A DNA stretch of 64,000 bases from assembly GCF_003346815.1 (NCBI RefSeq), contig NZ_CP031217.1:1488001-1552000 (forward strand). Reading direction: 5' to 3'. Source of the stretch: Halarcobacter bivalviorum. GTDB lineage: Bacteria > Campylobacterota > Campylobacteria > Campylobacterales > Arcobacteraceae. The position numbers and the translations under genes are program-made. Each line of letters opens with the position of its first letter. The stretch's first letter is position 1. The notes beneath the pieces are model-generated. The model searched no databases. It saw only the letters and a program-made list of their open reading frames with translations, and was not told where the DNA came from. This document shows positions 1-64,000 of the stretch, piece by piece.

Positions 1-1
1 T

Positions 2-49
2 AAAAGTATGGCGAAGGATTTGGTTAAAAGGAATTTATTTTATGATTAA
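2..49 (+). CDS. 3' tail of an upstream gene (partial)
   Basis: The frame starting at base 2 is open for 15 codons and stops with TAA at 47-49, overlapping the secA start by 8 bases. The residues (ending KRNLFYD) are too few to identify. In related Campylobacterota the outer-membrane lipoprotein carrier lolA lies next to secA, so lolA is a possible but unproven identity. The overlap with secA suggests co-transcription. Confidence 0.35.
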
Positions 50-2660
50 TGTTTTTTCAAAATTTTTTGGTACATCAAATGACAGAGAAGTAAAAAGATA
101 TAGAAAAAGAGCTGATCAAATCACTGCTTTAGAGGCTAAATATCAAGCAATGAGTGATGAAGAGCTACAAACTACTTTCAACAACTTAAAAGAACAAGTT
201 CAAAAAGAAGAATTAAAATTAGATGATGTTTTAAATGACTCTTTTGCAATCACAAGAGAAGCAAGTAGAAGAGTTTTAAAGATGAGACACCATGATGTTC
301 AGCTAATTGGTGGGATGGTTCTAAATGACGGTAGAATCGCAGAGATGAAGACAGGAGAAGGAAAAACTTTAGTTGCTTCATTACCTGTTGTTCTAAATGC
401 AATGACTGGAAAAGGAGTTCATGTTGTTACTGTAAATGATTACTTAGCAAGTAGAGATGCTTCTGAACTAGAACCTTTATACAACTTTTTAGGTTTTCAA
501 GTAGGTGCAATTACTGGTGATTTAAAAGATGATACCCTTAGAAAAGAGCAATACAGTGCAGATATCACATATGGAACAAACAATGAGTTTGGATTTGATT
601 ATTTAAGAGATAATATGCATTATGAACTTGAAGAAAAAGTTCAAAGAGAACACAATTTTGTTATTGTGGATGAAGTTGACTCAATTTTAATTGATGAAGC
701 AAGAACACCTCTTATTATTTCTGGTCCAACAAATCATAAAAGTGCAGATTATGTAAAATCAAATCAAATAGCATTACAACTAGAAAAAGGTGAATTAATT
801 GAGCCTAAAGATGCCTCTCAAAAGCCATACACTACTGGAGATTTTACAGTTGATGAAAAAAATAGATCTGTTTTATTAACAGAAGAAGGTATTGAAAAAG
901 CAGAGAAATTATTTGAAGTAGATAACTTATACTCTTTAGAAAATGCAATGTTATCACATAATCTAGACCAAGCTTTAAAAGCAAACTATATTTTTGTAAA
1001 AGATGTTGATTATGTAGTAAAAGATAATGAAGTTATTATTGTAGATGAATTTACAGGAAGATTAAGTGAAGGAAGAAGATTCTCTGAAGGATTACATCAA
1101 GCTTTAGAAGCAAAAGAAGGTGTTTCTATTCAAGAAGAGTCTCAAACACTTGCAGATATTACTTTCCAAAACTATTTTAGAATGTATAACAAACTAGCAG
1201 GTATGACAGGTACAGCGCAAACAGAAGCAACTGAATTTGCAGAAATTTATAACTTAGATGTTGTATCTATTCCTACAAATGTACCTATTCAAAGAATTGA
1301 TAAAAATGACTTAATCTATAAAAGTGAAGTAGAAAAATTTGATGCAGTTGCAAAAAAGATTAAAGAGTATCATGAAAAAGGTCAACCAGTACTTGTAGGT
1401 ACAGCTTCTATTGAAAAATCAGAGCATCTACATAGTCTGTTATCTAAATTAAAAATTCCTCATACAGTATTAAATGCAAAACAACACGAAAAAGAAGGAA
1501 AAATTATTGCAGATGCTGGACAAAAAGGTGCTGTAACTATTGCTACAAATATGGCTGGGCGTGGAGTTGATATTAAGTTAAATGAAGAGACTTTAGCCTT
1601 AGGTGGTTTAGCTATTATTGGAACAGAAAGACATGAATCAAGAAGAATTGATAACCAATTAAGAGGAAGATCAGGAAGACAAGGTGATGTTGGTGAGTCT
1701 CAATTTTATCTTTCATTAGAAGATAATCTTCTTAGAATTTTTGGAAGTGATAAGATTAAAGGTATCATGGAAAGAATTGGTATTGAAGAAGGTGAGCATA
1801 TTGAATCAAAAATGGTTACAAGAGCTGTTGAAAATGCTCAGAAAAAAGTTGAGGCAATGCACTTCGAAAGTAGAAAACACCTACTTGAGTATGATGATGT
1901 AGCAAATGAGCAAAGAAAAGTAATCTACTCATTTAGAAATGATTTACTAAATCCTGACTATGATATAAACTCAAAATTAGATGAAAATAGAGCTGAATAT
2001 ATTCAAAACCTTCTTATGCATGCAGAGATTATTGATGGTATGCCTTCTGAAGATTTCAACTATGAATATATTATTTCAAAATTCAAAGAAGAGCTTAACT
2101 TATTAGTAGAAAAAGAAGATATTCTTGCTGAAGATTACTCATCTTTAGAAGAGAAATTAATTTCTATTATAAAAGAAGTATATGAAAGAAAAATGAGTGT
2201 TGCTGCACCTGAACAAAAAAGTGAAATTGAAAGAATTCTTTATTTACAAATTTTAGATAAGGCTTGGAGAGAACACTTATACTCTATGGATACTCTTAAA
2301 ACAGGTATTGGACTTAGAGGTTATAACCAAAAAGATCCACTTGTTGAGTATAAAAAAGAGTCATATAATATGTTCATTGAATTAATTGGAAATATCAAAA
2401 ATGAAATTATAAAAGTTCTTTTTACAGTACAACTTCAAAGTAGAGATGATGCACAAAAAGAGCAAGAAGCACTTGAGAGAATGAAAGCACAAATGGAAGA
2501 AGCAAATGAAGGTGCTATTACAAATATAGAAGAGCAACAAATTCTTTCAAATGAAAAGAAAATTGCAAGAAATGAACCTTGTCCTTGTGGAAGTGGTAAA
2601 AAATATAAACATTGCCATGGAAAAAGTGGACCTAAAAGAGGTTTAGTGGCAGGAAACTAA
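42..2660 (+). CDS. secA: Preprotein translocase ATPase SecA
   Basis: SecA is the cytosolic motor that pushes unfolded preproteins through SecYEG with ATP. The 872-residue product has the full family length. Visible motifs are Walker A GEGKT at residues 105-109, the DEVD box at about 210-213, the [14 protein letters not shown] and [11 protein letters not shown] helicase motifs of the second nucleotide-binding fold, and a C-terminal zinc-binding SEC-C motif [14 protein letters not shown] at 847-860 that contacts SecB or lipid. The start is preceded by AAAAGGA. The next gene, a lipoprotein-release type permease, begins 2 bases after the stop, so export and lipoprotein sorting are probably co-expressed. 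Confidence 0.98.
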
Positions 2661-2661
2661 T

Positions 2662-3867
2662 TTGAATAAAGAATTAGTAAATTTTATTGTCAAAAAATAT
2701 TTAAAATTTGACAAAAAAAATCCTTTTATATCAATAAGTGCTATTTTAGCATTTATTGGTGTTGCCATTGGGGTGATGGTTTTAATCATTACTATGGCCA
2801 TTATGAATGGTACTGCAAAAGAGTTTGAAAATAAACTTTTTACAATGAACTACCCTCTTTCTATCTATCCTAAGTTTCATAATAGTGTTAATCAAGAATT
2901 ACTTACTTCTTTAGAAAAAGAGTTTCCTAAACTAAAATTTTCTCCTTATTTAAGTTCTCAAGTTATTTTACAAAGTGGAGAGAGTATGAATGGAGGTATG
3001 ATTTTCGGAGTTGACCCAAAAAGAGAGGCTCCAATTAACTCTATTTATGAAAAAGCTGTTAAAAATTTAACTCTAAGTAAATATGATATTATAGTTGGAG
3101 ATGGAATTAGAGAAAATTTATATTTATCTTCAGGAGAGAAAGTAACTCTATATTTTACTTCACTAACTCCTACTGGCTTATCTATGATGCCTAAATTAAA
3201 AAGATTCACATATAAAAGCTCATTTAAATCAGGTCTTCATGCTTATGATAAAACTTATGTTTATACTTCAATTGAAGCTCTACAAACACTATTAAAAAAA
3301 CCTGCTACAATTTATGATGGAATTCATGTTTATTCTGATAATGCTATGAAAGATATTGTGGCTTTAAAAGAGTTCTTAGCTTTAAATGGTGCAGGAGTTG
3401 TTGGTTGGTGGCAACAAAATGGAAACTTTTTTGCAGCAATGGAAATGGAGAAAAAAGCTCTATTTATTGTATTAATGCTTATTATTTTAGTAGCTTCACT
3501 AAATATTATCTCTTCTTTACTTATGACAGTTATGAGTAGAAGAAAAGAGATTGCACTACTTTTATCTATGGGAGCTTCTACAAAAGAAGTTAAGAAAATA
3601 TTTTTAAAATTAGGTACTATTATCGGTTTTTCTGGTATTTTTGTAGGAATCTGTTTAGGTTTCTTAGGAATGTGGATTTTAGATACATTTGAAATAATCT
3701 CACTTCCAGCAGATGTTTATGGAACTTCAAAACTTCCTTTAGACCTATCAACTCTTGATTTTATTTCAATTGTTATTGGAGCTGCAATTATCGTACTAAT
3801 TTCATCATATTATCCAGCTAAAAAAGCTACAAATATTGATGTAATTGATGTATTAAGAAATGAGTAG
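2662..3867 (+). CDS. LolC/LolE-type (FtsX-like) ABC transporter permease
   Basis: This is a 401-residue membrane subunit of the MacB/FtsX/LolCE class. One transmembrane helix (about residues 22-48) is followed by a roughly 220-residue periplasmic domain and three helices near 265-290, 315-340 and 367-385. The motif MSRRKEIALLLSMGASTKEVKKIF is typical of the coupling region of this family. The likely role is release of lipoproteins from the inner membrane to LolA, but no LolD ATPase lies in the window. It starts with TTG behind AGGAAAC inside the secA 3' end, so it is translationally close to secA. Confidence 0.85.
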   Translation: MNKELVNFIVKKYLKFDKKNPFISISAILAFIGVAIGVMVLIITMAIMNGTAKEFENKLFTMNYPLSIYPKFHNSVNQELLTSLEKEFPKLKFSPYLSSQVILQSGESMNGGMIFGVDPKREAPINSIYEKAVKNLTLSKYDIIVGDGIRENLYLSSGEKVTLYFTSLTPTGLSMMPKLKRFTYKSSFKSGLHAYDKTYVYTSIEALQTLLKKPATIYDGIHVYSDNAMKDIVALKEFLALNGAGVVGWWQQNGNFFAAMEMEKKALFIVLMLIILVASLNIISSLLMTVMSRRKEIALLLSMGASTKEVKKIFLKLGTIIGFSGIFVGICLGFLGMWILDTFEIISLPADVYGTSKLPLDLSTLDFISIVIGAAIIVLISSYYPAKKATNIDVIDVLRNE

Positions 3868-3884
3868 AAAAACTTTTCTACTCA
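3861..3884. terminator. Bidirectional terminator shared by the LolC-like and AsmA-like genes
   Basis: TGAGTAGAAAA (3861-3871) is the exact reverse complement of TTTTCTACTCA (3874-3884). The two genes converge here. The TAG of the left gene (3865-3867) and the TAG of the right gene (read from 3880 to 3878) lie in opposite arms, and each strand carries an A-rich arm before a T-rich arm. Confidence 0.75.
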
Positions 3885-6787
3885 CTTATTGAATCATATA
3901 TTTTCTTTGGAGTTTCTATTAATCTTTTAAAGAAATTTACAGGTGCACTCACACCATCTTTAGTTAAGTTAGTTTTATATTTTGGATCTTCTAATGTTCC
4001 ATAAATCTCAACTTCTGTATCAACCCTTTTTTCATCACCTAAGAAAATATAATTAATCACTGGGATTCCCCCAACAATTCTAGAATAATCTTTTAAAAAG
4101 ATAAGTTTTAATTTTGAATCAATATTAGAACTAGCAAAATTTATATTTGCATAACCATCAAAATCAACACCATTTCCTTTAGTAAAAATTTTAAACATAT
4201 TTAAAGCTTTACTAGTGAAATCATAAGTGAAATCAACAGTTCCCTCTATTACTCTATACCCATTAACATTAAATCCACCATTTGTAGCCATTCCAACTAC
4301 TGATGGTATTGCAAGTAGTGGATTAATAAGAGCAGGCGAAGTATTTATAAGAATTAATAAATTATTTAAAATAGCTAAATCTTTAATTTTACTATCTTTT
4401 ATATAAGCTGTCCCATTTACTACATTATTTTTACCATGAGCAGAAATATTTACAGTACCACCACTAATTAAATCTTTATTTAATAAAGAGTTCAAAAACT
4501 TATCATTCATATTTTTGGCTTCTAGTTTCAAATTACCATTAAAATCCTGATTATATATAAAAGATGTATTTTTATATTTTAATTTAACATCTGTTTTAGA
4601 TTCTGCAAATATAAAGTTATAAGAAGTAGCTTTTATTACATAATCTTTATTTACAATAATATCAGAGTTCATTCCTTCAATATAGTATGATAAAGGAGTA
4701 TCCTTTTCTTTAATGACTTCATTTGTATCATAAACTAAATCATAATCTTTAAGATTAACTGATATTTTGTTTTTATTTATATCATAATCTAATTTTAGAT
4801 TATTGTCTGTGGACTTTATATTTACAACTTTATCTTTATAAGTACCTTCTAATTCTAGTTCTTCTACTTTTTGACCCTCTTTTGAAAAAGGTAATGATAG
4901 GTCAATAGCTTTTGCTTTAAAAAATATTCTTTCTTTATTTATATCTACTTTAGCCCAAGTTGCTTTATATATATTATCTTTATCTATTTTAATTTTAGAG
5001 TTTTTTAAATCTAATTTTATTTCAGGATAATCATCTTTTAACGTACCTTCTTTTTCATCTAAAACAATATCTATATTTGACAATTTAATTAAAGCAGGCT
5101 CATCTTTTTTTAAGATAATATCAATATCAGAGTCATTTGTTTTTATTTCAGTAAATTTATCTGTAATAACACCAACAGCTTCTAATTTAGTGATTTTTTC
5201 TGCATTTTTTTCAAAAGGAAAATCTAATCCTTCTACATTAGTTTTAAAAGTAATATCATTCTCTCCTTTGATATTAACCTCTAAATTACCTTTTTTAATA
5301 TTAATCTCTTTTAATAAATCAGAGTTTTCATAGAGTAAAGCTAACTCATCAACAGATAAAGAGAAAAGTTCATCTTTTATTAGAATTTTTGATTTTAAAC
5401 TTTTTAAATCAATTTTAGTCTCTTCTTTAAAACTAATCTCTAAAGGAATATGTTGTTTATTTAAATTTAAAATTGATTTATCCTCAGCTTTAAGATTAAA
5501 GTCTATTACATCAACAGAACCCTTTGCAGTTAAGGTATTAGTATCTATATCTAAATTTAAATTCCCTTCAATTAACTCTTTATGTTTTACTAAAGAGTCT
5601 TTTATATGAACCATATTATCTTTTAATACAACATTTGCACTTTTAGTAAAAAATTCAAAATCATTTAATTTTAAATTTGCATTATTTACAATAAACTTTC
5701 CATCTACTCTCATCTTCTTTGAAGCCAGATAAGGAATATTTAATACTAAAGAAGAGTCTGTTTTACCATCTATTTGTTTTAAAGGAAGTTTTATCTCATA
5801 AGCTTTTAAAATTTCTAAAATATCATCATTTAATATTGATTTAGTTTTTAAATCAACAATAACAGTACCTTTTTCCATACTTGTTAAATGAGGAATAGAT
5901 ACCCTACTTCCATAAAGCTCACTATTTCCATACATAGGCTTTTCTAAATCAAAAAACAAAGTATCATTTTTGTAATCAATTTTTAAGGTAGGAGTATTTA
6001 CAGTTTTTGCATCTGGATGAAATCTTATTTTTGCATTTTTGATAACTGCTTGACCTTTAATTGAATCTAAAATAGCCTCTTGTTTTTTTAAATCAATTTG
6101 ACCATATAGATAGTTTAAGTCTATATTTCCTTCTACATTGTCATACATCCAAGCTTCAGCAACTTCATCAAGTCTAAACATCTTTTTCAAGAATTTTAAA
6201 GATTTAATTGAATGAGTAGTATTTACATAAAAATCTAAAAGTTCTTCCGTTAAATTTAAATTTAATTCGCCATCCATATCATCTTTATTAAAGTAACCAA
6301 AGAACTTAATTGTTCCTTTAGAAGCATTAATTGTAGATTCACCATAAAGAGTAAGATTTAAATCTTTTGCATATATAGAATATATTTGCATTTGAAGCTC
6401 TTCATCTATAAACTTCAGATTTGCAGAAACATTAATATCTTTTGTATCTACATAAATCTCTTCATTATCAATTAAAATTGTAATTTCATTATTTTTTACT
6501 TTTAATCTTTCAATATCTATTTTTTCAAAATAGTCTAATATCTTTGGAACTTGTAAAAATCTCTTTTTAAGGTCCTCACTAGAGACTTCTTCTTTGCTCG
6601 AAATATAATCAAAAACCAATTCTTCAGCTTCTAAAATAAGTTTTTTATCATATTTTAAATACAATTTCGAAATTGAAAAATTACCCAATGAAAATGAATC
6701 AATCTTAATCCCAGAAAAAATGAGAAAAATGGAAAATAAAAAAAAGAGTAAGAGAGTTATTATAAGTAGTTTAATAACTTTTAGCAT
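3878..6787 (-). CDS. Large AsmA/YhdP-like envelope protein
   Basis: The 969-residue product has one N-terminal membrane helix (about residues 5-27) and a long periplasmic part made of repeated short beta-rich segments, with a conserved C-terminal region (GGTVNISAHGKNNVVNGTA..., then TDVEIYGTLEDPKY) like AsmA/YhdP/TamB-type proteins. Members bridge the inner and outer membranes and are implicated in phospholipid transport. The exact subfamily is uncertain. The start is set by the only methionine before the helix, with AAGGA 11 bases upstream. That 5' end lies inside the first codons of mltG on the other strand. Confidence 0.8.
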   Translation of the reverse strand: MLKVIKLLIITLLLFFLFSIFLIFSGIKIDSFSLGNFSISKLYLKYDKKLILEAEELVFDYISSKEEVSSEDLKKRFLQVPKILDYFEKIDIERLKVKNNEITILIDNEEIYVDTKDINVSANLKFIDEELQMQIYSIYAKDLNLTLYGESTINASKGTIKFFGYFNKDDMDGELNLNLTEELLDFYVNTTHSIKSLKFLKKMFRLDEVAEAWMYDNVEGNIDLNYLYGQIDLKKQEAILDSIKGQAVIKNAKIRFHPDAKTVNTPTLKIDYKNDTLFFDLEKPMYGNSELYGSRVSIPHLTSMEKGTVIVDLKTKSILNDDILEILKAYEIKLPLKQIDGKTDSSLVLNIPYLASKKMRVDGKFIVNNANLKLNDFEFFTKSANVVLKDNMVHIKDSLVKHKELIEGNLNLDIDTNTLTAKGSVDVIDFNLKAEDKSILNLNKQHIPLEISFKEETKIDLKSLKSKILIKDELFSLSVDELALLYENSDLLKEINIKKGNLEVNIKGENDITFKTNVEGLDFPFEKNAEKITKLEAVGVITDKFTEIKTNDSDIDIILKKDEPALIKLSNIDIVLDEKEGTLKDDYPEIKLDLKNSKIKIDKDNIYKATWAKVDINKERIFFKAKAIDLSLPFSKEGQKVEELELEGTYKDKVVNIKSTDNNLKLDYDINKNKISVNLKDYDLVYDTNEVIKEKDTPLSYYIEGMNSDIIVNKDYVIKATSYNFIFAESKTDVKLKYKNTSFIYNQDFNGNLKLEAKNMNDKFLNSLLNKDLISGGTVNISAHGKNNVVNGTAYIKDSKIKDLAILNNLLILINTSPALINPLLAIPSVVGMATNGGFNVNGYRVIEGTVDFTYDFTSKALNMFKIFTKGNGVDFDGYANINFASSNIDSKLKLIFLKDYSRIVGGIPVINYIFLGDEKRVDTEVEIYGTLEDPKYKTNLTKDGVSAPVNFFKRLIETPKKIYDSISE

Positions 6788-7829
6788 TATTGAGTTTGTC
6801 CTTATAGCAGCAATTACAGTACTATTTTATGTAAATATCCCGTTAACTTCAACGAAAGTATTATATATTCCTAAAGGTAGTACAAATAGTATTATAACAC
6901 ATTTAAACAAAACAGGTTATGAATTAAATAATATAGATAAATATATAATAAATTTTTTAGGTTACCCACAAAGTGGGTGGATTGATTTAAAAGCTCAATA
7001 TATGAAAAAAGCTGATTTTTTATATAAATTAACAACATCAAAAGCAGCATTAAAAACTATCACTTTAATCCCAGGTGAAACTTCATATGTCTTTTTAAAA
7101 GAGATTGCTGAAAAATTTAATCTTTCAGAAGATAAACTAAATAAAATCTATCAAGAGCATGCTTATAAAGCAGATGGTAATATCTTAGCAGAAACATACT
7201 CTTTACCATATGGAATGAAAGAAGACCATTTACTTTTCTATCTTTTTTCTAATACAAATAAACAGTATGAAGAGTTTTCTAAAAAAATCTTTGGATACTA
7301 CGATAAGAGAAAATGGTACTACTATATTATTATGGCTTCAATTATTCAAAAAGAAGCAGCAAGTGTAGATGAGATGCCTCTTGTATCAAGTGTTATTTAT
7401 AATAGATTAAGACGTGGTATGGCTTTACAAATGGATGGAACATTAAATTATGGAGAATATTCTCATGTTAAAGTAACTGCTCAAAGAATTAGAGAAGATA
7501 ATAGTTCATACAATACATATAAAAATAGAGGTCTTCCGGAGCATCCTGTTTGTGCAGTTAGCTTAAATGCAATAAAAGCTGCAATATTTCCAGTAAAGAG
7601 TGAATATTTATATTTTGTTAGAGATAATTCAACGGGATTACATAAGTTTACAAGCTCTTATCAAGAACACATAAAAAATATTAATGCTAATAGAGGTGTT
7701 GAAAAAACATACACTAAAGTAAAAAAAGTTGAAAATAAATATGATAAAGAAGCGAAGAAAATAATGAGTACAGATGTAACAAAACAGAACCCTTCTTCTA
7801 TCAAATCTTTATGGGATAATGTTAAATAG
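6720..7829 (+). CDS. mltG: Endolytic murein transglycosylase MltG
   Basis: MltG is an inner-membrane lytic transglycosylase that cuts nascent glycan strands and sets their length. An N-terminal membrane helix (about residues 13-38) is followed by a LysM-like region and the YceG domain. The catalytic glutamate is probably E212 in ASIIQKEAAS, and the family signatures SSVIYNRL and MQMDGTL-like ALQMDGTLNYG are present. The length of 369 is normal. Two ATGs are possible (6720 and 6729), neither with a strong Shine-Dalgarno. Bases 6720-6787 also encode the N-terminus of the AsmA-like protein on the other strand. Confidence 0.93.
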   Translation: MRKMENKKKSKRVIISSLITFSIIEFVLIAAITVLFYVNIPLTSTKVLYIPKGSTNSIITHLNKTGYELNNIDKYIINFLGYPQSGWIDLKAQYMKKADFLYKLTTSKAALKTITLIPGETSYVFLKEIAEKFNLSEDKLNKIYQEHAYKADGNILAETYSLPYGMKEDHLLFYLFSNTNKQYEEFSKKIFGYYDKRKWYYYIIMASIIQKEAASVDEMPLVSSVIYNRLRRGMALQMDGTLNYGEYSHVKVTAQRIREDNSSYNTYKNRGLPEHPVCAVSLNAIKAAIFPVKSEYLYFVRDNSTGLHKFTSSYQEHIKNINANRGVEKTYTKVKKVENKYDKEAKKIMSTDVTKQNPSSIKSLWDNVK

Positions 7830-7904
7830 TATGTGAAAATTTGAAACAATGAAAATTTCCTAAGTTTAGAAAGTAAAAAATTCATTTATCATAAATTTAA
7901 ATAG

Positions 7905-7913
7905 TGATATGAT
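7905..7913 (+). promoter_or_regulatory. Extended -10 promoter of icd
   Basis: TGA-TATGAT at 7905-7913 is an extended -10 element about 35 bases before the icd ATG (7948). No clear -35 is visible, as is common for Campylobacterota sigma-70 promoters. The expected start is near 7920, giving a leader of about 28 bases with AGGA. Confidence 0.6.
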
Positions 7914-7926
7914 GTTTCTACTTTAA

Positions 7927-10140
<2,214 letters not shown>

Positions 10141-10160
10141 TAAACCAATTCTTAAAAATT

Positions 10161-10191
10161 AAAAGGCAAGGCTTTGGCTTTGCCTTTTTTT
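10161..10191 (+). terminator. Intrinsic terminator of icd
   Basis: AAAGGCAA (10162-10169) pairs with TTGCCTTT (10180-10187) and the 3' arm runs into a tract of T. It lies 20 bases after the icd stop, so mdh is probably not mainly transcribed from the icd promoter. Confidence 0.85.
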
Positions 10192-10234
10192 ATACCCAAA
10201 AAGTTATAATCACAAAAAAGAAAAAGGAAATATC

Positions 10235-11176
10235 TTGGTTAATAAAAAAGTAAGTATTATTGGAGTTGGAAATGTAGGTTCAACTTTAGCATATGCTTTA
10301 GCAAATAAAGGTATTTGCTCTTCAATTGTACTAAAAGATATTCGTGAAAATATTGTTCAAGCTATGGCTTTAGATATTTCACAAAGTGCAAATGCTGCAA
10401 AATCTCATACTGTAGTTAAAGCTGCAAAAGATGGAAAAGATTTAGAAAATAGTGATGTAGTAGTTATTACTGCTGGTATTCCAAGAAAACCTGGAATGAG
10501 TAGAGATGATTTACTTCTTACAAATGCAAAGATAATGCAAAGTGTAATTGAAGATGTAAAGACTTATGCTTCAAATGCTATTGTAATTGTAGTATCAAAT
10601 CCTTTAGATGCAATGGTTTATACAGCACTTAAAACTTCAGGTTTTTCTTCAAATCAAATTGTAGGAATGGCTGGTATTTTAGATAGTGCAAGAATGTCTC
10701 ACTTTATTTTAGAAAAAGTTGGTTTTGGTGCAGGACAAATAGAATCTTCTGTAATGGGTGGACATGGAGACGATATGGTACCTCTTCCAAACTACTCTAC
10801 TGTTGCAGGTGTTGCTATTACAGAAATTCTTTCAAAAGAAGAGATAACTGAAATTGTTGAAAAAACAAAAAATGGTGGTCTTCAAATTGTAAAACTTCTT
10901 GAAACAGGTTCTGCATATTATGCTCCTGCCCATGCTACTTCACTTATGGTTGAAGCAATCTTAAATAATCAAAAGAAAATCTATCCTTGTTCTGTATATC
11001 TAAATGGAGAGTATGGATATAAAGATATTGTAACTGGAGTTCCTGTTATGCTTGGAAGTAAAGGAGTTGAAAAGATTTTTGAATTAGAGTTAAATGAGAT
11101 GCAAAAATCACTTTTTGATAACTCTGTAAAATCAGTACAAACTTTAGTAGATGTCTTAGAAGAAAAATTCTTTTAA
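10235..11176 (+). CDS. mdh: Malate dehydrogenase (LDH/MDH superfamily)
   Basis: The 313-residue enzyme interconverts malate and oxaloacetate with NAD. The Rossmann motif is GVGNVGSTLAYAL near residues 8-20. The catalytic pair is seen in VVVSNPLDAMVY and GMAGILDSARM, with the active-site histidine in VMGGHGDDMVPL. The substrate-loop sequence AGIPRKPGMSRDDLL has the Arg-Lys pattern of malate rather than lactate specificity. It starts with TTG, supported by AAGGAAATATC upstream. With icd upstream it supplies TCA-cycle steps. Confidence 0.95.
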   Translation: MVNKKVSIIGVGNVGSTLAYALANKGICSSIVLKDIRENIVQAMALDISQSANAAKSHTVVKAAKDGKDLENSDVVVITAGIPRKPGMSRDDLLLTNAKIMQSVIEDVKTYASNAIVIVVSNPLDAMVYTALKTSGFSSNQIVGMAGILDSARMSHFILEKVGFGAGQIESSVMGGHGDDMVPLPNYSTVAGVAITEILSKEEITEIVEKTKNGGLQIVKLLETGSAYYAPAHATSLMVEAILNNQKKIYPCSVYLNGEYGYKDIVTGVPVMLGSKGVEKIFELELNEMQKSLFDNSVKSVQTLVDVLEEKFF

Positions 11177-11189
11177 AAACACTATATTT

Positions 11190-11198
11190 TGATATACT
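11190..11198 (+). promoter_or_regulatory. Extended -10 promoter of the HMA-domain gene
   Basis: TGA-TATACT lies 28 bases before the ATG at 11226, in the 49-base gap after mdh. The predicted start is near 11205, leaving a short leader with AAAGG. Confidence 0.5.
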
Positions 11199-11225
11199 TG
11201 CAAAAAGTAAATAAAGGTTTACCAA

Positions 11226-11516
11226 ATGAAAAAAACAGTTGAAGTACACAATGTAAAATGTGGTGGTTGTGCAAATACTTTAATAAAAGGACTAGAAGAA
11301 GAGTTTGGAGAAGTTGAAGTAAATTTAGATGTTCATCCAAGACAAATTACTTTAGATATAAATGATGAAAAAATGCAAGAGTTAAAATTAAAACTTAGAA
11401 GTTTAGGTTATCCTCTAACAACAGATGAATTAAGTGGCTTTGAAAAGGCTGCAACTACTGCTAAAAGCTTTGTTTCTTGTGCAGTAGGTAAATTTAATGT
11501 AGCTACATCTAAATAG
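11226..11516 (+). CDS. Heavy-metal-associated (HMA) domain protein, CopZ-like
   Basis: A 96-residue cytoplasmic protein with an HMA fold over residues 1-70. The metal-binding CxxC sits in KCGGCANTL (residues 12-15 region), where classical copper chaperones have MxCxxC. The ~25-residue C-terminal tail carries one further cysteine (SFVSCAVGKF). It is probably a copper or other soft-metal chaperone. No metal-transport ATPase is adjacent, so the partner is unknown. Confidence 0.75.
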   Translation: MKKTVEVHNVKCGGCANTLIKGLEEEFGEVEVNLDVHPRQITLDINDEKMQELKLKLRSLGYPLTTDELSGFEKAATTAKSFVSCAVGKFNVATSK

Positions 11517-11589
11517 TCTATTTTCTAAAATATTAAACTAAATATTAATACAATCATAATAGAACATCTTTATAAAAAAGGAGTCTATT

Positions 11590-11970
11590 ATGATTACTCA
11601 TAAACATGGTCTTTCAATTGGTTTACAAAGAGTAGATAAAGAGTTTTATTTATATCTAAAGGCTATTGGAAAACTCACACACGAAGATTATCAAATTATT
11701 ACTCCAATGTTAGATAAAGCATTAAAAGAGATTAAAGAGCCAAAAATTAAAGCTTTATTCGATTGTAGTGAACTTGAAGGTTGGGAAATAAAAGCTGCTT
11801 GGGATGACTTAAAATTAGGTTTAAAGCATGGAAATGAATTTGATAAGATTGCAATTATTACAAATAAAAGCTGGCTTGAAATTGGAGCTAAAATATCTTC
11901 TTGGTTTATCTCAGGAGAGATAAAAACATTTAAAGCAGAAAAAGAAGCTTTATCTTGGTTAAATAAATAA
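11590..11970 (+). CDS. SpoIIAA-like (STAS/SEC14-type) protein
   Basis: This 126-residue soluble protein has the pattern of the SpoIIAA-like family: a mixed alpha/beta start (GLSIGLQRVDKEFYLYLKAIGKLTHEDYQ), a central KALFDCSELEGWEIKAAWDDLKLG segment and KIAIITNKSWLEIGAKISSWF. The family function is not settled; anion or lipid binding has been suggested for relatives. It has its own AGGAG ribosome site and ends in a terminator shared with sodB. Confidence 0.7.
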   Translation: MITHKHGLSIGLQRVDKEFYLYLKAIGKLTHEDYQIITPMLDKALKEIKEPKIKALFDCSELEGWEIKAAWDDLKLGLKHGNEFDKIAIITNKSWLEIGAKISSWFISGEIKTFKAEKEALSWLNK

Positions 11971-11993
11971 AAGAGGTAAAACCCTCTTTTATT
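11966..11993. terminator. Bidirectional terminator between the SpoIIAA-like gene and sodB
   Basis: AATAAAAGAGG (11966-11976) and CCTCTTTTATT (11983-11993) form a perfect 11-base-pair stem with loop TAAAAC. The left gene's stop is 11968-11970, inside the left arm. The sodB stop is 4 bases beyond the right arm. Confidence 0.88.
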
Positions 11994-11997
11994 ATAA

Positions 11998-12573
11998 TTA
12001 TTTAGCTAGGTTTTGTGCTACAAAATTCCAGTTAACAAGTTTCCAGAAGTTTTCTAAATATACTGGTCTTGCATTTCTAGTATCAATATAGTATGCATGT
12101 TCCCATACATCACATGTTAACACTGGAGTTAATCCTGAAGTAATAGGTGTACCTGCATTTGAAGTAGAAACAATTTCTAATTTACCTCCATTTTTAACAA
12201 GCCAAGTCCAACCAGAACCAAAGTTATTAACTGCTGCATTTGTAAACTCTTCTTTAAATCCATCAACAGAACCAAAAGCTTCAGATAATGCTGCTTCAAC
12301 TTCAGAAGGGATTTCAGAACCATTAGGAGTTAATCCATTCCAGAAAAAATCATGATTAAATACTTGTGCAGCGTTATTAAATACTCCACCTTCAGAATCT
12401 TTTACAATCTCTTCTAATGAAAGATTTTCATATTTTGTTCCTTCAATTAAACCATTTAATTTAGTAACATATGTTTGGTGATGCTTTCCATAGTGAAATT
12501 CTAAAGTCTCTTTAGACATATGTGGCTCTAAAGCATCTAATTCATAAGGTAGTTTCATTAATTCATGTTTCAT
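11998..12573 (-). CDS. sodB: Superoxide dismutase (Fe/Mn type)
   Basis: SodB converts superoxide to hydrogen peroxide and oxygen in the cytoplasm. The 191-residue product has the metal-ligand regions [29 protein letters not shown] and [23 protein letters not shown]. The glutamine-containing GSGWTWLVK region and overall length fit the iron type of Campylobacterota; metal choice is inferred. The ATG is preceded by AAAAAGGAAAATT. The 127-base upstream gap holds TATTAT-type -10 candidates and a 12-base-pair inverted repeat. Confidence 0.96.
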
Positions 12574-12660
12574 ATAATTTTCCTTTTTAAAATAATTTAT
12601 TCGTAATATAATAATACAAAACTAACTTAAAAAGTAATTAATAAAAATAATGTAGATTTT

Positions 12661-12689
12661 CTAATTAAGACAAAAATTGTCTTAATTAG
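12661..12689. repeat. 12-bp perfect inverted repeat upstream of sodB
   Basis: CTAATTAAGACA (12661-12672) and TGTCTTAATTAG (12678-12689) are exact reverse complements around a 5-base loop. It lies just after the stop of the 197-residue gene and about 90-115 bases upstream of sodB. It may terminate the upstream gene, although neither strand has a long T tract after it, or it may be an operator for sodB. Confidence 0.6.
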
Positions 12690-12700
12690 TTTGTGAGAGT

Positions 12701-13294
12701 TTATATATTTTTTAAAGAATCAAAAAGAGGAGTTAATACTTTTTTCTTTTCTTCTTCATTCATTGAACCATCTAAAGCACCCTCTTTAACTTCACCTTCA
12801 TAAAGTTTAGAGATAGCACCATCTTTAGATAAGATAAATGCAATAAATTTTGTTTTTGAGTTATCTGTAACATTTAAAACATTAACCATCTCACCTTCAA
12901 AATCATAAATCATAGGAATATTAGAATCACTATTTAACTCTTCTAACTTTCCAGGGATAAACATTTTTTTAACAAACCAAGGAGCAGCTGAAATATTTGC
13001 TACCATAACATATGGTTTAGTTAATTCAAAATATTTAGGTAACTCTTTTACAACAGCTAAAGAGTCATGATTTCCTACTACAATTAAAGTATCTTCGTCT
13101 TTTTTAAATAGATCTTCTTTTTTAACTTTATCTTCTTTTCCTACAATTTCAAAAATTGATGGTAAAGAATCATACTTTACAATATTAACAACATTTTCGT
13201 TTGCAACAATTTGCTTTGGCTTTTCTGCTGTAAAAAAAACCAGTAGTGCAAAACCTATTAAACCTAAAAAAACAACTTTTAGTAAATTTGCCAT
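12701..13294 (-). CDS. Membrane-anchored hypothetical protein, possible thioredoxin-like fold
   Basis: I do not recognise a named family. The 197-residue product has one N-terminal membrane helix (about residues 4-21), then a soluble domain that should face the periplasm. The run DTLIVVGNHDSLAVVKELPKYFELTKPYVMVANISAAPWFVKKMF and the later PMIYDFEGEMVNVLNV resemble a thioredoxin-like order of strands and helices, but there is no CxxC. It has its own upstream gap on the minus strand and is followed by an inverted repeat, so it is probably a single-gene unit. Confidence 0.6.
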   Translation of the reverse strand: MANLLKVVFLGLIGFALLVFFTAEKPKQIVANENVVNIVKYDSLPSIFEIVGKEDKVKKEDLFKKDEDTLIVVGNHDSLAVVKELPKYFELTKPYVMVANISAAPWFVKKMFIPGKLEELNSDSNIPMIYDFEGEMVNVLNVTDNSKTKFIAFILSKDGAISKLYEGEVKEGALDGSMNEEEKKKVLTPLFDSLKNI

Positions 13295-13349
13295 TTATAG
13301 TCCTTCAAAAAAAATTCACAAATCATATCGACATAAAATTAATGATTTA

Positions 13350-14519
13350 TTAAAATAATTTTTTAACCCATCTTTTAAATAATCTATGTGTAGAAATCTC
13401 CACATTTAAAAAATTATTTTTTTGGATTTCATCAACTAAATTTTTTGCTAAATATGGAGAAAGAACATAACCTCTTCCTCCTACACCATTTAATACATAT
13501 AAGTTATCAATAGTACTTAACATCTCATTTTTTATATGTGAACCATTTTTTAAATGAGGAAATTTTTCTAAAGTTTTTTTAGAATCAATTAATTTTCCTA
13601 CCATAGGAAAATAATCAATACTTGAAGCTCTAGGACCAATCTTAATATCTACTACTTTTGGTTCATGTATAAGTTTTATATCATTTGCTTTTATTAAAAG
13701 TTCTTGGGTATCTTTTCTCACAAGCTCACTTGTATAGCTATTAAAACCATTTTCAGTTAACTGCTCTTTTGATAAACAACAGTTACAAACCTTAAGATTA
13801 CAATCGATCCTATTATGAGTTGCTCCTATAGAAGTTAAATATAAGTTTTCATTCTCTAACTTTGTAGAATGAGAAAGTGAACAAGCCTTATGATAGTTTT
13901 TACTTAAACAAGTTGTAGAATGAATATCTATCTTTTGCCCCCAAACTGCTCTTATATTAAAGTATTTTTCTTTTATTAAAGAGATGTCAGCCCCAGTACA
14001 AATAATTAAATTTTCTGCTTTTATCTCATCATTTATAAGCCAAGAAGAGTTTTCTTTTTTATAAGTTTTTACTTCATATTTAAACTTTTTTTCTACATCT
14101 TTAGCTAAAACTTCACAAATATTATAAGAGTTTACTTGTGAGCCAATTTCAAAAAAATATCCATTTTCTTCTTCTTTAAAATCAAAATCCATATAAGGTT
14201 TATAACTTTGAAACTTCTCTTCATCTTCGTTATTTTTTGGAATTCTAACAACTCCACAATTTGTTATTTCTTCAGGACAAATCTCTTTATAAAACTCTGT
14301 TGAAAAATTTAAAGCTTCCGTAACTAAATCTTTAAAACTATTTGGTTTTCCTAAAAGAGGAGAAAGAAAAGCTCCTGCTGCTCCACTTGCTCCTTGAGCT
14401 AAAGAGCAATTTCTATCAATTAATAAAATTGAATCTGAGTATTTAGAAAGAAAATAAGCTGTACTGCAACCTGCAATTCCAGCTCCAACAATAACATATT
14501 TATAGCTTTTTTTATCCAT
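13350..14519 (-). CDS. FAD-dependent oxidoreductase, MnmC C-domain-like
   Basis: A DAO-family flavoenzyme of 389 residues. The dinucleotide motif is VIVGAGIAGCSTAYFLSK (about residues 9-26), then GASGAAGAFLSPLL and the C-terminal NLYVLNGVGGRGYVLSPYLA typical of MnmC. MnmC's oxidase half makes nm5s2U from cmnm5s2U at the tRNA wobble base. The separate methyltransferase half is absent here, so this is an MnmC(o)-type protein. A cysteine cluster (KVCNCCLS near residue 240) is unusual. The rhodanese-like gene ends exactly where this gene starts, so they form an operon. Confidence 0.78.
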   Translation of the reverse strand: MDKKSYKYVIVGAGIAGCSTAYFLSKYSDSILLIDRNCSLAQGASGAAGAFLSPLLGKPNSFKDLVTEALNFSTEFYKEICPEEITNCGVVRIPKNNEDEEKFQSYKPYMDFDFKEEENGYFFEIGSQVNSYNICEVLAKDVEKKFKYEVKTYKKENSSWLINDEIKAENLIICTGADISLIKEKYFNIRAVWGQKIDIHSTTCLSKNYHKACSLSHSTKLENENLYLTSIGATHNRIDCNLKVCNCCLSKEQLTENGFNSYTSELVRKDTQELLIKANDIKLIHEPKVVDIKIGPRASSIDYFPMVGKLIDSKKTLEKFPHLKNGSHIKNEMLSTIDNLYVLNGVGGRGYVLSPYLAKNLVDEIQKNNFLNVEISTHRLFKRWVKKLF

Positions 14520-14837
14520 TTAATTCATCTCTTCTAATAATTGATAATTAGGTCTCCAATAACCTCTTCCACCTCTTAAACTAACACATTTATATTCAGG
14601 GAACTTCTTTTTATAAAAATCAAGTCTCTCTTTTGTAGTTTTACCAGTATCACAATAAAATACAAAAACTGTTCCTTTAGGATATTCTATCATTTCATAA
14701 GGATTATAAGTTATTGTCTCTATTTTTTCCAAGGGTTTTAAAATAGTATCTATTAAAACTACTTTAATACCTTCTTTATCTAATTCATTTGTATATTTAA
14801 ACAGCTCTTGCTGTGTCCATTCATCTTTTTCAAACAT
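14520..14837 (-). CDS. Rhodanese-like domain protein
   Basis: A 105-residue cytoplasmic protein that looks like a single, shortened rhodanese domain. The active-site loop is FYCDTGKTTKERLDFY with a cysteine at about residue 69, and the closing motif SLRGGRGYWRPNYQLL matches the usual GG..W ending. Rhodaneses move sulfane sulfur. Its stop is directly next to the start of the MnmC-like oxidoreductase, and both could act on 2-thiouridine tRNA modification; that link is inferred. Confidence 0.65.
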   Translation of the reverse strand: MFEKDEWTQQELFKYTNELDKEGIKVVLIDTILKPLEKIETITYNPYEMIEYPKGTVFVFYCDTGKTTKERLDFYKKKFPEYKCVSLRGGRGYWRPNYQLLEEMN

Positions 14838-14919
14838 AAAAGAATCATTACTAAAATATGATTAAAAAGTGTTAAATCTACTTTTATCTTAAGCTATAAT
14901 GACTCATTTATATTCCAAA

Positions 14920-14940
14920 CTTGATTGACATTGACTCAAG
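14920..14940 (+). promoter_or_regulatory. HAIR operator for HspR
   Basis: The sequence reads CTTGATT-N7-ACTCAAG, one base away from the HAIR consensus CTTGAGT-N7-ACTCAAG bound by the HspR repressor. It overlaps the -35 box of the cbpA-hspR promoter, the position expected for repression. HspR is encoded in the same operon, so autoregulation is likely. Confidence 0.88.
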
Positions 14941-14953
14941 TTTATGCTAAAAT
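14925..14953 (+). promoter_or_regulatory. Sigma-70 promoter of cbpA-hspR
   Basis: TTGACA (14925-14930), a 17-base spacer and TAAAAT (14948-14953) make a near-consensus vegetative promoter. The start would fall near 14960, giving a leader of about 155 bases before cbpA. A full -35 is unusual among the promoters in this window. Confidence 0.82.
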
Positions 14954-15000
14954 ATCTATTATAATTAATAGATTTTATGTTCTATTTATAAGGGAATAAA

Positions 15001-15108
15001 AGAGCAACTCATTGCTCTCTTTAGGTTTGCTTCTTTAAAAATAGTTTACTATTTTGTTAAAAGAAGTCAGATATAAATAGGTCCCTTTTAATTGGAACAA
15101 TTAAAAGG
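15001..15108 (+). promoter_or_regulatory. Structured 5' leader of cbpA with a ribosome-site hairpin
   Basis: Three hairpins follow one another. The first is AGAGCAA/TTGCTCT (15001-15007 with 15012-15018). The second is CTTCTTTA/TAAAAGAAG with inner AAAATAG/CTATTTT (15030-15066). The third is a perfect 10-base-pair stem, CCTTTTAATT (15084-15093) with AATTAAAAGG (15099-15108). The last arm contains the AAAAGG ribosome binding site 7 bases before the ATG, so translation should be blocked until it opens. Confidence 0.7.
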
Positions 15109-15115
15109 TTAAAAA

Positions 15116-16000
15116 ATGGCAAAAAGTTTATATGAGACATTAGGTGTTAGCGAAAATGCAAGTGCTGACGAAATTAAAAAAGCTTATAGAAAATTGGCAA
15201 GAAAGTATCATCCTGATGTAAATAAGGATGAAGGTGCAGAAGATAAATTTAAAGAAATCAATGCAGCCTATGAAGTTTTAAGTGATAAAGAGAAAAAACA
15301 ACAGTATGACCAATTTGGTGATTCTATGTTTGGTGGTCAAAACTTCCATGACTTTGCAAGAGGTCAAGGGCAAGGTGTTGATTTAGATGAGATCTTAAGA
15401 CAAATGTTTGGTGGAGGACAAGGTGGCTTTGGTTCATCTGGTTTCTCTCAAGGAGGATTTGGTGGTTTTGGAGGCTTTGGAGGATATGAAGAGCCTGATT
15501 TAGATACACAAGCTCAAATAACTATTCCTTTTGATGTGGCAATCCTTGGAGGAAAACAACATATCTCTTTAAACAATGACTCTTTTGATATTAAAATTCC
15601 AGAAGGAATTAGTGATGGTCAAAAGATTAGAGCAAAAGGAAAAGGTAAATCATACCAAGGGCAAAGAGGAGATTTAATTATCAAAATAAATGTAGCTTCT
15701 AGTCCAGAATATGAAAGAGATGGTTCAACACTTACAAAAAAATTTGATATTCCGCTAAAAACTGCACTTTTTGGAGGAAAGATTGAAATTAAAACAATAC
15801 ATAAAACAATTACTCTAAAGGTACCTGAAAATACAAAACAAAATCAGAAATTTAGGGTAAAAGAGTTAGGTGTACTTGATAGGAAAACTTCAACAAGAGG
15901 TGACCTTCACTTAAAAGCTAATATTGTTTTACCAAAAGTTGATGAGCTTGATGAAGATTTTAAAGAGATTTTAAAAGAGAAACTACCTGAAAACTTATAG
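15116..16000 (+). CDS. cbpA: DnaJ-class co-chaperone CbpA
   Basis: CbpA stimulates DnaK ATPase and helps refold or hold clients. The 294-residue product has a J domain at residues 4-70 with the HPD tripeptide in KYHPDVNKD, a Gly/Phe-rich linker at about 75-125, and two C-terminal beta domains ([14 protein letters not shown]..., [15 protein letters not shown]). It lacks the CxxCxGxG zinc fingers of true DnaJ. hspR follows after 11 bases, so the chaperone and its repressor are co-expressed behind the HAIR promoter. Confidence 0.95.
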
Positions 16001-16011
16001 GAGAAGATATC

Positions 16012-16392
16012 ATGGATACTAACGCTTATAATGAACCAGTATACTTGATTTCAGCAGTTGCTGAAATTTTAAATATTCATCCACAAACTTTAAGACAGTA
16101 TGAAAGAGAGGGATTAATTAAACCCTCTCGTACTAATGGAAAAATTAGACTATATTCGCAAAAAGATATCGACCATATAAAATATGTGCTTACTTTAACA
16201 AGAGAGTTAGGGATAAATTTAGCTGGAGTTGATTTAATTTTACAGTTAAATAAAAAAATACAAAACTTAGAAGATGAGATTAGCACATATCAAATTAAAA
16301 TGAAAGATATTAATAAATTTGGAATTGTTCCAAACTCTAAGGCTTTAGTTATTAAAAAAAGTTCTTATGATGTAGTAATTTTTGAAGAGTAG
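16012..16392 (+). CDS. hspR: Heat-shock repressor HspR (MerR family)
   Basis: A 126-residue MerR-type regulator. The winged helix-turn-helix covers residues 8-75 (VYLISAVAEILNIHPQTLRQYEREGLIKPSRTNGKIRLYSQKDIDHI), followed by a short coiled coil (QLNKKIQNLEDEISTYQIKM). HspR proteins repress chaperone operons at HAIR sites, usually with DnaK as co-repressor. A good HAIR site lies on the promoter of this operon. The AGGAG ribosome site overlaps the cbpA 3' end. It ends in a hairpin shared with ftsZ. Confidence 0.93.
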   Translation: MDTNAYNEPVYLISAVAEILNIHPQTLRQYEREGLIKPSRTNGKIRLYSQKDIDHIKYVLTLTRELGINLAGVDLILQLNKKIQNLEDEISTYQIKMKDINKFGIVPNSKALVIKKSSYDVVIFEE

Positions 16393-16407
16393 AGAAGTTC
16401 TACTCTT
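16385..16407. terminator. Bidirectional terminator between hspR and ftsZ
   Basis: AAGAGTAGA (16385-16393) pairs exactly with TCTACTCTT (16399-16407) around GAAGT. The hspR TAG (16390-16392) is in the left arm and the ftsZ TAG (16402 to 16400) is in the right arm. Confidence 0.7.
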
Positions 16408-17539
16408 TATTTAAACTATATTGTACTCTATAGTTTCTCATTAATGGTGGAATATCTAAATAATTCTCATCATCAGGTGTAATCTGATTATTTTTAGCAT
16501 CTGGAACATCTTCAGTTTCTACAATAGGGTCATTTTTAGACTCAAATCCAGTTGCGACAATGGTAATTTTCACTTCATCTGTTTCTAATGTACTATCAGA
16601 AGTTGTACCAAAAATAATCTCAGCATTTGAATCAATTGTATCATGAATTTTTGACATTACATCATTAATAGCGAAAAGTGAAACTTGTGGATGGATATTA
16701 AAGTGAATTAAAATACCTTTTGCTCCACCTAAAGATACTTTATCAAGTAAAGGAGAGTCAATAGCATCTTCTAAAGCTCTTTGGGCAGCATTTTCACCTT
16801 TTGCTTTACCAATACCCATTAAAGCCATACCTTTATGCTGCATAATTGTTTTAACATCAGCAAAGTCAGTATTAATATCTGAATTTCCAGGAGTTAAAAT
16901 AACTTCTGTCATTCCATTTACTGCTTGATATAGAATATTATCAATAATTTTAAAGGCATCTTTCATCCCTACATTTTCATCAATAATCTCTAAAAGTCTA
17001 TCATTTGGAACGACAATAATTGAATCAGATACTTTTTTAATCTCTTCTAAACCAAGATTTGCAAGCCCTGCTCTTTTTTTACCTTCCCAAGTAAAAGGTT
17101 TAGTTACAACAGATACTGTTAAAGCTCCAATCTCTTTTGCAGCTTTTGCAATAATAGCAGCAGCACCTGTTCCTGTACCACCACCAAGACCAGCAGCAAT
17201 AAATACAATATCTGCACCATTTAATGCAGATTTAATATCTTCATAACTCTCTACAGCAGAATCTCTTCCAACTTCAGGTTTCATACCTGCACCAAGACCT
17301 TTTGTAAGTTTAATACCTAATTGAATCTTTTTTGGTGCTTTTGAAATATGTAATACTTGTAAATCTGTATTTGCGGCAATTAAATCAATTTTATGAGAAC
17401 CTTCATTTATCATGTGGTTAATCATATTACAACCACCACCACCAACACCAATTACTGATATTTTGGCTACATTATCTGAAAGAGTTTTATTTGGCATTTC
17501 CACTTTAATATCATCCACCTTAAATAAATTATTATCCAT
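16400..17539 (-). CDS. ftsZ: Cell division GTPase FtsZ
   Basis: FtsZ polymerises into the Z ring at mid-cell. Motifs seen are GVGGGGCNMINHMI at the N-terminus, the tubulin signature GGGTGTGAAAIIAKAAKE, and NTDLQVL and NTDFADVKTIM loops. A C-terminal conserved peptide, YLDIPPLMRNYR, should bind FtsA. I place the start at the ATG at 17539, which overlaps the ftsA TAA as TAATG. A GTG at 17548 would add three residues but has less support. The chosen product has 379 residues. Confidence 0.97.
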   Translation of the reverse strand: MDNNLFKVDDIKVEMPNKTLSDNVAKISVIGVGGGGCNMINHMINEGSHKIDLIAANTDLQVLHISKAPKKIQLGIKLTKGLGAGMKPEVGRDSAVESYEDIKSALNGADIVFIAAGLGGGTGTGAAAIIAKAAKEIGALTVSVVTKPFTWEGKKRAGLANLGLEEIKKVSDSIIVVPNDRLLEIIDENVGMKDAFKIIDNILYQAVNGMTEVILTPGNSDINTDFADVKTIMQHKGMALMGIGKAKGENAAQRALEDAIDSPLLDKVSLGGAKGILIHFNIHPQVSLFAINDVMSKIHDTIDSNAEIIFGTTSDSTLETDEVKITIVATGFESKNDPIVETEDVPDAKNNQITPDDENYLDIPPLMRNYRVQYSLNKE

Positions 17540-18951
17540 TAGAACCACTCCGTGATCATATTCCAGATCTTCCCAACACCTTTCTTTTTGCTGTTTTCTG
17601 GCAATCTAGTTAGTGTTGTCGCACCATCTGGATTTGTTTTAGACAATGTACTTGTTTCTTGTTCTCTTCTAATTTTTGGTTGCTCTTTTTGAACTACTTT
17701 TTCTTTTACAGAAGATAAAGCTATATCATCATCAATTTTAGAAATATTATCATTTGTTTTTAGTTTTTTAATTAAGTTCTTATTTGAATCTAATTCAAAT
17801 CCCCTATTAGGATCTAAAGAATATAATAAAATACCAACAATTGTTGCCATTTTTGAATCTTCAAAACTTAAATAACCATTTTCAATATTAACTGGATTTG
17901 AGATTTTTGTAGGGAAATTATCAAAAACTAAAGAAGCTAATTCTTTAATTCCATTTAGTTTACTCATTCCACCTGTTAAAACAATTCCTGCACCTGAATT
18001 TTCATGAATTCCACTCTTTCTTAAATCTTTTTTTACTAAAGATAAAATTTCTTCTACTCTAGCATGAACAATAGTTTGTACATACTCTAAAGAGATTTCT
18101 GAAGAGTTTTTTTCATCTCCAATTCTTGGTGTTCTAATTTTTTTATTTGAAAGTTCTTCACTTGTTTTTAATAAATCACCATATTCAGTTTTAATTTTTT
18201 CAGCTGCAATTGGAGGTGTGTGAAGCATTACAGATAAGTCATTTGTAATATGGTTTGAACCAGCAGGTATAAAACCATTATATATCATAGAATTTCCTCT
18301 ATAACATACAAATTCTGTAGTTGTTGAACCGATATTAATTACTGTTGCACCAAACTTTTTTTGTTGTTCATCTAAAACAGAAATAGCAGCAGCATATCCA
18401 TCAAGAATAAAATTATTTACTGTAAGCCCTGCTATTTTCATAGCAGATTTGATATTTGTTAAAGCAGTTTTTTTAGCAGTTAAAACAAAAACAGAAGCTT
18501 CAAGTCTTGAACCATTCATATTTAATGGATTTTCTACATCTGAAGAATCATCAATTTTATATGAAATAGGAATTACATGTACAACTTCATACTCTGGGAT
18601 AATTGTAGCATTGTATAAAGCCATTTGAAGTACTTGGTTAATTTCATTTTCTGTAATTAAACCATTAGGAACATTTACGCTCCCTGCACTTCTAATTCCT
18701 TTTGTATAAGCCCCAGATATAGATACAATTGTAGAGTCGAACTCTTCAGTTGTATTTTTTTTAGCAATCAATACAGCATCTTTTATGCTCTTTGAAGCAG
18801 CCTCAATGTTTGATATCACACCTTTATTTATCCCACTACTTTTTGATGAGCCAGTTCCTAATATATTAATTTTATAGTCTAAATTGTTTCTAGCAATAAC
18901 TGCTGTTATATTAGATGAACCAATGTCAATTGCTAAAAGGGTTTTATTCAA
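17539..18951 (-). CDS. ftsA: Cell division protein FtsA
   Basis: FtsA is the actin-like membrane anchor of FtsZ. The 470-residue product begins LLAIDIGSSNITAVIA (phosphate-1 loop), contains GATVINIGSTTTEFVCYRG (phosphate-2) and GAGIVLTGGMSKLNGI (adenosine loop). It ends with an amphipathic helix (KGVGKIWNMITEWF) that should bind the membrane. The linker between residues about 390 and 450 is low in complexity. It sits between ppiD and ftsZ with tight spacing on both sides, so one operon is likely. Confidence 0.96.
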   Translation of the reverse strand: MNKTLLAIDIGSSNITAVIARNNLDYKINILGTGSSKSSGINKGVISNIEAASKSIKDAVLIAKKNTTEEFDSTIVSISGAYTKGIRSAGSVNVPNGLITENEINQVLQMALYNATIIPEYEVVHVIPISYKIDDSSDVENPLNMNGSRLEASVFVLTAKKTALTNIKSAMKIAGLTVNNFILDGYAAAISVLDEQQKKFGATVINIGSTTTEFVCYRGNSMIYNGFIPAGSNHITNDLSVMLHTPPIAAEKIKTEYGDLLKTSEELSNKKIRTPRIGDEKNSSEISLEYVQTIVHARVEEILSLVKKDLRKSGIHENSGAGIVLTGGMSKLNGIKELASLVFDNFPTKISNPVNIENGYLSFEDSKMATIVGILLYSLDPNRGFELDSNKNLIKKLKTNDNISKIDDDIALSSVKEKVVQKEQPKIRREQETSTLSKTNPDGATTLTRLPENSKKKGVGKIWNMITEWF

Positions 18952-18954
18952 TTA

Positions 18955-20418
18955 CTACTCCTCTAAAGTTATTGAAGATTGAACTTCATACCTATTTTGT
19001 AAGTTTTTGATTAAGTTATTTACTAACTCTTGATTTAATAATCTATCAACAGTAGATGATACAGCTTCATTTTTAGCTTCATCATATGTTCCTAATCTTG
19101 TATCTTCTATTTTAAATAATACAATTTTATTTCCTAAATTAACTTGTCCTTGTTTTTCAGTACTTGCAAAAAGTTGATTTAAAAACTGTAAAGCCTCTTG
19201 TGCTTGTAAACCAGGAACTTTATCAAAAGAGTTTCTTGATACATATCCTAAGCTTGTACCATTAAAGTTCTCAAGCTCTTTTTTTGCTACTTTTTCTAAC
19301 TCTTTTCCTAAAGCAATATTTTCAAAGTCTTTAGAAACTTCTGCTTTTGCAGCTTCATAAGATAATGGTTTAGGAAGACCTTTATTTAAAACTTTTACAA
19401 TAAGATATTTTCCATCACTAACAAATGGTTTTAAAACATCTCCAGGAACAGCTTCATTGATTTTTTCAATTCCCTCTTCTGCGAAAGCTAATTTACTCTC
19501 TTCTATTTCAACTTCTTTAGAGAAGTTTTCTTCTGCTTTTTTAAGTTTTAAATATTTTTTTAAAGCATCTTTTTTTGTATCTTTTTCACTTAAAGCTTGA
19601 ATCATATCCTCTTTTGCTTCTTCAAAAGATTTAATTTTTCCATCTTCTTTTACATAATCTGTTTTAAAATTATTATAATGTTCTTGTAGCTCTTCATCTG
19701 AAAAAGATTTTAAATCAACATTAATCTCTTCAATTGCTAATTTTACAGTCGGTTCTGAAACATAGCTATTTTTATTCTCTTCCCAATATTGTTTTAACTC
19801 TTCTTCACTAATATTTACTTTTACATCATTTGCATTTAAGATTTTAATACTTACTTTATCTTCAGCAAAAAGTAATTCATTTAGATTTTTTAATTCATTT
19901 TGTGATGTTTTAATTTGGAATAAAGACTCAACTTTTTGTAAAAGTAAATCTCTTTTAACAGAAGCTTCAAACTCTGTAGGGTTTGATCTATTTTGTTGTA
20001 AAACTTTGATATAAGTATCTTTATCAAATTTTCCATCTTTTAAAAATGCAGGTATTTTAACTAACTCTTTTGCAATCTCTTCATTTGTAACATCTAAACC
20101 TAATTCATCTGCAAAAGCTAAAATAAGGTTCTTTTGAATAACTAATCTGTATGCTGCATCTTTTAGTTTTAATTTATCAGCCATCTCTTGATTAAACTGA
20201 TCTCCAAACATTCTTGCATATTGTTCATAAAGATTAGAGTACTCTCTTTGATACTCATCTACACTTACTTCTCTATCAGCAACAACAGCTACTGCACCAC
20301 CTTTAGAACCATAATCGTAAGACCCCCATCCTACAAAACCAGCTCCTACAAAGGCTATTGTACTTATCCAAATAGTTATTACAAGCCATTTTTTGTGTCT
20401 TTGCATCCACGTTATCAT
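18955..20418 (-). CDS. ppiD: PpiD/SurA-type periplasmic peptidyl-prolyl isomerase
   Basis: A 487-residue membrane-anchored periplasmic chaperone. One helix near residues 11-30 follows the positively charged start MITWMQRHKKW, then a SurA_N-like helical region (VSVDEYQREYSNLYEQYARMFG...) and parvulin-like segments toward the C-terminus. Relatives assist outer-membrane or secreted protein folding near SecYEG. The parvulin motif is weak by eye, so isomerase activity is not certain. ftsA starts 3 bases after its stop. Its promoter lies in the 68-base gap after the helicase gene. Confidence 0.85.
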   Translation of the reverse strand: MITWMQRHKKWLVITIWISTIAFVGAGFVGWGSYDYGSKGGAVAVVADREVSVDEYQREYSNLYEQYARMFGDQFNQEMADKLKLKDAAYRLVIQKNLILAFADELGLDVTNEEIAKELVKIPAFLKDGKFDKDTYIKVLQQNRSNPTEFEASVKRDLLLQKVESLFQIKTSQNELKNLNELLFAEDKVSIKILNANDVKVNISEEELKQYWEENKNSYVSEPTVKLAIEEINVDLKSFSDEELQEHYNNFKTDYVKEDGKIKSFEEAKEDMIQALSEKDTKKDALKKYLKLKKAEENFSKEVEIEESKLAFAEEGIEKINEAVPGDVLKPFVSDGKYLIVKVLNKGLPKPLSYEAAKAEVSKDFENIALGKELEKVAKKELENFNGTSLGYVSRNSFDKVPGLQAQEALQFLNQLFASTEKQGQVNLGNKIVLFKIEDTRLGTYDEAKNEAVSSTVDRLLNQELVNNLIKNLQNRYEVQSSITLEE

Positions 20419-20486
20419 AAAATATTATCCTCTAAAAAATTTTAGATATAATACATAATAATTACTTTTATAAAGGTAAAATTGTT

Positions 20487-22787
20487 TTAAAGATTTTTTG
20501 AAAGAAGGTCATTTATGACCGATTCTCGTTTAGTAGTTTCTATTCTTTTACAAGCACTTTTAAAAGCCTCTTCTTCTCCAACAATAAAACACATATCTTT
20601 TGCTCTTGTTATTGCTGTATATAAAAGCTTTGTATTGTGCATAATATAGTGAGAAAAACTCATAGGAATTAATGCATTTTCATACTCCATTCCTTGTGTT
20701 TTATGAATAGTTAAACAATATGCAAGGGATAACAAAGAACTTAACTCATCAAATTCATAAAAGACTACCATATCATCATTTGGATATAAAACGATACATT
20801 GGTTCTCTTCAAAATTAAGTTTTATAATCAAACCTAATTGACCATTAAAAACTCTTTTTTCTAAAAACTCTGTTGAATTAGTTTTATACATCTGCATTGT
20901 TTGAGCTTTCATATTCTCATTTTTTATATGAATAACTTTATCACTCATTTTATATTCATAAAGTTTGCTTTTATAAGCTTTCCCTTTTGTATGATTAAAA
21001 AGCGTTTGAAGTTGCATATTTAAATTTTCAACACCTAAAACTCCAGCTTTCATAGGAGTAATTACTTGAAAAAGTGTTAAAGCAGAAGAAATCTCTTTTT
21101 TCTTTATATATTCATAATATTTTCGTATATAATGACTAGAAATATTTAATATCATATTTAAAATTGATTCAGAGATTCTTGACCTTACATCAGAAAATTC
21201 ACTTTGAGAAGAGGAATTTTTAACCGCATAATAGTTATTAATTGAAACATCTATAAATTCAAAATCTTTATAATTGTTTTTATACTCTGGAACTTGTCCT
21301 TGTCTTATATCATTTGCAATAACTGCAATTGCTTGGTCTTCACTTTGTCTATAAATTTTTGTTAATTTACAAATTGGTGCTAACTCATATTTAATTGCAT
21401 CTGCTAAAATATTACCTGCACCAATTGCAGGAAGCTGTCCATCATCTCCCACAATTATGAAAATTGTATCATCAGAAATCTTTTTTATAAGATTATAAAA
21501 CATTACAGAGTTTACCATTGAAGCTTCATCAAGAAGAATTACTTTATGAGGGAAAAACTCTTTATCTTCATGTTTTACAAATAAAGATTGTATTGTGGAA
21601 CTATTGTAACCTGTAGTATCAGAAATTCTTTGACTTGCAATACCACTTAAAGCAATAGTAATAATATCATCATAAGAGACTATCTCTTCAAGAAGTTCTA
21701 ATACTGCCCTACTCGAAGTTGATTTTCCTGTTCCAGCATAACCTATTAAAAAAAGTGTTTTATGTCCATCATTTATAAGTTCTACTGCTTTTTTCTGCTC
21801 TTCACTTAATTCAAAACCTAAGGTTTTTTCTTTTCTTACTATATATTCATCAAAAGAGGCAATTATTTTTCTGTTTCTTTCATCTTTTCTTCTTTGAAAA
21901 AACTCTAAAATTCTTCTCTCTGCAAAATATAACATTGAGGGAGAGATTCTATGTTCATTTGTTTGAAATACTTCCTCTTCTACAAGCATATCAGAGATTA
22001 CTTTTTCATATAAAATTTCTTCATTTTTAAAATGTAAATTTTCATCTAAAAGTCTATACAAATGTGATTTATCAATAGAAGAGTTTCCATTATTGTCACA
22101 AAACTCTCTTAGAGTATAGTTAATACAAGCAGAAATTCTAAAATCTGATTTTGGGTCAATTCCTAAAGCTTTTGCAATCTCATCAGCTCTTTTAAAACCG
22201 ATACCTTTTATATGTATAAGAATATATGGATTATTTTTAATTTTCTCTATTAAGTTATCTACCTCAGAAAAATGAGAATAGATTTTATTTATTAAATTTG
22301 AAGTTACTCCAAACTTAGATAAAAACTTACCCAACTCTCTTAAGTGTTTAAATTTTTGCCAAGAAGCAACAATTTTTTCTAACTTTTTCTCTTTTATACC
22401 TTTAAATTGTAGAAGCTCTCCTGGTCTATCATTTAAAATTTCAACAAGTTCTTCTTCCTCATATTTCTCTAAAAGTTCATGGGCAAACTTTTTACCAACT
22501 CCTTTTACTATTTTTGTAAGAAAAAAGAACATTTCTGCCTCTTTTAGCTCCAAAATTTCAAATTCAAACTGTACTCCATATTTTTTATGAGTTGTCCAGT
22601 TTCCTTTTAATAAAACCTCTTCACCTACTATTTTTTCAATATCTGTATCAAAATAGTTTCCACAAATTTTTTGATTGTTTTCTAAAACAGCAATAATATA
22701 GTTTGTTTCGTCGTTTTTATATAAAACTTTTTTTAAAACTCCAGAGAGATTAAAAGTCTTATGTTCTTGATTTTCTGATTGAGACAA
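20487..22787 (-). CDS. RecD2-type ATP-dependent DNA helicase
   Basis: A superfamily 1B helicase of 766 residues. The N-terminal ~200 residues hold an OB-like segment and helix-hairpin-helix motifs (FFLTKIVKGVGKKFAHELL, ILIHIKGIGFKRADEIAKALGI). The motor has Walker A GYAGTGKSTSSRAV, Walker B KVILLDEASMVNS, GDDGQLPAIGAGN, and the C-terminal CLTIHKTQGMEYENALIPM. This arrangement is RecD2/TraA-like and independent of RecBC. It acts in DNA repair. A small hypothetical gene precedes it by 2 bases. Confidence 0.9.
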   Translation of the reverse strand: MSQSENQEHKTFNLSGVLKKVLYKNDETNYIIAVLENNQKICGNYFDTDIEKIVGEEVLLKGNWTTHKKYGVQFEFEILELKEAEMFFFLTKIVKGVGKKFAHELLEKYEEEELVEILNDRPGELLQFKGIKEKKLEKIVASWQKFKHLRELGKFLSKFGVTSNLINKIYSHFSEVDNLIEKIKNNPYILIHIKGIGFKRADEIAKALGIDPKSDFRISACINYTLREFCDNNGNSSIDKSHLYRLLDENLHFKNEEILYEKVISDMLVEEEVFQTNEHRISPSMLYFAERRILEFFQRRKDERNRKIIASFDEYIVRKEKTLGFELSEEQKKAVELINDGHKTLFLIGYAGTGKSTSSRAVLELLEEIVSYDDIITIALSGIASQRISDTTGYNSSTIQSLFVKHEDKEFFPHKVILLDEASMVNSVMFYNLIKKISDDTIFIIVGDDGQLPAIGAGNILADAIKYELAPICKLTKIYRQSEDQAIAVIANDIRQGQVPEYKNNYKDFEFIDVSINNYYAVKNSSSQSEFSDVRSRISESILNMILNISSHYIRKYYEYIKKKEISSALTLFQVITPMKAGVLGVENLNMQLQTLFNHTKGKAYKSKLYEYKMSDKVIHIKNENMKAQTMQMYKTNSTEFLEKRVFNGQLGLIIKLNFEENQCIVLYPNDDMVVFYEFDELSSLLSLAYCLTIHKTQGMEYENALIPMSFSHYIMHNTKLLYTAITRAKDMCFIVGEEEAFKSACKRIETTKRESVINDLLSKNL

Positions 22788-22789
22788 TC

Positions 22790-23146
22790 TTAATATCCAT
22801 CATCAAATTTAGAATTTTTGTGTTTATCTTTTTTATAAGTACTTCTTTTTTTCTCTTTTTGTAAAAGATTTGCTTCTTTTAAAAGAGTTGTTCTTACATT
22901 TTCAAAGTCTTCATCTGTAGTACTTTGTAAAGATTGTAGTGTTTTATTGATAAAAGCTATTAAGTTAGTAAGATATTGAGAATTTAAATCTACTGCTTTA
23001 ACCCTTTTTATATCTTCATAGTTTTTAAGAGTTCTCTCTTTAAAAAGATCTTTATCAAAATTCTCTAATTTTAGTAAAGAAACAGTTCTTGTAAAAAACT
23101 TTTCTAATACTCTAATATACCTAACTCTTAGTTGTTTTTCGTGCAT
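22790..23146 (-). CDS. Conserved hypothetical, helical basic protein
   Basis: I do not recognise this 118-residue protein. It is predicted mostly helical, with no signal peptide or membrane segment, and ends in a lysine-rich tail (KEKKRSTYKKDKHKNSKF). The stop is 2 bases before the RecD2-type helicase start and its own start is 19 bases after fliW, so it is in the same transcription unit. A nucleic-acid-related role is possible from the charge and neighbour only. Confidence 0.6.
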   Translation of the reverse strand: MHEKQLRVRYIRVLEKFFTRTVSLLKLENFDKDLFKERTLKNYEDIKRVKAVDLNSQYLTNLIAFINKTLQSLQSTTDEDFENVRTTLLKEANLLQKEKKRSTYKKDKHKNSKFDDGY

Positions 23147-23165
23147 AAATATTCAAGTCTTTATT

Positions 23166-23546
23166 TTAAAATTTTGGAAGTATATCATTTAAACTATCTA
23201 AGCCTAGCTCTTCTAAGTCTAAATGAATTTGACCCATTTTCATTGATTTATTATTCATTATTAATGGGGCAAAAATATTCATTGAAGAATCTGAAGTTGT
23301 AGTTTGTAGGACAAAGATATAAAAAATTGAGATATCTTCAATTCTTTCTATTTCTAATTTAGAAACAAAATCTTCTGGAAGTTCAAACTCTAAAGATTTT
23401 AAGGCACCAAAATTCATAAGCCTTATAGTCTCACCTGTTTCAACACCTTTTATCATAAAAAAGAAATCATCTAACTTTGATAATTCAAATTCTATTTCTT
23501 TCTCAAAGCCATCAATAGGAGTAACTACTTCAAATTTCATCTTCAA
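23166..23546 (-). CDS. fliW: Flagellar assembly factor FliW
   Basis: FliW binds flagellin and the translational regulator CsrA, linking flagellin translation to filament export. The 126-residue product shows the family pattern: FEVVTPIDGFEKEIEFELSKLDDFFFMIKG at the start, then LPEDFVSKLEIERIEDISIFYIFVLQ, and NIFAPLIMNNKSMKMGQIHLD near the end. The length is slightly below the usual 130-150. It is transcribed away from the fliK-like gene, across a 78-base divergent region. Confidence 0.88.
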   Translation of the reverse strand: MKMKFEVVTPIDGFEKEIEFELSKLDDFFFMIKGVETGETIRLMNFGALKSLEFELPEDFVSKLEIERIEDISIFYIFVLQTTTSDSSMNIFAPLIMNNKSMKMGQIHLDLEELGLDSLNDILPKF

Positions 23547-23609
23547 CCTTTATTAATCAAATTGATTGTACAAAAATAAATATTTGAAGTCAATATATAT
23601 AATAATTTA

Positions 23610-23618
23610 TGATATACT
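23610..23618 (+). promoter_or_regulatory. Extended -10 promoter touching the fliK-like start codon
   Basis: TGA-TATACT ends 6 bases before the ATG at 23625, so the first transcribed base should be at or next to the ATG. No Shine-Dalgarno is present in the last 20 bases. A FliA-type -10 (GATAT) is another way to read part of the same sequence. Confidence 0.5.
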
Positions 23619-23624
23619 TAAATC

Positions 23625-25565
23625 ATGTTAGTTTCAAATAATAATCTACTAAAAATTCTTTTACCAAGTAATAATAAGGTTTTAAATGATGCTTTAAAAC
23701 AAGCAGATGTTAAAACTCTTTCAAATATAAAAAATGGTGAAGTTACAGTAGAAGATATTTTAAAAAACTTATTCAATCAAGCTAAAGTTGGAGCAAAAAC
23801 CAACTCTTCTATTGAAACTTTATTAAAAAACTCAACTGTTTTTAAAGACTTAGGTAGTTTTACTAAAAATGTAGAGAGTTTATTAAAAAATCCAACAAAT
23901 AACGAAACTATACAAAAATTTAAACCTTTATTGGAAAATTTTCTAAAAAATTTAACAAATCTTGATGAAAAGAGTTTAAAAAGTTCATTAGATAAGTCTG
24001 GTATCTTTTTAGAATCAAAAATGTTAGCAGCAGCGGAATCAAAAACTTCTTTGCCTAAAAATCTTGAAAACCTATTAAATCAAATAAAAACTATTTTAAA
24101 AGATATTGAATTACCACAAGCAAAAAATATTTCCCAATTAATCGATAAAATCTTGTCTCAAAATAAAAAAGGACAAGAAGCTAATCTTAGTGAAAATGTA
24201 AAAGATTTAAAAAACTTAACTCAACAATTAGATAGTATAGGAAAATCTTTACAAAATAAGCAGACAGCTACTTTAGAGCAATTAACAAGTAGTTTAAAAA
24301 ATATTTCAAATCAAATTCAATTAACTCAATCAAAAATAGATAATAGTTCTGTTAATCAAATTGAAACATTAATTCATAATAAAACAGAAAATCTAGCTAA
24401 AACAAAAGAACTTTTACTTAATTTAAAAAGTGAAATTCTACAAAACAATAATATTCCAAATAAACAAGCTTTATTAACTCAAATAGATAATTTACTTCAA
24501 AGTAAAGAGTTTACAGCTAAAACAACTAGTACTCTAAATAATAATATTTTACCCCAAGATAAACAGCTTAGTGAAATAGTAAGTAATTTAAAAAATGTAC
24601 TTTCTTCTTTACAAAATAGGCAAATTGTTTCAGTAGAAAGAATAGAAAATATTTTACAAACTCTATCTTCTCAAATACAAACAAATCAAATAAAAAGTGA
24701 AGCTCAAGGCCAAATAAAAGATCTTCTTTTAAATTTAAAAAATGAAATTTTATTGGATAAAAATATTCCAAATAAACAAACAGTTTTAACTCAGCTTGAT
24801 AACTTATTACAAAACAAAAATTTAGACAGTAGCTCTTTAAAACCTTTAATAAACAATTTAAGTTCAAATCTTGATAGTTTAATTAAAAATTTAAAAACTA
24901 CAATAGAGCAAATGAATCTAGGAAATACAAATCAAAATAGTTTTGAAAAAATAAATAAAACTCTTGTGAAATTAGAACAGACAATAGAAAACTTTGCCCA
25001 ACATTTACTAAAAAATGAAAAGCCTCAAAATAGTAGTACAACTCTACAAAATGATATGAAAACTCTATTATTAAAAATGCAAGAAGAATTAGTTAATAAT
25101 CCGGATTCAAAAGTAGCAGAGAACTCTAAACAAATTGATAAGATTCTTACACAAATCGAGTATCATCAACTCTTATCTTTAGTTTCAAATAGCAATAATG
25201 TCTATATTCCTTTTATTTGGGATATTTTAGAAGATGGTTCTATCTCTATGAGAGAAGGAAAAGATGAAAAATTTTATTGTGAGATAAATCTAAATCTAAA
25301 AGAGTTTGGAGAGACTAGATTATTATTAGGTCTTTATGATAAAAATAAGTTAGACTTAACTGTTTATGCCTCAAAAGAGCATTTTAAAAAAGCTATTCAA
25401 GAAAATATTTATAAATTAAAAAGAGCTTTAAACTCTGTTGAGTTAATTCCTATAAACATTCATATTCTAAATTTTGAAAATGAGAAAAAAGAGGAGATTA
25501 AAAAAACAGATATTTATACTCAAAACAGTGATAATATTGGTTTTGGAATCGATATAAAGGTATAA
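23625..25565 (+). CDS. fliK: FliK-like flagellar hook-length control protein
   Basis: FliK is a secreted ruler that measures the hook and switches FlhB specificity. The 646-residue product has a long Asn/Gln/Lys/Leu-rich helical N-terminal part and a compact C-terminal domain from about residue 515 (YIPFIWDILEDGSISMREG..., FGETRLLLGLYDKNKLDLTVYA) resembling the Flg_hook fold. Residues about 260-300 and 365-405 are near repeats. An FlhB-like gene follows after 1 base, consistent with a FliK/FlhB pair. Assignment rests on pattern and neighbours, because FliK sequences diverge fast. Confidence 0.75.
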   Translation: MLVSNNNLLKILLPSNNKVLNDALKQADVKTLSNIKNGEVTVEDILKNLFNQAKVGAKTNSSIETLLKNSTVFKDLGSFTKNVESLLKNPTNNETIQKFKPLLENFLKNLTNLDEKSLKSSLDKSGIFLESKMLAAAESKTSLPKNLENLLNQIKTILKDIELPQAKNISQLIDKILSQNKKGQEANLSENVKDLKNLTQQLDSIGKSLQNKQTATLEQLTSSLKNISNQIQLTQSKIDNSSVNQIETLIHNKTENLAKTKELLLNLKSEILQNNNIPNKQALLTQIDNLLQSKEFTAKTTSTLNNNILPQDKQLSEIVSNLKNVLSSLQNRQIVSVERIENILQTLSSQIQTNQIKSEAQGQIKDLLLNLKNEILLDKNIPNKQTVLTQLDNLLQNKNLDSSSLKPLINNLSSNLDSLIKNLKTTIEQMNLGNTNQNSFEKINKTLVKLEQTIENFAQHLLKNEKPQNSSTTLQNDMKTLLLKMQEELVNNPDSKVAENSKQIDKILTQIEYHQLLSLVSNSNNVYIPFIWDILEDGSISMREGKDEKFYCEINLNLKEFGETRLLLGLYDKNKLDLTVYASKEHFKKAIQENIYKLKRALNSVELIPINIHILNFENEKKEEIKKTDIYTQNSDNIGFGIDIKV

Positions 25566-25566
25566 A

Positions 25567-25872
25567 ATGCAAGAAAGAGAGATAAAAAAAGCAGTTGCCT
25601 TAGATTATGAAATGGAGATTGATAATGCTCCTAAAATTGTAGCAAAAGGAAAAGGAGAAATTGCTAACAATATTATAAAAATTGCTCAAGATAATGATAT
25701 TCCCATAAAAAAAGATGAGGACTTAGTAGAACTTCTTTCTGCAATTGATATAGATAAAGAGATTCCCCCTAGTATGTATAAAGCTGTTTCAGAAATTTTT
25801 GCTTTTATCTATGATTTAACTACCCTTGAAAGAAAAAAAAGAGAACAAGAAAAAGTAAATGATACAATTTGA
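25567..25872 (+). CDS. Stand-alone FlhB C-terminal-domain homologue (FlhX type)
   Basis: The 101-residue protein matches the cytoplasmic domain of FlhB after its autocleavage site: VALDYEMEIDNAPKIVAKGKGEIANNIIKIAQDNDIPI and IPPSMYKAVSEIFAFIYDL. The NPTH cleavage motif and membrane helices are missing, so it mimics the cleaved C-terminal fragment. Similar FlhX proteins are known in Helicobacter. It probably takes part in export-gate switching together with the fliK-like product encoded just upstream. Confidence 0.88.
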   Translation: MQEREIKKAVALDYEMEIDNAPKIVAKGKGEIANNIIKIAQDNDIPIKKDEDLVELLSAIDIDKEIPPSMYKAVSEIFAFIYDLTTLERKKREQEKVNDTI

Positions 25873-25895
25873 TATTTATGTAAGTATAGTTTTAA

Positions 25896-25901
25896 TATAA
25901 T
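25896..25901 (+). promoter_or_regulatory. -10 box upstream of the MreD-like/PBP2 genes
   Basis: TATAAT at 25896-25901 gives a predicted start near 25908. The gap then holds a possible 9-codon frame (25911-25940) that overlaps the start of the MreD-like gene. Confidence 0.55.
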
Positions 25902-25929
25902 CCCTAAAAAATGAAGAACTGTATGACTG

Positions 25930-26370
25930 ATGAAAATTAATAATTTAGACAACCCTTTTTATATCTTTCTATTTTGTATTTTTGCACTAATTATTAATAC
26001 AATCTCATCAATCTATTTTTTCCCTATTATGCTTCTTGGTATACTTTTTATAGCTTTTTATATTTGTATGGAAAAAAACTATAACTACACCCTCTTTTTC
26101 TTAGGTTTCACTATTTTAATTATTGAGATAAATAGTGGTTTCAAACCCTTTTCAATTATTTTATTATCATTTTTTATTTATGCTTTCATTATTCCTTATG
26201 TAAGCAGAGTTTTATCTGTTGATGGAATAAATTTATATGTTTATCTTGTAATTTTTTATTGTGGTTTACTTCTATTGTGGCTTTTAAACAATGATATAAG
26301 TTTTCAACTAAATTTCTTTTTATTGATTAATTTAGTACTTGATTTAATAATATTTGGGATATTCATTTGA
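25930..26370 (+). CDS. MreD-like rod-shape membrane protein
   Basis: A 146-residue integral membrane protein with about five hydrophobic helices and few charged residues. MreD proteins have this size and topology and sit in the elongasome with MreC and PBP2. The sequence itself is too generic to prove identity; the key evidence is the next gene, a PBP2 that overlaps it by 4 bases (ATGA-like junction around 26367). The ribosome site before 26930-type positions is weak, and the ATG at 25930 is chosen because no better start precedes the first helix. Confidence 0.6.
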   Translation: MKINNLDNPFYIFLFCIFALIINTISSIYFFPIMLLGILFIAFYICMEKNYNYTLFFLGFTILIIEINSGFKPFSIILLSFFIYAFIIPYVSRVLSVDGINLYVYLVIFYCGLLLLWLLNNDISFQLNFFLLINLVLDLIIFGIFI

Positions 26371-28148
26371 TTAGATTAAAATTAATATTTATTTTTATTT
26401 TACTTGTAATAATTACTCTATTAGCAAGGGTATATTTTCTAAGTATTAAATCAAATACTTATTATGAAGAGTTGTCAAAAAGAAATTATATTAAAAAAGT
26501 TTATGATGTTCCAAATAGAGGAATAATCAAAGATAGAAATGGAAAAGCACTAGCAATGAATAAGTTAGGATTTTCTATTAATCTAAGACCTCATTTAAGA
26601 TCATATAAAAATAAAAAGAAATTAGATAAGCTAATTACACTAATAAATAAACATTTTCCTGAGTATGATAAAGAATTCCTTTATAAAGAGTATAAAAAAT
26701 CTGATTCTCCTTATAAACATGATTTCGTACAAGTAGTTGATTATATCCCTTATGACAAGTTCTTTAAAAAATACACACTTTTTAATTCTTTAGATGATAT
26801 TCAAATCAAATCTGAGGTAAAAAGGGTTTATCCTTATGAAGAGAATGCTTCACATATAATTGGTTATGTAGGAAAAGCTTCTAAACTTGATATAGAAAGA
26901 AATCCTTTTTCAAAGCATAGTGGAATAATAGGTAAAATTGGTCTTGAAAAATATTATAATAATAAATTACAAGGTGAATTAGGTTTTAAAAATATTAAAG
27001 TAAATGCTTTAAATAAAGAGCTAGAAGTACTTGAAGAGAAAAAACCTTCAAGTGATAATGACTTAACAATCTCAATTGATATTGAACTACAAAAATATAT
27101 TCAAGATAATTTTCCAGGAAAAGGTGGAGCTGTTATAGTTATGGATGCACAAACAGGAGAGTTATTAACAGCTGGTTCTTTCCCAGAGTTTGATAATAAT
27201 ATCTTTGTTGATGGTATTTCTACTGATGAGTGGGATAAAATGAGAAATGATTTTAACCACCCTTTTACAAATAAACTTATTAATGGAAAATATCCTCCTG
27301 GTTCTGTAATTAAAATGGGGGTTGCTTTAGCATTTTTAGAAAATGGTATTAAGCCTAGTTATACTGTATTTGATACAGGAGCTATTACTTTAGGAAAAAG
27401 AAACTTTAGATGTTGGAAAACTACTGGTCATGGAAAAGTTGGCTTTATAAAAGCTATTAGAGAGAGTTGTGATGACTTTTTTTATAAAGGTAGTTTAAAA
27501 ATTGGAATAAACAATATTTCAGAAACCTTAGCAAAATATGGTATAGGTGTAAAAACTGGTATTGATTTAGATAATGAACACTATGGAACAAATCCAAATA
27601 AAGAGTGGAAACAAAAAAGACATAATCTTCCTTGGTATGTAGGAGAAACCGTTATTACTTCAATTGGACAAGGAGAGATGTTAACTACACCTATGCAGAT
27701 TGCTAGATATACAGCCTTTTTAGCTAGTGGAAAACTTCCTACTCCACATTTTGCAAAAGATAGTTATGTAGAACCAGTTGAAATTCCCTATGATAAAAAA
27801 CATTTAGAACTTATAAGAAAAGGTATGTATGAAGTAAATAACCACAAAAATGGTACTTTATATAGATATTCAAGAAATAGTATTGTAACTATGGCTGGTA
27901 AAACAGGAACTGCACAAGTTGTTGCTATCCCTCAATCAGAAAAGAAAAGAATGAAAGAGAGTGAACTAGAGTATTATCATAGATCTCATGCTTGGATTAC
28001 AGCTTATGGACCATATAAAGCAGATAAAAAATATGTTGTTACTGTTATTGTTGAGCATGGTGGACATGGTGGAAGTGCGGCAGGTCTTTTAGTTAAAAAT
28101 ATTTATAAAAAACTTTATGAGTTTGGTTATATAAAAGACCCGAACTAA
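26367..28148 (+). CDS. mrdA: Penicillin-binding protein 2 (elongasome transpeptidase)
   Basis: A class B PBP that cross-links peptidoglycan during side-wall growth. The 593-residue product has an N-terminal membrane helix (residues 3-25), a pedestal domain (VPNRGIIKDRNGKALAMN), and a transpeptidase domain. The SxxK serine lies in YPPGSVIKMGVAL, the second motif in RESCDDFFYKGS, and the third in MAGKTGTAQVVAI. It starts with TTG overlapping the MreD-like gene by 4 bases. Confidence 0.95.
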   Translation: MIRLKLIFIFILLVIITLLARVYFLSIKSNTYYEELSKRNYIKKVYDVPNRGIIKDRNGKALAMNKLGFSINLRPHLRSYKNKKKLDKLITLINKHFPEYDKEFLYKEYKKSDSPYKHDFVQVVDYIPYDKFFKKYTLFNSLDDIQIKSEVKRVYPYEENASHIIGYVGKASKLDIERNPFSKHSGIIGKIGLEKYYNNKLQGELGFKNIKVNALNKELEVLEEKKPSSDNDLTISIDIELQKYIQDNFPGKGGAVIVMDAQTGELLTAGSFPEFDNNIFVDGISTDEWDKMRNDFNHPFTNKLINGKYPPGSVIKMGVALAFLENGIKPSYTVFDTGAITLGKRNFRCWKTTGHGKVGFIKAIRESCDDFFYKGSLKIGINNISETLAKYGIGVKTGIDLDNEHYGTNPNKEWKQKRHNLPWYVGETVITSIGQGEMLTTPMQIARYTAFLASGKLPTPHFAKDSYVEPVEIPYDKKHLELIRKGMYEVNNHKNGTLYRYSRNSIVTMAGKTGTAQVVAIPQSEKKRMKESELEYYHRSHAWITAYGPYKADKKYVVTVIVEHGGHGGSAAGLLVKNIYKKLYEFGYIKDPN

Positions 28149-28210
28149 CACTTTTGAGATTTAATAACTTTTTAGATATAGTAATTTCTTATTTTACTTG
28201 AGGACGATAT

Positions 28211-28942
28211 TTGAAACTAATCATTAGTTTATTCATTTTTTCTATTTCACTTTTTGCTCAAGAAGCAACTCCCCCTGTGATAAACCTATCTATTGCAGCA
28301 CTTGAAGAACCAGCACAATTTGTAAAAACAATTAATATTGCAATTATTTTAACGCTACTTGTTCTAGCTCCAACTCTTATTTTAATGGTTACTAGTTTTA
28401 CAAGGCTTATTATTGTATTTTCATTACTTAGACAAGCACTTGGATTACAGCAAACACCACCAAATCAAATTATTATCTCATTATCACTTATTTTAACTAT
28501 TTTTATTATGGAACCTTATTTTAAAAAATCTTGGGATGATGCTATAAAACCATATATGGATGAAAAAATTGGTTATGAAGTAGCTTTTGAAAAAGGGGTT
28601 AAACCCTTTAAAGAGTTTATGATTAAAAATACTAGAGAGAAAGATTTAGCACTATTTTATAGAATAAAAAAAGAAGAAAATCCTAAGAATATTGATGATG
28701 TACCTTTAACACTTCTAATGCCTGCATTTATTGTAAGTGAACTTAAAACTGCATTTGAAATTGGTTTCTTAATTTTCTTACCATTTTTAGTAATTGATAT
28801 TATTGTAGCTTCTATTTTAATGTCTTTAGGGATGATGATGCTTCCACCAGTAATGATCTCCTTACCTATAAAAATTATCTTCTTTATTGTAATTGATGGA
28901 TGGTCATTAATTATTGGAAATCTAGCCCAATCCTTTAAATGA
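28211..28942 (+). CDS. fliP: Flagellar export gate protein FliP
   Basis: FliP forms the core of the flagellar type III export gate with FliQ and FliR. The 243-residue product has a cleavable-type signal sequence (LIISLFIFSISLFAQE), then four membrane helices. The conserved TSFTRLIIVFSLLRQALGLQQTPPNQ and the C-terminal ASILMSLGMMMLPPVMISLPIKIIFFI are diagnostic. It starts with TTG, six bases after GAGGA. It converges with a histidine kinase gene, with a 4-base gap and no obvious hairpin. Confidence 0.97.
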   Translation: MKLIISLFIFSISLFAQEATPPVINLSIAALEEPAQFVKTINIAIILTLLVLAPTLILMVTSFTRLIIVFSLLRQALGLQQTPPNQIIISLSLILTIFIMEPYFKKSWDDAIKPYMDEKIGYEVAFEKGVKPFKEFMIKNTREKDLALFYRIKKEENPKNIDDVPLTLLMPAFIVSELKTAFEIGFLIFLPFLVIDIIVASILMSLGMMMLPPVMISLPIKIIFFIVIDGWSLIIGNLAQSFK

Positions 28943-28946
28943 TAAA

Positions 28947-31568
28947 TCAAACTACAGAATATGGAAGTTCAATAAAAAACTTTGCTCCATTCTCTGTATT
29001 TTGGGCATATATTTTACCTTTTAAACTCTCAGTTACTATCTTATAGCTCATATGTAAACCTAATCCTGTTCCTTGAGATTTATGTTTAGTAGTAAAGTAA
29101 GGTTCAAAAATTTTTGGCATTATCTCTTCTTTTATTCCTTTAGCATTATCTTCAATTGTTATAACAAAAATACTCTCTTCTTTTTTTAACTCTATTTCTA
29201 TCCAAGGATTTTCTATTTTTTGCTCTTTTAAAGCATCTTTTGCATTATTTATAATATTAATTAAAACCTGATCTAACTCACCAATAATAGTTACAACTTT
29301 AAAAGGTGTTTCCTCTATTTTATTTATTAATTTTATATGTCTATTGCGTAAAGAGTCTTTTACAATATCTAATACTAAATTTATTCTATCTTGTAAAATA
29401 ACCTCTCTTAACTCTTTTTTCTCTCTTAAAAAATTTCTAAAAGTTTCAATAGTATTAGAGAGATATTTAGTAGTCTCTACAATTTTATCCATATCTTTTG
29501 AGATTTCTTCATATGAAGGGGGAACATTTAAACTAATATTCAAACCTATTCCAGAAGAAATTGTAGAAATAGTACTTAAAGGTTGTCGCCACTGATGTGC
29601 AATATTCTCTATCATTTCTCCCATTTGAGCTTGTTTTGTTTGGGCTTCTAATTGTTTAATATGAGTAATATCAATTACACTTAAGATCATAATTTTTTTT
29701 GATTTAAATTCAACCTCTTTAATCAAAGCATTAAACTTTGTGCCATCAGCTCTTTTTGCTAAAATTTCAAAAGGTTCTTTTGTTTTCTCTTTTAGTTTTT
29801 GACCTACTAACTCTTTTGATTCTTTTGAAATAAAATTAAAGAAATATGCCTTATTTATCTCCTCTTTACTTTTATATTTAAAAATATCAATTGCACTTTT
29901 ATTTGCAGTTATTACACTATAATCTCTAAAAATTAAAATAGCTTCCATTGTTGAATCAATTAACTCTGAAAATTCATTTATTGCTTTTTTCATTAGATAC
30001 TGTTTATAAATAAAAAATAGAAGTACTAGTAAAAAAATAAAAAATATTTTCCAAAGTAAACTATAATTTATTCCTTTTTCATACTTAATAGAAATCCATT
30101 TATTTAAAATAGCTTGTTTTTGCTCTGAATCTACACTATCAATAGCCTTTTGCATTATTGATAAAAGTAAAGGTTCATCTTTTCTTATTCCCATACTTAA
30201 TTCCCACTCAATATCTGCTTTTCCTGCTATTTTAAGCTCATTTGTCTGCTGTGTTTGAAAAGTATAACTTATAGTACCAAAAGAGTCTACATATCCAAAT
30301 ACTTTACCTTTTGCTACTAACTCTAAACCCTCTAAAATATTATCAACATGAACAATATTTAAATTTGTATATTTTTCTCTCAAAATCTTTTCAAAACCAT
30401 AATCTTTAACTAAAGCAATCTTTTTATTTCCAATTTTATTAAAGCTATCAATAAACGAAACATCAAGTTTTGTTGCTATAACTATTGGTGTTTTTAAATA
30501 AGTAGAAGTAAAATTAAAAATATCTTTTCTCTCTTTTGTATTTGTAATTAAAGAGACTAAATCACACTTTTTATTTTTTATTAAATTTAAAGATTCACTC
30601 CAAGTTTTAGTCTCTACTAAATTAAATTCTAAATTTAAAAGTGTTGAAAAGATTTTAAAATAATCAGCACTCATTCCCGAATGATTACCATTTTTATCAA
30701 TCTTTTCATAGGGTAACCAATTTGGGTCAATACAAAGATTTACACTCTTTTTTGTAAGAATATATTCATGCTCTTCATTAGTGAAAATAAGAGGATTTAT
30801 AGAGAAACTACCAAACCATTTTTTATGAAGCTTCTCTATCTCTTCTAAAGAAGTATTATCGTAAGCTTTATTTATAATTGAAATTAAGATTTGATTATCT
30901 TTGTGGCTTGCAAAATGATGGTCATCTAATCTTGAACCAAACTGCTCTTTTACAGGATTTGATACCTTTAATGTTCCATATCCATATTTTTTAATATAAT
31001 ATTTCGCAACATTATCACTATTTACAATAGCATCTATTTTGCCAAGGCTAAGTGCAGATAACTTCTCTTCTATATTCTTATAATATATCTTTTCAATTTG
31101 AGGATATTTATTAAAAAAACTCTCTTCACTCCAACCTTTTGAAATACCTACTTTTTTACCAAAAAGTTGTTTTATATTATCTATATCTTTTTCATTTTTA
31201 CGGATAATATAACTTTGAATTACTTTTGAATATCCAGTAGAAAAAATTAAACTTTTTTCTCTTTGTGGGGTTTTATAAATTGTATGAATTAAATCTATTT
31301 TTTTATTTTCTACGTCAGATAATAAAGAGTCCCAATCCTTTGTTATAAACTCTATTTTAAGTCCACTATCTCTAAAAATAAGTTTTAAAAGTTCTATTGA
31401 ATAACCAGAAGGTTTTCCCTCTCTATTAAAATCATATGGCTCATAATCAAATTCATTTGAGATATAAATAACTTTTTTATTTGAGATATAAGATAGCTCT
31501 TCTTCTGAAAAAGTAGTGTTTGAATATAAATAAGTAGATATAAGAAGAACTAATAGCAATTTATACAT
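28947..31568 (-). CDS. Sensor histidine kinase with two tandem periplasmic solute-binding domains
   Basis: An 873-residue BvgS-like sensor. A signal sequence (residues 1-17) is followed by two SBP_bac_3 domains (about 25-250 and 265-495), each with VGISKG/ALVKDYGFEK-type lobes. A membrane helix at about 510-530 leads to a PAS domain (540-655). The kinase has H-box NIAHQWRQPLSTIST near 680 and ATPase motifs NNAKDAL, DNAKGIKEEIMPKIFEPYFTT and GTGLGLHMS. No response regulator is adjacent. The ligand is probably a small polar solute, but this is inferred from the domain family. Confidence 0.92.
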   Translation of the reverse strand: MYKLLLVLLISTYLYSNTTFSEEELSYISNKKVIYISNEFDYEPYDFNREGKPSGYSIELLKLIFRDSGLKIEFITKDWDSLLSDVENKKIDLIHTIYKTPQREKSLIFSTGYSKVIQSYIIRKNEKDIDNIKQLFGKKVGISKGWSEESFFNKYPQIEKIYYKNIEEKLSALSLGKIDAIVNSDNVAKYYIKKYGYGTLKVSNPVKEQFGSRLDDHHFASHKDNQILISIINKAYDNTSLEEIEKLHKKWFGSFSINPLIFTNEEHEYILTKKSVNLCIDPNWLPYEKIDKNGNHSGMSADYFKIFSTLLNLEFNLVETKTWSESLNLIKNKKCDLVSLITNTKERKDIFNFTSTYLKTPIVIATKLDVSFIDSFNKIGNKKIALVKDYGFEKILREKYTNLNIVHVDNILEGLELVAKGKVFGYVDSFGTISYTFQTQQTNELKIAGKADIEWELSMGIRKDEPLLLSIMQKAIDSVDSEQKQAILNKWISIKYEKGINYSLLWKIFFIFLLVLLFFIYKQYLMKKAINEFSELIDSTMEAILIFRDYSVITANKSAIDIFKYKSKEEINKAYFFNFISKESKELVGQKLKEKTKEPFEILAKRADGTKFNALIKEVEFKSKKIMILSVIDITHIKQLEAQTKQAQMGEMIENIAHQWRQPLSTISTISSGIGLNISLNVPPSYEEISKDMDKIVETTKYLSNTIETFRNFLREKKELREVILQDRINLVLDIVKDSLRNRHIKLINKIEETPFKVVTIIGELDQVLINIINNAKDALKEQKIENPWIEIELKKEESIFVITIEDNAKGIKEEIMPKIFEPYFTTKHKSQGTGLGLHMSYKIVTESLKGKIYAQNTENGAKFFIELPYSVV

Positions 31569-31637
31569 AATATTTTCTCTAATTAATAATATTTTTTTAT
31601 ATATACTATTAGCTTTTTACTTACAAGGAAGTAAGAG

Positions 31638-31665
31638 TAAAAAATTACTTTTATATAAAAGTAAT
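31638..31665 (-). terminator. Intrinsic terminator of the cupin gene
   Basis: Bases 31644-31665 form a perfect 11+11 palindrome (ATTACTTTTAT and its complement). On the minus strand it is followed directly by six T at 31643-31638. The last codons of the cupin gene lie inside the stem. Confidence 0.8.
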
Positions 31666-31998
31666 CTCATCCTCTTTTGTAGTAATCATACATAAAAACT
31701 CATAATCACTACCATAACAGGCTTCATAATAGTGTTCTACTCCTGCTGGAATATATATAAAATCACCCTGCTTTGCTCTATACTCTTCTTTACCTACTAC
31801 AACTTTAGCTTCTCCACTTACTACATATTGTTGGTGTTGAATTATATTTGTATGATTTGGCATAGAACCACCACTTTTTAATAATATCTTCCTTACTATA
31901 AAATCTTTGTCACTATTTGGTGTTAAAACAGCAATACTTGCATCAACTGTTTTAGGAATTTGATTTTTTTCAATAGAGTCAGAATCTTTTAAATACAT
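31651..31998 (-). CDS. Small cupin-domain protein
   Basis: A 115-residue single-domain cupin. The first metal-binding motif is in GGSMPNHTNIIQHQQYVVSGEAKVVVG and the second in GDFIYIPAGVEHYYEACYG, so the usual His/Glu ligands are mostly present. Substrate is not known. The gene is alone, with a TATAAT -10 at 32032-32027 on its strand and a terminator. Its promoter overlaps that of the small membrane protein on the other strand. Confidence 0.82.
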   Translation of the reverse strand: MYLKDSDSIEKNQIPKTVDASIAVLTPNSDKDFIVRKILLKSGGSMPNHTNIIQHQQYVVSGEAKVVVGKEEYRAKQGDFIYIPAGVEHYYEACYGSDYEFLCMITTKEDEITFI

Positions 31999-32026
31999 AT
32001 TATCCCTTTTAAAATTTATGAAAAAT

Positions 32027-32034
32027 ATTATACT
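32027..32034. promoter_or_regulatory. Overlapping divergent -10 boxes
   Basis: The minus strand reads TATAAT at 32032-32027 for the cupin gene, and the plus strand reads TATACT at 32029-32034 for the small membrane gene. Both are the right distance from their ATGs (31998 and 32056). Polymerase could use only one at a time. Confidence 0.55.
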
Positions 32035-32055
32035 ATAAATTAAAGGAACTCATTT

Positions 32056-32157
32056 ATGGAAAATTTACAAAACGAAATTATTAGCTTTTTAATAATTGCT
32101 ATTGTTGTGTTACTATTAGCACTTCTAACTAAAAAAACAGAAGATAAATTTAAATAA
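32056..32157 (+). CDS. 33-residue single-pass membrane protein
   Basis: ATG at 32056 follows AAAGGA with 8 to 9 bases spacing, and TAA is at 32155-32157. The product has 33 residues: a polar start (MENLQNEI), one hydrophobic helix of about 17 residues (ISFLIIAIVVLLLALL) and a charged tail (TKKTEDKFK), the usual layout of small inner-membrane proteins. A -10 box lies upstream. It precedes the efflux operon by about 70 bases but is probably a separate unit. No function can be given. Confidence 0.6.
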   Translation: MENLQNEIISFLIIAIVVLLLALLTKKTEDKFK

Positions 32158-32193
32158 TTTTTTCTTATAATAGATTTATACTATTTTTTATTG

Positions 32194-32199
32194 TATAAT
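32194..32199 (+). promoter_or_regulatory. -10 box of the TolC/MFP/RND operon
   Basis: TG-TATAAT at 32192-32199 lies 28 bases before the ATG at 32227. A ribosome site (AGGAG) is at 32217-32221. No operator repeat or adjacent regulator was seen. Confidence 0.6.
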
Positions 32200-32226
32200 C
32201 CCACAAAATAATTCATAGGAGCAGAT

Positions 32227-33576
32227 ATGCATAAGTTGATATTATATTTATTATTACTATCAACTCTTAGTTTTTCTCAAACAATTTCTTTTGAAAAAGC
32301 TCTTAACAGTACTTTAGAAAATAGTAAAAAAATAAAGCAACAAAAGATTGAGATTGAAGAGAAAAATCAAGATTTAGTTAAAATCAAATCTTACTCTTTA
32401 GGAAATTTAAATCTAATTCACGAAGCAAGTAAAACAAACCATGCTGGTTATGTCTTTAATTATAAACTCTCTTCAAGAGAGGCTACTTTTGAGGATTTTG
32501 GTTTTTCTCAATTTAAAGAGCCCATAAATACAGAACCAAAAGATTTAAACTACCCAGAAAGTAGAAAAAATTTTAATAGTAAAATCACTTATAATATCCC
32601 TTTGTTCACAGGTTTTAAACTCTCAAACCAAGAAGATATGATTAGCTTACAAAAAAAAGCAGAAGAGATTAAATTAAATATCAATGTAAATCATCTATCA
32701 CTAGAGGTATTAAAAGCATATAATAATAGTGTTGTGGCTAAAAAGTTTGTAAAAGCCGCACAAGAGGCAAAAATAGCAGTTGAAAAATATGAAACCATAG
32801 CCTATGAGTTTTATAAAGAGGGTTTAGTTACTAAAATTGATAAAAAACAGGCTCAAGTTAAAAAATTAAATGCCCAAAGTACTTTAATTGAAGCTCAAAA
32901 TAATTTTGAACTCTCATTAGCTTATCTTTCATTCTTAACAGGAATTGAAAATATCTCAGATGTAGAAGAGCTAAAAAGTTATGAAGTAGATATAAATGAA
33001 CAAAGTGCATTTGAAAAAGCTTTAGAGACAAGAGATGAAATAAAGATTATTAAAACTGCAAATGATATTTATAAAAAGAATATCAGTTTAAATAGAGCCT
33101 CTTATTATCCCAATATTTACTCTCATTTAGAGTATGGAATAAATGATAATAAAATCACAAGTAATGATGAAAAGGATTACTACTTAGCCCTAATTGGAAT
33201 AAAAATTGCACTTTTTGACCCAAGTAGAGCAAGTGATTTGGAGAAGAGTAAATTAGAGTATAAAAAATCTTTATTACAAAAACAAGAGTTAGAAGATAGT
33301 ATTAAATTAGAAATCAAAAAAGCTAAACTTACATTAAAAGCAAAAACAAAAGTTTTAAAAGAGAAACTTAAAGCAAAAGAGTTAGCTCTAGATGTCTTAG
33401 AACAATCAAAACTAATGTATAAAAATAAACTAATTTCAATGTCTGAACTTCTTAAACAAGAGGCTATTTATAGAAATAATGAAGCTTTATATATACTTGC
33501 TTTATATGAAAAATCTTTAGCTCTTGCAACTCTTAATTTAGCAATTGGAAATAATCTTTTTGGAGAAAATATATGA
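32227..33576 (+). CDS. TolC-family outer membrane efflux protein
   Basis: A 449-residue outer-membrane channel. The signal peptide (residues 1-17, LLLLSTLSFSQ) is followed by the repeated helical hairpins of TolC proteins: KALNSTLENSKKIKQQKIEIEEKNQD, then KAYNNSVVAKKFVKAAQEAKIAVEKYETI and SLAYLSFLTG, repeated in the second half with ALATLNLAIG at the C-terminus. It is the first gene of a three-part efflux operon and overlaps the adaptor gene by 4 bases. Confidence 0.92.
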   Translation: MHKLILYLLLLSTLSFSQTISFEKALNSTLENSKKIKQQKIEIEEKNQDLVKIKSYSLGNLNLIHEASKTNHAGYVFNYKLSSREATFEDFGFSQFKEPINTEPKDLNYPESRKNFNSKITYNIPLFTGFKLSNQEDMISLQKKAEEIKLNINVNHLSLEVLKAYNNSVVAKKFVKAAQEAKIAVEKYETIAYEFYKEGLVTKIDKKQAQVKKLNAQSTLIEAQNNFELSLAYLSFLTGIENISDVEELKSYEVDINEQSAFEKALETRDEIKIIKTANDIYKKNISLNRASYYPNIYSHLEYGINDNKITSNDEKDYYLALIGIKIALFDPSRASDLEKSKLEYKKSLLQKQELEDSIKLEIKKAKLTLKAKTKVLKEKLKAKELALDVLEQSKLMYKNKLISMSELLKQEAIYRNNEALYILALYEKSLALATLNLAIGNNLFGENI

Positions 33577-34328
33577 AAAAAATTTTAATCTTAACTATTT
33601 TATTAATTATAAATTTACAAGCAATGGAAATAAGTGGTACAGTAATCTCTGATAATGAAAAGATTATCTCAAGTAAATTTATGGGACTTATCAAAAAAGT
33701 TTATGTAAAAGAGGGAGATTTTGTAAAAAAAGGAGATTCTCTTTATTCAATTGACTCTTCTAATATTGATAGTTTAAAAAAAGAGGCTTTGTATAATAAA
33801 GAGATGTTAGAGAATAGTCTTGCAAATATTAAATTAAATTATGAGAGATATAAAAGACTATATGAGAAGGATTTAGTTGCAAAATATGAATTAGAGCAAT
33901 TAAAACTACAACTTGACAATACAAAAAATTTACTAAATATTGCAAAAGCAAAAATAAAAGAAGTAAATACTCAATATGAATATCTAAATATAAAAGCTTC
34001 AAATAATGGCTTAATTATTAAAAAGAGTATAAAAGAAGGAGAGATTGCTATTCCTTCTATGCCAGCACTTATTTTAACAGATTTAGACTCTTTAAAAATA
34101 AAAACATCTATTCCTGAAAGTGCCCTACAAAGAGTAAAAATTGGAACAAAGGTAAAAGTATTTATTGAATCATTAGCTTTTCAAACTGAAGGTAAAATCA
34201 CTTCAATTATTCCAGATACTCAAAGTATGACTCACTCTTTTATTGTAAAAATAGATTTTGATAAACAAGATAAAAAACTCTACCCAGGTATGTATGCAAA
34301 ACTCTTTTTGGAATTTGTAAATGAATAA
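33573..34328 (+). CDS. RND efflux periplasmic adaptor (membrane fusion protein)
   Basis: The adaptor joins the pump to the outer-membrane channel. It is 251 residues, short for the family (usually 350 or more). A signal sequence (residues 1-17) is followed by half of a lipoyl-like motif (GLIKKVYVKEGDFVKKGDSLYSID), a short coiled coil (about 70-130), the second lipoyl half (IKASNNGLIIKKSIKEGEIA) and a beta-barrel ending PGMYAKLFLEF. The usual membrane-proximal domain appears to be missing. It overlaps neighbours on both sides. Confidence 0.9.
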   Translation: MKKILILTILLIINLQAMEISGTVISDNEKIISSKFMGLIKKVYVKEGDFVKKGDSLYSIDSSNIDSLKKEALYNKEMLENSLANIKLNYERYKRLYEKDLVAKYELEQLKLQLDNTKNLLNIAKAKIKEVNTQYEYLNIKASNNGLIIKKSIKEGEIAIPSMPALILTDLDSLKIKTSIPESALQRVKIGTKVKVFIESLAFQTEGKITSIIPDTQSMTHSFIVKIDFDKQDKKLYPGMYAKLFLEFVNE

Positions 34329-35850
34329 TGAATTAAATATTGCAGGAAGGCTTGCTAAAACTTTTATTGAGCACCCTCTTACAGCTATTTTAGCGATATT
34401 TATCCTTACTTTAGGTTTTATCTCTTTGGAGTTTATGCCAAGGGAAGAGAATCCTCAAATAAAAGTAAGTGGTGGAGCTGTAATAGTTGCTCTTCCTGGT
34501 GCAAAACCAAGTGAAATTCAAAAAGTTATTATTGAGCCTTTAGAGAAAAAAATTAGAGAAATAGAAGGAGTAGAACATATCTACTCTTATGCAAAAGACT
34601 CTTTAGGCATTGTTCAAGTGCAATATTTTATTGGAGAAGATAAAGAAGAGTCAAATTTAAAACTTTATGACCAAGTAATGAGAAATATGGATATGCTTCC
34701 TAAAGGAGCTTTTCCTCCTATAGTAAAAACAATGGATATAGATACAGATATTCCAATTGCAACTATTGCTTTTTATGCAAAAGATAACTCTATTTCAAAG
34801 GCAGAACTTTTTAATGAAGTAAGTAAGTTAGGACATGAAATAAACAAAATTGAGAATGTTGCTCTTGTTGATTTAAAAGGAGAAAAAAAAGACCAATATA
34901 ATATAAATATAGATGCGAATAAACTCTCACAATATAATCTATCTTTAGGTCAAATTGCAAATAGAATAAAAGCCTTAGCACATACTTCTTCAACTATAAC
35001 AAGTGACAATTTTCAAAATGATTTAACAATTTTGAATATCAAAAATGCAATCGAATCAAAAGAGGATTTAGAGAATATTATTGTTTCATATAATTTTGGA
35101 ATAGCTATCTATTTAAAAGATATAGCAAGGATTGAAAAGTCTCATGATATTCAAAATAAAAAAGAAGCAGTACTTTATACAAAAGAGTTAAAAGATGGTA
35201 TCTCTCAAGTAACATTGACTATCTCTAAATTAAAAGGAACAAACTCAGTTACTATAAATGAAAAAGTCTTCTCTTTTATGCAAGAACAAAAAGAGGAATT
35301 TGCTAAAAAAGGAATTAAATATGTAATTACAAGAGATGATGGTTATACAGCAAATAATGCCGTTAACTCTTTAGTACAAAACCTTTTAATTTCAATTGTA
35401 ATTATAGCTATCTTACTAATTTTTTCACTTGGACTAAAGGAGGCTATGATTGTATCATTATTAGTTCCTATGATTTTATCTCTTACTCTTTTTATAGGAT
35501 TCTTATTTGATGAGACCATAAATAGAATCACCCTTTTTGCTCTTATAGTTAGTTTAGGTATGTTGGTTGATGCAGCTATTATTGTTATTGAAAATATAGT
35601 AAGACATAAAAAAGAGGATAAAAATGTTACTGATATAAAAACTCTTTCAATAAATGCAACAAATGAGATAGGAAATGCAACAAATATTGCAACAATTGCT
35701 ATTATTATGACTTTTATACCTATGTTCTTTGTTGGGGGAATGATGGGTCAATTTATGCACCCTCTTCCTGTTTTTGTTCCTATTGCACTTATTGTTTCAC
35801 TAATAGTTGCATATGTTTTTACTCCATATTTAGTAAAAAAATTTTTATAA
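34321..35850 (+). CDS. RND efflux permease, N-terminal half
   Basis: Residues 1-509 match the first half of an AcrB-type pump: TM1 (AILAIFILTLGFISLEFMPREENPQI), the porter domain PN1/PN2, then TM2-TM6 (LLISIVIIAILLIFSLGLKEA through IALIVSLIVAYVFTPYL). The TM4 motif reads GMLVDAAIIVIENIV; only one of the two conserved aspartates is present (LVDD in AcrB). It ends with TAA at 35848-35850, just where the linker to TM7 should begin. The second half follows in the same frame. Confidence 0.88.
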   Translation: MNNELNIAGRLAKTFIEHPLTAILAIFILTLGFISLEFMPREENPQIKVSGGAVIVALPGAKPSEIQKVIIEPLEKKIREIEGVEHIYSYAKDSLGIVQVQYFIGEDKEESNLKLYDQVMRNMDMLPKGAFPPIVKTMDIDTDIPIATIAFYAKDNSISKAELFNEVSKLGHEINKIENVALVDLKGEKKDQYNINIDANKLSQYNLSLGQIANRIKALAHTSSTITSDNFQNDLTILNIKNAIESKEDLENIIVSYNFGIAIYLKDIARIEKSHDIQNKKEAVLYTKELKDGISQVTLTISKLKGTNSVTINEKVFSFMQEQKEEFAKKGIKYVITRDDGYTANNAVNSLVQNLLISIVIIAILLIFSLGLKEAMIVSLLVPMILSLTLFIGFLFDETINRITLFALIVSLGMLVDAAIIVIENIVRHKKEDKNVTDIKTLSINATNEIGNATNIATIAIIMTFIPMFFVGGMMGQFMHPLPVFVPIALIVSLIVAYVFTPYLVKKFL

Positions 35851-35859
35851 GGGTTGAAG

Positions 35860-37518
35860 ATGAAATTAGAAAAATTTATTTATTCAATACTTGAAAACCC
35901 TTCAAAATCTTTAATGATATATCTTATCACTTTAGTTTTATTTATTTTAAGTGTTTTAACCTTTCCAACAGAGATTACAAAAGCAAAAATGTTGCCAAGT
36001 AAAGATTCTGATACTTTTTCTGTATATGTAGATTTAAAAGATGGTTCTTCTACTTCACAAACTAAAGAAGTTACTTCATGTATTTCGCAGATACTAATAA
36101 ATAAAGAGCTAGTTACAGATATCTCTGTTTTTATTGCAGAAGGCCAACCTTTAGATTTTGCAGCTTTAGTTAAGCAAAGTGCTTTAAAAGATAAACAATC
36201 TCAAGCTGAAATAATGGTAAATATTAAAAAAGCTTCACAAAGAGATATTCAAAGTTATAATTTTGTAAGTGAGATAAGAGAAGAGTTACAAAAGAGATGT
36301 TCACAATATGATGCAAATATAAAACTTATTGAATTACCTGCTGGTCCTCCTGTATTAGCCTCAATTGTTGCAGAAATTTATGGAGGAGACTCTTTTGAAA
36401 ATAGAAGAGAATTTGCTGAAAAAGTAGCAGCTATTTTAAAGAAGCAAAAAACCTTAGTTGATGTTGATATTATGGCTGATGAGGCTTATAATAAGTTTGA
36501 AATAAAACTTGATAACAATAAAATCATACAAAGTGGTATCTCATTAGAACAAGTTAAAAATAGCATCTATTTAGCCTATGAAGGTCTAGAAATAGCTGTT
36601 GTAAATGAAAGTGATAAACAAAGCCAAATACCAATTTTTTTAAGACTAAATGAAAATAGAATTTTCAAAAGTAATGATAAAGAGGCTATTGTAGAAGAGT
36701 TTTCAAAATTAAAACTTATAAATAAACATGGTTTCACTGTTCCTTTAAGTGAACTTATCTCAATAAAAAAAGTTCAAAAAGAAGCAACACTTACTTCAAA
36801 AAATTTAGCTTCTATGATAAATGTTATTGCTGAAACAAATAAAGATAGTCAAATCTACCCTCTACTTGATGCAAGGAATGATTTTTTAGAAAACTTTGAT
36901 GATAAATATGAAGTAACAAAAGCTGATATGCTAAATCTTGAATTTACAAATAAACTTACAAATGAGAAGTTTAAATTAGTTTGGGATGGAGAGTTAAAAG
37001 TCACAATAGATACTTTTATAGATTTAGGTGGAGCTTTTATTATTGCTCTTGTACTAATCTTCTTTTTAATGGTTGTATATTATAAAAGTTTTGCTCTTTC
37101 AGGAGGAATTGTTCTTGCAAGTTTTATTTCAATAATTGGAGTTATCTTTGCTCATATAATTATGGATTTAATTACAAGTGATACTTTTTATTTAACTGCA
37201 ACTTCTTTAATAGGTTTTATTGGTCTTATTGGAATAAACTCAAGAAACTCAACACTTATTATCGATTTTTCTAAACAGTTAGTAGAGGAAAAAGGTCTTA
37301 GTATAAATGAAGCAATTGCAAAAGCAACAGCAACACGTTCAAAACCTATTATTTTAACAGTTTTAACAATGGTTTTTGCTTCAACATTATTAGCTACTGA
37401 TGCTGTATTTGGTGGCTTAGGAGTTGCTTTAATTGGAGGAACATTAATATCTTATATAGTATCAATGTTCTTTGTTCCTGTGATTATCAAAAATCATCTT
37501 AATAAAATTATTAATTAG
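35860..37518 (+). CDS. RND efflux permease, C-terminal half
   Basis: This frame begins with the amphipathic helix and TM7 of an RND pump (KFIYSILENPSKSLMIYLITLVLFILSVLTF), followed by PC1/PC2 porter segments and TM8-TM12. The TM10 motif reads GLIGINSRNSTLIIDFSKQLVEE, with Arg where AcrB has its proton-relay Lys940. The best start is ATG 35860 with AAGGG 6 bases upstream; TTG at 35854 is an alternative. It is in the same frame as the first half, separated by a single TAA, and the two halves together would have about 1060 residues. Confidence 0.87.
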   Translation: MKLEKFIYSILENPSKSLMIYLITLVLFILSVLTFPTEITKAKMLPSKDSDTFSVYVDLKDGSSTSQTKEVTSCISQILINKELVTDISVFIAEGQPLDFAALVKQSALKDKQSQAEIMVNIKKASQRDIQSYNFVSEIREELQKRCSQYDANIKLIELPAGPPVLASIVAEIYGGDSFENRREFAEKVAAILKKQKTLVDVDIMADEAYNKFEIKLDNNKIIQSGISLEQVKNSIYLAYEGLEIAVVNESDKQSQIPIFLRLNENRIFKSNDKEAIVEEFSKLKLINKHGFTVPLSELISIKKVQKEATLTSKNLASMINVIAETNKDSQIYPLLDARNDFLENFDDKYEVTKADMLNLEFTNKLTNEKFKLVWDGELKVTIDTFIDLGGAFIIALVLIFFLMVVYYKSFALSGGIVLASFISIIGVIFAHIIMDLITSDTFYLTATSLIGFIGLIGINSRNSTLIIDFSKQLVEEKGLSINEAIAKATATRSKPIILTVLTMVFASTLLATDAVFGGLGVALIGGTLISYIVSMFFVPVIIKNHLNKIIN

Positions 37519-39637
37519 GCAAAAATGGTATCTTAATTCTAAAAATAGCTCCCTCTGAGCTATTTTTAATTGATAACTCTCCCTTACAATGGTCATTAAC
37601 AATAATCTTACTCATATAAAGACCTAATCCCGTTCCCTCTTTTGATTTTTTAGTTGAGAAATATGGATCAAAGATTTTTTCCATAATCATTTCAGGGACT
37701 CCTCCCCCATTATCACTTATTTCAATAAAACAAAAATCATCTTCACATGAAGTTGAAATTTTGATTTCTCCTTTTTCAACCTTATTTTCTAAAATAGCAT
37801 CTTCTGCATTTTTAATAAGGTTTAAAACCACTTGATTTACTTCCGAAGCAAAAACATTAACACTCTCATAACAGTTGAAATTTACTGTTAGTTTTATATT
37901 ATTCCCCTCTAATGAATTTCTTATAATATTTATTGAGTTTGAAACAATACTCTCTAAGGTAGTCTCTATTTTTTGTTTATCTGATTTAAAGAAGTTTCTA
38001 AAATCATCAATAGTATTTGATAAGTGTTGAGAATAATCAGAAATCAAAGAAATTTCTCTTCTTAGGTTTTCATCACTTGGTCGATCTTTAATCATCATAC
38101 GAAGTAATAAATTATTTGTAGTAGCAGAGATTGCCGTTAAGGGTTGTCTCCATTGATGAGCAATCATAGAGATCATCTCTCCCATTTGAGCCAATCTACT
38201 TTGTTGAAGAAGTTGTTTTGTTTTTTCTTCATTCTTTTTTACTTCTTGTTTTACTTTATCTTCTAGATTATGAGTTAAAATATTTAACTCCTCTTCCATC
38301 TCTTTTCTTTTATCAATATCCCTTAAAACAACATGTATTAAGTTTTTATCATCAAGAGTAATTGTAGTAAAAACAACTTCTAGCCAAATATTTTTACTTC
38401 TTTTATTTTTAAAAACAAATTCAAAAGAGTTAGAACCTTTTTCAATTGCAGTATCAAGCATTTTATATATATTAAAAACCGAAGAGAGCCCACTTGGTTG
38501 TTTTGTAGGGAAAAGGTCTGAAAGTTCTAAATCTAAAAACTCTTGTTTATTTTTATACTTTAATATTCTTAATGCAGAATCATTACAATCCATAATCTCT
38601 TTTGTTTCTAAAAGCATTAATAAAATACCATCTGTTGACTCATGGTAAATCTTTTCAAAAAGCTCTTTTTGTTTTGCAACTTGCTTAGTCTTTTGTTCTA
38701 ACTCTTTTGTCTTTTTTTCAATCTCTTCATTAGCTTCTTGAAGTTTTTTATTATGTCTATTTAAAATATATTGTCTGTATGATAAAATTAGTAAAACTAA
38801 AATACCAATAAAACTAATTTCCCAAAATCTAGAATAATCAACAATACTCTCAAGCCTTACAGACAACCATCTATTTTTTATCTCATTTGATTCTTTATGA
38901 GTTATTGATTCAATTCCCTTATTTATAATTGGAATAAGCTCTTCATAATCACTTCTAACCATAAATCTAACATCAAAGTTAAACTCAGTAGTTCCACTTA
39001 TTTTTATATCTTTAAAGCCATAATCTGCAATGATAAGAGATAACACAGGTAAAATATCAATTACAGCATAAACCTCTCCTTTTGAAAGAAGTTTTAAGGC
39101 TTCAATATTATCTTTAACCTCTACAAACTCTACTTCTGGATATTTGCTTTTTAATATTTGATATGTACTATAAAATTTACCCACAGCTACTTTTTTATTG
39201 TTTAATGATTCTGTACTAGAGATATATTGTTTATCTAAAGTTGTAGCAATTGCTATTGGATAAGAAACATAAGGTTTAGAAAATCTACCATAATATAATT
39301 TATTGTCAGTAATTGCTGTAGATAAAGCTACATCTGCTTTTTTCTCTTTAATTAAAGTAATTGCATCTTGAAAACTATCAACTGCTTTACATTCTGAATC
39401 AATTAAAGTTTTATTTTTAACTAACTCCCAAAAATCATGAGAAATACCTACTAATTTACCATTTTCTTCATAATTAAAAGGTGGCCAGTTTTTTGTTACT
39501 ACACATTTGATATGTTTTTCGATTAAAAAGAGTTTTTCCTCTTTTGTAAGATTAATTAAATTAGTTTTGTAGATAACTGAAGAATCTGCTTTTAATAAAA
39601 GAAAAGTACTAATTACTAAAAGCAGAATTTTTTTCAT
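37511..39637 (-). CDS. Sensor histidine kinase with one periplasmic solute-binding domain
   Basis: A 708-residue sensor. A signal sequence is followed by one SBP_bac_3 domain (about residues 35-255, starting IKCVVTKNWPPFNYEENGKLVG), a membrane helix near 270-288, a coiled coil (NKKLQEANEEIEKKTKELEQKTKQ), a PAS domain (about 325-445), the H-box SMIAHQWRQPLTAIS near 495, and ATPase motifs LIKNAEDAI, DNGGGVPEMIMEKIFDPYFST and GTGLGLYMS. It is the last gene of the long minus-strand run and overlaps the GNAT gene by 4 bases and the RND gene's end by 8. Confidence 0.92.
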   Translation of the reverse strand: MKKILLLVISTFLLLKADSSVIYKTNLINLTKEEKLFLIEKHIKCVVTKNWPPFNYEENGKLVGISHDFWELVKNKTLIDSECKAVDSFQDAITLIKEKKADVALSTAITDNKLYYGRFSKPYVSYPIAIATTLDKQYISSTESLNNKKVAVGKFYSTYQILKSKYPEVEFVEVKDNIEALKLLSKGEVYAVIDILPVLSLIIADYGFKDIKISGTTEFNFDVRFMVRSDYEELIPIINKGIESITHKESNEIKNRWLSVRLESIVDYSRFWEISFIGILVLLILSYRQYILNRHNKKLQEANEEIEKKTKELEQKTKQVAKQKELFEKIYHESTDGILLMLLETKEIMDCNDSALRILKYKNKQEFLDLELSDLFPTKQPSGLSSVFNIYKMLDTAIEKGSNSFEFVFKNKRSKNIWLEVVFTTITLDDKNLIHVVLRDIDKRKEMEEELNILTHNLEDKVKQEVKKNEEKTKQLLQQSRLAQMGEMISMIAHQWRQPLTAISATTNNLLLRMMIKDRPSDENLRREISLISDYSQHLSNTIDDFRNFFKSDKQKIETTLESIVSNSINIIRNSLEGNNIKLTVNFNCYESVNVFASEVNQVVLNLIKNAEDAILENKVEKGEIKISTSCEDDFCFIEISDNGGGVPEMIMEKIFDPYFSTKKSKEGTGLGLYMSKIIVNDHCKGELSIKNSSEGAIFRIKIPFLPN
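37541..37567 (+). terminator. Terminator of the efflux operon, inside the kinase gene
   Basis: AAAAATAGCTC (37541-37551) and GAGCTATTTTT (37557-37567) form a perfect 11-base-pair stem with loop CCTCT. It lies 23 bases after the RND stop, within the last codons of the convergent histidine kinase. Confidence 0.82.
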
Positions 39638-40095
39638 AAGTCGTATACCATTGCTATTTCTTCACAAATAGGGAAGTGTTTGCATCTAATACAATCTGCC
39701 CAAATTTTATGTTCAGGAATATCTTCTTTCTCAATTTTTGTAAAACCTACGCTTTCAAAGAAACCTTGTTCATAAGTTAAAGATAAAATCTGTTGAAGTT
39801 TATATTTTTTTGCTTCTTCAATACAGGCCTGTACAAGTTTTTGTCCAAGTTTTAAGCCTCTAAATTTTTTAGATACAACTAAACTTCTAACTTCTGCTAA
39901 TCTGCAAGAATGAATATGTAAAGCTGTAAAACCTGCCATCTCTCCATCTACTTCAACAATAGTATAAGATCTTATAGTATTAGCCATTTCATCTTCTGTT
40001 CGAAGAAGAATTTTTCCACTTTCTACTTCTTCTTTTACTAATGCTTGCATTGAAGCAATATGAGTTACATCAGGTTTATAAAATTTAATTTCCAA
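39634..40095 (-). CDS. GNAT N-acetyltransferase, short N-acetylglutamate synthase-like
   Basis: A 153-residue GNAT enzyme. Motif A, the acetyl-CoA loop, is VRSLVVSKKFRGLKLGQKLVQACIEEA (about residues 69-95). The late signature FESVGFTKIEKEDIPEHKIWADCIRCKHFPICEEIAM, with clustered cysteines, is like the stand-alone acetyltransferase domain of ArgA proteins in this phylum, which makes N-acetylglutamate for arginine synthesis. The kinase domain of classical ArgA is absent. The substrate is inferred. It overlaps engB by 11 bases. Confidence 0.75.
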   Translation of the reverse strand: MEIKFYKPDVTHIASMQALVKEEVESGKILLRTEDEMANTIRSYTIVEVDGEMAGFTALHIHSCRLAEVRSLVVSKKFRGLKLGQKLVQACIEEAKKYKLQQILSLTYEQGFFESVGFTKIEKEDIPEHKIWADCIRCKHFPICEEIAMVYDL

Positions 40096-40687
40096 ATAAG
40101 TATCCTGTAATTCTATTTTGAAGTGCTTCTAAACCTTTTTTCTTTAAATTAGAGATAAAAACACCATCTGGGTAAGCTCTTTTTAGTTTTTGTAAATCAT
40201 TTTGTTTTAATTTATCAATTTTTGTAAAAGCATGAAGAATAATCTGATCTCCTCTTTTAATAGTTGATAAAAACTCATCAACATTTCTATCAATATCTAA
40301 TTCAGGATGTCTTGCATCAATTAAATGAACAAAAATTTGTAAACAAGGTCTCTCTTCTAAATATCCTGTTAAATTCTTATTCCACTCTCTTTTTAAACTC
40401 TTTGATACTTTTGCATAACCAAATCCTGGTAAATCAACAAATCTAGCATAAAGATAAGGTAACTCTTCATTTCCTGTTTTGAATTTAATTTCAAAATAAT
40501 TAATTAATTGAGTCTTTCCTGGAGTAGAAGAAGATTTAGCTAAACCTTTTCTATTTGTTAAAGTATTTAATAAAGAAGATTTACCTACATTTGATCTTCC
40601 TAAAAAAGCAACTTCTGCTCTATCAGGTGCTGGAGAATCTACAATACTTTGAGCTGAAGTTAAAAACTGTGCATCTACTATTTTCAT
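40085..40687 (-). CDS. engB: Ribosome-biogenesis GTPase EngB (YihA/YsxC)
   Basis: A 200-residue GTPase needed for large-subunit maturation. G1 is GRSNVGKSSLLN (about residues 30-41), G2 includes the T in SSTPGKTQ, G3 is DLPGFGYAKVS, G4 is TKIDKL and G5 is ISNLKKKG. The length is typical. Its ATG is within 1 base of the lptA stop, so translation is coupled to the lipopolysaccharide-transport genes. This neighbourhood is known in Campylobacter. Confidence 0.96.
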   Translation of the reverse strand: MKIVDAQFLTSAQSIVDSPAPDRAEVAFLGRSNVGKSSLLNTLTNRKGLAKSSSTPGKTQLINYFEIKFKTGNEELPYLYARFVDLPGFGYAKVSKSLKREWNKNLTGYLEERPCLQIFVHLIDARHPELDIDRNVDEFLSTIKRGDQIILHAFTKIDKLKQNDLQKLKRAYPDGVFISNLKKKGLEALQNRITGYLFGN

Positions 40688-41175
40688 TATTTTTTACCAC
40701 TATCAATATTTAAAATAAACCTTACTGGTTTATTATCTGTCCCACTAACTTTTGCATTTCCTGTCTCTTGATTAATAAAAATCTTCTCTCCATAAAGCTT
40801 TCTATCTTCTGTTACTTCATTTAAGTAACCTTTTCCAATTACAGTATATTCAAGTTTTTTAGGATCATAAATTACTTTATTACCTTTTCCATTATAGTGT
40901 TTACCATTTGAAAAAATTGTAAAACTTACATTTCCAGTAGCAATATATTTTAAAGGCTCTAAGTTTTTACCTTTTGCATTAGGCGTCATAAAAACTTCTA
41001 ATTTATCTGAATTAAGCCTATCTTTTGCCATTTTTAATTTTACATTTCCTGTAAAGATTGAAATACCTTTATTATCATCTGTTTCAAAGTTTTTTGCATC
41101 AATTATAAGTTTTTCACTACTTGCATTAGCAAAAGCCAAAGTAGATAGCAGTGCTAGTTTTAATAATAGTTTCAT
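40687..41175 (-). CDS. lptA: Lipopolysaccharide transport periplasmic protein LptA
   Basis: LptA forms the periplasmic bridge that carries lipopolysaccharide from LptC to LptD. The 162-residue product has a signal sequence (LLLKLALLSTLAFANA) and an OstA/LptA beta-jellyroll with recurring segments (KLIIDAKNFETDDNKGISIFTGNVKLKM, YIATGNVSFTI, YTVIGKGYLNEV, GNAKVSG). It follows lptC by 17 bases in the same unit. Confidence 0.92.
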   Translation of the reverse strand: MKLLLKLALLSTLAFANASSEKLIIDAKNFETDDNKGISIFTGNVKLKMAKDRLNSDKLEVFMTPNAKGKNLEPLKYIATGNVSFTIFSNGKHYNGKGNKVIYDPKKLEYTVIGKGYLNEVTEDRKLYGEKIFINQETGNAKVSGTDNKPVRFILNIDSGKK

Positions 41176-41192
41176 AAAATATTTTCCTTCAT

Positions 41193-41720
41193 CTATTTTT
41201 TCATATCAATTTCAAAATGAGTATTATTTGATTTCATATAATAACTCTTCATATCTAAATAAAGATTCTCTCCATTGATTAAATTATTGTTATATATACC
41301 ATTAAATGGTAAAGTATTAGTAACAACTTCATCTTTTACATTATAAAAAAGCTCATCTGTATCTAAAGCTATAATATTATCTCTTCTAAATCTTACATTT
41401 TTAAAAAACTTATAGATATCAGCTCTTTTAACTATTACATCAGAATATAAAACATCTGTAACATAATTATTATCTTTATCTAATTTTTTAAGAGTTAATG
41501 CACCTTCATGCATTACATCTCTCTCTTTAAACCTAAAAACCTCTTTTGCATAAACAATTCTATTCATACTATCAGTTGTAAGTGTATACATTGTAGAATC
41601 ATTAAAAACTAATAAAGGTATCTCTTGCTCACTATTTTTTTTAACTATATTTTTAACCGGAATAAAATAACTAGTTACTGATAAAACTAAAAGAATTAAA
41701 ACAAATGCTCTTATAGCCAT
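41193..41720 (-). CDS. lptC: LPS export protein LptC
   Basis: A 175-residue bitopic membrane protein with one N-terminal helix (about residues 4-20) and a periplasmic beta-jellyroll. LptC takes lipopolysaccharide from LptB2FG and passes it to LptA. Sequence conservation is low, but size, topology, the segment NYVTDVLYSDVIVKRADIYKFFKNVRFRR and the location between kdsC and lptA support the call. The start overlaps the kdsC 3' end by 10 bases. Confidence 0.87.
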   Translation of the reverse strand: MAIRAFVLILLVLSVTSYFIPVKNIVKKNSEQEIPLLVFNDSTMYTLTTDSMNRIVYAKEVFRFKERDVMHEGALTLKKLDKDNNYVTDVLYSDVIVKRADIYKFFKNVRFRRDNIIALDTDELFYNVKDEVVTNTLPFNGIYNNNLINGENLYLDMKSYYMKSNNTHFEIDMKK

Positions 41721-42208
41721 GAGTTTATAAATTCCTCTTCAATACCATCTTCTTTTACTATATATTCAATCATCTCTCTTACTGCACCACTTCCACCAAA
41801 GGCTTCACACTTAATATTAACAATATCTTTTATATATTTTGACCCATTTGCAGGAGTAAATGAAAGTCCAGCTTTTTTTAACATTTTATAATCATTTAAA
41901 TCATCTCCAATTACAGCAACTTCATGCCAAGAGATATTCTCTTCTTTTAAAATATTTTCTAAAATTTCATCTTTATTATGCACACCTTGGTAAAGATGCG
42001 TTATTTTTAAATCTTTTGCTCTTTGCTCTACAATTTTAGATGTTCTACCTGTAATAATAGCTGCTTTTTTATCTAATTTTTTGGTCCATGTTGCAATTGC
42101 TAAACCATCAGCTACATCAAAAGATTTTAATTCATCTCCACTATTTGTGTAAGTTATTTGTCCATTTGTTAATGTACCATCAACATCAAGAACAATTAAC
42201 TTAATCAT
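41711..42208 (-). CDS. kdsC: KDO-8-phosphate phosphatase KdsC
   Basis: A HAD-superfamily C0-type phosphatase of 165 residues that releases Pi from 3-deoxy-D-manno-octulosonate 8-phosphate. Motif I is VLDVDGTLTNG (residues 5-15), motif II includes the threonine in AAIITGRTS, and motif III/IV is VAVIGDDLNDYKMLKKAGLSFTPANG. It lies between hisB (4-base overlap) and lptC, which ties it to lipopolysaccharide core synthesis. Confidence 0.94.
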   Translation of the reverse strand: MIKLIVLDVDGTLTNGQITYTNSGDELKSFDVADGLAIATWTKKLDKKAAIITGRTSKIVEQRAKDLKITHLYQGVHNKDEILENILKEENISWHEVAVIGDDLNDYKMLKKAGLSFTPANGSKYIKDIVNIKCEAFGGSGAVREMIEYIVKEDGIEEEFINSWL

Positions 42209-42777
42209 AAAACACCTTTTGTACTAGGAACACCTAGTTTTTCATTTTTAGCCATAGCTCTTCTTAAAGCTACTGCAAAAGCTTTAAAACTCGCTTCTAA
42301 AATATGGTGTTTATTTCTTCCTCTTTCATTAATTATATGACATGTAAGACCGGCATTCATAACTAAAGCATGGAAAAACTCTTCAGCAAGCTCAACATCA
42401 AACTCCCCTACTTTTCCACTAACATTAACTTCATAAACTAAAAAAGGTCTATTTGATAAATCTAAGGCACATGTAGTTGCTGCTTCATCCATAACAACTG
42501 TCGCATTCCCATATCTTTCTACATTTTCAATTGGAAAAATCTCATCTTTTAAAGCTTTTCCTAAAACAATTCCACAATCTTCTACAGTATGGTGTGCATC
42601 AATATGTAAATCTCCATCACAAGATAGTTCAATATCAATACCACTATGTTTTGATAAAGCTTCAAGCATATGGTCAAAAAAACCTACACCTGTATTAATT
42701 TTAGATGTTCCATTACCTTTAATATCAAGTTTACATTTAATATCAGTCTCTTTTGTTTTTCTATTAATCTCTGTCAT
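42205..42777 (-). CDS. hisB: Imidazoleglycerol-phosphate dehydratase HisB
   Basis: HisB removes water from imidazole glycerol phosphate in histidine synthesis. The 190-residue product is the mono-functional form. Manganese-binding motifs are GVGFFDHMLEALSKHSG, DLHIDAHHTVEDCGIVLG, EEFFHALVMNAGLTCHI and NKHHILEASFKAFAVALRRA. No other his genes except hisS are nearby, so its place in an envelope operon is a genome-organisation quirk also known in relatives. Confidence 0.97.
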   Translation of the reverse strand: MTEINRKTKETDIKCKLDIKGNGTSKINTGVGFFDHMLEALSKHSGIDIELSCDGDLHIDAHHTVEDCGIVLGKALKDEIFPIENVERYGNATVVMDEAATTCALDLSNRPFLVYEVNVSGKVGEFDVELAEEFFHALVMNAGLTCHIINERGRNKHHILEASFKAFAVALRRAMAKNEKLGVPSTKGVL

Positions 42778-42785
42778 GTTTTTTC

Positions 42786-43595
42786 CTATTTTGCAATAAT
42801 TAGTGCACCTTTTAGACCATTTGCTTCTTTAAAATCTTGTGCTTCTTGTTCTGATCTAAATCCACTAATCCAAACTCTATGTAAATCAGTACTTTTAATT
42901 ATAACATTATATCCATCTTCTAGTATTAGCTCAAATTTTCTTTTTGTAATTTTTGCACCCTCTAATCTACTAAAAGCACCTACTTGAACATAATATCTTC
43001 CAACAGTTGCTGTTTCTTGTTTCTCTTCTTCTGTTTGAGCAATTTTTGCATTAAACCCTAAAACAGTAACTCTAACATTTGCTGTTCCTTTTCCAACCAT
43101 ATTAATTGCATGAGCAGCTTTATTTGATAAATCGATAATTCTTCCTGTAATAAAAGGTCCTCTATCATTGATTCTTACAACAACTGATTTCCCATTTTCT
43201 AAGTTATCAACTTTTACCATTGAATTCATAGGAAGAGTTTTATGTGCAGCTGTCATTGCATACATATCATACATTTCACCATTTGAAGTTAGTTTTGCAT
43301 GAAAATTAGGTCCATACCAAGAAGCAATACCAGTTTGAACATCTCCAACCTTTGCTAAAGTAGGATAATACCATTTACCATGAACTTTATAAGGTCTCAT
43401 AGTTGCACGATGCATTGCTTTTGAATTTTTAATCGCTTGATCACCTAATGGCTTAAAAGTTTTATTCTTCTTTTCACTTCCACCATAATAAGGGATATAT
43501 GAACCTGATGTAGACTTAGTTGAACAACCTGTAAAAATAATTGTTGCACATACAGTAGAAAAAATAGTAGTTTTTATTGATTTACCTAATAACAA
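42786..43595 (-). CDS. rlpA: RlpA-type septal lytic transglycosylase lipoprotein
   Basis: A lipoprotein with lipobox IIFTGC near residue 24, a double-psi beta-barrel ([39 protein letters not shown]..., [18 protein letters not shown]) and a C-terminal SPOR domain ([19 protein letters not shown]...). RlpA cuts denuded glycan strands at the septum. TTG at 43595 is preferred, because GGAG lies 6 bases upstream; a TTG at 43607 would add four residues. Either start lies within the mltD 3' end. The product has 269 residues. Confidence 0.92.
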
Positions 43596-44988
43596 TTTTA
43601 TCTCCAATTTTTAAAAGTGATGTTTTTAAATTATTATCTCTTTTTAATTTTTCAACATTAATTTTATATTTCTTTGCAATTGAATATAAAGAGTCTCCAC
43701 TTTTAACAGTATAATTTTTTTTATTGCTTGTATAGCTATTATCATTTGAAAATTTTATTTTTCCTATCATATCTTTAGGAATAGGTAAAATAATCTTCTG
43801 CTTTAAAGCTAACTTATTTGTTTTTAGCTTATTGTAATCTTTAATTAAACTATATGGAATTCTATATTTTCTTGAAAGTCCATATAAAGTATCACCTCTT
43901 TTTACAATGTGAACTACAAATTTAGTATCTTTTATACTATCTTTAGTTTCATTAAATCTACTTAATCTACTATATGGAATATTTATTTCATAAACTTCTT
44001 TTGTAGGAGGAATAATTGATTGTTTAATATGTTTATTTAAGCTTAAAAGCTCATCATAACTCATGCCTATTGAGTTTGCAATATTTCGTAGGTGAAGTCC
44101 ACCTTTTACTTGTACAGTTGCTACTGTAGTAGAGATTCCCATATTTAATAAGTGTGAATTTTCTTCATGTCTAATAAAGCTTTGAGACTTCATCATTGCA
44201 AGTGAAATAATTTTTCTAATATATCTTCTACTTTCACTAGGAATATATTGTCTACTAATTTTTGTTTGAACAGTTAATAAATCATTGATATCAGGTTCAA
44301 TATTCCATTTTTTAACTTCATTATAAACTTTTCTAACTTCTCTAAACTTTACTCTTTTTTCTTGATAGGCTTTTATAATATTTCTATATTCATCAATTTG
44401 CTTATCATTTTTCATATGAGGATTTCTTTCAACATATAAATCAATTGTAGCTCTTGCAATGGCTTCAATTACTCTACCTTCACCACAATTATATGCAATT
44501 GCAGCAAGATACCACTTCCCAAAAATATCATGTAGTCTATTTAAATAATCTGCTGCTGCTTTAGTTGATTTAATTAAATCCATTCTTTCATCAACATATA
44601 AATCATTTTCTAAACCATATCTTTTTCCTGTAGCACTCATAAATTGCCAAAGACCAGTAGCCCTTACTCTTGATTTTGCATCCATTGTAAAGTTTGATTC
44701 AGCCATTGCCATATAAATAAATACATCGGGAATACCTTCTTCTCTTAGTATCTCTTTTATTTTTGGAACAAATAACGAAGCCTCATTTAATTTTTCAACA
44801 TAGTTACTTGAATTATATTTACTTTGATATTGGGTATATACTTTTTGTAGCTTATAATCACTAATAAAAGATGGATTTATATCTAAATCCTCTAAAATTT
44901 GTAAGTCTCTTTGAGAGTAAGCTGAACCTATTAGTGATGCATAAGAGTATATAGAAAAAATTAGTATTAGAGAAATTACTCTTTTCAA
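43582..44988 (-). CDS. mltD: MltD-like lytic transglycosylase with LysM domains
   Basis: A 468-residue secreted murein hydrolase. After a signal sequence (residues 1-17) comes an SLT domain with the catalytic glutamate in [27 protein letters not shown], a helical region, and LysM repeats: one weak copy near 290-320, then clear copies at about 361-405 ([20 protein letters not shown]) and 423-467 ([20 protein letters not shown]). It starts with TTG after AGGA. That AGGA is part of a hairpin. Confidence 0.93.
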
Positions 44989-44995
44989 ATATTGT

Positions 44996-45014
44996 CCTAT
45001 TTTTTTAAAATAGG
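44996..45014 (-). promoter_or_regulatory. Hairpin covering the mltD ribosome binding site
   Basis: On the minus strand CCTATTTT (45014-45007) pairs perfectly with AAAATAGG (45003-44996). The second arm supplies the AGGA before the TTG start of mltD. The tatD stop is only about 11 bases upstream of the hairpin, so a ribosome finishing tatD would melt it. Confidence 0.55.
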
Positions 45015-45025
45015 AAATATTTTAT

Positions 45026-45814
45026 CTAAATTATTGTAGAAAACTGCTTAAATAACTCTTTTGTATTATTTACAGTAAGTCTCTCAACCTCTGATAAAGG
45101 CATTTCAAGTAATTCTGCAACCTTTTGAGCTACAAAAACTGTATAATAAGGCTCATTTCTTTTTCCTCGATGAGGATGAGGAGTTAGGTATGGGCAATCT
45201 GTTTCTAGAATCAATTTTTCTAATGGTATTTTAGGTAAAACTTCAACTAATTTTCTAGCATTTTTAAAAGTTAAAACTCCACCTATTCCAAAATAAAAAT
45301 TATGCTTAGCTAAAGGTAAAAGATGTTCGCTTGCATTGTAGCAATGTAGTACCCCACCAACTTCTTTAGCCTTATACTCTTCTAAAATTATTTTAGAGTC
45401 ATTTGAAGCTTCTCTGATATGAATAATCAATGGTTTTTTAAGCTTTTTAGCAAGTTCTACTTGGTCAATAAAAACCTCTTTTTGAACTCTTATATTCTCT
45501 TTTTTCTCTTCTTCATCTTCTGGTAGTCTATAATAATCTAAACCACATTCACCTACAGCAATACATTTAGGATGAGTAAGATACTCTTCTAAAGTCTTTT
45601 TATCATAAGTGTCTATATCATAAGGATGAACACCAGCAGAAAAAAATACTTCTTTATATTTTTCTGCTAGTTTTAAAGCTTTTGGAAGATCTTTTAAGTC
45701 TGCACCTGGAATTAAAAAACCTTTAACTCCATTTTCAAGTGCACGGTTAATTACTTCATCAATATCATCTTGATATTGGATATTGTCTAAATGACAATGA
45801 GAATCTATAATTAT
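45026..45814 (-). CDS. tatD: TatD-family metal-dependent hydrolase with an ATA start
   Basis: TatD proteins are TIM-barrel nucleases acting on DNA or D-aminoacyl-tRNA. From 45814 the frame reads M(ATA)-IIDSHCHLDN, then AGVHPYDID, CIAVGECGLDYYR, KKPLIIHIREAS, GGVLHCYNAS and LILETDCPYLTPHPHRGKRNEP, so every metal-binding motif is present and the length (262) is normal. There is no ATG, GTG or TTG before residue 129 in this frame. AAAAGG lies 8 bases before the ATA, which overlaps the stop of the upstream gene as ATAA. ATT at 45811 is the next candidate. Confidence 0.85.
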   Translation of the reverse strand: MIIDSHCHLDNIQYQDDIDEVINRALENGVKGFLIPGADLKDLPKALKLAEKYKEVFFSAGVHPYDIDTYDKKTLEEYLTHPKCIAVGECGLDYYRLPEDEEEKKENIRVQKEVFIDQVELAKKLKKPLIIHIREASNDSKIILEEYKAKEVGGVLHCYNASEHLLPLAKHNFYFGIGGVLTFKNARKLVEVLPKIPLEKLILETDCPYLTPHPHRGKRNEPYYTVFVAQKVAELLEMPLSEVERLTVNNTKELFKQFSTII

Positions 45815-46119
45815 GAGAAATGCCTTTTTTCAATTAAATTTAATAATGAATTTAAATCTTGTAAGTCACTTCCTTTAATCCAAGCATCAATTCCAAAGTT
45901 TTTAAATGCTTCATAATCACTATCATCATCAATTATAGCAACTGAAATAAAATTCTCAGCACAAGCTTCATGCTTATTTTCTTCAAAATCAAAAATTGTA
46001 TTAATATCTATAATAGCAACTTGAGCATCTCCACTACAACCACTTTGAAAATGTTCAACTGTATGTTTACTACTATCAATTAATGATTCTTCAACTTCTT
46101 TAAATGTTACAATTTTCAT
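45811..46119 (-). CDS. Conserved hypothetical small acidic protein
   Basis: I do not recognise this 102-residue soluble protein. It is acidic, with two cysteines in HFQSGCSGDAQ and HEACAEN, and repeated strand-helix patterns (VAIIDINTIFDF, VAIIDDDSDYEAFKNFGIDAWIKG). It sits between hslU and tatD and overlaps tatD at its stop codon, so it is co-translated with tatD. The ATG is preceded by AGTAAGTCA, a weak ribosome site. Confidence 0.6.
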   Translation of the reverse strand: MKIVTFKEVEESLIDSSKHTVEHFQSGCSGDAQVAIIDINTIFDFEENKHEACAENFISVAIIDDDSDYEAFKNFGIDAWIKGSDLQDLNSLLNLIEKRHFS

Positions 46120-46182
46120 TGACTTACTCCAATTTACAAATTAACTCATTTTATCAAAAATAAAGTTAAACTCTTGCTTATT

Positions 46183-47511
46183 TTATAAAATATACCTTGC
46201 TGTATCCTCATTATCTACTATATCATCTAGTTTTTCTTCAACTAGCTCTTTAGTAATAATAATTTTTTCACCTGCTTTTGTATCTGCTTCAAAAGAGATA
46301 TCTTCTATAACTTTTTCAATAACTGTATGAAGTCTTCTTGCCCCAATATCCTCAGTTTTTTCATTTGCTGTTACAGAATATTTTGCAAAGGCATGTATTG
46401 CTTCATCATCAAACTCTAACTCTACATCTTCAACGGCAAGTAAAGCTTTATATTGTCTAAGCAAAGAATTTTTTGTATTAGTTAAAATTTTATAAAGAGC
46501 CTCTTCATCTAAATTTTCTAGTTCGACTCTTAAAGGAAATCTTCCTTGAAGTTCAGGTAATAAATCACTTGGTTTAGAGACATGAAATGCCCCTGCAGCT
46601 ATAAATAAAATATGGTCTGTTTTTATTTGACCAAATTTAGTATGAACAGAACTTCCTTCAACAATTGGAAGTAAATCTCTTTGAACACCCTCTTTTGATG
46701 GATCTTGATTTTGAGATTTTGAACCAGTGGCAATTTTATCAATTTCATCTAAAAAGATAATCCCACCATTTTCTGCTCTTTTAAGAGCTTCAATCTTAAT
46801 AGCTTCTTGATCAAGTAAACTCTCACTTGCAACATCTTTTAATAGGATTTTTGCATCTTTAATAGTTACTTCTTTTTTTATCTTTTCTTTATTCATTCCA
46901 CCAAGCATTTTATTAAGACTCTCTTGCATAGAACTCATATCCATAGGGAAAGAAGAATCAATAATCTCTACATGAGCTTTTTTAGGAACTTCAATCTCTA
47001 TTTTTTTATCATCTAACTCACCTGCAATAAGTTTTTCTTCCATCTTATTATATGTTTTTATAAAAGATTCTCTTGCACTGTCAGTTGCTCCCTCTGGAAG
47101 TGGAGGAACTAGAATTTCAATGATTTTTCTATTAATCTCTTCATCAATTTTATCTTTAATTTTTTCTTCAAATTCTTTTGTTACTAAATTAACTGATTCA
47201 AAAACTAAATCTCTAATCATTGATTCAACATCTCTTCCTACAAAACCAACTTCTGTATATTTCGATGCTTCTACTTTAATAAAAGGAAGACCCATCATTT
47301 TTGAAAGTCTTCTAGCAATCTCAGTTTTACCTACACCAGTACTTCCAATCATTAGAATATTTTTTGGCATAATCTCTTCTTGAAGTTCTGGTTCAACCTT
47401 CATTCTTCTATATCTATTTCTTAATGCCAAAGCAATTGTTTTTTTAGCATTATTTTGACCAATTACATAATCATCTAAATATGCAACAATCTCTTTAGGT
47501 GTCATATTCAT
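46183..47511 (-). CDS. hslU: HslU ATPase subunit of the HslUV protease
   Basis: HslU unfolds substrates and feeds them to HslV. The 442-residue AAA+ protein begins MTPKEIVAYLDDYVIGQNNAKKTIALALRNRYRR and has Walker A GSTGVGKTEIARRL (about residues 56-69) and Walker B GIIFLDEIDKIA. The I-domain lies between about 110 and 240. The sensor-2 region EDIGARRLHTVIEK and C-terminal YIL tail, which docks into HslV, are present. It follows hslV by 7 bases. Confidence 0.97.
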   Translation of the reverse strand: MNMTPKEIVAYLDDYVIGQNNAKKTIALALRNRYRRMKVEPELQEEIMPKNILMIGSTGVGKTEIARRLSKMMGLPFIKVEASKYTEVGFVGRDVESMIRDLVFESVNLVTKEFEEKIKDKIDEEINRKIIEILVPPLPEGATDSARESFIKTYNKMEEKLIAGELDDKKIEIEVPKKAHVEIIDSSFPMDMSSMQESLNKMLGGMNKEKIKKEVTIKDAKILLKDVASESLLDQEAIKIEALKRAENGGIIFLDEIDKIATGSKSQNQDPSKEGVQRDLLPIVEGSSVHTKFGQIKTDHILFIAAGAFHVSKPSDLLPELQGRFPLRVELENLDEEALYKILTNTKNSLLRQYKALLAVEDVELEFDDEAIHAFAKYSVTANEKTEDIGARRLHTVIEKVIEDISFEADTKAGEKIIITKELVEEKLDDIVDNEDTARYIL

Positions 47512-47518
47512 TATATTA

Positions 47519-48055
47519 TTAATCCTCTATCTCTAATATTTTAATATTTTGATTTGTATAAATACAAAGTTCTCCAGCAATCATTAATGACTCTTTTACT
47601 AAATCCACTGGTTTTAATTGTGAGTGCTTTGCAAGTGCTCTTGCCGCAGAAATAGCAAAGTTTCCTCCACTTCCAATAGAAGCTATACTTCCATCTTCTG
47701 GTTCAACAACATCACCATTTCCAGAAAGAATAAAGATATGTTCTTTATTTAAAACAATCATCATAGCTTCTAATCGTCTAAGAACTTTATCTTTTCTCCA
47801 CTCTTTAGAGAAAGCAATAACTGCTTTTAATAAATCACCTTTTGTTGTTTCTAAGTGAGCTTCAAACATATCAAAAAGATTAAATGCATCAGCAGTACTT
47901 CCTGCAAAGCCTGCTAAAATTTTATCTTTATAAAGTCTTCTAATCTTTGTAGCATTACCTTTTAAAACAGTATTTCCAAAAGTAACTTGACCATCTCCAC
48001 CTATTACAGCTTGTCCTTGTCCTTTATAAGCAAGTATCGTAGTTGCGTCAAACAC
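47519..48055 (-). CDS. hslV: HslV peptidase subunit
   Basis: A 178-residue threonine peptidase of the proteasome family. The N-terminus [41 protein letters not shown] matches HslV; the catalytic threonine is the first T of ATTI after processing. [16 protein letters not shown] is conserved. It starts with GTG that shares one base with the rplI TAG stop (TAGTG), which points to coupled translation. Confidence 0.96.
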
Positions 48056-48504
48056 TATTCAACTCCTATAATATCCACTTTTAAAGTTGCATGAACTCCA
48101 TGACCTAATTTACAATCAACTTCAAAAATACCTTCTGCTTTAATTTTTGTTTTTAAAGTTAATGCTTTTTTGTCTAAATCGATATCAAACTGTGTTTTTA
48201 ACTCTTCACTAATCTCTTTATTAGTTACTGAACCAATTAGGTGTCCATTTGCACCAACTTTGTGTTTAATAGTTAATTTTGTTGAATCTAATTTTTCTCC
48301 AAGCTCTTTAGCCTCTTCTAACTCTTGTGCTTCGATTTCAGCTTTTTTTCTTTGTTGTGCTTTAAATTTATTCAGAACTTCGTTTGTTGCATGTAGAGCA
48401 AGACCTTTTCCAATTAAAAAATTCTTACCATATCCATCTTTTACCTCTACAACTTCACCTTCTTTTCCAGTTCCCTTAACATCTTTTAATAATAGTACTT
48501 TCAT
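48055..48504 (-). CDS. rplI: Ribosomal protein bL9
   Basis: A 149-residue large-subunit protein. The N-terminal domain [40 protein letters not shown] is diagnostic, followed by the long helix and C-terminal RNA-binding domain ([22 protein letters not shown]). It is the first gene of the long minus-strand run and should carry its promoter: TAGAAT lies about 35 bases upstream on the minus strand. Confidence 0.97.
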
Positions 48505-48602
48505 AGTATCTCCAATCGTAAAAAGTTGAATATTCTACTATAAGTTGATTGAAGTAAGTATTAATAACCATAGAAATAAAACATAACATAAAATTAACAG
48601 TG

Positions 48603-48642
48603 TAGCATTAACATAGCATTTAAGTTTTGCAAAAATGCAAAA
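48603..48642 (+). promoter_or_regulatory. Direct repeat and inverted repeat before the bd-like genes
   Basis: TAGCATT occurs at 48603-48609 and 48614-48620, 11 bases apart (one helical turn), a pattern typical of OmpR-family binding sites. Just downstream, TTTTGCA (48625-48631) and TGCAAAA (48636-48642) form an inverted repeat around AAAA. The ATG is at 48667 with AAGGAGA. No confident -10 box was found. Confidence 0.5.
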
Positions 48643-48666
48643 TAAATATATATAAGGAGAACAAGA

Positions 48667-50010
48667 ATGGAACAAATTGGAATGTTTCCTCTTTTTTACT
48701 TTCCTGAAATAGGCTCAGCCTGGATTATGGGAATTACTGGGACAATTCATATTTTAGCCTCACATACTTCAGTTGGTGCTGCTTTACTCTTTGCATTTCT
48801 TGCACATAAGGCATACAAAGAGAATAGAAATGACCTTTATGAGTATATGAAAAAATATGGAATGTTTTTGCTAATATTTTCATATGTTGTTGGCTCTATT
48901 ACAGGACCAGGTATTTGGTATACTGCAACAGCTGCAAGTCCCAGAGGAATTAGTGCTTTAATCCACAACTTTGTGTGGGTATGGGCAACAGAATGGGTAT
49001 TTTTTGTTTTTGAAGTAGTTGGTGTTTTTGCCCTCGTTTACTTTATAAATAAAATTGATAAGAAAACTCATCTAAAATTAACTTATGCCTTTGCTTTAGC
49101 TTCAGTTGGAACACTATTTTTAATTATCGGAATTATTAGTTTTATGATGTGGCCAGGTAATGATGCCTTTTATCAAACAGGTTCAGTAAGTGATGCTTTC
49201 TTTGGACTAACAACTTTTCCTCATCTTTTTCTAAGAATAGGATTTATGATTATGATGTCAGGAGTTATAGGTTTAATTATTGCTTCTGCTTTAGGAAATA
49301 AAGAGTTAAGAATAGAACTAACAAAAAAAATGGGTATTATAAGTTTTATTGGAGGTTTTATAACCTTAGTATGTTTTATGTGGTACATGACAACACTACC
49401 AGATAATGCAAAACTTTTGCTAGAAATTTATATGGCAGATATGATAATGAATAAGGCTATTTTAATAATAGTATTCTCTTTATATTTTGCACTTGCTATC
49501 TTTAAGCCACTTATTATTAATAAACCTTTCTCTATAACTATGCTTTTTATAATTGCTATTTTTGGTCTTTGGCCAGGAGAGAAATTAAGAGAGAGTATTA
49601 GAAAACCATATGTGGTAGGTCAATATGTTTATAGTAATCAAATTATGGGAAGAGAAGTTCCTGGTAAGAATATCAAAAATGAAGTAGAGATTATTGCTAA
49701 ACATGGTTTACTTAAAACAAATATTTGGATTCCCCAAAGACTAAAAACAATTACTGAAGAGAATAAATTAGAAGTTGGAGAAATCTTGACAAAAATAGCT
49801 TGTTCAAACTGCCACTCATTAGAGAAGACTGGAAAATTTAGACCACTTCTTGATAAGTTTGTAGGACAAGATAAAGATATGATTAAATCATTTTTACAAT
49901 ACTCTTTAGCAACAGGTGCTATCTCTTATATGCCAAGAATTGACCTACCTGATGAAGAGTTTGACGCAATTGCAACTTGGATTGCAGCACAAAATAGTAA
50001 GGAGAACTAA
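48667..50010 (+). CDS. CydA-superfamily subunit with a C-terminal cytochrome c domain
   Basis: The 447-residue product has about eight to nine membrane helices in the CydA style: a first-helix histidine (GTIHILASHTSVGAALLF), the GSITGPGIWY loop, a glutamate pair region (WATEWVFFVFEVVGVFAL) and a histidine in TFPHLFLRIGFMIM. GEKLRESIRKPYVVGQY resembles the late CydA motif. The large quinol-binding Q-loop is missing. The last ~75 residues carry a heme c site, CSNCH (379-383), with probable axial Met422 in SYMPR. It may oxidise or reduce a c-type carrier rather than quinol; function is inferred. Confidence 0.78.
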   Translation: MEQIGMFPLFYFPEIGSAWIMGITGTIHILASHTSVGAALLFAFLAHKAYKENRNDLYEYMKKYGMFLLIFSYVVGSITGPGIWYTATAASPRGISALIHNFVWVWATEWVFFVFEVVGVFALVYFINKIDKKTHLKLTYAFALASVGTLFLIIGIISFMMWPGNDAFYQTGSVSDAFFGLTTFPHLFLRIGFMIMMSGVIGLIIASALGNKELRIELTKKMGIISFIGGFITLVCFMWYMTTLPDNAKLLLEIYMADMIMNKAILIIVFSLYFALAIFKPLIINKPFSITMLFIIAIFGLWPGEKLRESIRKPYVVGQYVYSNQIMGREVPGKNIKNEVEIIAKHGLLKTNIWIPQRLKTITEENKLEVGEILTKIACSNCHSLEKTGKFRPLLDKFVGQDKDMIKSFLQYSLATGAISYMPRIDLPDEEFDAIATWIAAQNSKEN

Positions 50011-51203
50011 TGAATGCTGATATTTTAAATCTATTAAGAGATCCAGCAGGAGTTCCTTTTTATCCTGTTGTATTTCAAGGTCTATATATTTTAACTTGGG
50101 CACTTCATGCTTTATTTGTATTTTTATCATTGGGAAGTTTAGGTCTATCTTTATATGGAACTTATAAACAAAAAAGTGATGAAACATGGAAATTTTTAAC
50201 ACCTCATTTACTTCAAACAGGAAAAGTAAGTGTCTCTTTACTTATTGTTTTAGGAGTTGCCCCTTTACTTTTTACTCAAGTAATATATGACCCAAACTGG
50301 TATACTATAAACACCCTATCTGGTCTATGGGTTGTTATTTTTATCTATACTTTACTTATAGGTTATAGTATGTATTATTGGTACTATTATGCAAATAAAA
50401 AAGGTGCTACTTCTACTAAATTAATAGGTATCATCTCTTTTTTACTGCTACTATTTGCAGGTCTACTTATGCATATCTTTTCAGTACAAGCAATTCAACC
50501 TGAAAAATGGTTAGAGTGGTATGCCCCTAATGGCATAATAGATACTTCTGGTTTAACATTTAATCCAGAAACTTTTAGATACCTATTTTTTATAAGTTTA
50601 AGTATTCCTGCAGTGGGATTATTTTTACAAAACTATAGTGATTTTTTAGAAAATACTAAAAATGCAAATAAAAAATTTCTCATAAAAATTAAAAATTTTG
50701 GAACTAAAATCGCAAGTTCAGGTTTTTTATTAAGTTTAATTCTTTTTTTGATTTGGTCATTAGAAATAGGAAAAGCTACAGATTTTTTTTCATCTTTAAT
50801 TATACTCTTTGGCTTTTTACTTATTTTTACAACTATTAAATTAAAAAATAGTTATCTTACATCAATATTATTTCTAGTTTTTCTTTTAGTAATTTCTGGA
50901 TTTAGAGAATATTTAAGATTTAATATAATGAATAATTTAGGATATAACATCTATGAATATCCATTAAATATAGAATGGTCTTCAATTAGTATGTTCATTT
51001 TAACTTTTATCTCTTTAGGTGCAGTAGGTGTTACTTTTATTGCAACCATAGCATGGAAAGTTGGAAAAAATGATGGATACTTTGATGCCTCAAAAGATAA
51101 AGTAGTTACCCTGCTTGCAAACTCTGTGCTTTGGATTCTTTCTAGTTGGTGTATAGTCTATTTTGCTTGGGGCTTTTATATTCTATTTAAAAACTCTCTA
51201 TAA
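50010..51203 (+). CDS. Second membrane subunit of the bd-like complex
   Basis: A 397-residue protein with about ten membrane helices. Its first ~110 residues align by eye with the upstream subunit: TWALHALFVFLSLGSLGLSLYGTYKQK against TGTIHILASHTSVGAALLFAFLAHKAYKE, and VLGVAPLLFTQVIYDPNWYTINTLSGLW against VVGSITGPGIWYTATAASPRGI. It therefore looks like a diverged CydA-type paralogue rather than standard CydB. The ATG at 50010 shares one base with the upstream stop, so the two should be made in equal amounts. Confidence 0.7.
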   Translation: MNADILNLLRDPAGVPFYPVVFQGLYILTWALHALFVFLSLGSLGLSLYGTYKQKSDETWKFLTPHLLQTGKVSVSLLIVLGVAPLLFTQVIYDPNWYTINTLSGLWVVIFIYTLLIGYSMYYWYYYANKKGATSTKLIGIISFLLLLFAGLLMHIFSVQAIQPEKWLEWYAPNGIIDTSGLTFNPETFRYLFFISLSIPAVGLFLQNYSDFLENTKNANKKFLIKIKNFGTKIASSGFLLSLILFLIWSLEIGKATDFFSSLIILFGFLLIFTTIKLKNSYLTSILFLVFLLVISGFREYLRFNIMNNLGYNIYEYPLNIEWSSISMFILTFISLGAVGVTFIATIAWKVGKNDGYFDASKDKVVTLLANSVLWILSSWCIVYFAWGFYILFKNSL

Positions 51204-51237
51204 AAAAAGAAAGAAGAGTCTTCTCTTCTTCCTTTTT
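51204..51237. terminator. Bidirectional terminator between the bd-like operon and the regulator
   Basis: AAGAAGAG (51211-51218) pairs with CTCTTCTT (51223-51230) around TCTT, and an outer AAAAAG/CTTTTT extends the stem with one mismatch. Both strands end in T-rich sequence. Confidence 0.82.
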
Positions 51238-51907
51238 ATTTATCAAGGTTTATTTTATATCCATTAGTTCTACTAGAAATAATTATATCACTTCCAATTA
51301 ACTGTCTCAATTTATGAATATGAAATCTTATTGAACCATTTTTAGATTCACTATTTGCAGGATAAACTCCATTTTCTAAGTTTTCAGAAGAAACAAAAAT
51401 ACCTCTTGATTTTAAAAGATAATCTAATATAAGTAGAGGTTTTTCTCCTAAACTAATCTCTTTTTTATTTTTAAAAATCCTCTTATTAAAAATATCATAT
51501 TTAATGTTTTTCCCTATCTTTATAAAATCATTACAAATTTTAAATTCTCTTCTTACTAAAGCTTTAATTCTTAATATAAGCTCTTTTTCGTCCATTAAAT
51601 TTTTTATTAAACATTCATCACAACCACAAATAAAAGATTTTTTTATTAAATTAGGAAGAGAAGAGATAACTAATTTTAAAGTTGAATCTTGAAATTCATT
51701 TAATATTTTCATTAATTGAAATCGTGCTAGAGAATCTTCATTTATACCAATAAGATATAAATCGTAATGTTTATAATATATATTTTCAAGAAATTCATTT
51801 TCATTCTCACAAATTTCTACAATAAAACCATTTTTTCTAAGTACATCAATAATCTGAGTATTAGAATAGTCTTCATTTTCTAAAACTAAAATCTTTATTG
51901 TACTCAA
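51236..51907 (-). CDS. Atypical OmpR-family response regulator without phospho-aspartate
   Basis: A 223-residue two-domain regulator. The receiver (residues 1-120) keeps the acidic start (ILVLENED) and the lysine in CLIKNL, but the phosphorylation site reads DLYLIGINED, with Gly54 in place of Asp. The C-terminal winged helix (from about 150: EKPLLILDYLLKSRGIFVSSENL..., SIRFHIHKLRQLIGSDIIISSRTNGYKI) is intact. It probably acts without phosphorylation. The nearest candidate target is the bd-like operon, which ends next to it. Confidence 0.85.
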   Translation of the reverse strand: MSTIKILVLENEDYSNTQIIDVLRKNGFIVEICENENEFLENIYYKHYDLYLIGINEDSLARFQLMKILNEFQDSTLKLVISSLPNLIKKSFICGCDECLIKNLMDEKELILRIKALVRREFKICNDFIKIGKNIKYDIFNKRIFKNKKEISLGEKPLLILDYLLKSRGIFVSSENLENGVYPANSESKNGSIRFHIHKLRQLIGSDIIISSRTNGYKINLDK

Positions 51908-52001
51908 ATATATTCTCCAAAATATCTATAGGAAAATATTTTATAATTGATTTATTAATTATTTGTTAGATTGTTTTATTTAAAATAAAAATATATTAAA
52001 T

Positions 52002-52643
52002 TTAACCCCAAATTTGTAAAGGGGGAGTATTTGCAATAGCTTTTAAAATATTTGCTCGTGAGACAATTCCTTGAATATTATCATTTTTATCCACAACAGG
52101 AATTGCAGTTAAACTAAAATCTACCATTACTTTAGCTACTCTTCTAATATCAGTAACTGGATCAGCCGTAATAACTTCTCTTAATTCTAAAATATCTAAA
52201 GTTCTTTGGGCATTATGTTCTGCATATTCTAAATCATTAAATATATATTCTAATAAAACTTTATGAGTTACCATACCTATTATTTTATTAGTCTCTTTGT
52301 CAAGTACAGGAATTTGTCTAATTTGCTTCTCTTCCATAATATCAAAGGCTTCTTGAATTGTATTATTTGATTTTAAAGTGATTACCTCAGTATTCATTAA
52401 ATCACTTATATGAAAGATAGGTTCTTTTGTATCAATGTTTGCAACTTCTTTATACGCTTGTGTTGCATCTTTTTCTAAAAAGTCTTTAAACGATCTTTTT
52501 TTATTTTTTACAGAATGATCTTTAGGTAAGCCTTCTTGTACATTGTTTCTAGCTCTTGCTAATGAATCTACATTAGAAAGAGAATAAAGATTGTCTATTG
52601 TACTTCTAAAGTTTAAGCCACCCTTATTATAAATTGCAAACAT
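52002..52643 (-). CDS. CBS-domain pair protein
   Basis: A 213-residue soluble protein with a pair of CBS domains at about residues 85-210 (ISDLMNTEVITLKSNNTIQEAFDIMEEKQIRQIPVLDKETNKIIGMV..., ITADPVTDIRRVAKVMVDFSLTAIPVVDKNDNIQGIVSR). CBS pairs bind adenine nucleotides and act as sensors. The N-terminal ~80 residues are polar and match no family I know. The degenerate recombinase gene ends 20 bases upstream, so they may be co-transcribed. Confidence 0.8.
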   Translation of the reverse strand: MFAIYNKGGLNFRSTIDNLYSLSNVDSLARARNNVQEGLPKDHSVKNKKRSFKDFLEKDATQAYKEVANIDTKEPIFHISDLMNTEVITLKSNNTIQEAFDIMEEKQIRQIPVLDKETNKIIGMVTHKVLLEYIFNDLEYAEHNAQRTLDILELREVITADPVTDIRRVAKVMVDFSLTAIPVVDKNDNIQGIVSRANILKAIANTPPLQIWG

Positions 52644-52663
52644 ATCATGCTCTCTTCATCTTC

Positions 52664-53305
52664 CTAGCTAGCAATATCTAAAGTATTAGGAAGATTATGT
52701 CTAATATTTCTTTTTTTAACATAGTTATTTAAACCTATGTGATTATTATAACCTAAAAGTTTAGCAATTTTTCTAACAGATAATCCAACTGCTAATAATT
52801 CTTCAATTTTATCTCTTTGTTTATCAAATTTAGATTTTTGAATTGTACCTTTTGGTTTACCTAAATTTTCACCTTTTAATTTTTTTGCAGTTAATGCCTC
52901 TTTTGTTCTTAAACTCATTAACTCTTTTTCTAAACCAACAGTCATAGAAATAACTCCAAGTATCATTTGAGTTAACATATCTTTATCATCAATTAAATCT
53001 AGGTTTTGTTTTATCACAATAATTCTTATTTTGTTAGATAAAAGAAATTTTACAATCTCTAAAATTGTTTCAATTGTTCTTCCAAAAACATTTAAATCAT
53101 AAACTAAAAGTGTAGAAGATGCTTCACAATTTTTTAAAAACTCTAAAATATTTTTTTCTTGGTCAGGTGTATCAATCTCAATTTCAATATTTTGAGAAAT
53201 AGAAATATTGTTTTTTTCTACATATTTTTCAATCCCCTCAACTTGAGACTTAGTATAAACTTCATTGTTGTTATTTACTCTTACAAAACTTAAAACTCTA
53301 GACAT
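52664..53305 (-). CDS. Serine recombinase-like protein lacking the catalytic serine
   Basis: The 213-residue product has a resolvase/invertase fold. The start reads MSRVLSFVRVNNNNE, where active enzymes have RVS; the catalytic serine is Asn11. The later LDRLGR motif is degraded to LNVFGR. The helix (MILGVISMTVGLEKELMSLRTKEALTAKKLKGENLGKPKG) and the C-terminal helix-turn-helix (IEELLAVGLSVRKIAKLLGY) remain. I choose ATG 53305, with AAAGGA 7 bases upstream; a longer frame from 53353 would add 16 unrelated hydrophobic residues. DNA binding is likely, recombination is not. Confidence 0.8.
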   Translation of the reverse strand: MSRVLSFVRVNNNNEVYTKSQVEGIEKYVEKNNISISQNIEIEIDTPDQEKNILEFLKNCEASSTLLVYDLNVFGRTIETILEIVKFLLSNKIRIIVIKQNLDLIDDKDMLTQMILGVISMTVGLEKELMSLRTKEALTAKKLKGENLGKPKGTIQKSKFDKQRDKIEELLAVGLSVRKIAKLLGYNNHIGLNNYVKKRNIRHNLPNTLDIAS

Positions 53306-53380
53306 GATATTTCCTTTTACAAAAAGTATTATTTTATATTTATAAATTAACATTTTGTTAAATTTAAGATATAAAAAAGT

Positions 53381-53433
53381 TATACAAAATGATATACAAA
53401 CAATGCTTAAAATTAGATTAATTTTTATACAAG
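53381..53433. repeat. Three direct TATACAA repeats upstream of the recombinase-like gene
   Basis: TATACAAA is found at 53381-53388 and 53393-53400, and TATACAAG at 53426-53433. Spacings are 12 and 33 bases. They lie between the divergent recombinase-like and ubiX genes. On the minus strand they read TTGTATA and could also serve as -10-like elements. Confidence 0.5.
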
Positions 53434-53530
53434 CAAAGATAATTATTTTAAAGATTTTTTATAATTCTTTTGAAAATAAAGTGATTTTTGGATAACATCT
53501 ATTTCTTCTAAATAATCGTAAAGGTTTTAA

Positions 53531-54085
53531 ATGAAATTAGTTGTTGCAATAACTGGAGCTAGTGGTTCAAGGCTAGGTTTTAAATTCATACAAAAACTTC
53601 CTAAAGAAATTGAAGTACATGCAGTTATTTCTAAAAGCGCTAAAAAAGCTTTAAAACTTGAAGAAAATCTAAATATAAAAAATCTTTTAGAGTTAAGAGA
53701 AAACTCTTTTATCTATAAAGAAACACAAATAGAAGCTCCTATTTCATCAGGTTCTTTTAAAACAGACAAGATGATTATCCTTCCATGTTCTATGAATACT
53801 CTTGCAAAATGTGCAGTTGGAATAAGTGACAATCTTATTACTAGAGCATTTACAGTAATGCTTAAAGAAAAAAGAGAAATTGTATTAGCTCCAAGAGAGA
53901 TGCCTTTTTCTGCAATTGCCCTAGAAAATATGCTAAAACTCTCTAATTTAGGGGTAGTTATAGCTCCACCTATTTTAGCTTATTATTCAAAGCAAGACTC
54001 TTTAGAAATGATGGAGGATTTTATAATAGGAAAATGGTTTGATTTACTAAAAATTGACCACAATTTATATAAAAGATGGGAATAA
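53531..54085 (+). CDS. ubiX: UbiX-family flavin prenyltransferase
   Basis: UbiX joins a dimethylallyl group to FMN to make the cofactor of UbiD-type decarboxylases. The 184-residue product starts LVVAITGASGSRLGFKFIQKL, with GSFKTDKMIILPCSMNTLAKCAVGISDNLITRA and LVLAPREMPFSAIALENMLKLSNLGVVIAPP, all conserved FMN and prenyl-binding stretches. AAAGG precedes the ATG. It is the first gene of a plus-strand run through tauE. In this group the cofactor may serve menaquinone synthesis by the futalosine route; that is inferred. Confidence 0.94.
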   Translation: MKLVVAITGASGSRLGFKFIQKLPKEIEVHAVISKSAKKALKLEENLNIKNLLELRENSFIYKETQIEAPISSGSFKTDKMIILPCSMNTLAKCAVGISDNLITRAFTVMLKEKREIVLAPREMPFSAIALENMLKLSNLGVVIAPPILAYYSKQDSLEMMEDFIIGKWFDLLKIDHNLYKRWE

Positions 54086-54087
54086 AA

Positions 54088-54582
54088 ATGGCAAATAACT
54101 CAAAAAAACCTATTGATTCTTACAGAAAGGCTATTTACAGTGGTACTTTTGATCCAATCACAAATGGACATATGGATATTATAAGAAGGGCTACTAATAT
54201 TTTTGATGAAGTTGTAATTGCTGTTGCAAAAAGTGAAAGAAAAGGCCCAATGTTCACCCATGAACAAAGAGTTGAGTTTGCAAAAGCAGCAACAAAAGAT
54301 ATGAAAACAGTTAAAGTTATTGGCTTTGATACTTTATTAGTAGATTTAGCTACAGACTTAGAAATACATACTATTATTAGAGGTCTTAGAGCTGTTTCAG
54401 ACTTTGAATATGAACTTCAAATGGGGTATGCAAACTCTTCAATTAATAAAAAGCTTGAAACTCTTTATCTTATGCCTACACTTGAAAATGCTTTTGTTAG
54501 TTCAACAATAGTTAGAGAAATCATTAGATTTGATGGGAAGTTCTGCCATCTTGTACCTGACGAGGTTTTAAAATGTATGTAG
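54088..54582 (+). CDS. coaD: Phosphopantetheine adenylyltransferase CoaD
   Basis: CoaD adds AMP to 4'-phosphopantetheine in coenzyme A synthesis. The nucleotidyltransferase motif is AIYSGTFDPITNGHMDIIRRA, with the HxGH-equivalent TNGH. IRGLRAVSDFEYELQMGYAN and AFVSSTIVREI are also conserved. ATG 54088 is preferred, 2 bases after the ubiX stop with GGGA upstream; an ATG at 54076 lies within ubiX and would add four residues. The chosen product has 164 residues. Confidence 0.96.
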   Translation: MANNSKKPIDSYRKAIYSGTFDPITNGHMDIIRRATNIFDEVVIAVAKSERKGPMFTHEQRVEFAKAATKDMKTVKVIGFDTLLVDLATDLEIHTIIRGLRAVSDFEYELQMGYANSSINKKLETLYLMPTLENAFVSSTIVREIIRFDGKFCHLVPDEVLKCM

Positions 54583-55139
54583 TAATTGAAGGAGTTGATA
54601 CTGCTGGTAAATCAACTCAACTTGATATCTTAAAAAAGAACCATACTGAAGCTATTTTTACAAAAGAGCCAGGTGGAACAGAAATTGGTTTAAAGCTAAG
54701 AGAAATGGCTTTAAATGGGGAAGCTAAAAGTAAAACAGCTGAAATGTTTTTATTTCTTGCAGATCGTGCTGAGCACATTGAACAGATAATAAAACCAAAT
54801 GAAAAGAAAATGATTATAAGTGATAGAAGTGCTATTAGTGGGATCTCTTATGCAAAAGATTTACCCCTTGAAGTTGTTACAAGCTTAAATTTAATAGCAA
54901 CTCAAAATACTTTACCATCACATGTTATTTTATTGGAACTTTCAAAAGAAGAGTTAACAAAAAGACTTGGAAATAAATCAAATGATTCTATAGAATCACG
55001 GGGAATAGACTATTTATTAGATATTCAAGAAAGAATGAAAAAAACAATTGAAATGTTAAATTTAAATCATATTTATATTGATGCAAGCCTAAGCATCGAA
55101 CAAATTGCAGAAAAAATAGAAGGATTTATTAATGGCTAA
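54573..55139 (+). CDS. tmk: Thymidylate kinase
   Basis: Tmk phosphorylates dTMP to dTDP. The 188-residue product has the P-loop GVDTAGKSTQLDIL (about residues 7-20), the DRx motif in IISDRSAISGISYA, and FLFLADRAEHIEQII for substrate binding. The P-loop alanine in place of the usual glycine or glutamine is within family variation. The ATG overlaps coaD by 10 bases and hisS begins 8 bases before its end. Confidence 0.95.
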   Translation: MYVVIEGVDTAGKSTQLDILKKNHTEAIFTKEPGGTEIGLKLREMALNGEAKSKTAEMFLFLADRAEHIEQIIKPNEKKMIISDRSAISGISYAKDLPLEVVTSLNLIATQNTLPSHVILLELSKEELTKRLGNKSNDSIESRGIDYLLDIQERMKKTIEMLNLNHIYIDASLSIEQIAEKIEGFING

Positions 55140-56349
55140 TATTCAAAGTTTAAGAGGAATGAATGATATTTTAAATGAAGATAGTAAATACTTTACCTAC
55201 TTTATTGAAAATGCATCAAGAATTGCTAAAAACTATGGTTTTTCTTATATTGAAACACCTATTCTTGAAGAGACAGCTTTATTTAAAAGATCTGTAGGAG
55301 AAAGCTCTGATATTGTAAATAAAGAGATGTATCAATTCATAGATAAAGGTGAAAATGATGTGTGTCTTAGACCTGAAGGAACAGCTGGTGTTGTAAGAAG
55401 TTTTGTTGAAAATAAATTTGATAGAGCTGGTGGTTCATATAGATGGTTTTATTATGGGCCAATGTTTAGATATGAAAGACCTCAAAAAGGAAGACTAAGA
55501 CAATTCCACCAATTTGGTTGTGAAGTATTTGGGCAAGCTTCAGTGTATGAAGATGCAAACATTATTATGATGTTAAAAGATATTTTAGATTTCTTTGGTA
55601 TTAAGTTTAAATTACAACTAAACTCTTTAGGTTGTCCAACTTGTATGCCTGTGTATAGAGAAAATCTAATTAAGCATTTAACAAGTTTTAAAGAAGAGCT
55701 TTGTGAAGACTGTAATAGAAGGATTGAAACTAATCCAATTAGAGTTTTAGATTGTAAAAATGAAAACTGTCAAAAACTATTATACAATGCTCCAAAAATC
55801 ACTAATAATCTATGTGAAAATTGTGATACAGACTTTGAAAAATTAAAAGAGATTTTAGACTTTAATGGTATTGATTATGTTATAGATACAAATCTAGTTA
55901 GAGGTTTAGATTACTACTCTCAAACTGCTTTTGAATTTACTTCAGATGAAATTGGAGCTCAAAGTGCAATTGCAGGTGGAGGAAGATATGATAAACTTGT
56001 TGAGTTTTTAGGTGGAAGAGAAACTCCTGGAATTGGATTTGCAATTGGAATTGAAAGATTATTGGAACTAATTAAAATAAAAGAGCAAGATGAAGAGATA
56101 ATTTATCTTGGGGCAATGGATGAAAAAGCATTAAATCAATTAACAAAAATTGCAAATAAAAAAAGAGAAACTACTAAAACTATTATGGAATATACACCAA
56201 GAGGTTTTAGTAAGCACTTTAAAATTGCTGAAAAGCATGGTGCAAATATTGTAGCTTTAGTTGGAGAAAATGAACTAAATGATAATACAATTTATATAAA
56301 AAATATTAAAACACAAGAAGAAAAAACTATAAAAGTAGAGGATTTTTAA
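55132..56349 (+). CDS. hisS: Histidyl-tRNA synthetase
   Basis: A class II synthetase of 405 residues. Motif 1 region LFKRSVGESSDIVNKEMY, motif 2 YRWFYYGPMFRYERPQKGRLRQFHQFG, the histidine-specific VRGLDYYSQTAFEF and motif 3 GIGFAIGIERLLEL are all present. Cysteine-rich spacing at 178-235 (CEDCNRRIETNPIRVLDCKNENCQ, LCENCDTDF) suggests a bound zinc in the insertion domain, as seen in many relatives. speA follows immediately. Confidence 0.97.
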   Translation: MANIQSLRGMNDILNEDSKYFTYFIENASRIAKNYGFSYIETPILEETALFKRSVGESSDIVNKEMYQFIDKGENDVCLRPEGTAGVVRSFVENKFDRAGGSYRWFYYGPMFRYERPQKGRLRQFHQFGCEVFGQASVYEDANIIMMLKDILDFFGIKFKLQLNSLGCPTCMPVYRENLIKHLTSFKEELCEDCNRRIETNPIRVLDCKNENCQKLLYNAPKITNNLCENCDTDFEKLKEILDFNGIDYVIDTNLVRGLDYYSQTAFEFTSDEIGAQSAIAGGGRYDKLVEFLGGRETPGIGFAIGIERLLELIKIKEQDEEIIYLGAMDEKALNQLTKIANKKRETTKTIMEYTPRGFSKHFKIAEKHGANIVALVGENELNDNTIYIKNIKTQEEKTIKVEDF

Positions 56350-58149
56350 TTGCACACTTATGGAATAGATATTTGGGGTGAAGATAACTTCATTATTGAA
56401 AATGGATTAGCTAAATTAAATTATGCATCAAAACCAGCATTAGTTGATATTGTAAGAGATATTAGAGAACAAGATTTCAAAGGACCTCTTCTTCTTAGAT
56501 TTCCTCACTTGACAAGATTACAAATAGAGAAACTATATACTCTTTATAATAATGCAATAAATGAGTATGATTATAAAGGAAAATTTAATGCAGTTTTTCC
56601 TTTAAAAGTTAATCAACTTCCAAACTTTTTATTACCTCTAATAAAATCAGGTGAAGAGTTTGGTTATGGATTAGAAGCAGGAAGTAAAGCAGAACTATTT
56701 TTAGCAATGACTTATAATAAAATAGGTGCACCTATTACAATAAATGGATTCAAAGATAAAGAGATGATTCATTTAGCTTTTATTGCAAAAAAAATGGGAC
56801 ACAATATTACTGTTATTATTGAAGGTTTAAATGAATTAAAAATGATTTTAGAAGTTGAAAAAGAGACTTCTTTACCAACACCAAATGTAGGAATTAGAGT
56901 AAGACTATTTAATAGTGGTGGTGGAGCTTGGGCTAAATCAGGAGGAATTGATTCAAAATTTGGATTAAGTTCTACTGAGATTTTAGAAGCTTATGAATTA
57001 TTAAAAAGCAATAATCTTCTTCACTATCTAACAATGATTCATTTCCATATTGGTTCAGCAATGACAAATATTAAACCACTAAAAAAGGCTTTAAAAGAAT
57101 CAGGTCATATTTATGCTGAACTAAAAAACATGGGTGCTACAAACTTAAAAGCAATTAATATTGGTGGTGGATTAGCAGTTGAATATTCTCAATATCATAG
57201 AACAACACAATATCATCTACAAGAGTTTGCAAATGATGTAATCTTTACATTAAAAAATATTGCAAAACAAAAAGGTGTAGAAGAACCAAATATCTTTACA
57301 GAATCAGGAAGATTCATCTCTGCAAATAGTACAGTTTTAGTAACTCCTGTATTAGAACTTTTTTCAGCAGAGTATGAATTAAGTAACTTAAGACTAAAAG
57401 AAGAAAACCCTCCTTTAATTGAAGAGTTAAATGAATTATATAAAGATATGAATGGTAAAACTGCTCTAGAATATATGCATGATAGTATGGACCACTTAGA
57501 GTCACTATTAAAACTTTTTGATTTAGGTTATATTGATTTACAAGATAGAAGTAATGCAGAAATTTTAGCTCAGCTAATTATCAAAAAAGCAATTAGTTTA
57601 CTTGAAATTGCTGATTATGAAGAGTTGAAAAGAATAGATAATAAAATTCAAGAAAAATATCTTTTAAATTTCTCTATTTTCCAATCTCTTCCAGATTTCT
57701 GGGGAATAAATCAAGAATTCCCTATTATGCCTATCACTCATCTTGATAAGAAACCTACAAGAAGTGCTTCTTTATGGGATATTACTTGTGATAGTGATGG
57801 AGAAATTGAGTTTAATGCAAAAAAACCTCTATATTTACACGATGTAAACCTTGAAAAAGAGGAGTATTATCTTGCATTTTTTAATGTAGGAGCATACCAA
57901 GATACTTTAGGTATGAGACATAATCTATTTTCTCATCCTACTGAAGTGAATGTAGTTTTTGAAAATAATGAATTAAAACTAGAAAAGATAATTGAATCAC
58001 AAAAAATTATTGATATTCTAGAAGATATTGATTACGATACAAAAGAGATAAAAAAGATACTAAAAAGTAGCCTTGATAAAAGTACTTATGTAATTTTAAA
58101 GAAATACCTAAATGAGAACAGTTATTTAAAAACTTCATGGAGTCATTAA
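56350..58149 (+). CDS. speA: Biosynthetic arginine decarboxylase
   Basis: A PLP-dependent alanine-racemase-fold decarboxylase of 599 residues, slightly short for SpeA. It converts arginine to agmatine. The PLP lysine is probably K86 in AVFPLKVNQ, the phosphate-binding stretch is INIGGGLAVEYSQ, and the late catalytic cysteine is in WDITCDSDGEI. It starts with TTG directly after the hisS stop, without its own gap, so expression depends on the upstream genes. Confidence 0.94.
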   Translation: MHTYGIDIWGEDNFIIENGLAKLNYASKPALVDIVRDIREQDFKGPLLLRFPHLTRLQIEKLYTLYNNAINEYDYKGKFNAVFPLKVNQLPNFLLPLIKSGEEFGYGLEAGSKAELFLAMTYNKIGAPITINGFKDKEMIHLAFIAKKMGHNITVIIEGLNELKMILEVEKETSLPTPNVGIRVRLFNSGGGAWAKSGGIDSKFGLSSTEILEAYELLKSNNLLHYLTMIHFHIGSAMTNIKPLKKALKESGHIYAELKNMGATNLKAINIGGGLAVEYSQYHRTTQYHLQEFANDVIFTLKNIAKQKGVEEPNIFTESGRFISANSTVLVTPVLELFSAEYELSNLRLKEENPPLIEELNELYKDMNGKTALEYMHDSMDHLESLLKLFDLGYIDLQDRSNAEILAQLIIKKAISLLEIADYEELKRIDNKIQEKYLLNFSIFQSLPDFWGINQEFPIMPITHLDKKPTRSASLWDITCDSDGEIEFNAKKPLYLHDVNLEKEEYYLAFFNVGAYQDTLGMRHNLFSHPTEVNVVFENNELKLEKIIESQKIIDILEDIDYDTKEIKKILKSSLDKSTYVILKKYLNENSYLKTSWSH

Positions 58150-58931
58150 TGAGGGAACAAGAAGATAAAAATATACACGAGCAAATAAAACAAAGAGTTT
58201 TAGAAGAACAAAAGAAACTCTCTTTATGGAAACAAATAAAAGAGGATTTTTCTGTTCCTAAACTAAATGACCCTGCTTTAGATTCTAGTTTTGAACTATT
58301 TTTTAATTATCCAGGTGTTTGGGCAATTATAAATCATAGACTTGCAAATAGATTATATTTAAAGGGTTGGAAGAAACTAGCAAGAGCAATTACTGGTTTT
58401 GGTTCTTTATTTACAAAAACAGATATTCATCCTGCTGCTACTATTGGTAGAAGAGTGTTTATTGACCATGCTATTGGAGTTGTTATTGGTGCAACTACAA
58501 TTATTGAAGATGATGTACTTATTTATCAAGGAGTAACCTTAGGTGGAGTTAGTCTTGATAAAGGGAAACGTCACCCAACAATTAGATCAAATGCAGTTAT
58601 TGGAAGTGGTGCTAAAGTACTAGGGAATATCATTATAGATAAAAACTCTAAAGTTGGTGCTAACTCTGTAGTTGTTTGTAATGTTCCTAAAAACTCTACT
58701 GCAGTTGGAGTTCCTGCAAAAATTATTAAAAAAGATAAGAAAAACTGCAAACTTGCACATGATGATTTACCAGATATCAATAAAGAGATGTTTAAATATC
58801 TTATTGAAAGAATTCATATTTTAGAAGAGGCTCTAAAAGAAGAAGATGGTATAGATGTAAGTGATAAAGATAAAAAATTAGAAGAAGATTATAATAAGTT
58901 TATAAATGCAATGAACTCTATAAAAAAGTAA
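58149..58931 (+). CDS. cysE: Serine O-acetyltransferase CysE
   Basis: CysE makes O-acetylserine for cysteine synthesis. The left-handed beta-helix has the hexapeptide run (HPAATIGRRVFIDHAIGVVIGATTIIEDDVLIYQGVTLGG...). DIHPAA and IDHAIG hold catalytic histidines. ATG 58149 overlaps the speA stop as TAATG and is preferred; a start at 58137 would add four residues. The chosen product has 260 residues. Its long charged C-terminal tail (DVSDKDKKLEEDYNKFI) is not part of the core fold. Confidence 0.95.
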   Translation: MREQEDKNIHEQIKQRVLEEQKKLSLWKQIKEDFSVPKLNDPALDSSFELFFNYPGVWAIINHRLANRLYLKGWKKLARAITGFGSLFTKTDIHPAATIGRRVFIDHAIGVVIGATTIIEDDVLIYQGVTLGGVSLDKGKRHPTIRSNAVIGSGAKVLGNIIIDKNSKVGANSVVVCNVPKNSTAVGVPAKIIKKDKKNCKLAHDDLPDINKEMFKYLIERIHILEEALKEEDGIDVSDKDKKLEEDYNKFINAMNSIKK

Positions 58932-58935
58932 GCTA

Positions 58936-59670
58936 ATGATTGAACTTCTACTATTTGGAACAATGACTGGATTTATCTCAGGCTTCTTTGGAGTTGGAGG
59001 GGGAATGGTACTTGTTCCAATGCTTTTATTTACTGGGTTTGTTATGAAAGAAGCTGTTGCAATCTCTATTATGCAAATGGTTTTTTCTTCAATTTATGGT
59101 TCTTTTCTAAATTCTAAAAAAGCTAAAGATGTTTTAAAAGATGGTTTAATAATTGGAATTGGTGGCTTTTTTGGTGGACTTCAAAGTGGTTATATTATTA
59201 CTAATGTTTCAAATGAAGTTCTACAATATATATTTATAGCTATTTTATTTTACTCAATAGTTTCTATCTTTAAATCTCCTGCTCAAATCCATGAAGATGA
59301 AAAGAAAAGTAGTAATAAACTTTTTTTATTTATTGTAGGTGCTTTAATTGGAGCAATTGCCATGAGTATTGGAGTTGGAGGTTCAATTTTATTAACTCCC
59401 CTACTTGTTAGATTTTTAAACTATGATTTAAAAAAAGCTACTTCTTTAGGACTATTTTTCGTAATCTTCTCTTCTGTAGCAGGATTTACTTCTTTATCTC
59501 TAAGTAATCAAATGCTTTTCCAAGAAGGAGCAACCGTTGGTATTGCTTCTTTAATTGGAGTATATTTTGGAATAAAACTAAAAAATAGTATAAAATCAAC
59601 TTCTTACAAAAAGTATATTCTTATTTTATATCTTGTAATTTTTATTTCAATGGTTTATAAAGTAGTTTAA
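58936..59670 (+). CDS. TauE/SafE-family anion exporter
   Basis: A 244-residue membrane protein with about eight helices in two inverted halves. Each half starts with a glycine-rich motif: GTMTGFISGFFGVGGGMVLVPML and VGALIGAIAMSIGVGGSILLTPLL. TauE/SafE proteins export sulfite, sulfoacetate or related anions. Location after cysE suggests a sulfur role but this is only context. Its stop overlaps the convergent aconitase-like gene by 4 bases. Confidence 0.9.
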   Translation: MIELLLFGTMTGFISGFFGVGGGMVLVPMLLFTGFVMKEAVAISIMQMVFSSIYGSFLNSKKAKDVLKDGLIIGIGGFFGGLQSGYIITNVSNEVLQYIFIAILFYSIVSIFKSPAQIHEDEKKSSNKLFLFIVGALIGAIAMSIGVGGSILLTPLLVRFLNYDLKKATSLGLFFVIFSSVAGFTSLSLSNQMLFQEGATVGIASLIGVYFGIKLKNSIKSTSYKKYILILYLVIFISMVYKVV

Positions 59671-62174
59671 CTATTTAATAAAAAAGGAAGAACTCCTCCT
59701 TTTTTATAATATTCTACTTCTTCTTGAGTATCAATCCTTATTTTTAATCTAACAACTACCTCATCGAAACCTCTATTTATATATGCTTTTACTTTTCCTT
59801 CAACTTTTATTTTATCTGCTAAGATAGAAATATTTTCATCACCTTTCAATTTTAAAGAGTCAATATCATCTTCTAAAAATTCTAAAGGTAAAACTCCATA
59901 ATATATTAAACTCTTTCTATACTCTTCATCAAAAGATTTTGCAATAATAGCTTTTACTCCTAATAGTTTTATACTTTTTACTGCCCACTCTCTTTTTTCT
60001 CCTATTCCAAAATTTTCGCCAGCGAAAATAAGTAAAGGTTTATCAAGTTTTTTAAACTTTTCAGCTTTTTCAAAAATTGAAACTATCTCACTTGTTTCAT
60101 AATCAATTGTATATCCACCCTCTTTTGAAACCATTTTATTTTTTACTTTAGGATTATCAAATGCTGCTCTTAATTGAATATGAGCATTTGCTTTTCTACT
60201 TTCGAAACTATTATATTCAAAAGACTTAACACCTCTTTTTTCTAAATATTTAGCAGCTTGAGAATAAAGAGAGATTTGTCCCATTGGGGCTATTAAAGAA
60301 GAAGAGATATTATCTTCTAAAAGAGTAAGTACTCCTGCATCTAAAATCTCTATATCATCTAAATTTAACTCTTCATAAAAAGATAAGGCTTGTATTTGTA
60401 TAGACTCTTTATTCCAATTATAAGTAGAAGTAGCTTCAACTTCTAGTTTTTGCCAGAACTCATTACCTTTATATATATCTTTGTAAATCTCTTTATATAA
60501 AGTATAATCCAACTTACTCATATACTCTCCTACTTCTTTACTACTTGGCCATAAATCTTTTAAGTAAATATCTTTATCATCTATAGTACTAATAACATTA
60601 TCAAAAAGGTCAAACTTTGTAGTTCCTATTATAGAGTAAATTACAACTAACGAAGGAGAACTTAAGTAGTTATATTTTACTAAAGTATTAACTCTTTTTT
60701 CAAAGTTTTTACTTCCTGAAGTTATTGAACATACATCTAATTTATTATCTTTAATATCAAATTCAAACTTATCCTCTAAACTTCCAAGATTTTGACAAGA
60801 GTAGCCTACTATATAAAAACCTAAATGCTCTAAGTACTTCATCAAATCAAGTTCTACTAAAAATCTTTTTATAGCCATTGAACCTGGAGAAAAAGATTTC
60901 TTTATATACTCTTTTGTATGTAGTCCAAACTCATAAGCTTTTTTAGCAACTAAAGCTGCATGTAATATTAAATAAGGATTTGAAGTTGTAGTACAAGAAG
61001 TTATTGAAGCAATAACTATATCTAAGTCTTTTAAATAAGAACCACTCTTATTTATTTGTTGCTCTTTTAACTCATCAATAGAAACACTATTTTGAACATT
61101 ATTAGGTCCTGCAATAGAAGGTATTAATTTTTCTAAATCTAAATCAATTACTTCATCAAAATCTAAAACCTCATCACTATAAAAAAGTTCTTGTCTTTGT
61201 AAATACTCTTTTAATAATTGAGAATAATCTTCACTTGCTCTTGTTTTGTTAAAATATTCAATTGTTTTATTATCTATTGCAAAAAAAGAAGAGATTGCAT
61301 TATACTCAGGTGCCATATTAGAAATAGTAGACCTATCTTCTAAAGTCAGATGCTTTAATCCTTCTCCATAAAACTCTACTAATTTACCTTTTATATCATG
61401 CTCTTTTAAAATACTTGTTAGAGTTAAAACTAAATCAGAAGAAGTTATTCCCTCTTTTAGTTTTCCATGGATATTTACTCCAACTACCTTTGGTAATTTA
61501 AACTTAATAGGCATTCCTAAAATTGAACTCTTTATTTCTAGTTCATTTACACTCCAACCTAAGACACCTAAAGAGTTAATCATATTAGTATTAGAGTCAG
61601 TACCAATAATTGTTTCTGGATATATAAAATTTTTATTATCTATAATATCTAAATGTATGATTGTTGAAAGATATTCTAAATTAACTTGATGACAAATTCC
61701 AGAACCAGGAGGAACAACTCTTAAGTTGCTAAAAGATTTTTGAGCCCATTTTATAAACTCATACTTCTCTTTATTTAACTCTTCAGTTAGCTCATCACTA
61801 TTATCAAAATCTAAAGAGTGATCAATAACTAAATCAACCATTATTTTAGGATTGACCTTTAAAACATCTTTATTGCTCTTTTGTAAAGAGTCTCTTATTG
61901 AAGCTAAATCTATTAATATAGGTATTCCCGTATAATCTTGTAAGATAACCCTTGAAGGATAAAAATATATATCTTTAGCCTCCCTACTTTTAAAAACCTT
62001 TACTATCTCATTAAACTCAAACTCATCTTTTGCATTTCGTAAGTTTAACTCTAGTAAAATTTTTAAAACTATTGGTAATTTTGATAACTCACTATTTTCA
62101 CTAATTACTCTTCTAATATCAAAATAGTAGAACTTCTCATTCTCTATTTCAAAACTATTTATATACTTATTCAA
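59667..62174 (-). CDS. Aconitase-like protein with a degraded active site
   Basis: The 835-residue product aligns along its length with AcnA/AcnD: RVILQDYTGIPILIDLAS, VIDHSL, VVPPGSGICHQVNLEYL, INSLGVLGW and a C-terminal swivel domain. Key sites differ. GTDSHT reads GTDSNT. SCTNTSNP reads SCTTTSNP, with its cysteine kept. The GCxxC iron-sulfur pair reads GYSCQNLG, with one ligand lost. The NRNFEGR loop reads SKNFEKR. The GSSRDWA catalytic loop reads GEKREWA. It starts with TTG. It is probably not an active aconitase. A TATAAT -10 lies upstream on the minus strand. Confidence 0.85.
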   Translation of the reverse strand: MNKYINSFEIENEKFYYFDIRRVISENSELSKLPIVLKILLELNLRNAKDEFEFNEIVKVFKSREAKDIYFYPSRVILQDYTGIPILIDLASIRDSLQKSNKDVLKVNPKIMVDLVIDHSLDFDNSDELTEELNKEKYEFIKWAQKSFSNLRVVPPGSGICHQVNLEYLSTIIHLDIIDNKNFIYPETIIGTDSNTNMINSLGVLGWSVNELEIKSSILGMPIKFKLPKVVGVNIHGKLKEGITSSDLVLTLTSILKEHDIKGKLVEFYGEGLKHLTLEDRSTISNMAPEYNAISSFFAIDNKTIEYFNKTRASEDYSQLLKEYLQRQELFYSDEVLDFDEVIDLDLEKLIPSIAGPNNVQNSVSIDELKEQQINKSGSYLKDLDIVIASITSCTTTSNPYLILHAALVAKKAYEFGLHTKEYIKKSFSPGSMAIKRFLVELDLMKYLEHLGFYIVGYSCQNLGSLEDKFEFDIKDNKLDVCSITSGSKNFEKRVNTLVKYNYLSSPSLVVIYSIIGTTKFDLFDNVISTIDDKDIYLKDLWPSSKEVGEYMSKLDYTLYKEIYKDIYKGNEFWQKLEVEATSTYNWNKESIQIQALSFYEELNLDDIEILDAGVLTLLEDNISSSLIAPMGQISLYSQAAKYLEKRGVKSFEYNSFESRKANAHIQLRAAFDNPKVKNKMVSKEGGYTIDYETSEIVSIFEKAEKFKKLDKPLLIFAGENFGIGEKREWAVKSIKLLGVKAIIAKSFDEEYRKSLIYYGVLPLEFLEDDIDSLKLKGDENISILADKIKVEGKVKAYINRGFDEVVVRLKIRIDTQEEVEYYKKGGVLPFLLNS
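59678..59707 (+). terminator. Terminator of the ubiX-tauE run, inside the aconitase-like gene
   Basis: ATAAAAAAGGA (59678-59688) and TCCTTTTTTAT (59697-59707) form a perfect 11-base-pair stem with an 8-base loop, ending in T-rich sequence on the plus strand. It is 8 bases past the tauE stop and within the last codons of the convergent gene. Confidence 0.75.
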
Positions 62175-62336
62175 TACTCTTCCCTATTTACTATTGTGTT
62201 ATTATTATAATATAAAGTATTAAAAAACTTATTAGAGTTTTAGAAGTAGATAAATACCCATATAATTTATTTATTATTACTAGAAACTAAAAATTTATTA
62301 ACTAACATTTTATCTCTATCTAGTTTCATTTTTATT

Positions 62337-62345
62337 TGGTATAAT
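62337..62345 (+). promoter_or_regulatory. Extended -10 promoter of uvrA
   Basis: TGG-TATAAT at 62337-62345 lies 34 bases before the uvrA ATG. The predicted start is near 62352 and the leader contains GGA. No SOS box was recognised in the 204-base gap. Confidence 0.65.
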
Positions 62346-62378
62346 GCCTGCTTAAAACTTTTATGACAATGGAATATT

Positions 62379-64000
62379 ATGCAAGATACAATTAAAATTT
62401 TTAATGCCAAAGAAAACAATTTAAAAAATATAAACTTAGAAATACCAAAGAATAAATTAGTTGTATTTACAGGACTTAGTGGTTCTGGTAAATCAACTTT
62501 AGCTTTTGATACTTTATATGCAGAGGGACAAAGAAGATATATTGAATCACTTTCTGCTTATGCTAGACAATTCTTAGATAAAGTGGGTAAACCAGATGTT
62601 GAAAGAATTGAAGGTTTAACACCTGCTATTGCTATTGATCAAAAAACAACTTCTAAAAATCCAAGGTCAACTGTTGGAACTATTACTGAAGTTTATGACT
62701 ACTTTAGACTTTTATATGCAAGAGTAGGAAAACAACATTGTCATAAATGTGGAGAACCTATCTCTCAAATGAGTGCTTCTGATGTAATAGCACAAGTTTT
62801 AACTCTACCTGAAAACTCAAAAATTGTAATTTTAGCTCCCCTTGTAAATAGAAAGAAAGGAACTTTTGCAGATTTACTTGAAAGCCTTAGAGGTAAAGGT
62901 TATGTAAGAGCTATGATTGATGGTGTAATGGCAAGACTTGATGAAGATATTGAGCTTGAAAAAAATAAAATGCATACAATCAAAGTTGTAATTGATAGAG
63001 TTGTTGTAAAAGATGAAAACAAAGATAGAATTGCACAAGATGTTGAGAAAGGATTAAAAGAATCTTTTGGAGAATTGGAAGTAGAAGTTATGAATCATGA
63101 AGAAGTAGGATGTGATAAACATATTCACTACTCTGAACATATGGCTTGTTTTGATTGTAAAATCTCTTTTGAACCTTTAGAACCTCTATCATTCTCTTTT
63201 AACTCTCCCAAAGGAGCTTGTACTTCTTGTGATGGTTTAGGAATTAGATATACCCTTGATATGAAAAAAGTAATCAATGAAGAGTTACCATTAGAAGATG
63301 GAGCTATTAAGATTATTTATGGTTTTAATAAAGGTTACTACTTTAAAATGCTTATGGCATATTGTGAAGCTGCTAATATTGATATAACTATACCTTTTGC
63401 AGAATTACCAGAACATCAGAAAAAATCTGTTTTACATGGGGGAATTGAAGAAGCAAAATTTACTTGGAAAAGACATAACCTTACTAGAAAATGGGAAGGT
63501 ATAGTAAAAATTGCCTATGATATGATTAAAGATGAAAAAGAGATGGCAGAATTCATGACTGAAAAAATCTGTTCAGATTGTGGAGGAAACAGACTTAAAC
63601 CATCATCTCAAAGTGTATTTGTAGCAAAAAAAACTATTGCTGATATTATTAATAAACCTATTGAAGAAGCACATAAATTTTTCCAAGATGAAAAAAACTT
63701 TGAATATTTCTCTGACCAAGAAAAGATGATTTCTGCTCCTATTTTAAAAGAGATAAAAGAGAGAATCTTTTTTTTATATGATGTAGGATTAGGATATATT
63801 ACGCTAGGACGTGATGCAAGAACTATTTCAGGTGGAGAAGCACAAAGAATTCGTGTTGCTTCACAAATTGGTTCGGGACTTACAGGAGTTATGTATGTAC
63901 TTGATGAACCGTCAATTGGTCTTCATGAAAGAGATACAAGTAAACTTATTAAAACACTTAAAGCATTACAAGAAAAAGGTAATACGGTAATTGTTGTAGA
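62379..64000 (+). CDS. uvrA: Excinuclease ABC subunit A (5' part, runs off the window)
   Basis: UvrA recognises DNA damage in nucleotide excision repair. The first 540 residues are present. The frame starts MQDTIKIFNAKENNLKNINLEIPKNKLVVFTGLSGSGKSTLAF-like, with Walker A near residues 31-39. The first zinc motif (CHKCGEPIS ... CFDCKISF) and the second (CTSCDGLG; CSDCGGNRL) follow. The signature ISGGEAQRIRVASQIGSGL and Walker B MYVLDEPSIGLHERD end the visible part. The frame is open to base 64000, so the 3' end is outside the window. Confidence 0.98.
   Translation, partial: MQDTIKIFNAKENNLKNINLEIPKNKLVVFTGLSGSGKSTLAFDTLYAEGQRRYIESLSAYARQFLDKVGKPDVERIEGLTPAIAIDQKTTSKNPRSTVGTITEVYDYFRLLYARVGKQHCHKCGEPISQMSASDVIAQVLTLPENSKIVILAPLVNRKKGTFADLLESLRGKGYVRAMIDGVMARLDEDIELEKNKMHTIKVVIDRVVVKDENKDRIAQDVEKGLKESFGELEVEVMNHEEVGCDKHIHYSEHMACFDCKISFEPLEPLSFSFNSPKGACTSCDGLGIRYTLDMKKVINEELPLEDGAIKIIYGFNKGYYFKMLMAYCEAANIDITIPFAELPEHQKKSVLHGGIEEAKFTWKRHNLTRKWEGIVKIAYDMIKDEKEMAEFMTEKICSDCGGNRLKPSSQSVFVAKKTIADIINKPIEEAHKFFQDEKNFEYFSDQEKMISAPILKEIKERIFFLYDVGLGYITLGRDARTISGGEAQRIRVASQIGSGLTGVMYVLDEPSIGLHERDTSKLIKTLKALQEKGNTVIVV

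Follow-up and report, generated by a model that had tools for sequence, protein, structure and literature searches.

A dispersed RNA leader cassette with its own Shine-Dalgarno sequence, a candidate translational gate in the Arcobacteraceae

In ROSE and fourU RNA thermometers, a weak stem ahead of a heat-shock gene hides the Shine-Dalgarno (SD) sequence, and second-messenger riboswitches occur in several copies per genome; both properties recur in the element described here. Dispersed intergenic repeats form another group for comparison. Sections of one study report that the orientation of ERIC sequences affects the decay of co-transcribed mRNA (PMC2229807), and sections of another deal with the structure and distribution of BOX, RUP, and SPRITE repeats (PMC3049150). 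For Arcobacter sp. L, parts of the main text of a GC-IGR survey mention unnamed IGRs confined to Arcobacter, most of the motifs being unnamed, and a small motif, HRC-4 (PMC6429828). A multi-copy leader ending in an SD is not described in these parts, and a prior sighting is possible in the supplement. The element was likewise absent from the literature searched (titles and beginnings of abstracts in PMC), and the words intergenic, riboswitch, hairpin, csrA, and small RNA do not occur in the main text of PMC2147049. The cassette is apparently undescribed so far.

The cbpA leader and its dispersed relatives

The window, i.e., the whole stretch of DNA analyzed, comprises 64,000 nucleotides of the Halarcobacter bivalviorum genome and includes the neighboring genes cbpA and hspR (Table 1). 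No NCBIfam model matched the cbpA product above its cut-off, and the name reflects the layout of the J-domain and C-terminal part together with the hspR neighbor. Transcription of cbpA probably starts near position 14960, as deduced from the position of the -10 box. This start, and the leader of about 155 nt proposed in the first-pass annotation, are reasonable because the promoter sits in an HspR operator of HAIR-like sequence; PMC6102357 gives the HAIR consensus as CTTGAGT-N7-ACTCAAG. By eye, the operator and promoter were present at cbpA in all 16 genomes of the genus, with one extra mismatch in one of them (G007). An additional TGACTCA half-site (14898-14907) lies about 15–20 nt upstream of the operator, is similar in several congeners (by eye), and could be part of an extended HspR footprint.

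Table 1. Features of the cbpA-hspR locus, in coordinates of the window
Feature	Position	Strand	Basis or remark
HAIR-like HspR operator CTTGATT-N7-ACTCAAG	14920..14940	+	sequence; overlaps the -35 box
Promoter TTGACA-17-TAAAAT, TG before -10	14925..14953	+	11/12 matches
5' tract UGUUCUAUUU...AAGGGA	14978..14995	+	predicted long-range pairing with the platform, freeing the SD (MFE, centroid)
Whole dispersed element, core and platform	14998..15108	+	R1 match, 107.1 bits, E 3.9e-21
P1 hairpin AGAGCAA-CUCA-UUGCUCU	15001..15018	+	fold; changes on both sides in 5/7 pairs (helix 1)
Conserved linker CUUUAGGUUUG	15019..15029	+	CTTTAG..TTT (nearly) invariant, alignments A1 and A5
P2 (CUUCUUU/AAAGAAG) capped by variable hairpin P3	15030..15066	+	covariation test
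3' platform	15080..15108	+	hairpin B, 15084-15094/15098-15108, closes the SD
Shine-Dalgarno AAAAGG	15103..15108	+	final bases of the element; ATG at 15116, 7 nt on
cbpA, DnaJ-like co-chaperone	15116..16000	+	DnaJ-type models, all below curated cut-offs
hspR, heat-shock repressor	16012..16392	+	NF047375, 116.6 bits vs cut-off of 105

The first-pass annotation had noted an SD locked in a stem before cbpA, and this was borne out: the perfect stem CCTTTTAATT-GGAAC-AATTAAAAGG spans positions 15084-15108 and, when folded, forms a hairpin of 11 bp with a GAA loop, which has one G-C pair more than the perfect stem. The three hairpins described there (P1, P2/P3, and the SD hairpin) form when folding begins at 14997, but not as such once the 5' tract is included, where the lowest-energy fold is a long-range multibranch structure competing with the SD hairpin. 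The fold of the 171 nt from 14960 to 15130 had a z-score of -3.6, and one of 200 shuffled sequences was equally stable. Pairing of the 5' tract with the platform may free the SD in this leader, as hinted by the predicted folds and by a similar GUUCUAAU tract (by eye) at the cbpA orthologue of one congener (G009), i.e., in two genomes only. Rfam 15 gave no family at gathering score in the window, which agrees with the earlier remark that the leader matches neither ROSE nor fourU sequences; at 14 other loci only rRNA was matched, and the sub-threshold Rfam matches, each falling well short of its gathering score, were attributed to chance.

The leader, read in the first-pass annotation as belonging to cbpA, is indeed present before this gene but is not private to it, many other genes sharing the element. 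Judging by its sequence relatives, the stretch 14998-15108 is a copy of a structured RNA cassette of about 110 bases, which is dispersed and has its own SD. The shared plan comprises, from 5' to 3', P1, a CUUUAG-NN-UUUG linker, P2 topped by a freely varying P3, an A/U-rich spacer, and a platform of the pattern G(G)UCCC, about 8–9 nt, GGGAC, the complement of those nucleotides, and AAGG, followed by the start codon. The covariance model R1 found 12 strong copies in the H. bivalviorum genome, 9 of which had the full layout before a start codon; within the window, the second-best of the 12 matches listed had an E-value of 0.03. At E ≤ 0.001, R1 matches were present in 81 of 104 Arcobacteraceae genomes (16 of 20 genera), with up to at least 26 matches per genome; these multi-genome copy numbers are lower bounds, as part of the candidates was scored. 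A DNA search with the promoter plus leader gave 3–13 matches in each of the 16 genomes of the genus, mostly away from cbpA, but such tallies include the cbpA promoter itself and are superseded by the covariance models. From 140 aligned matches, 132 distinct copies (132 loci) were kept, among which strong copies are over-represented because most of the loci ranked high by score. Tandem arrays of two or three elements were seen at G003:C1:1061398-1061739, G081:C1:42763-42989, G061:C40:200824-201049, and G009:C14:112251-112474; in the tandem elements inspected (L048, L108, and L109), upstream copies end without AAGG.

The element was found at cbpA in 6 of the 16 congeners (G000, G004, G008, G009, G010, and G013), in three versions as judged by eye, and in degenerate form in G002, while the remaining 9 had a short cbpA leader with an AGGA SD and no element. 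This gain and loss suggests that the element is dispensable at cbpA. Several copies contain other repeats. In the cbpA leaders of G009 (L002/L253) and G004 (L255), closely similar nested hairpin insertions of the AAGGTNTCC...GGTACCTT type occupy the same point of P3, and in the H. bivalviorum genome a hairpin resembling them lies behind the truncated platform of L033/L056. The G013 cbpA leader (L029) and L022 contain an insertion of another small repeat (CATAGCG..GTCTTGTG.CGAACGAAGTGAAG).

Core and platform also occur separately. A platform model gave 10 matches in the H. bivalviorum genome at E ≤ 0.001, of which 7 were in elements and 3, preceding cysD-, ispH-, and nfo-like genes (names by eye), had no recognizable core. 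The core (P1, linker, and P2/P3) was found alone in Campylobacter- and Sulfurospirillum-like genomes and in viral contigs. At E ≤ 1e-5, the core model R2 matched genomes from three families of the phylum (64 of 397 genomes), and R1 touched one genome of a fourth; a pattern scan detected the core in Sulfurospirillum cavolei, Campylobacter majalis, and two Campylobacteraceae MAGs. Outside the family, cores were located between a cbpA-like and an hspR-like gene, near flagellin-like genes, and at sites without a start codon, including antisense positions beside 23S rRNA. An IF-1-like gene with an apparent TTG start directly follows the core in two Campylobacter-like genomes (L306, by Pfam; L311, by similarity). 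Depending on the Campylobacterales genome, it stands directly before 16S rRNA or antisense beside the 3' end of 23S rRNA (rRNA-side loci L140, L145, L147, L151, L152, L321; L136, L139, L313, L314, L319, L320; boundaries by Rfam for L319 and L321). In viral contigs, a looser core pattern revealed the core, of the Campylobacter type, in 24 of 26 matching stretches (L323-L346), with one to several copies per contig; the other two (L347 and L348), located within long ORFs, were regarded as chance matches. By eye, a start codon came no more than about 30 nt after at least 10 of 30 viral copies, and some were right before the SD and start codon of phage-like genes. The window element itself had no blastn match in plasmid or phage collections.

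Covarying stems and placement before start codons

Among 36 aligned copies, paired cells made up 94.9%, versus 75.3% after shuffling and 44–60% with partners slid, in a test biased toward its structure, which was derived from the same alignment. Cells changed on both sides numbered 196 versus 59 after shuffling, and further pair types were in slight excess (48 versus 43.8, a value of 48 being reached in 23 of 500 shuffles). Alignment A1 leaves out L002 and L029, which carry P3 insertions. P1, P3, and the SD stem vary freely in sequence with pairing kept, while the inner three pairs of P2 and much of the linker are invariant; changes on both sides affected 7/7 pairs of P3 (helix 3) and 2/5 pairs of P2 (helix 2), where the other 3 did not vary.

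The platform can be drawn as two hairpins. The SD is buried by stem B, which has about 11 pairs, most of them A-U, and is left free by stem A, which has about 5, most of them G-C; since the two stems share bases, they are mutually exclusive. In 68 distinct platforms (89 of 132 copies) fitting an ungapped 31-nt frame with conserved CC/GG positions, stem B had 10.06 of 11 pairs per copy, versus 8.21 (sd 0.13, maximum 8.62 in 1,000 trials) after exchange of the 3' arm among copies. In a separate test of stem B, 91.4% was paired, versus 74.5% after shuffling and 31%–75% with partners slid. The conservation or covariation in relatives on which the first-pass annotation had staked its stem was therefore found, the SD stem being kept by strong compensatory change. 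For stem A, 111 of 121 classifiable copies had matching variants, either GUUCC and GGAAC or GUCCC and GGGAC (Fisher p 4.5e-17, nominal only because the copies are related); the other 11 of 132 were unclassified, some being merely missed by the pattern. The ungapped alignment showed little covariation of stem A (92.9% versus 92.0% paired, reached in 15 of 500 shuffles) and says little about it because the stem is mostly invariant. The 10 discordant copies include that of the window, in which stem A (15081-15085/15094-15098) bears a C-A mismatch, and its G009 orthologue. Two hallmarks of riboswitches were found in the element: a conserved, covarying structured domain upstream of the platform, and exclusive SD-closed and SD-open hairpins, where the support for stem A comes from the UU/AA coupling rather than the ungapped test and stem A of the window is mismatched.

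A start codon of an ORF of at least 60 aa lay 5–13 nt after the SD of the element in 120 of 132 copies, versus 124 of 3,000 random points. The remaining 12 comprised 3 copies before ORFs of 54–55 aa (the one checked encodes rubredoxin), 2 with an ATG and a shorter frame, 2 upstream members of tandems, and 5 with a broken, absent, or interrupted platform. A stop codon of an upstream same-strand ORF was located within -20..+8 nt of the element start in 69 of 132 copies, versus 50 of 2,000 random points; about half of the copies therefore directly follow another gene. The 123 downstream proteins of at least 50 aa fell into 69 BLAST clusters with no single gene theme. A profile search of 19 of them, one per cluster, identified SufC, IspH, ThrC, CysK, transaldolase, Ddl, SucC, GuaA, NifD, a Fer2 ferredoxin, MnmG/GidA, class II dehydroquinase, NifU, a CobW/HypB/UreG NTPase, rubredoxin, thioredoxin, homoserine dehydrogenase, and HIT, and also P-II with a match below the curated cut-off; other names in the set were given by eye. 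Across the copies compared at the sequence level, the element has a fixed orientation, ends in an SD, keeps its structure by compensatory change, and stands ahead of unrelated genes.

Computed SD opening, a proposed gate, and competing readings

In isolated 36-nt platforms, the median gap between the best SD-free fold and the overall best shrank from 1.6 kcal/mol at 10°C to 0.7 at 25°C and 0.1 at 37°C; at 37°C it was 2 kcal/mol or less in 113 of 128 platforms. Unchanged platforms had a median SD openness of 0.17 at 37°C (n = 121); with the 5' arm of A replaced in silico, the SD was closed from 5 to 48°C (median 0–0.01, 118 platforms). Whole elements were mostly closed, their median openness being 0.04, 0.07, and 0.12 at 20, 37, and 42°C, respectively, with an upper quartile of 0.25–0.34. 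From 20 to 42°C the median change was +0.03 (121 copies), and a computed rise of at least 0.3 occurred in one of 121 copies in full context, leaving the window element and the other copies below this threshold, and in 13 of 121 as platforms alone. The sole full-context riser was the G013 cbpA leader (L029), which went from 0.09 at 20°C to 0.59 at 42°C; four other cbpA copies, including that of the window, did not exceed 0.18 at 42°C. Folded from 14997, the window element had an SD with an unpaired probability of 0–0.01 at 20, 37, and 42°C. In the leader folded from 14960, mean openness of 15103-15108 was 0.34, 0.47, and 0.50 at these temperatures, so the temperature folding proposed in the first-pass annotation gave only a gradual opening.

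We think it fairly probable that the element is a dispersed 5'-UTR cassette gating translation initiation of the following gene and closed by default. The 5' core would be followed by a 3' platform holding the SD of the gene, which B would bury and A would free. The default state would be B, and the nascent transcript could hold A at first, because A is complete before the 3' arm of B is made. The choice between A and B might be set by a ligand, a protein, a terminating ribosome, or the fold of the core itself. At cbpA, such a gate would operate beneath the transcriptional control by HspR; in the window copy A is degraded, and its part may be taken over by the long-range pairing with the 5' tract. 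The computed folding appears to fit a gate that is closed by default and potentially bistable better than a heat-melting device, both for this copy and for the family at large, although the G013 orthologue may be such a device. A point against it is that core and platform do not overlap. The broader idea, that one module forms a family-wide switch in which the SDs of tens of unrelated genes are set together by one signal read by the CUUUAG core, is tentative and rather doubtful. If true, it would represent a post-transcriptional regulon built by dispersal of a leader rather than of promoters, with a core reaching beyond the family and into viral contigs.

The first-pass annotation had read the leader as an RNA thermometer for heat induction of cbpA, whose A-U-rich SD hairpin would melt or yield to stem A. 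Such a device would be in keeping with an A-U-rich stem covering the SD of a gene with an HspR-type promoter, with the narrowing energy gap of the SD-free fold upon heating, with the 13 platforms that open alone, with the identity of the lone full-context opener as a cbpA leader, and with the gradual climb of the window leader. However, SD opening is nearly flat between 20 and 42°C and the window hairpin stays shut, so a heat-shock thermometer is unsupported for this copy; other cbpA copies hardly open either, the element mostly precedes genes with no heat-shock role (P-II, sufC, ispH, cysK, thrC, nifD, and others), and the 9 congeners lacking it at cbpA retain the HAIR-like promoter and a short leader. 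We regard this reading as unlikely, and since the same cassette precedes many unrelated genes, a general translation gate is likelier than a heat sensor. Of the two layers of heat control suggested at cbpA, the HAIR-like HspR operator is supported and the thermometer, for this copy, is not.

The main rival to the gate is a selfish MITE- or REP-like repeat, whose hairpins serve its spread as DNA and which is tolerated, with no regulation, since its end supplies an SD. Dispersed copies with gain and loss, as expected of MITEs, were found, and the patchy occurrence at cbpA, the nested repeat insertions, the tandem copies, and the occurrence of cores in either orientation next to rRNA, close to flagellin-like genes, and in viral contigs all fit this reading, as does a modest excess of flanking direct repeats (12 of 132 copies versus 5.0 expected by flank exchange, counted from 6 nt, some of which tandem copies may explain). 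We still hold it to be somewhat unlikely, because the copies have no terminal inverted repeats (mean best match 3.64 versus 3.54 in the control) and no clear target duplications, and the constant spacing to start codons and the compensatory changes in the SD hairpin also stand against it. A REP/RAYT origin was rejected: the core was absent from all 10 Y1-transposase loci (regular expression), no Y1 match was found in 8 of 16 genomes, all of which had element matches, and the H. bivalviorum genome had no PF01797 match, Y1 being the only transposase family examined. A role in RNA processing or stability, in which the 5' hairpins protect or create the 5' end of a cistron and the SD hairpin is secondary, could account for the 69 copies behind upstream ORFs and for the outgroup cores immediately before 16S rRNA or directly beside the 23S 3' end. 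This role seems quite unlikely, as it leaves the covariation of the SD hairpin and the A/B coupling unexplained, the window copy follows a promoter and not an ORF, and the copies beside rRNA are lineage-specific, with no core seen by eye in any of the four rRNA leaders of H. bivalviorum. These four leaders carry GATCTTTAACAATTT, which we take to be boxA-like, and a boxA/NusB reading of the core, suggested by the copies next to rRNA, was set aside. Pairing of the linker with 16S rRNA was likewise rejected, the longest exact complement being 7–8 nt, as for shuffled linkers. Binding of the global repressor CsrA to a GGA in the loop of B and to the SD is extremely improbable: 124 of 128 platforms have a GGA in their central region, but this reading is contradicted by the absence of CsrA (PF02599) from all 16 genomes of the genus, while a control set was matched in 3 of 14 genomes including E. 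coli, and at least one copy (L236) retains stem A without GGA in the loop. Campylobacter jejuni differs from these 16 genomes in this respect, and its CsrA regulon is the subject of PMC4894983.

Relation to described systems

If the gate works, many genes for Fe-S assembly, nitrogen metabolism, amino-acid synthesis, and other functions would share a translational control missed by promoter-based annotation. The element would then be a natural, portable SD cassette, in which dispersed repeat and cis-regulatory RNA appear to be one and the same. Even as a merely tolerated repeat, an element supplying the SD of so many genes would be unusual.

The GC-IGR motifs of Arcobacter sp. L probably come from the same bacterial group as the element, as far as can be told from the available parts of PMC6429828. 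Unlike ROSE and fourU thermometers, the element has a perfect stem of A-U and G-C pairs without bulges, with nearly temperature-insensitive opening in the window, and it is also located ahead of many genes outside the heat-shock response. It resembles translational riboswitches in having a 5' structured domain and an SD/anti-SD platform with two exclusive hairpins, but differs from them in the lack of a gene theme (69 clusters), of overlap between core and platform, and of an Rfam match, and any ligand is putative. Like ERIC/IRU and BOX repeats, it is short, dispersed, intergenic, co-transcribed, and strongly folded, and BOX repeats are modular too. Unlike them, it supplies at its 3' end the SD for the following gene, at a fixed spacing and within a hairpin maintained by compensatory change, and neither terminal inverted repeats nor clear target duplications were found.
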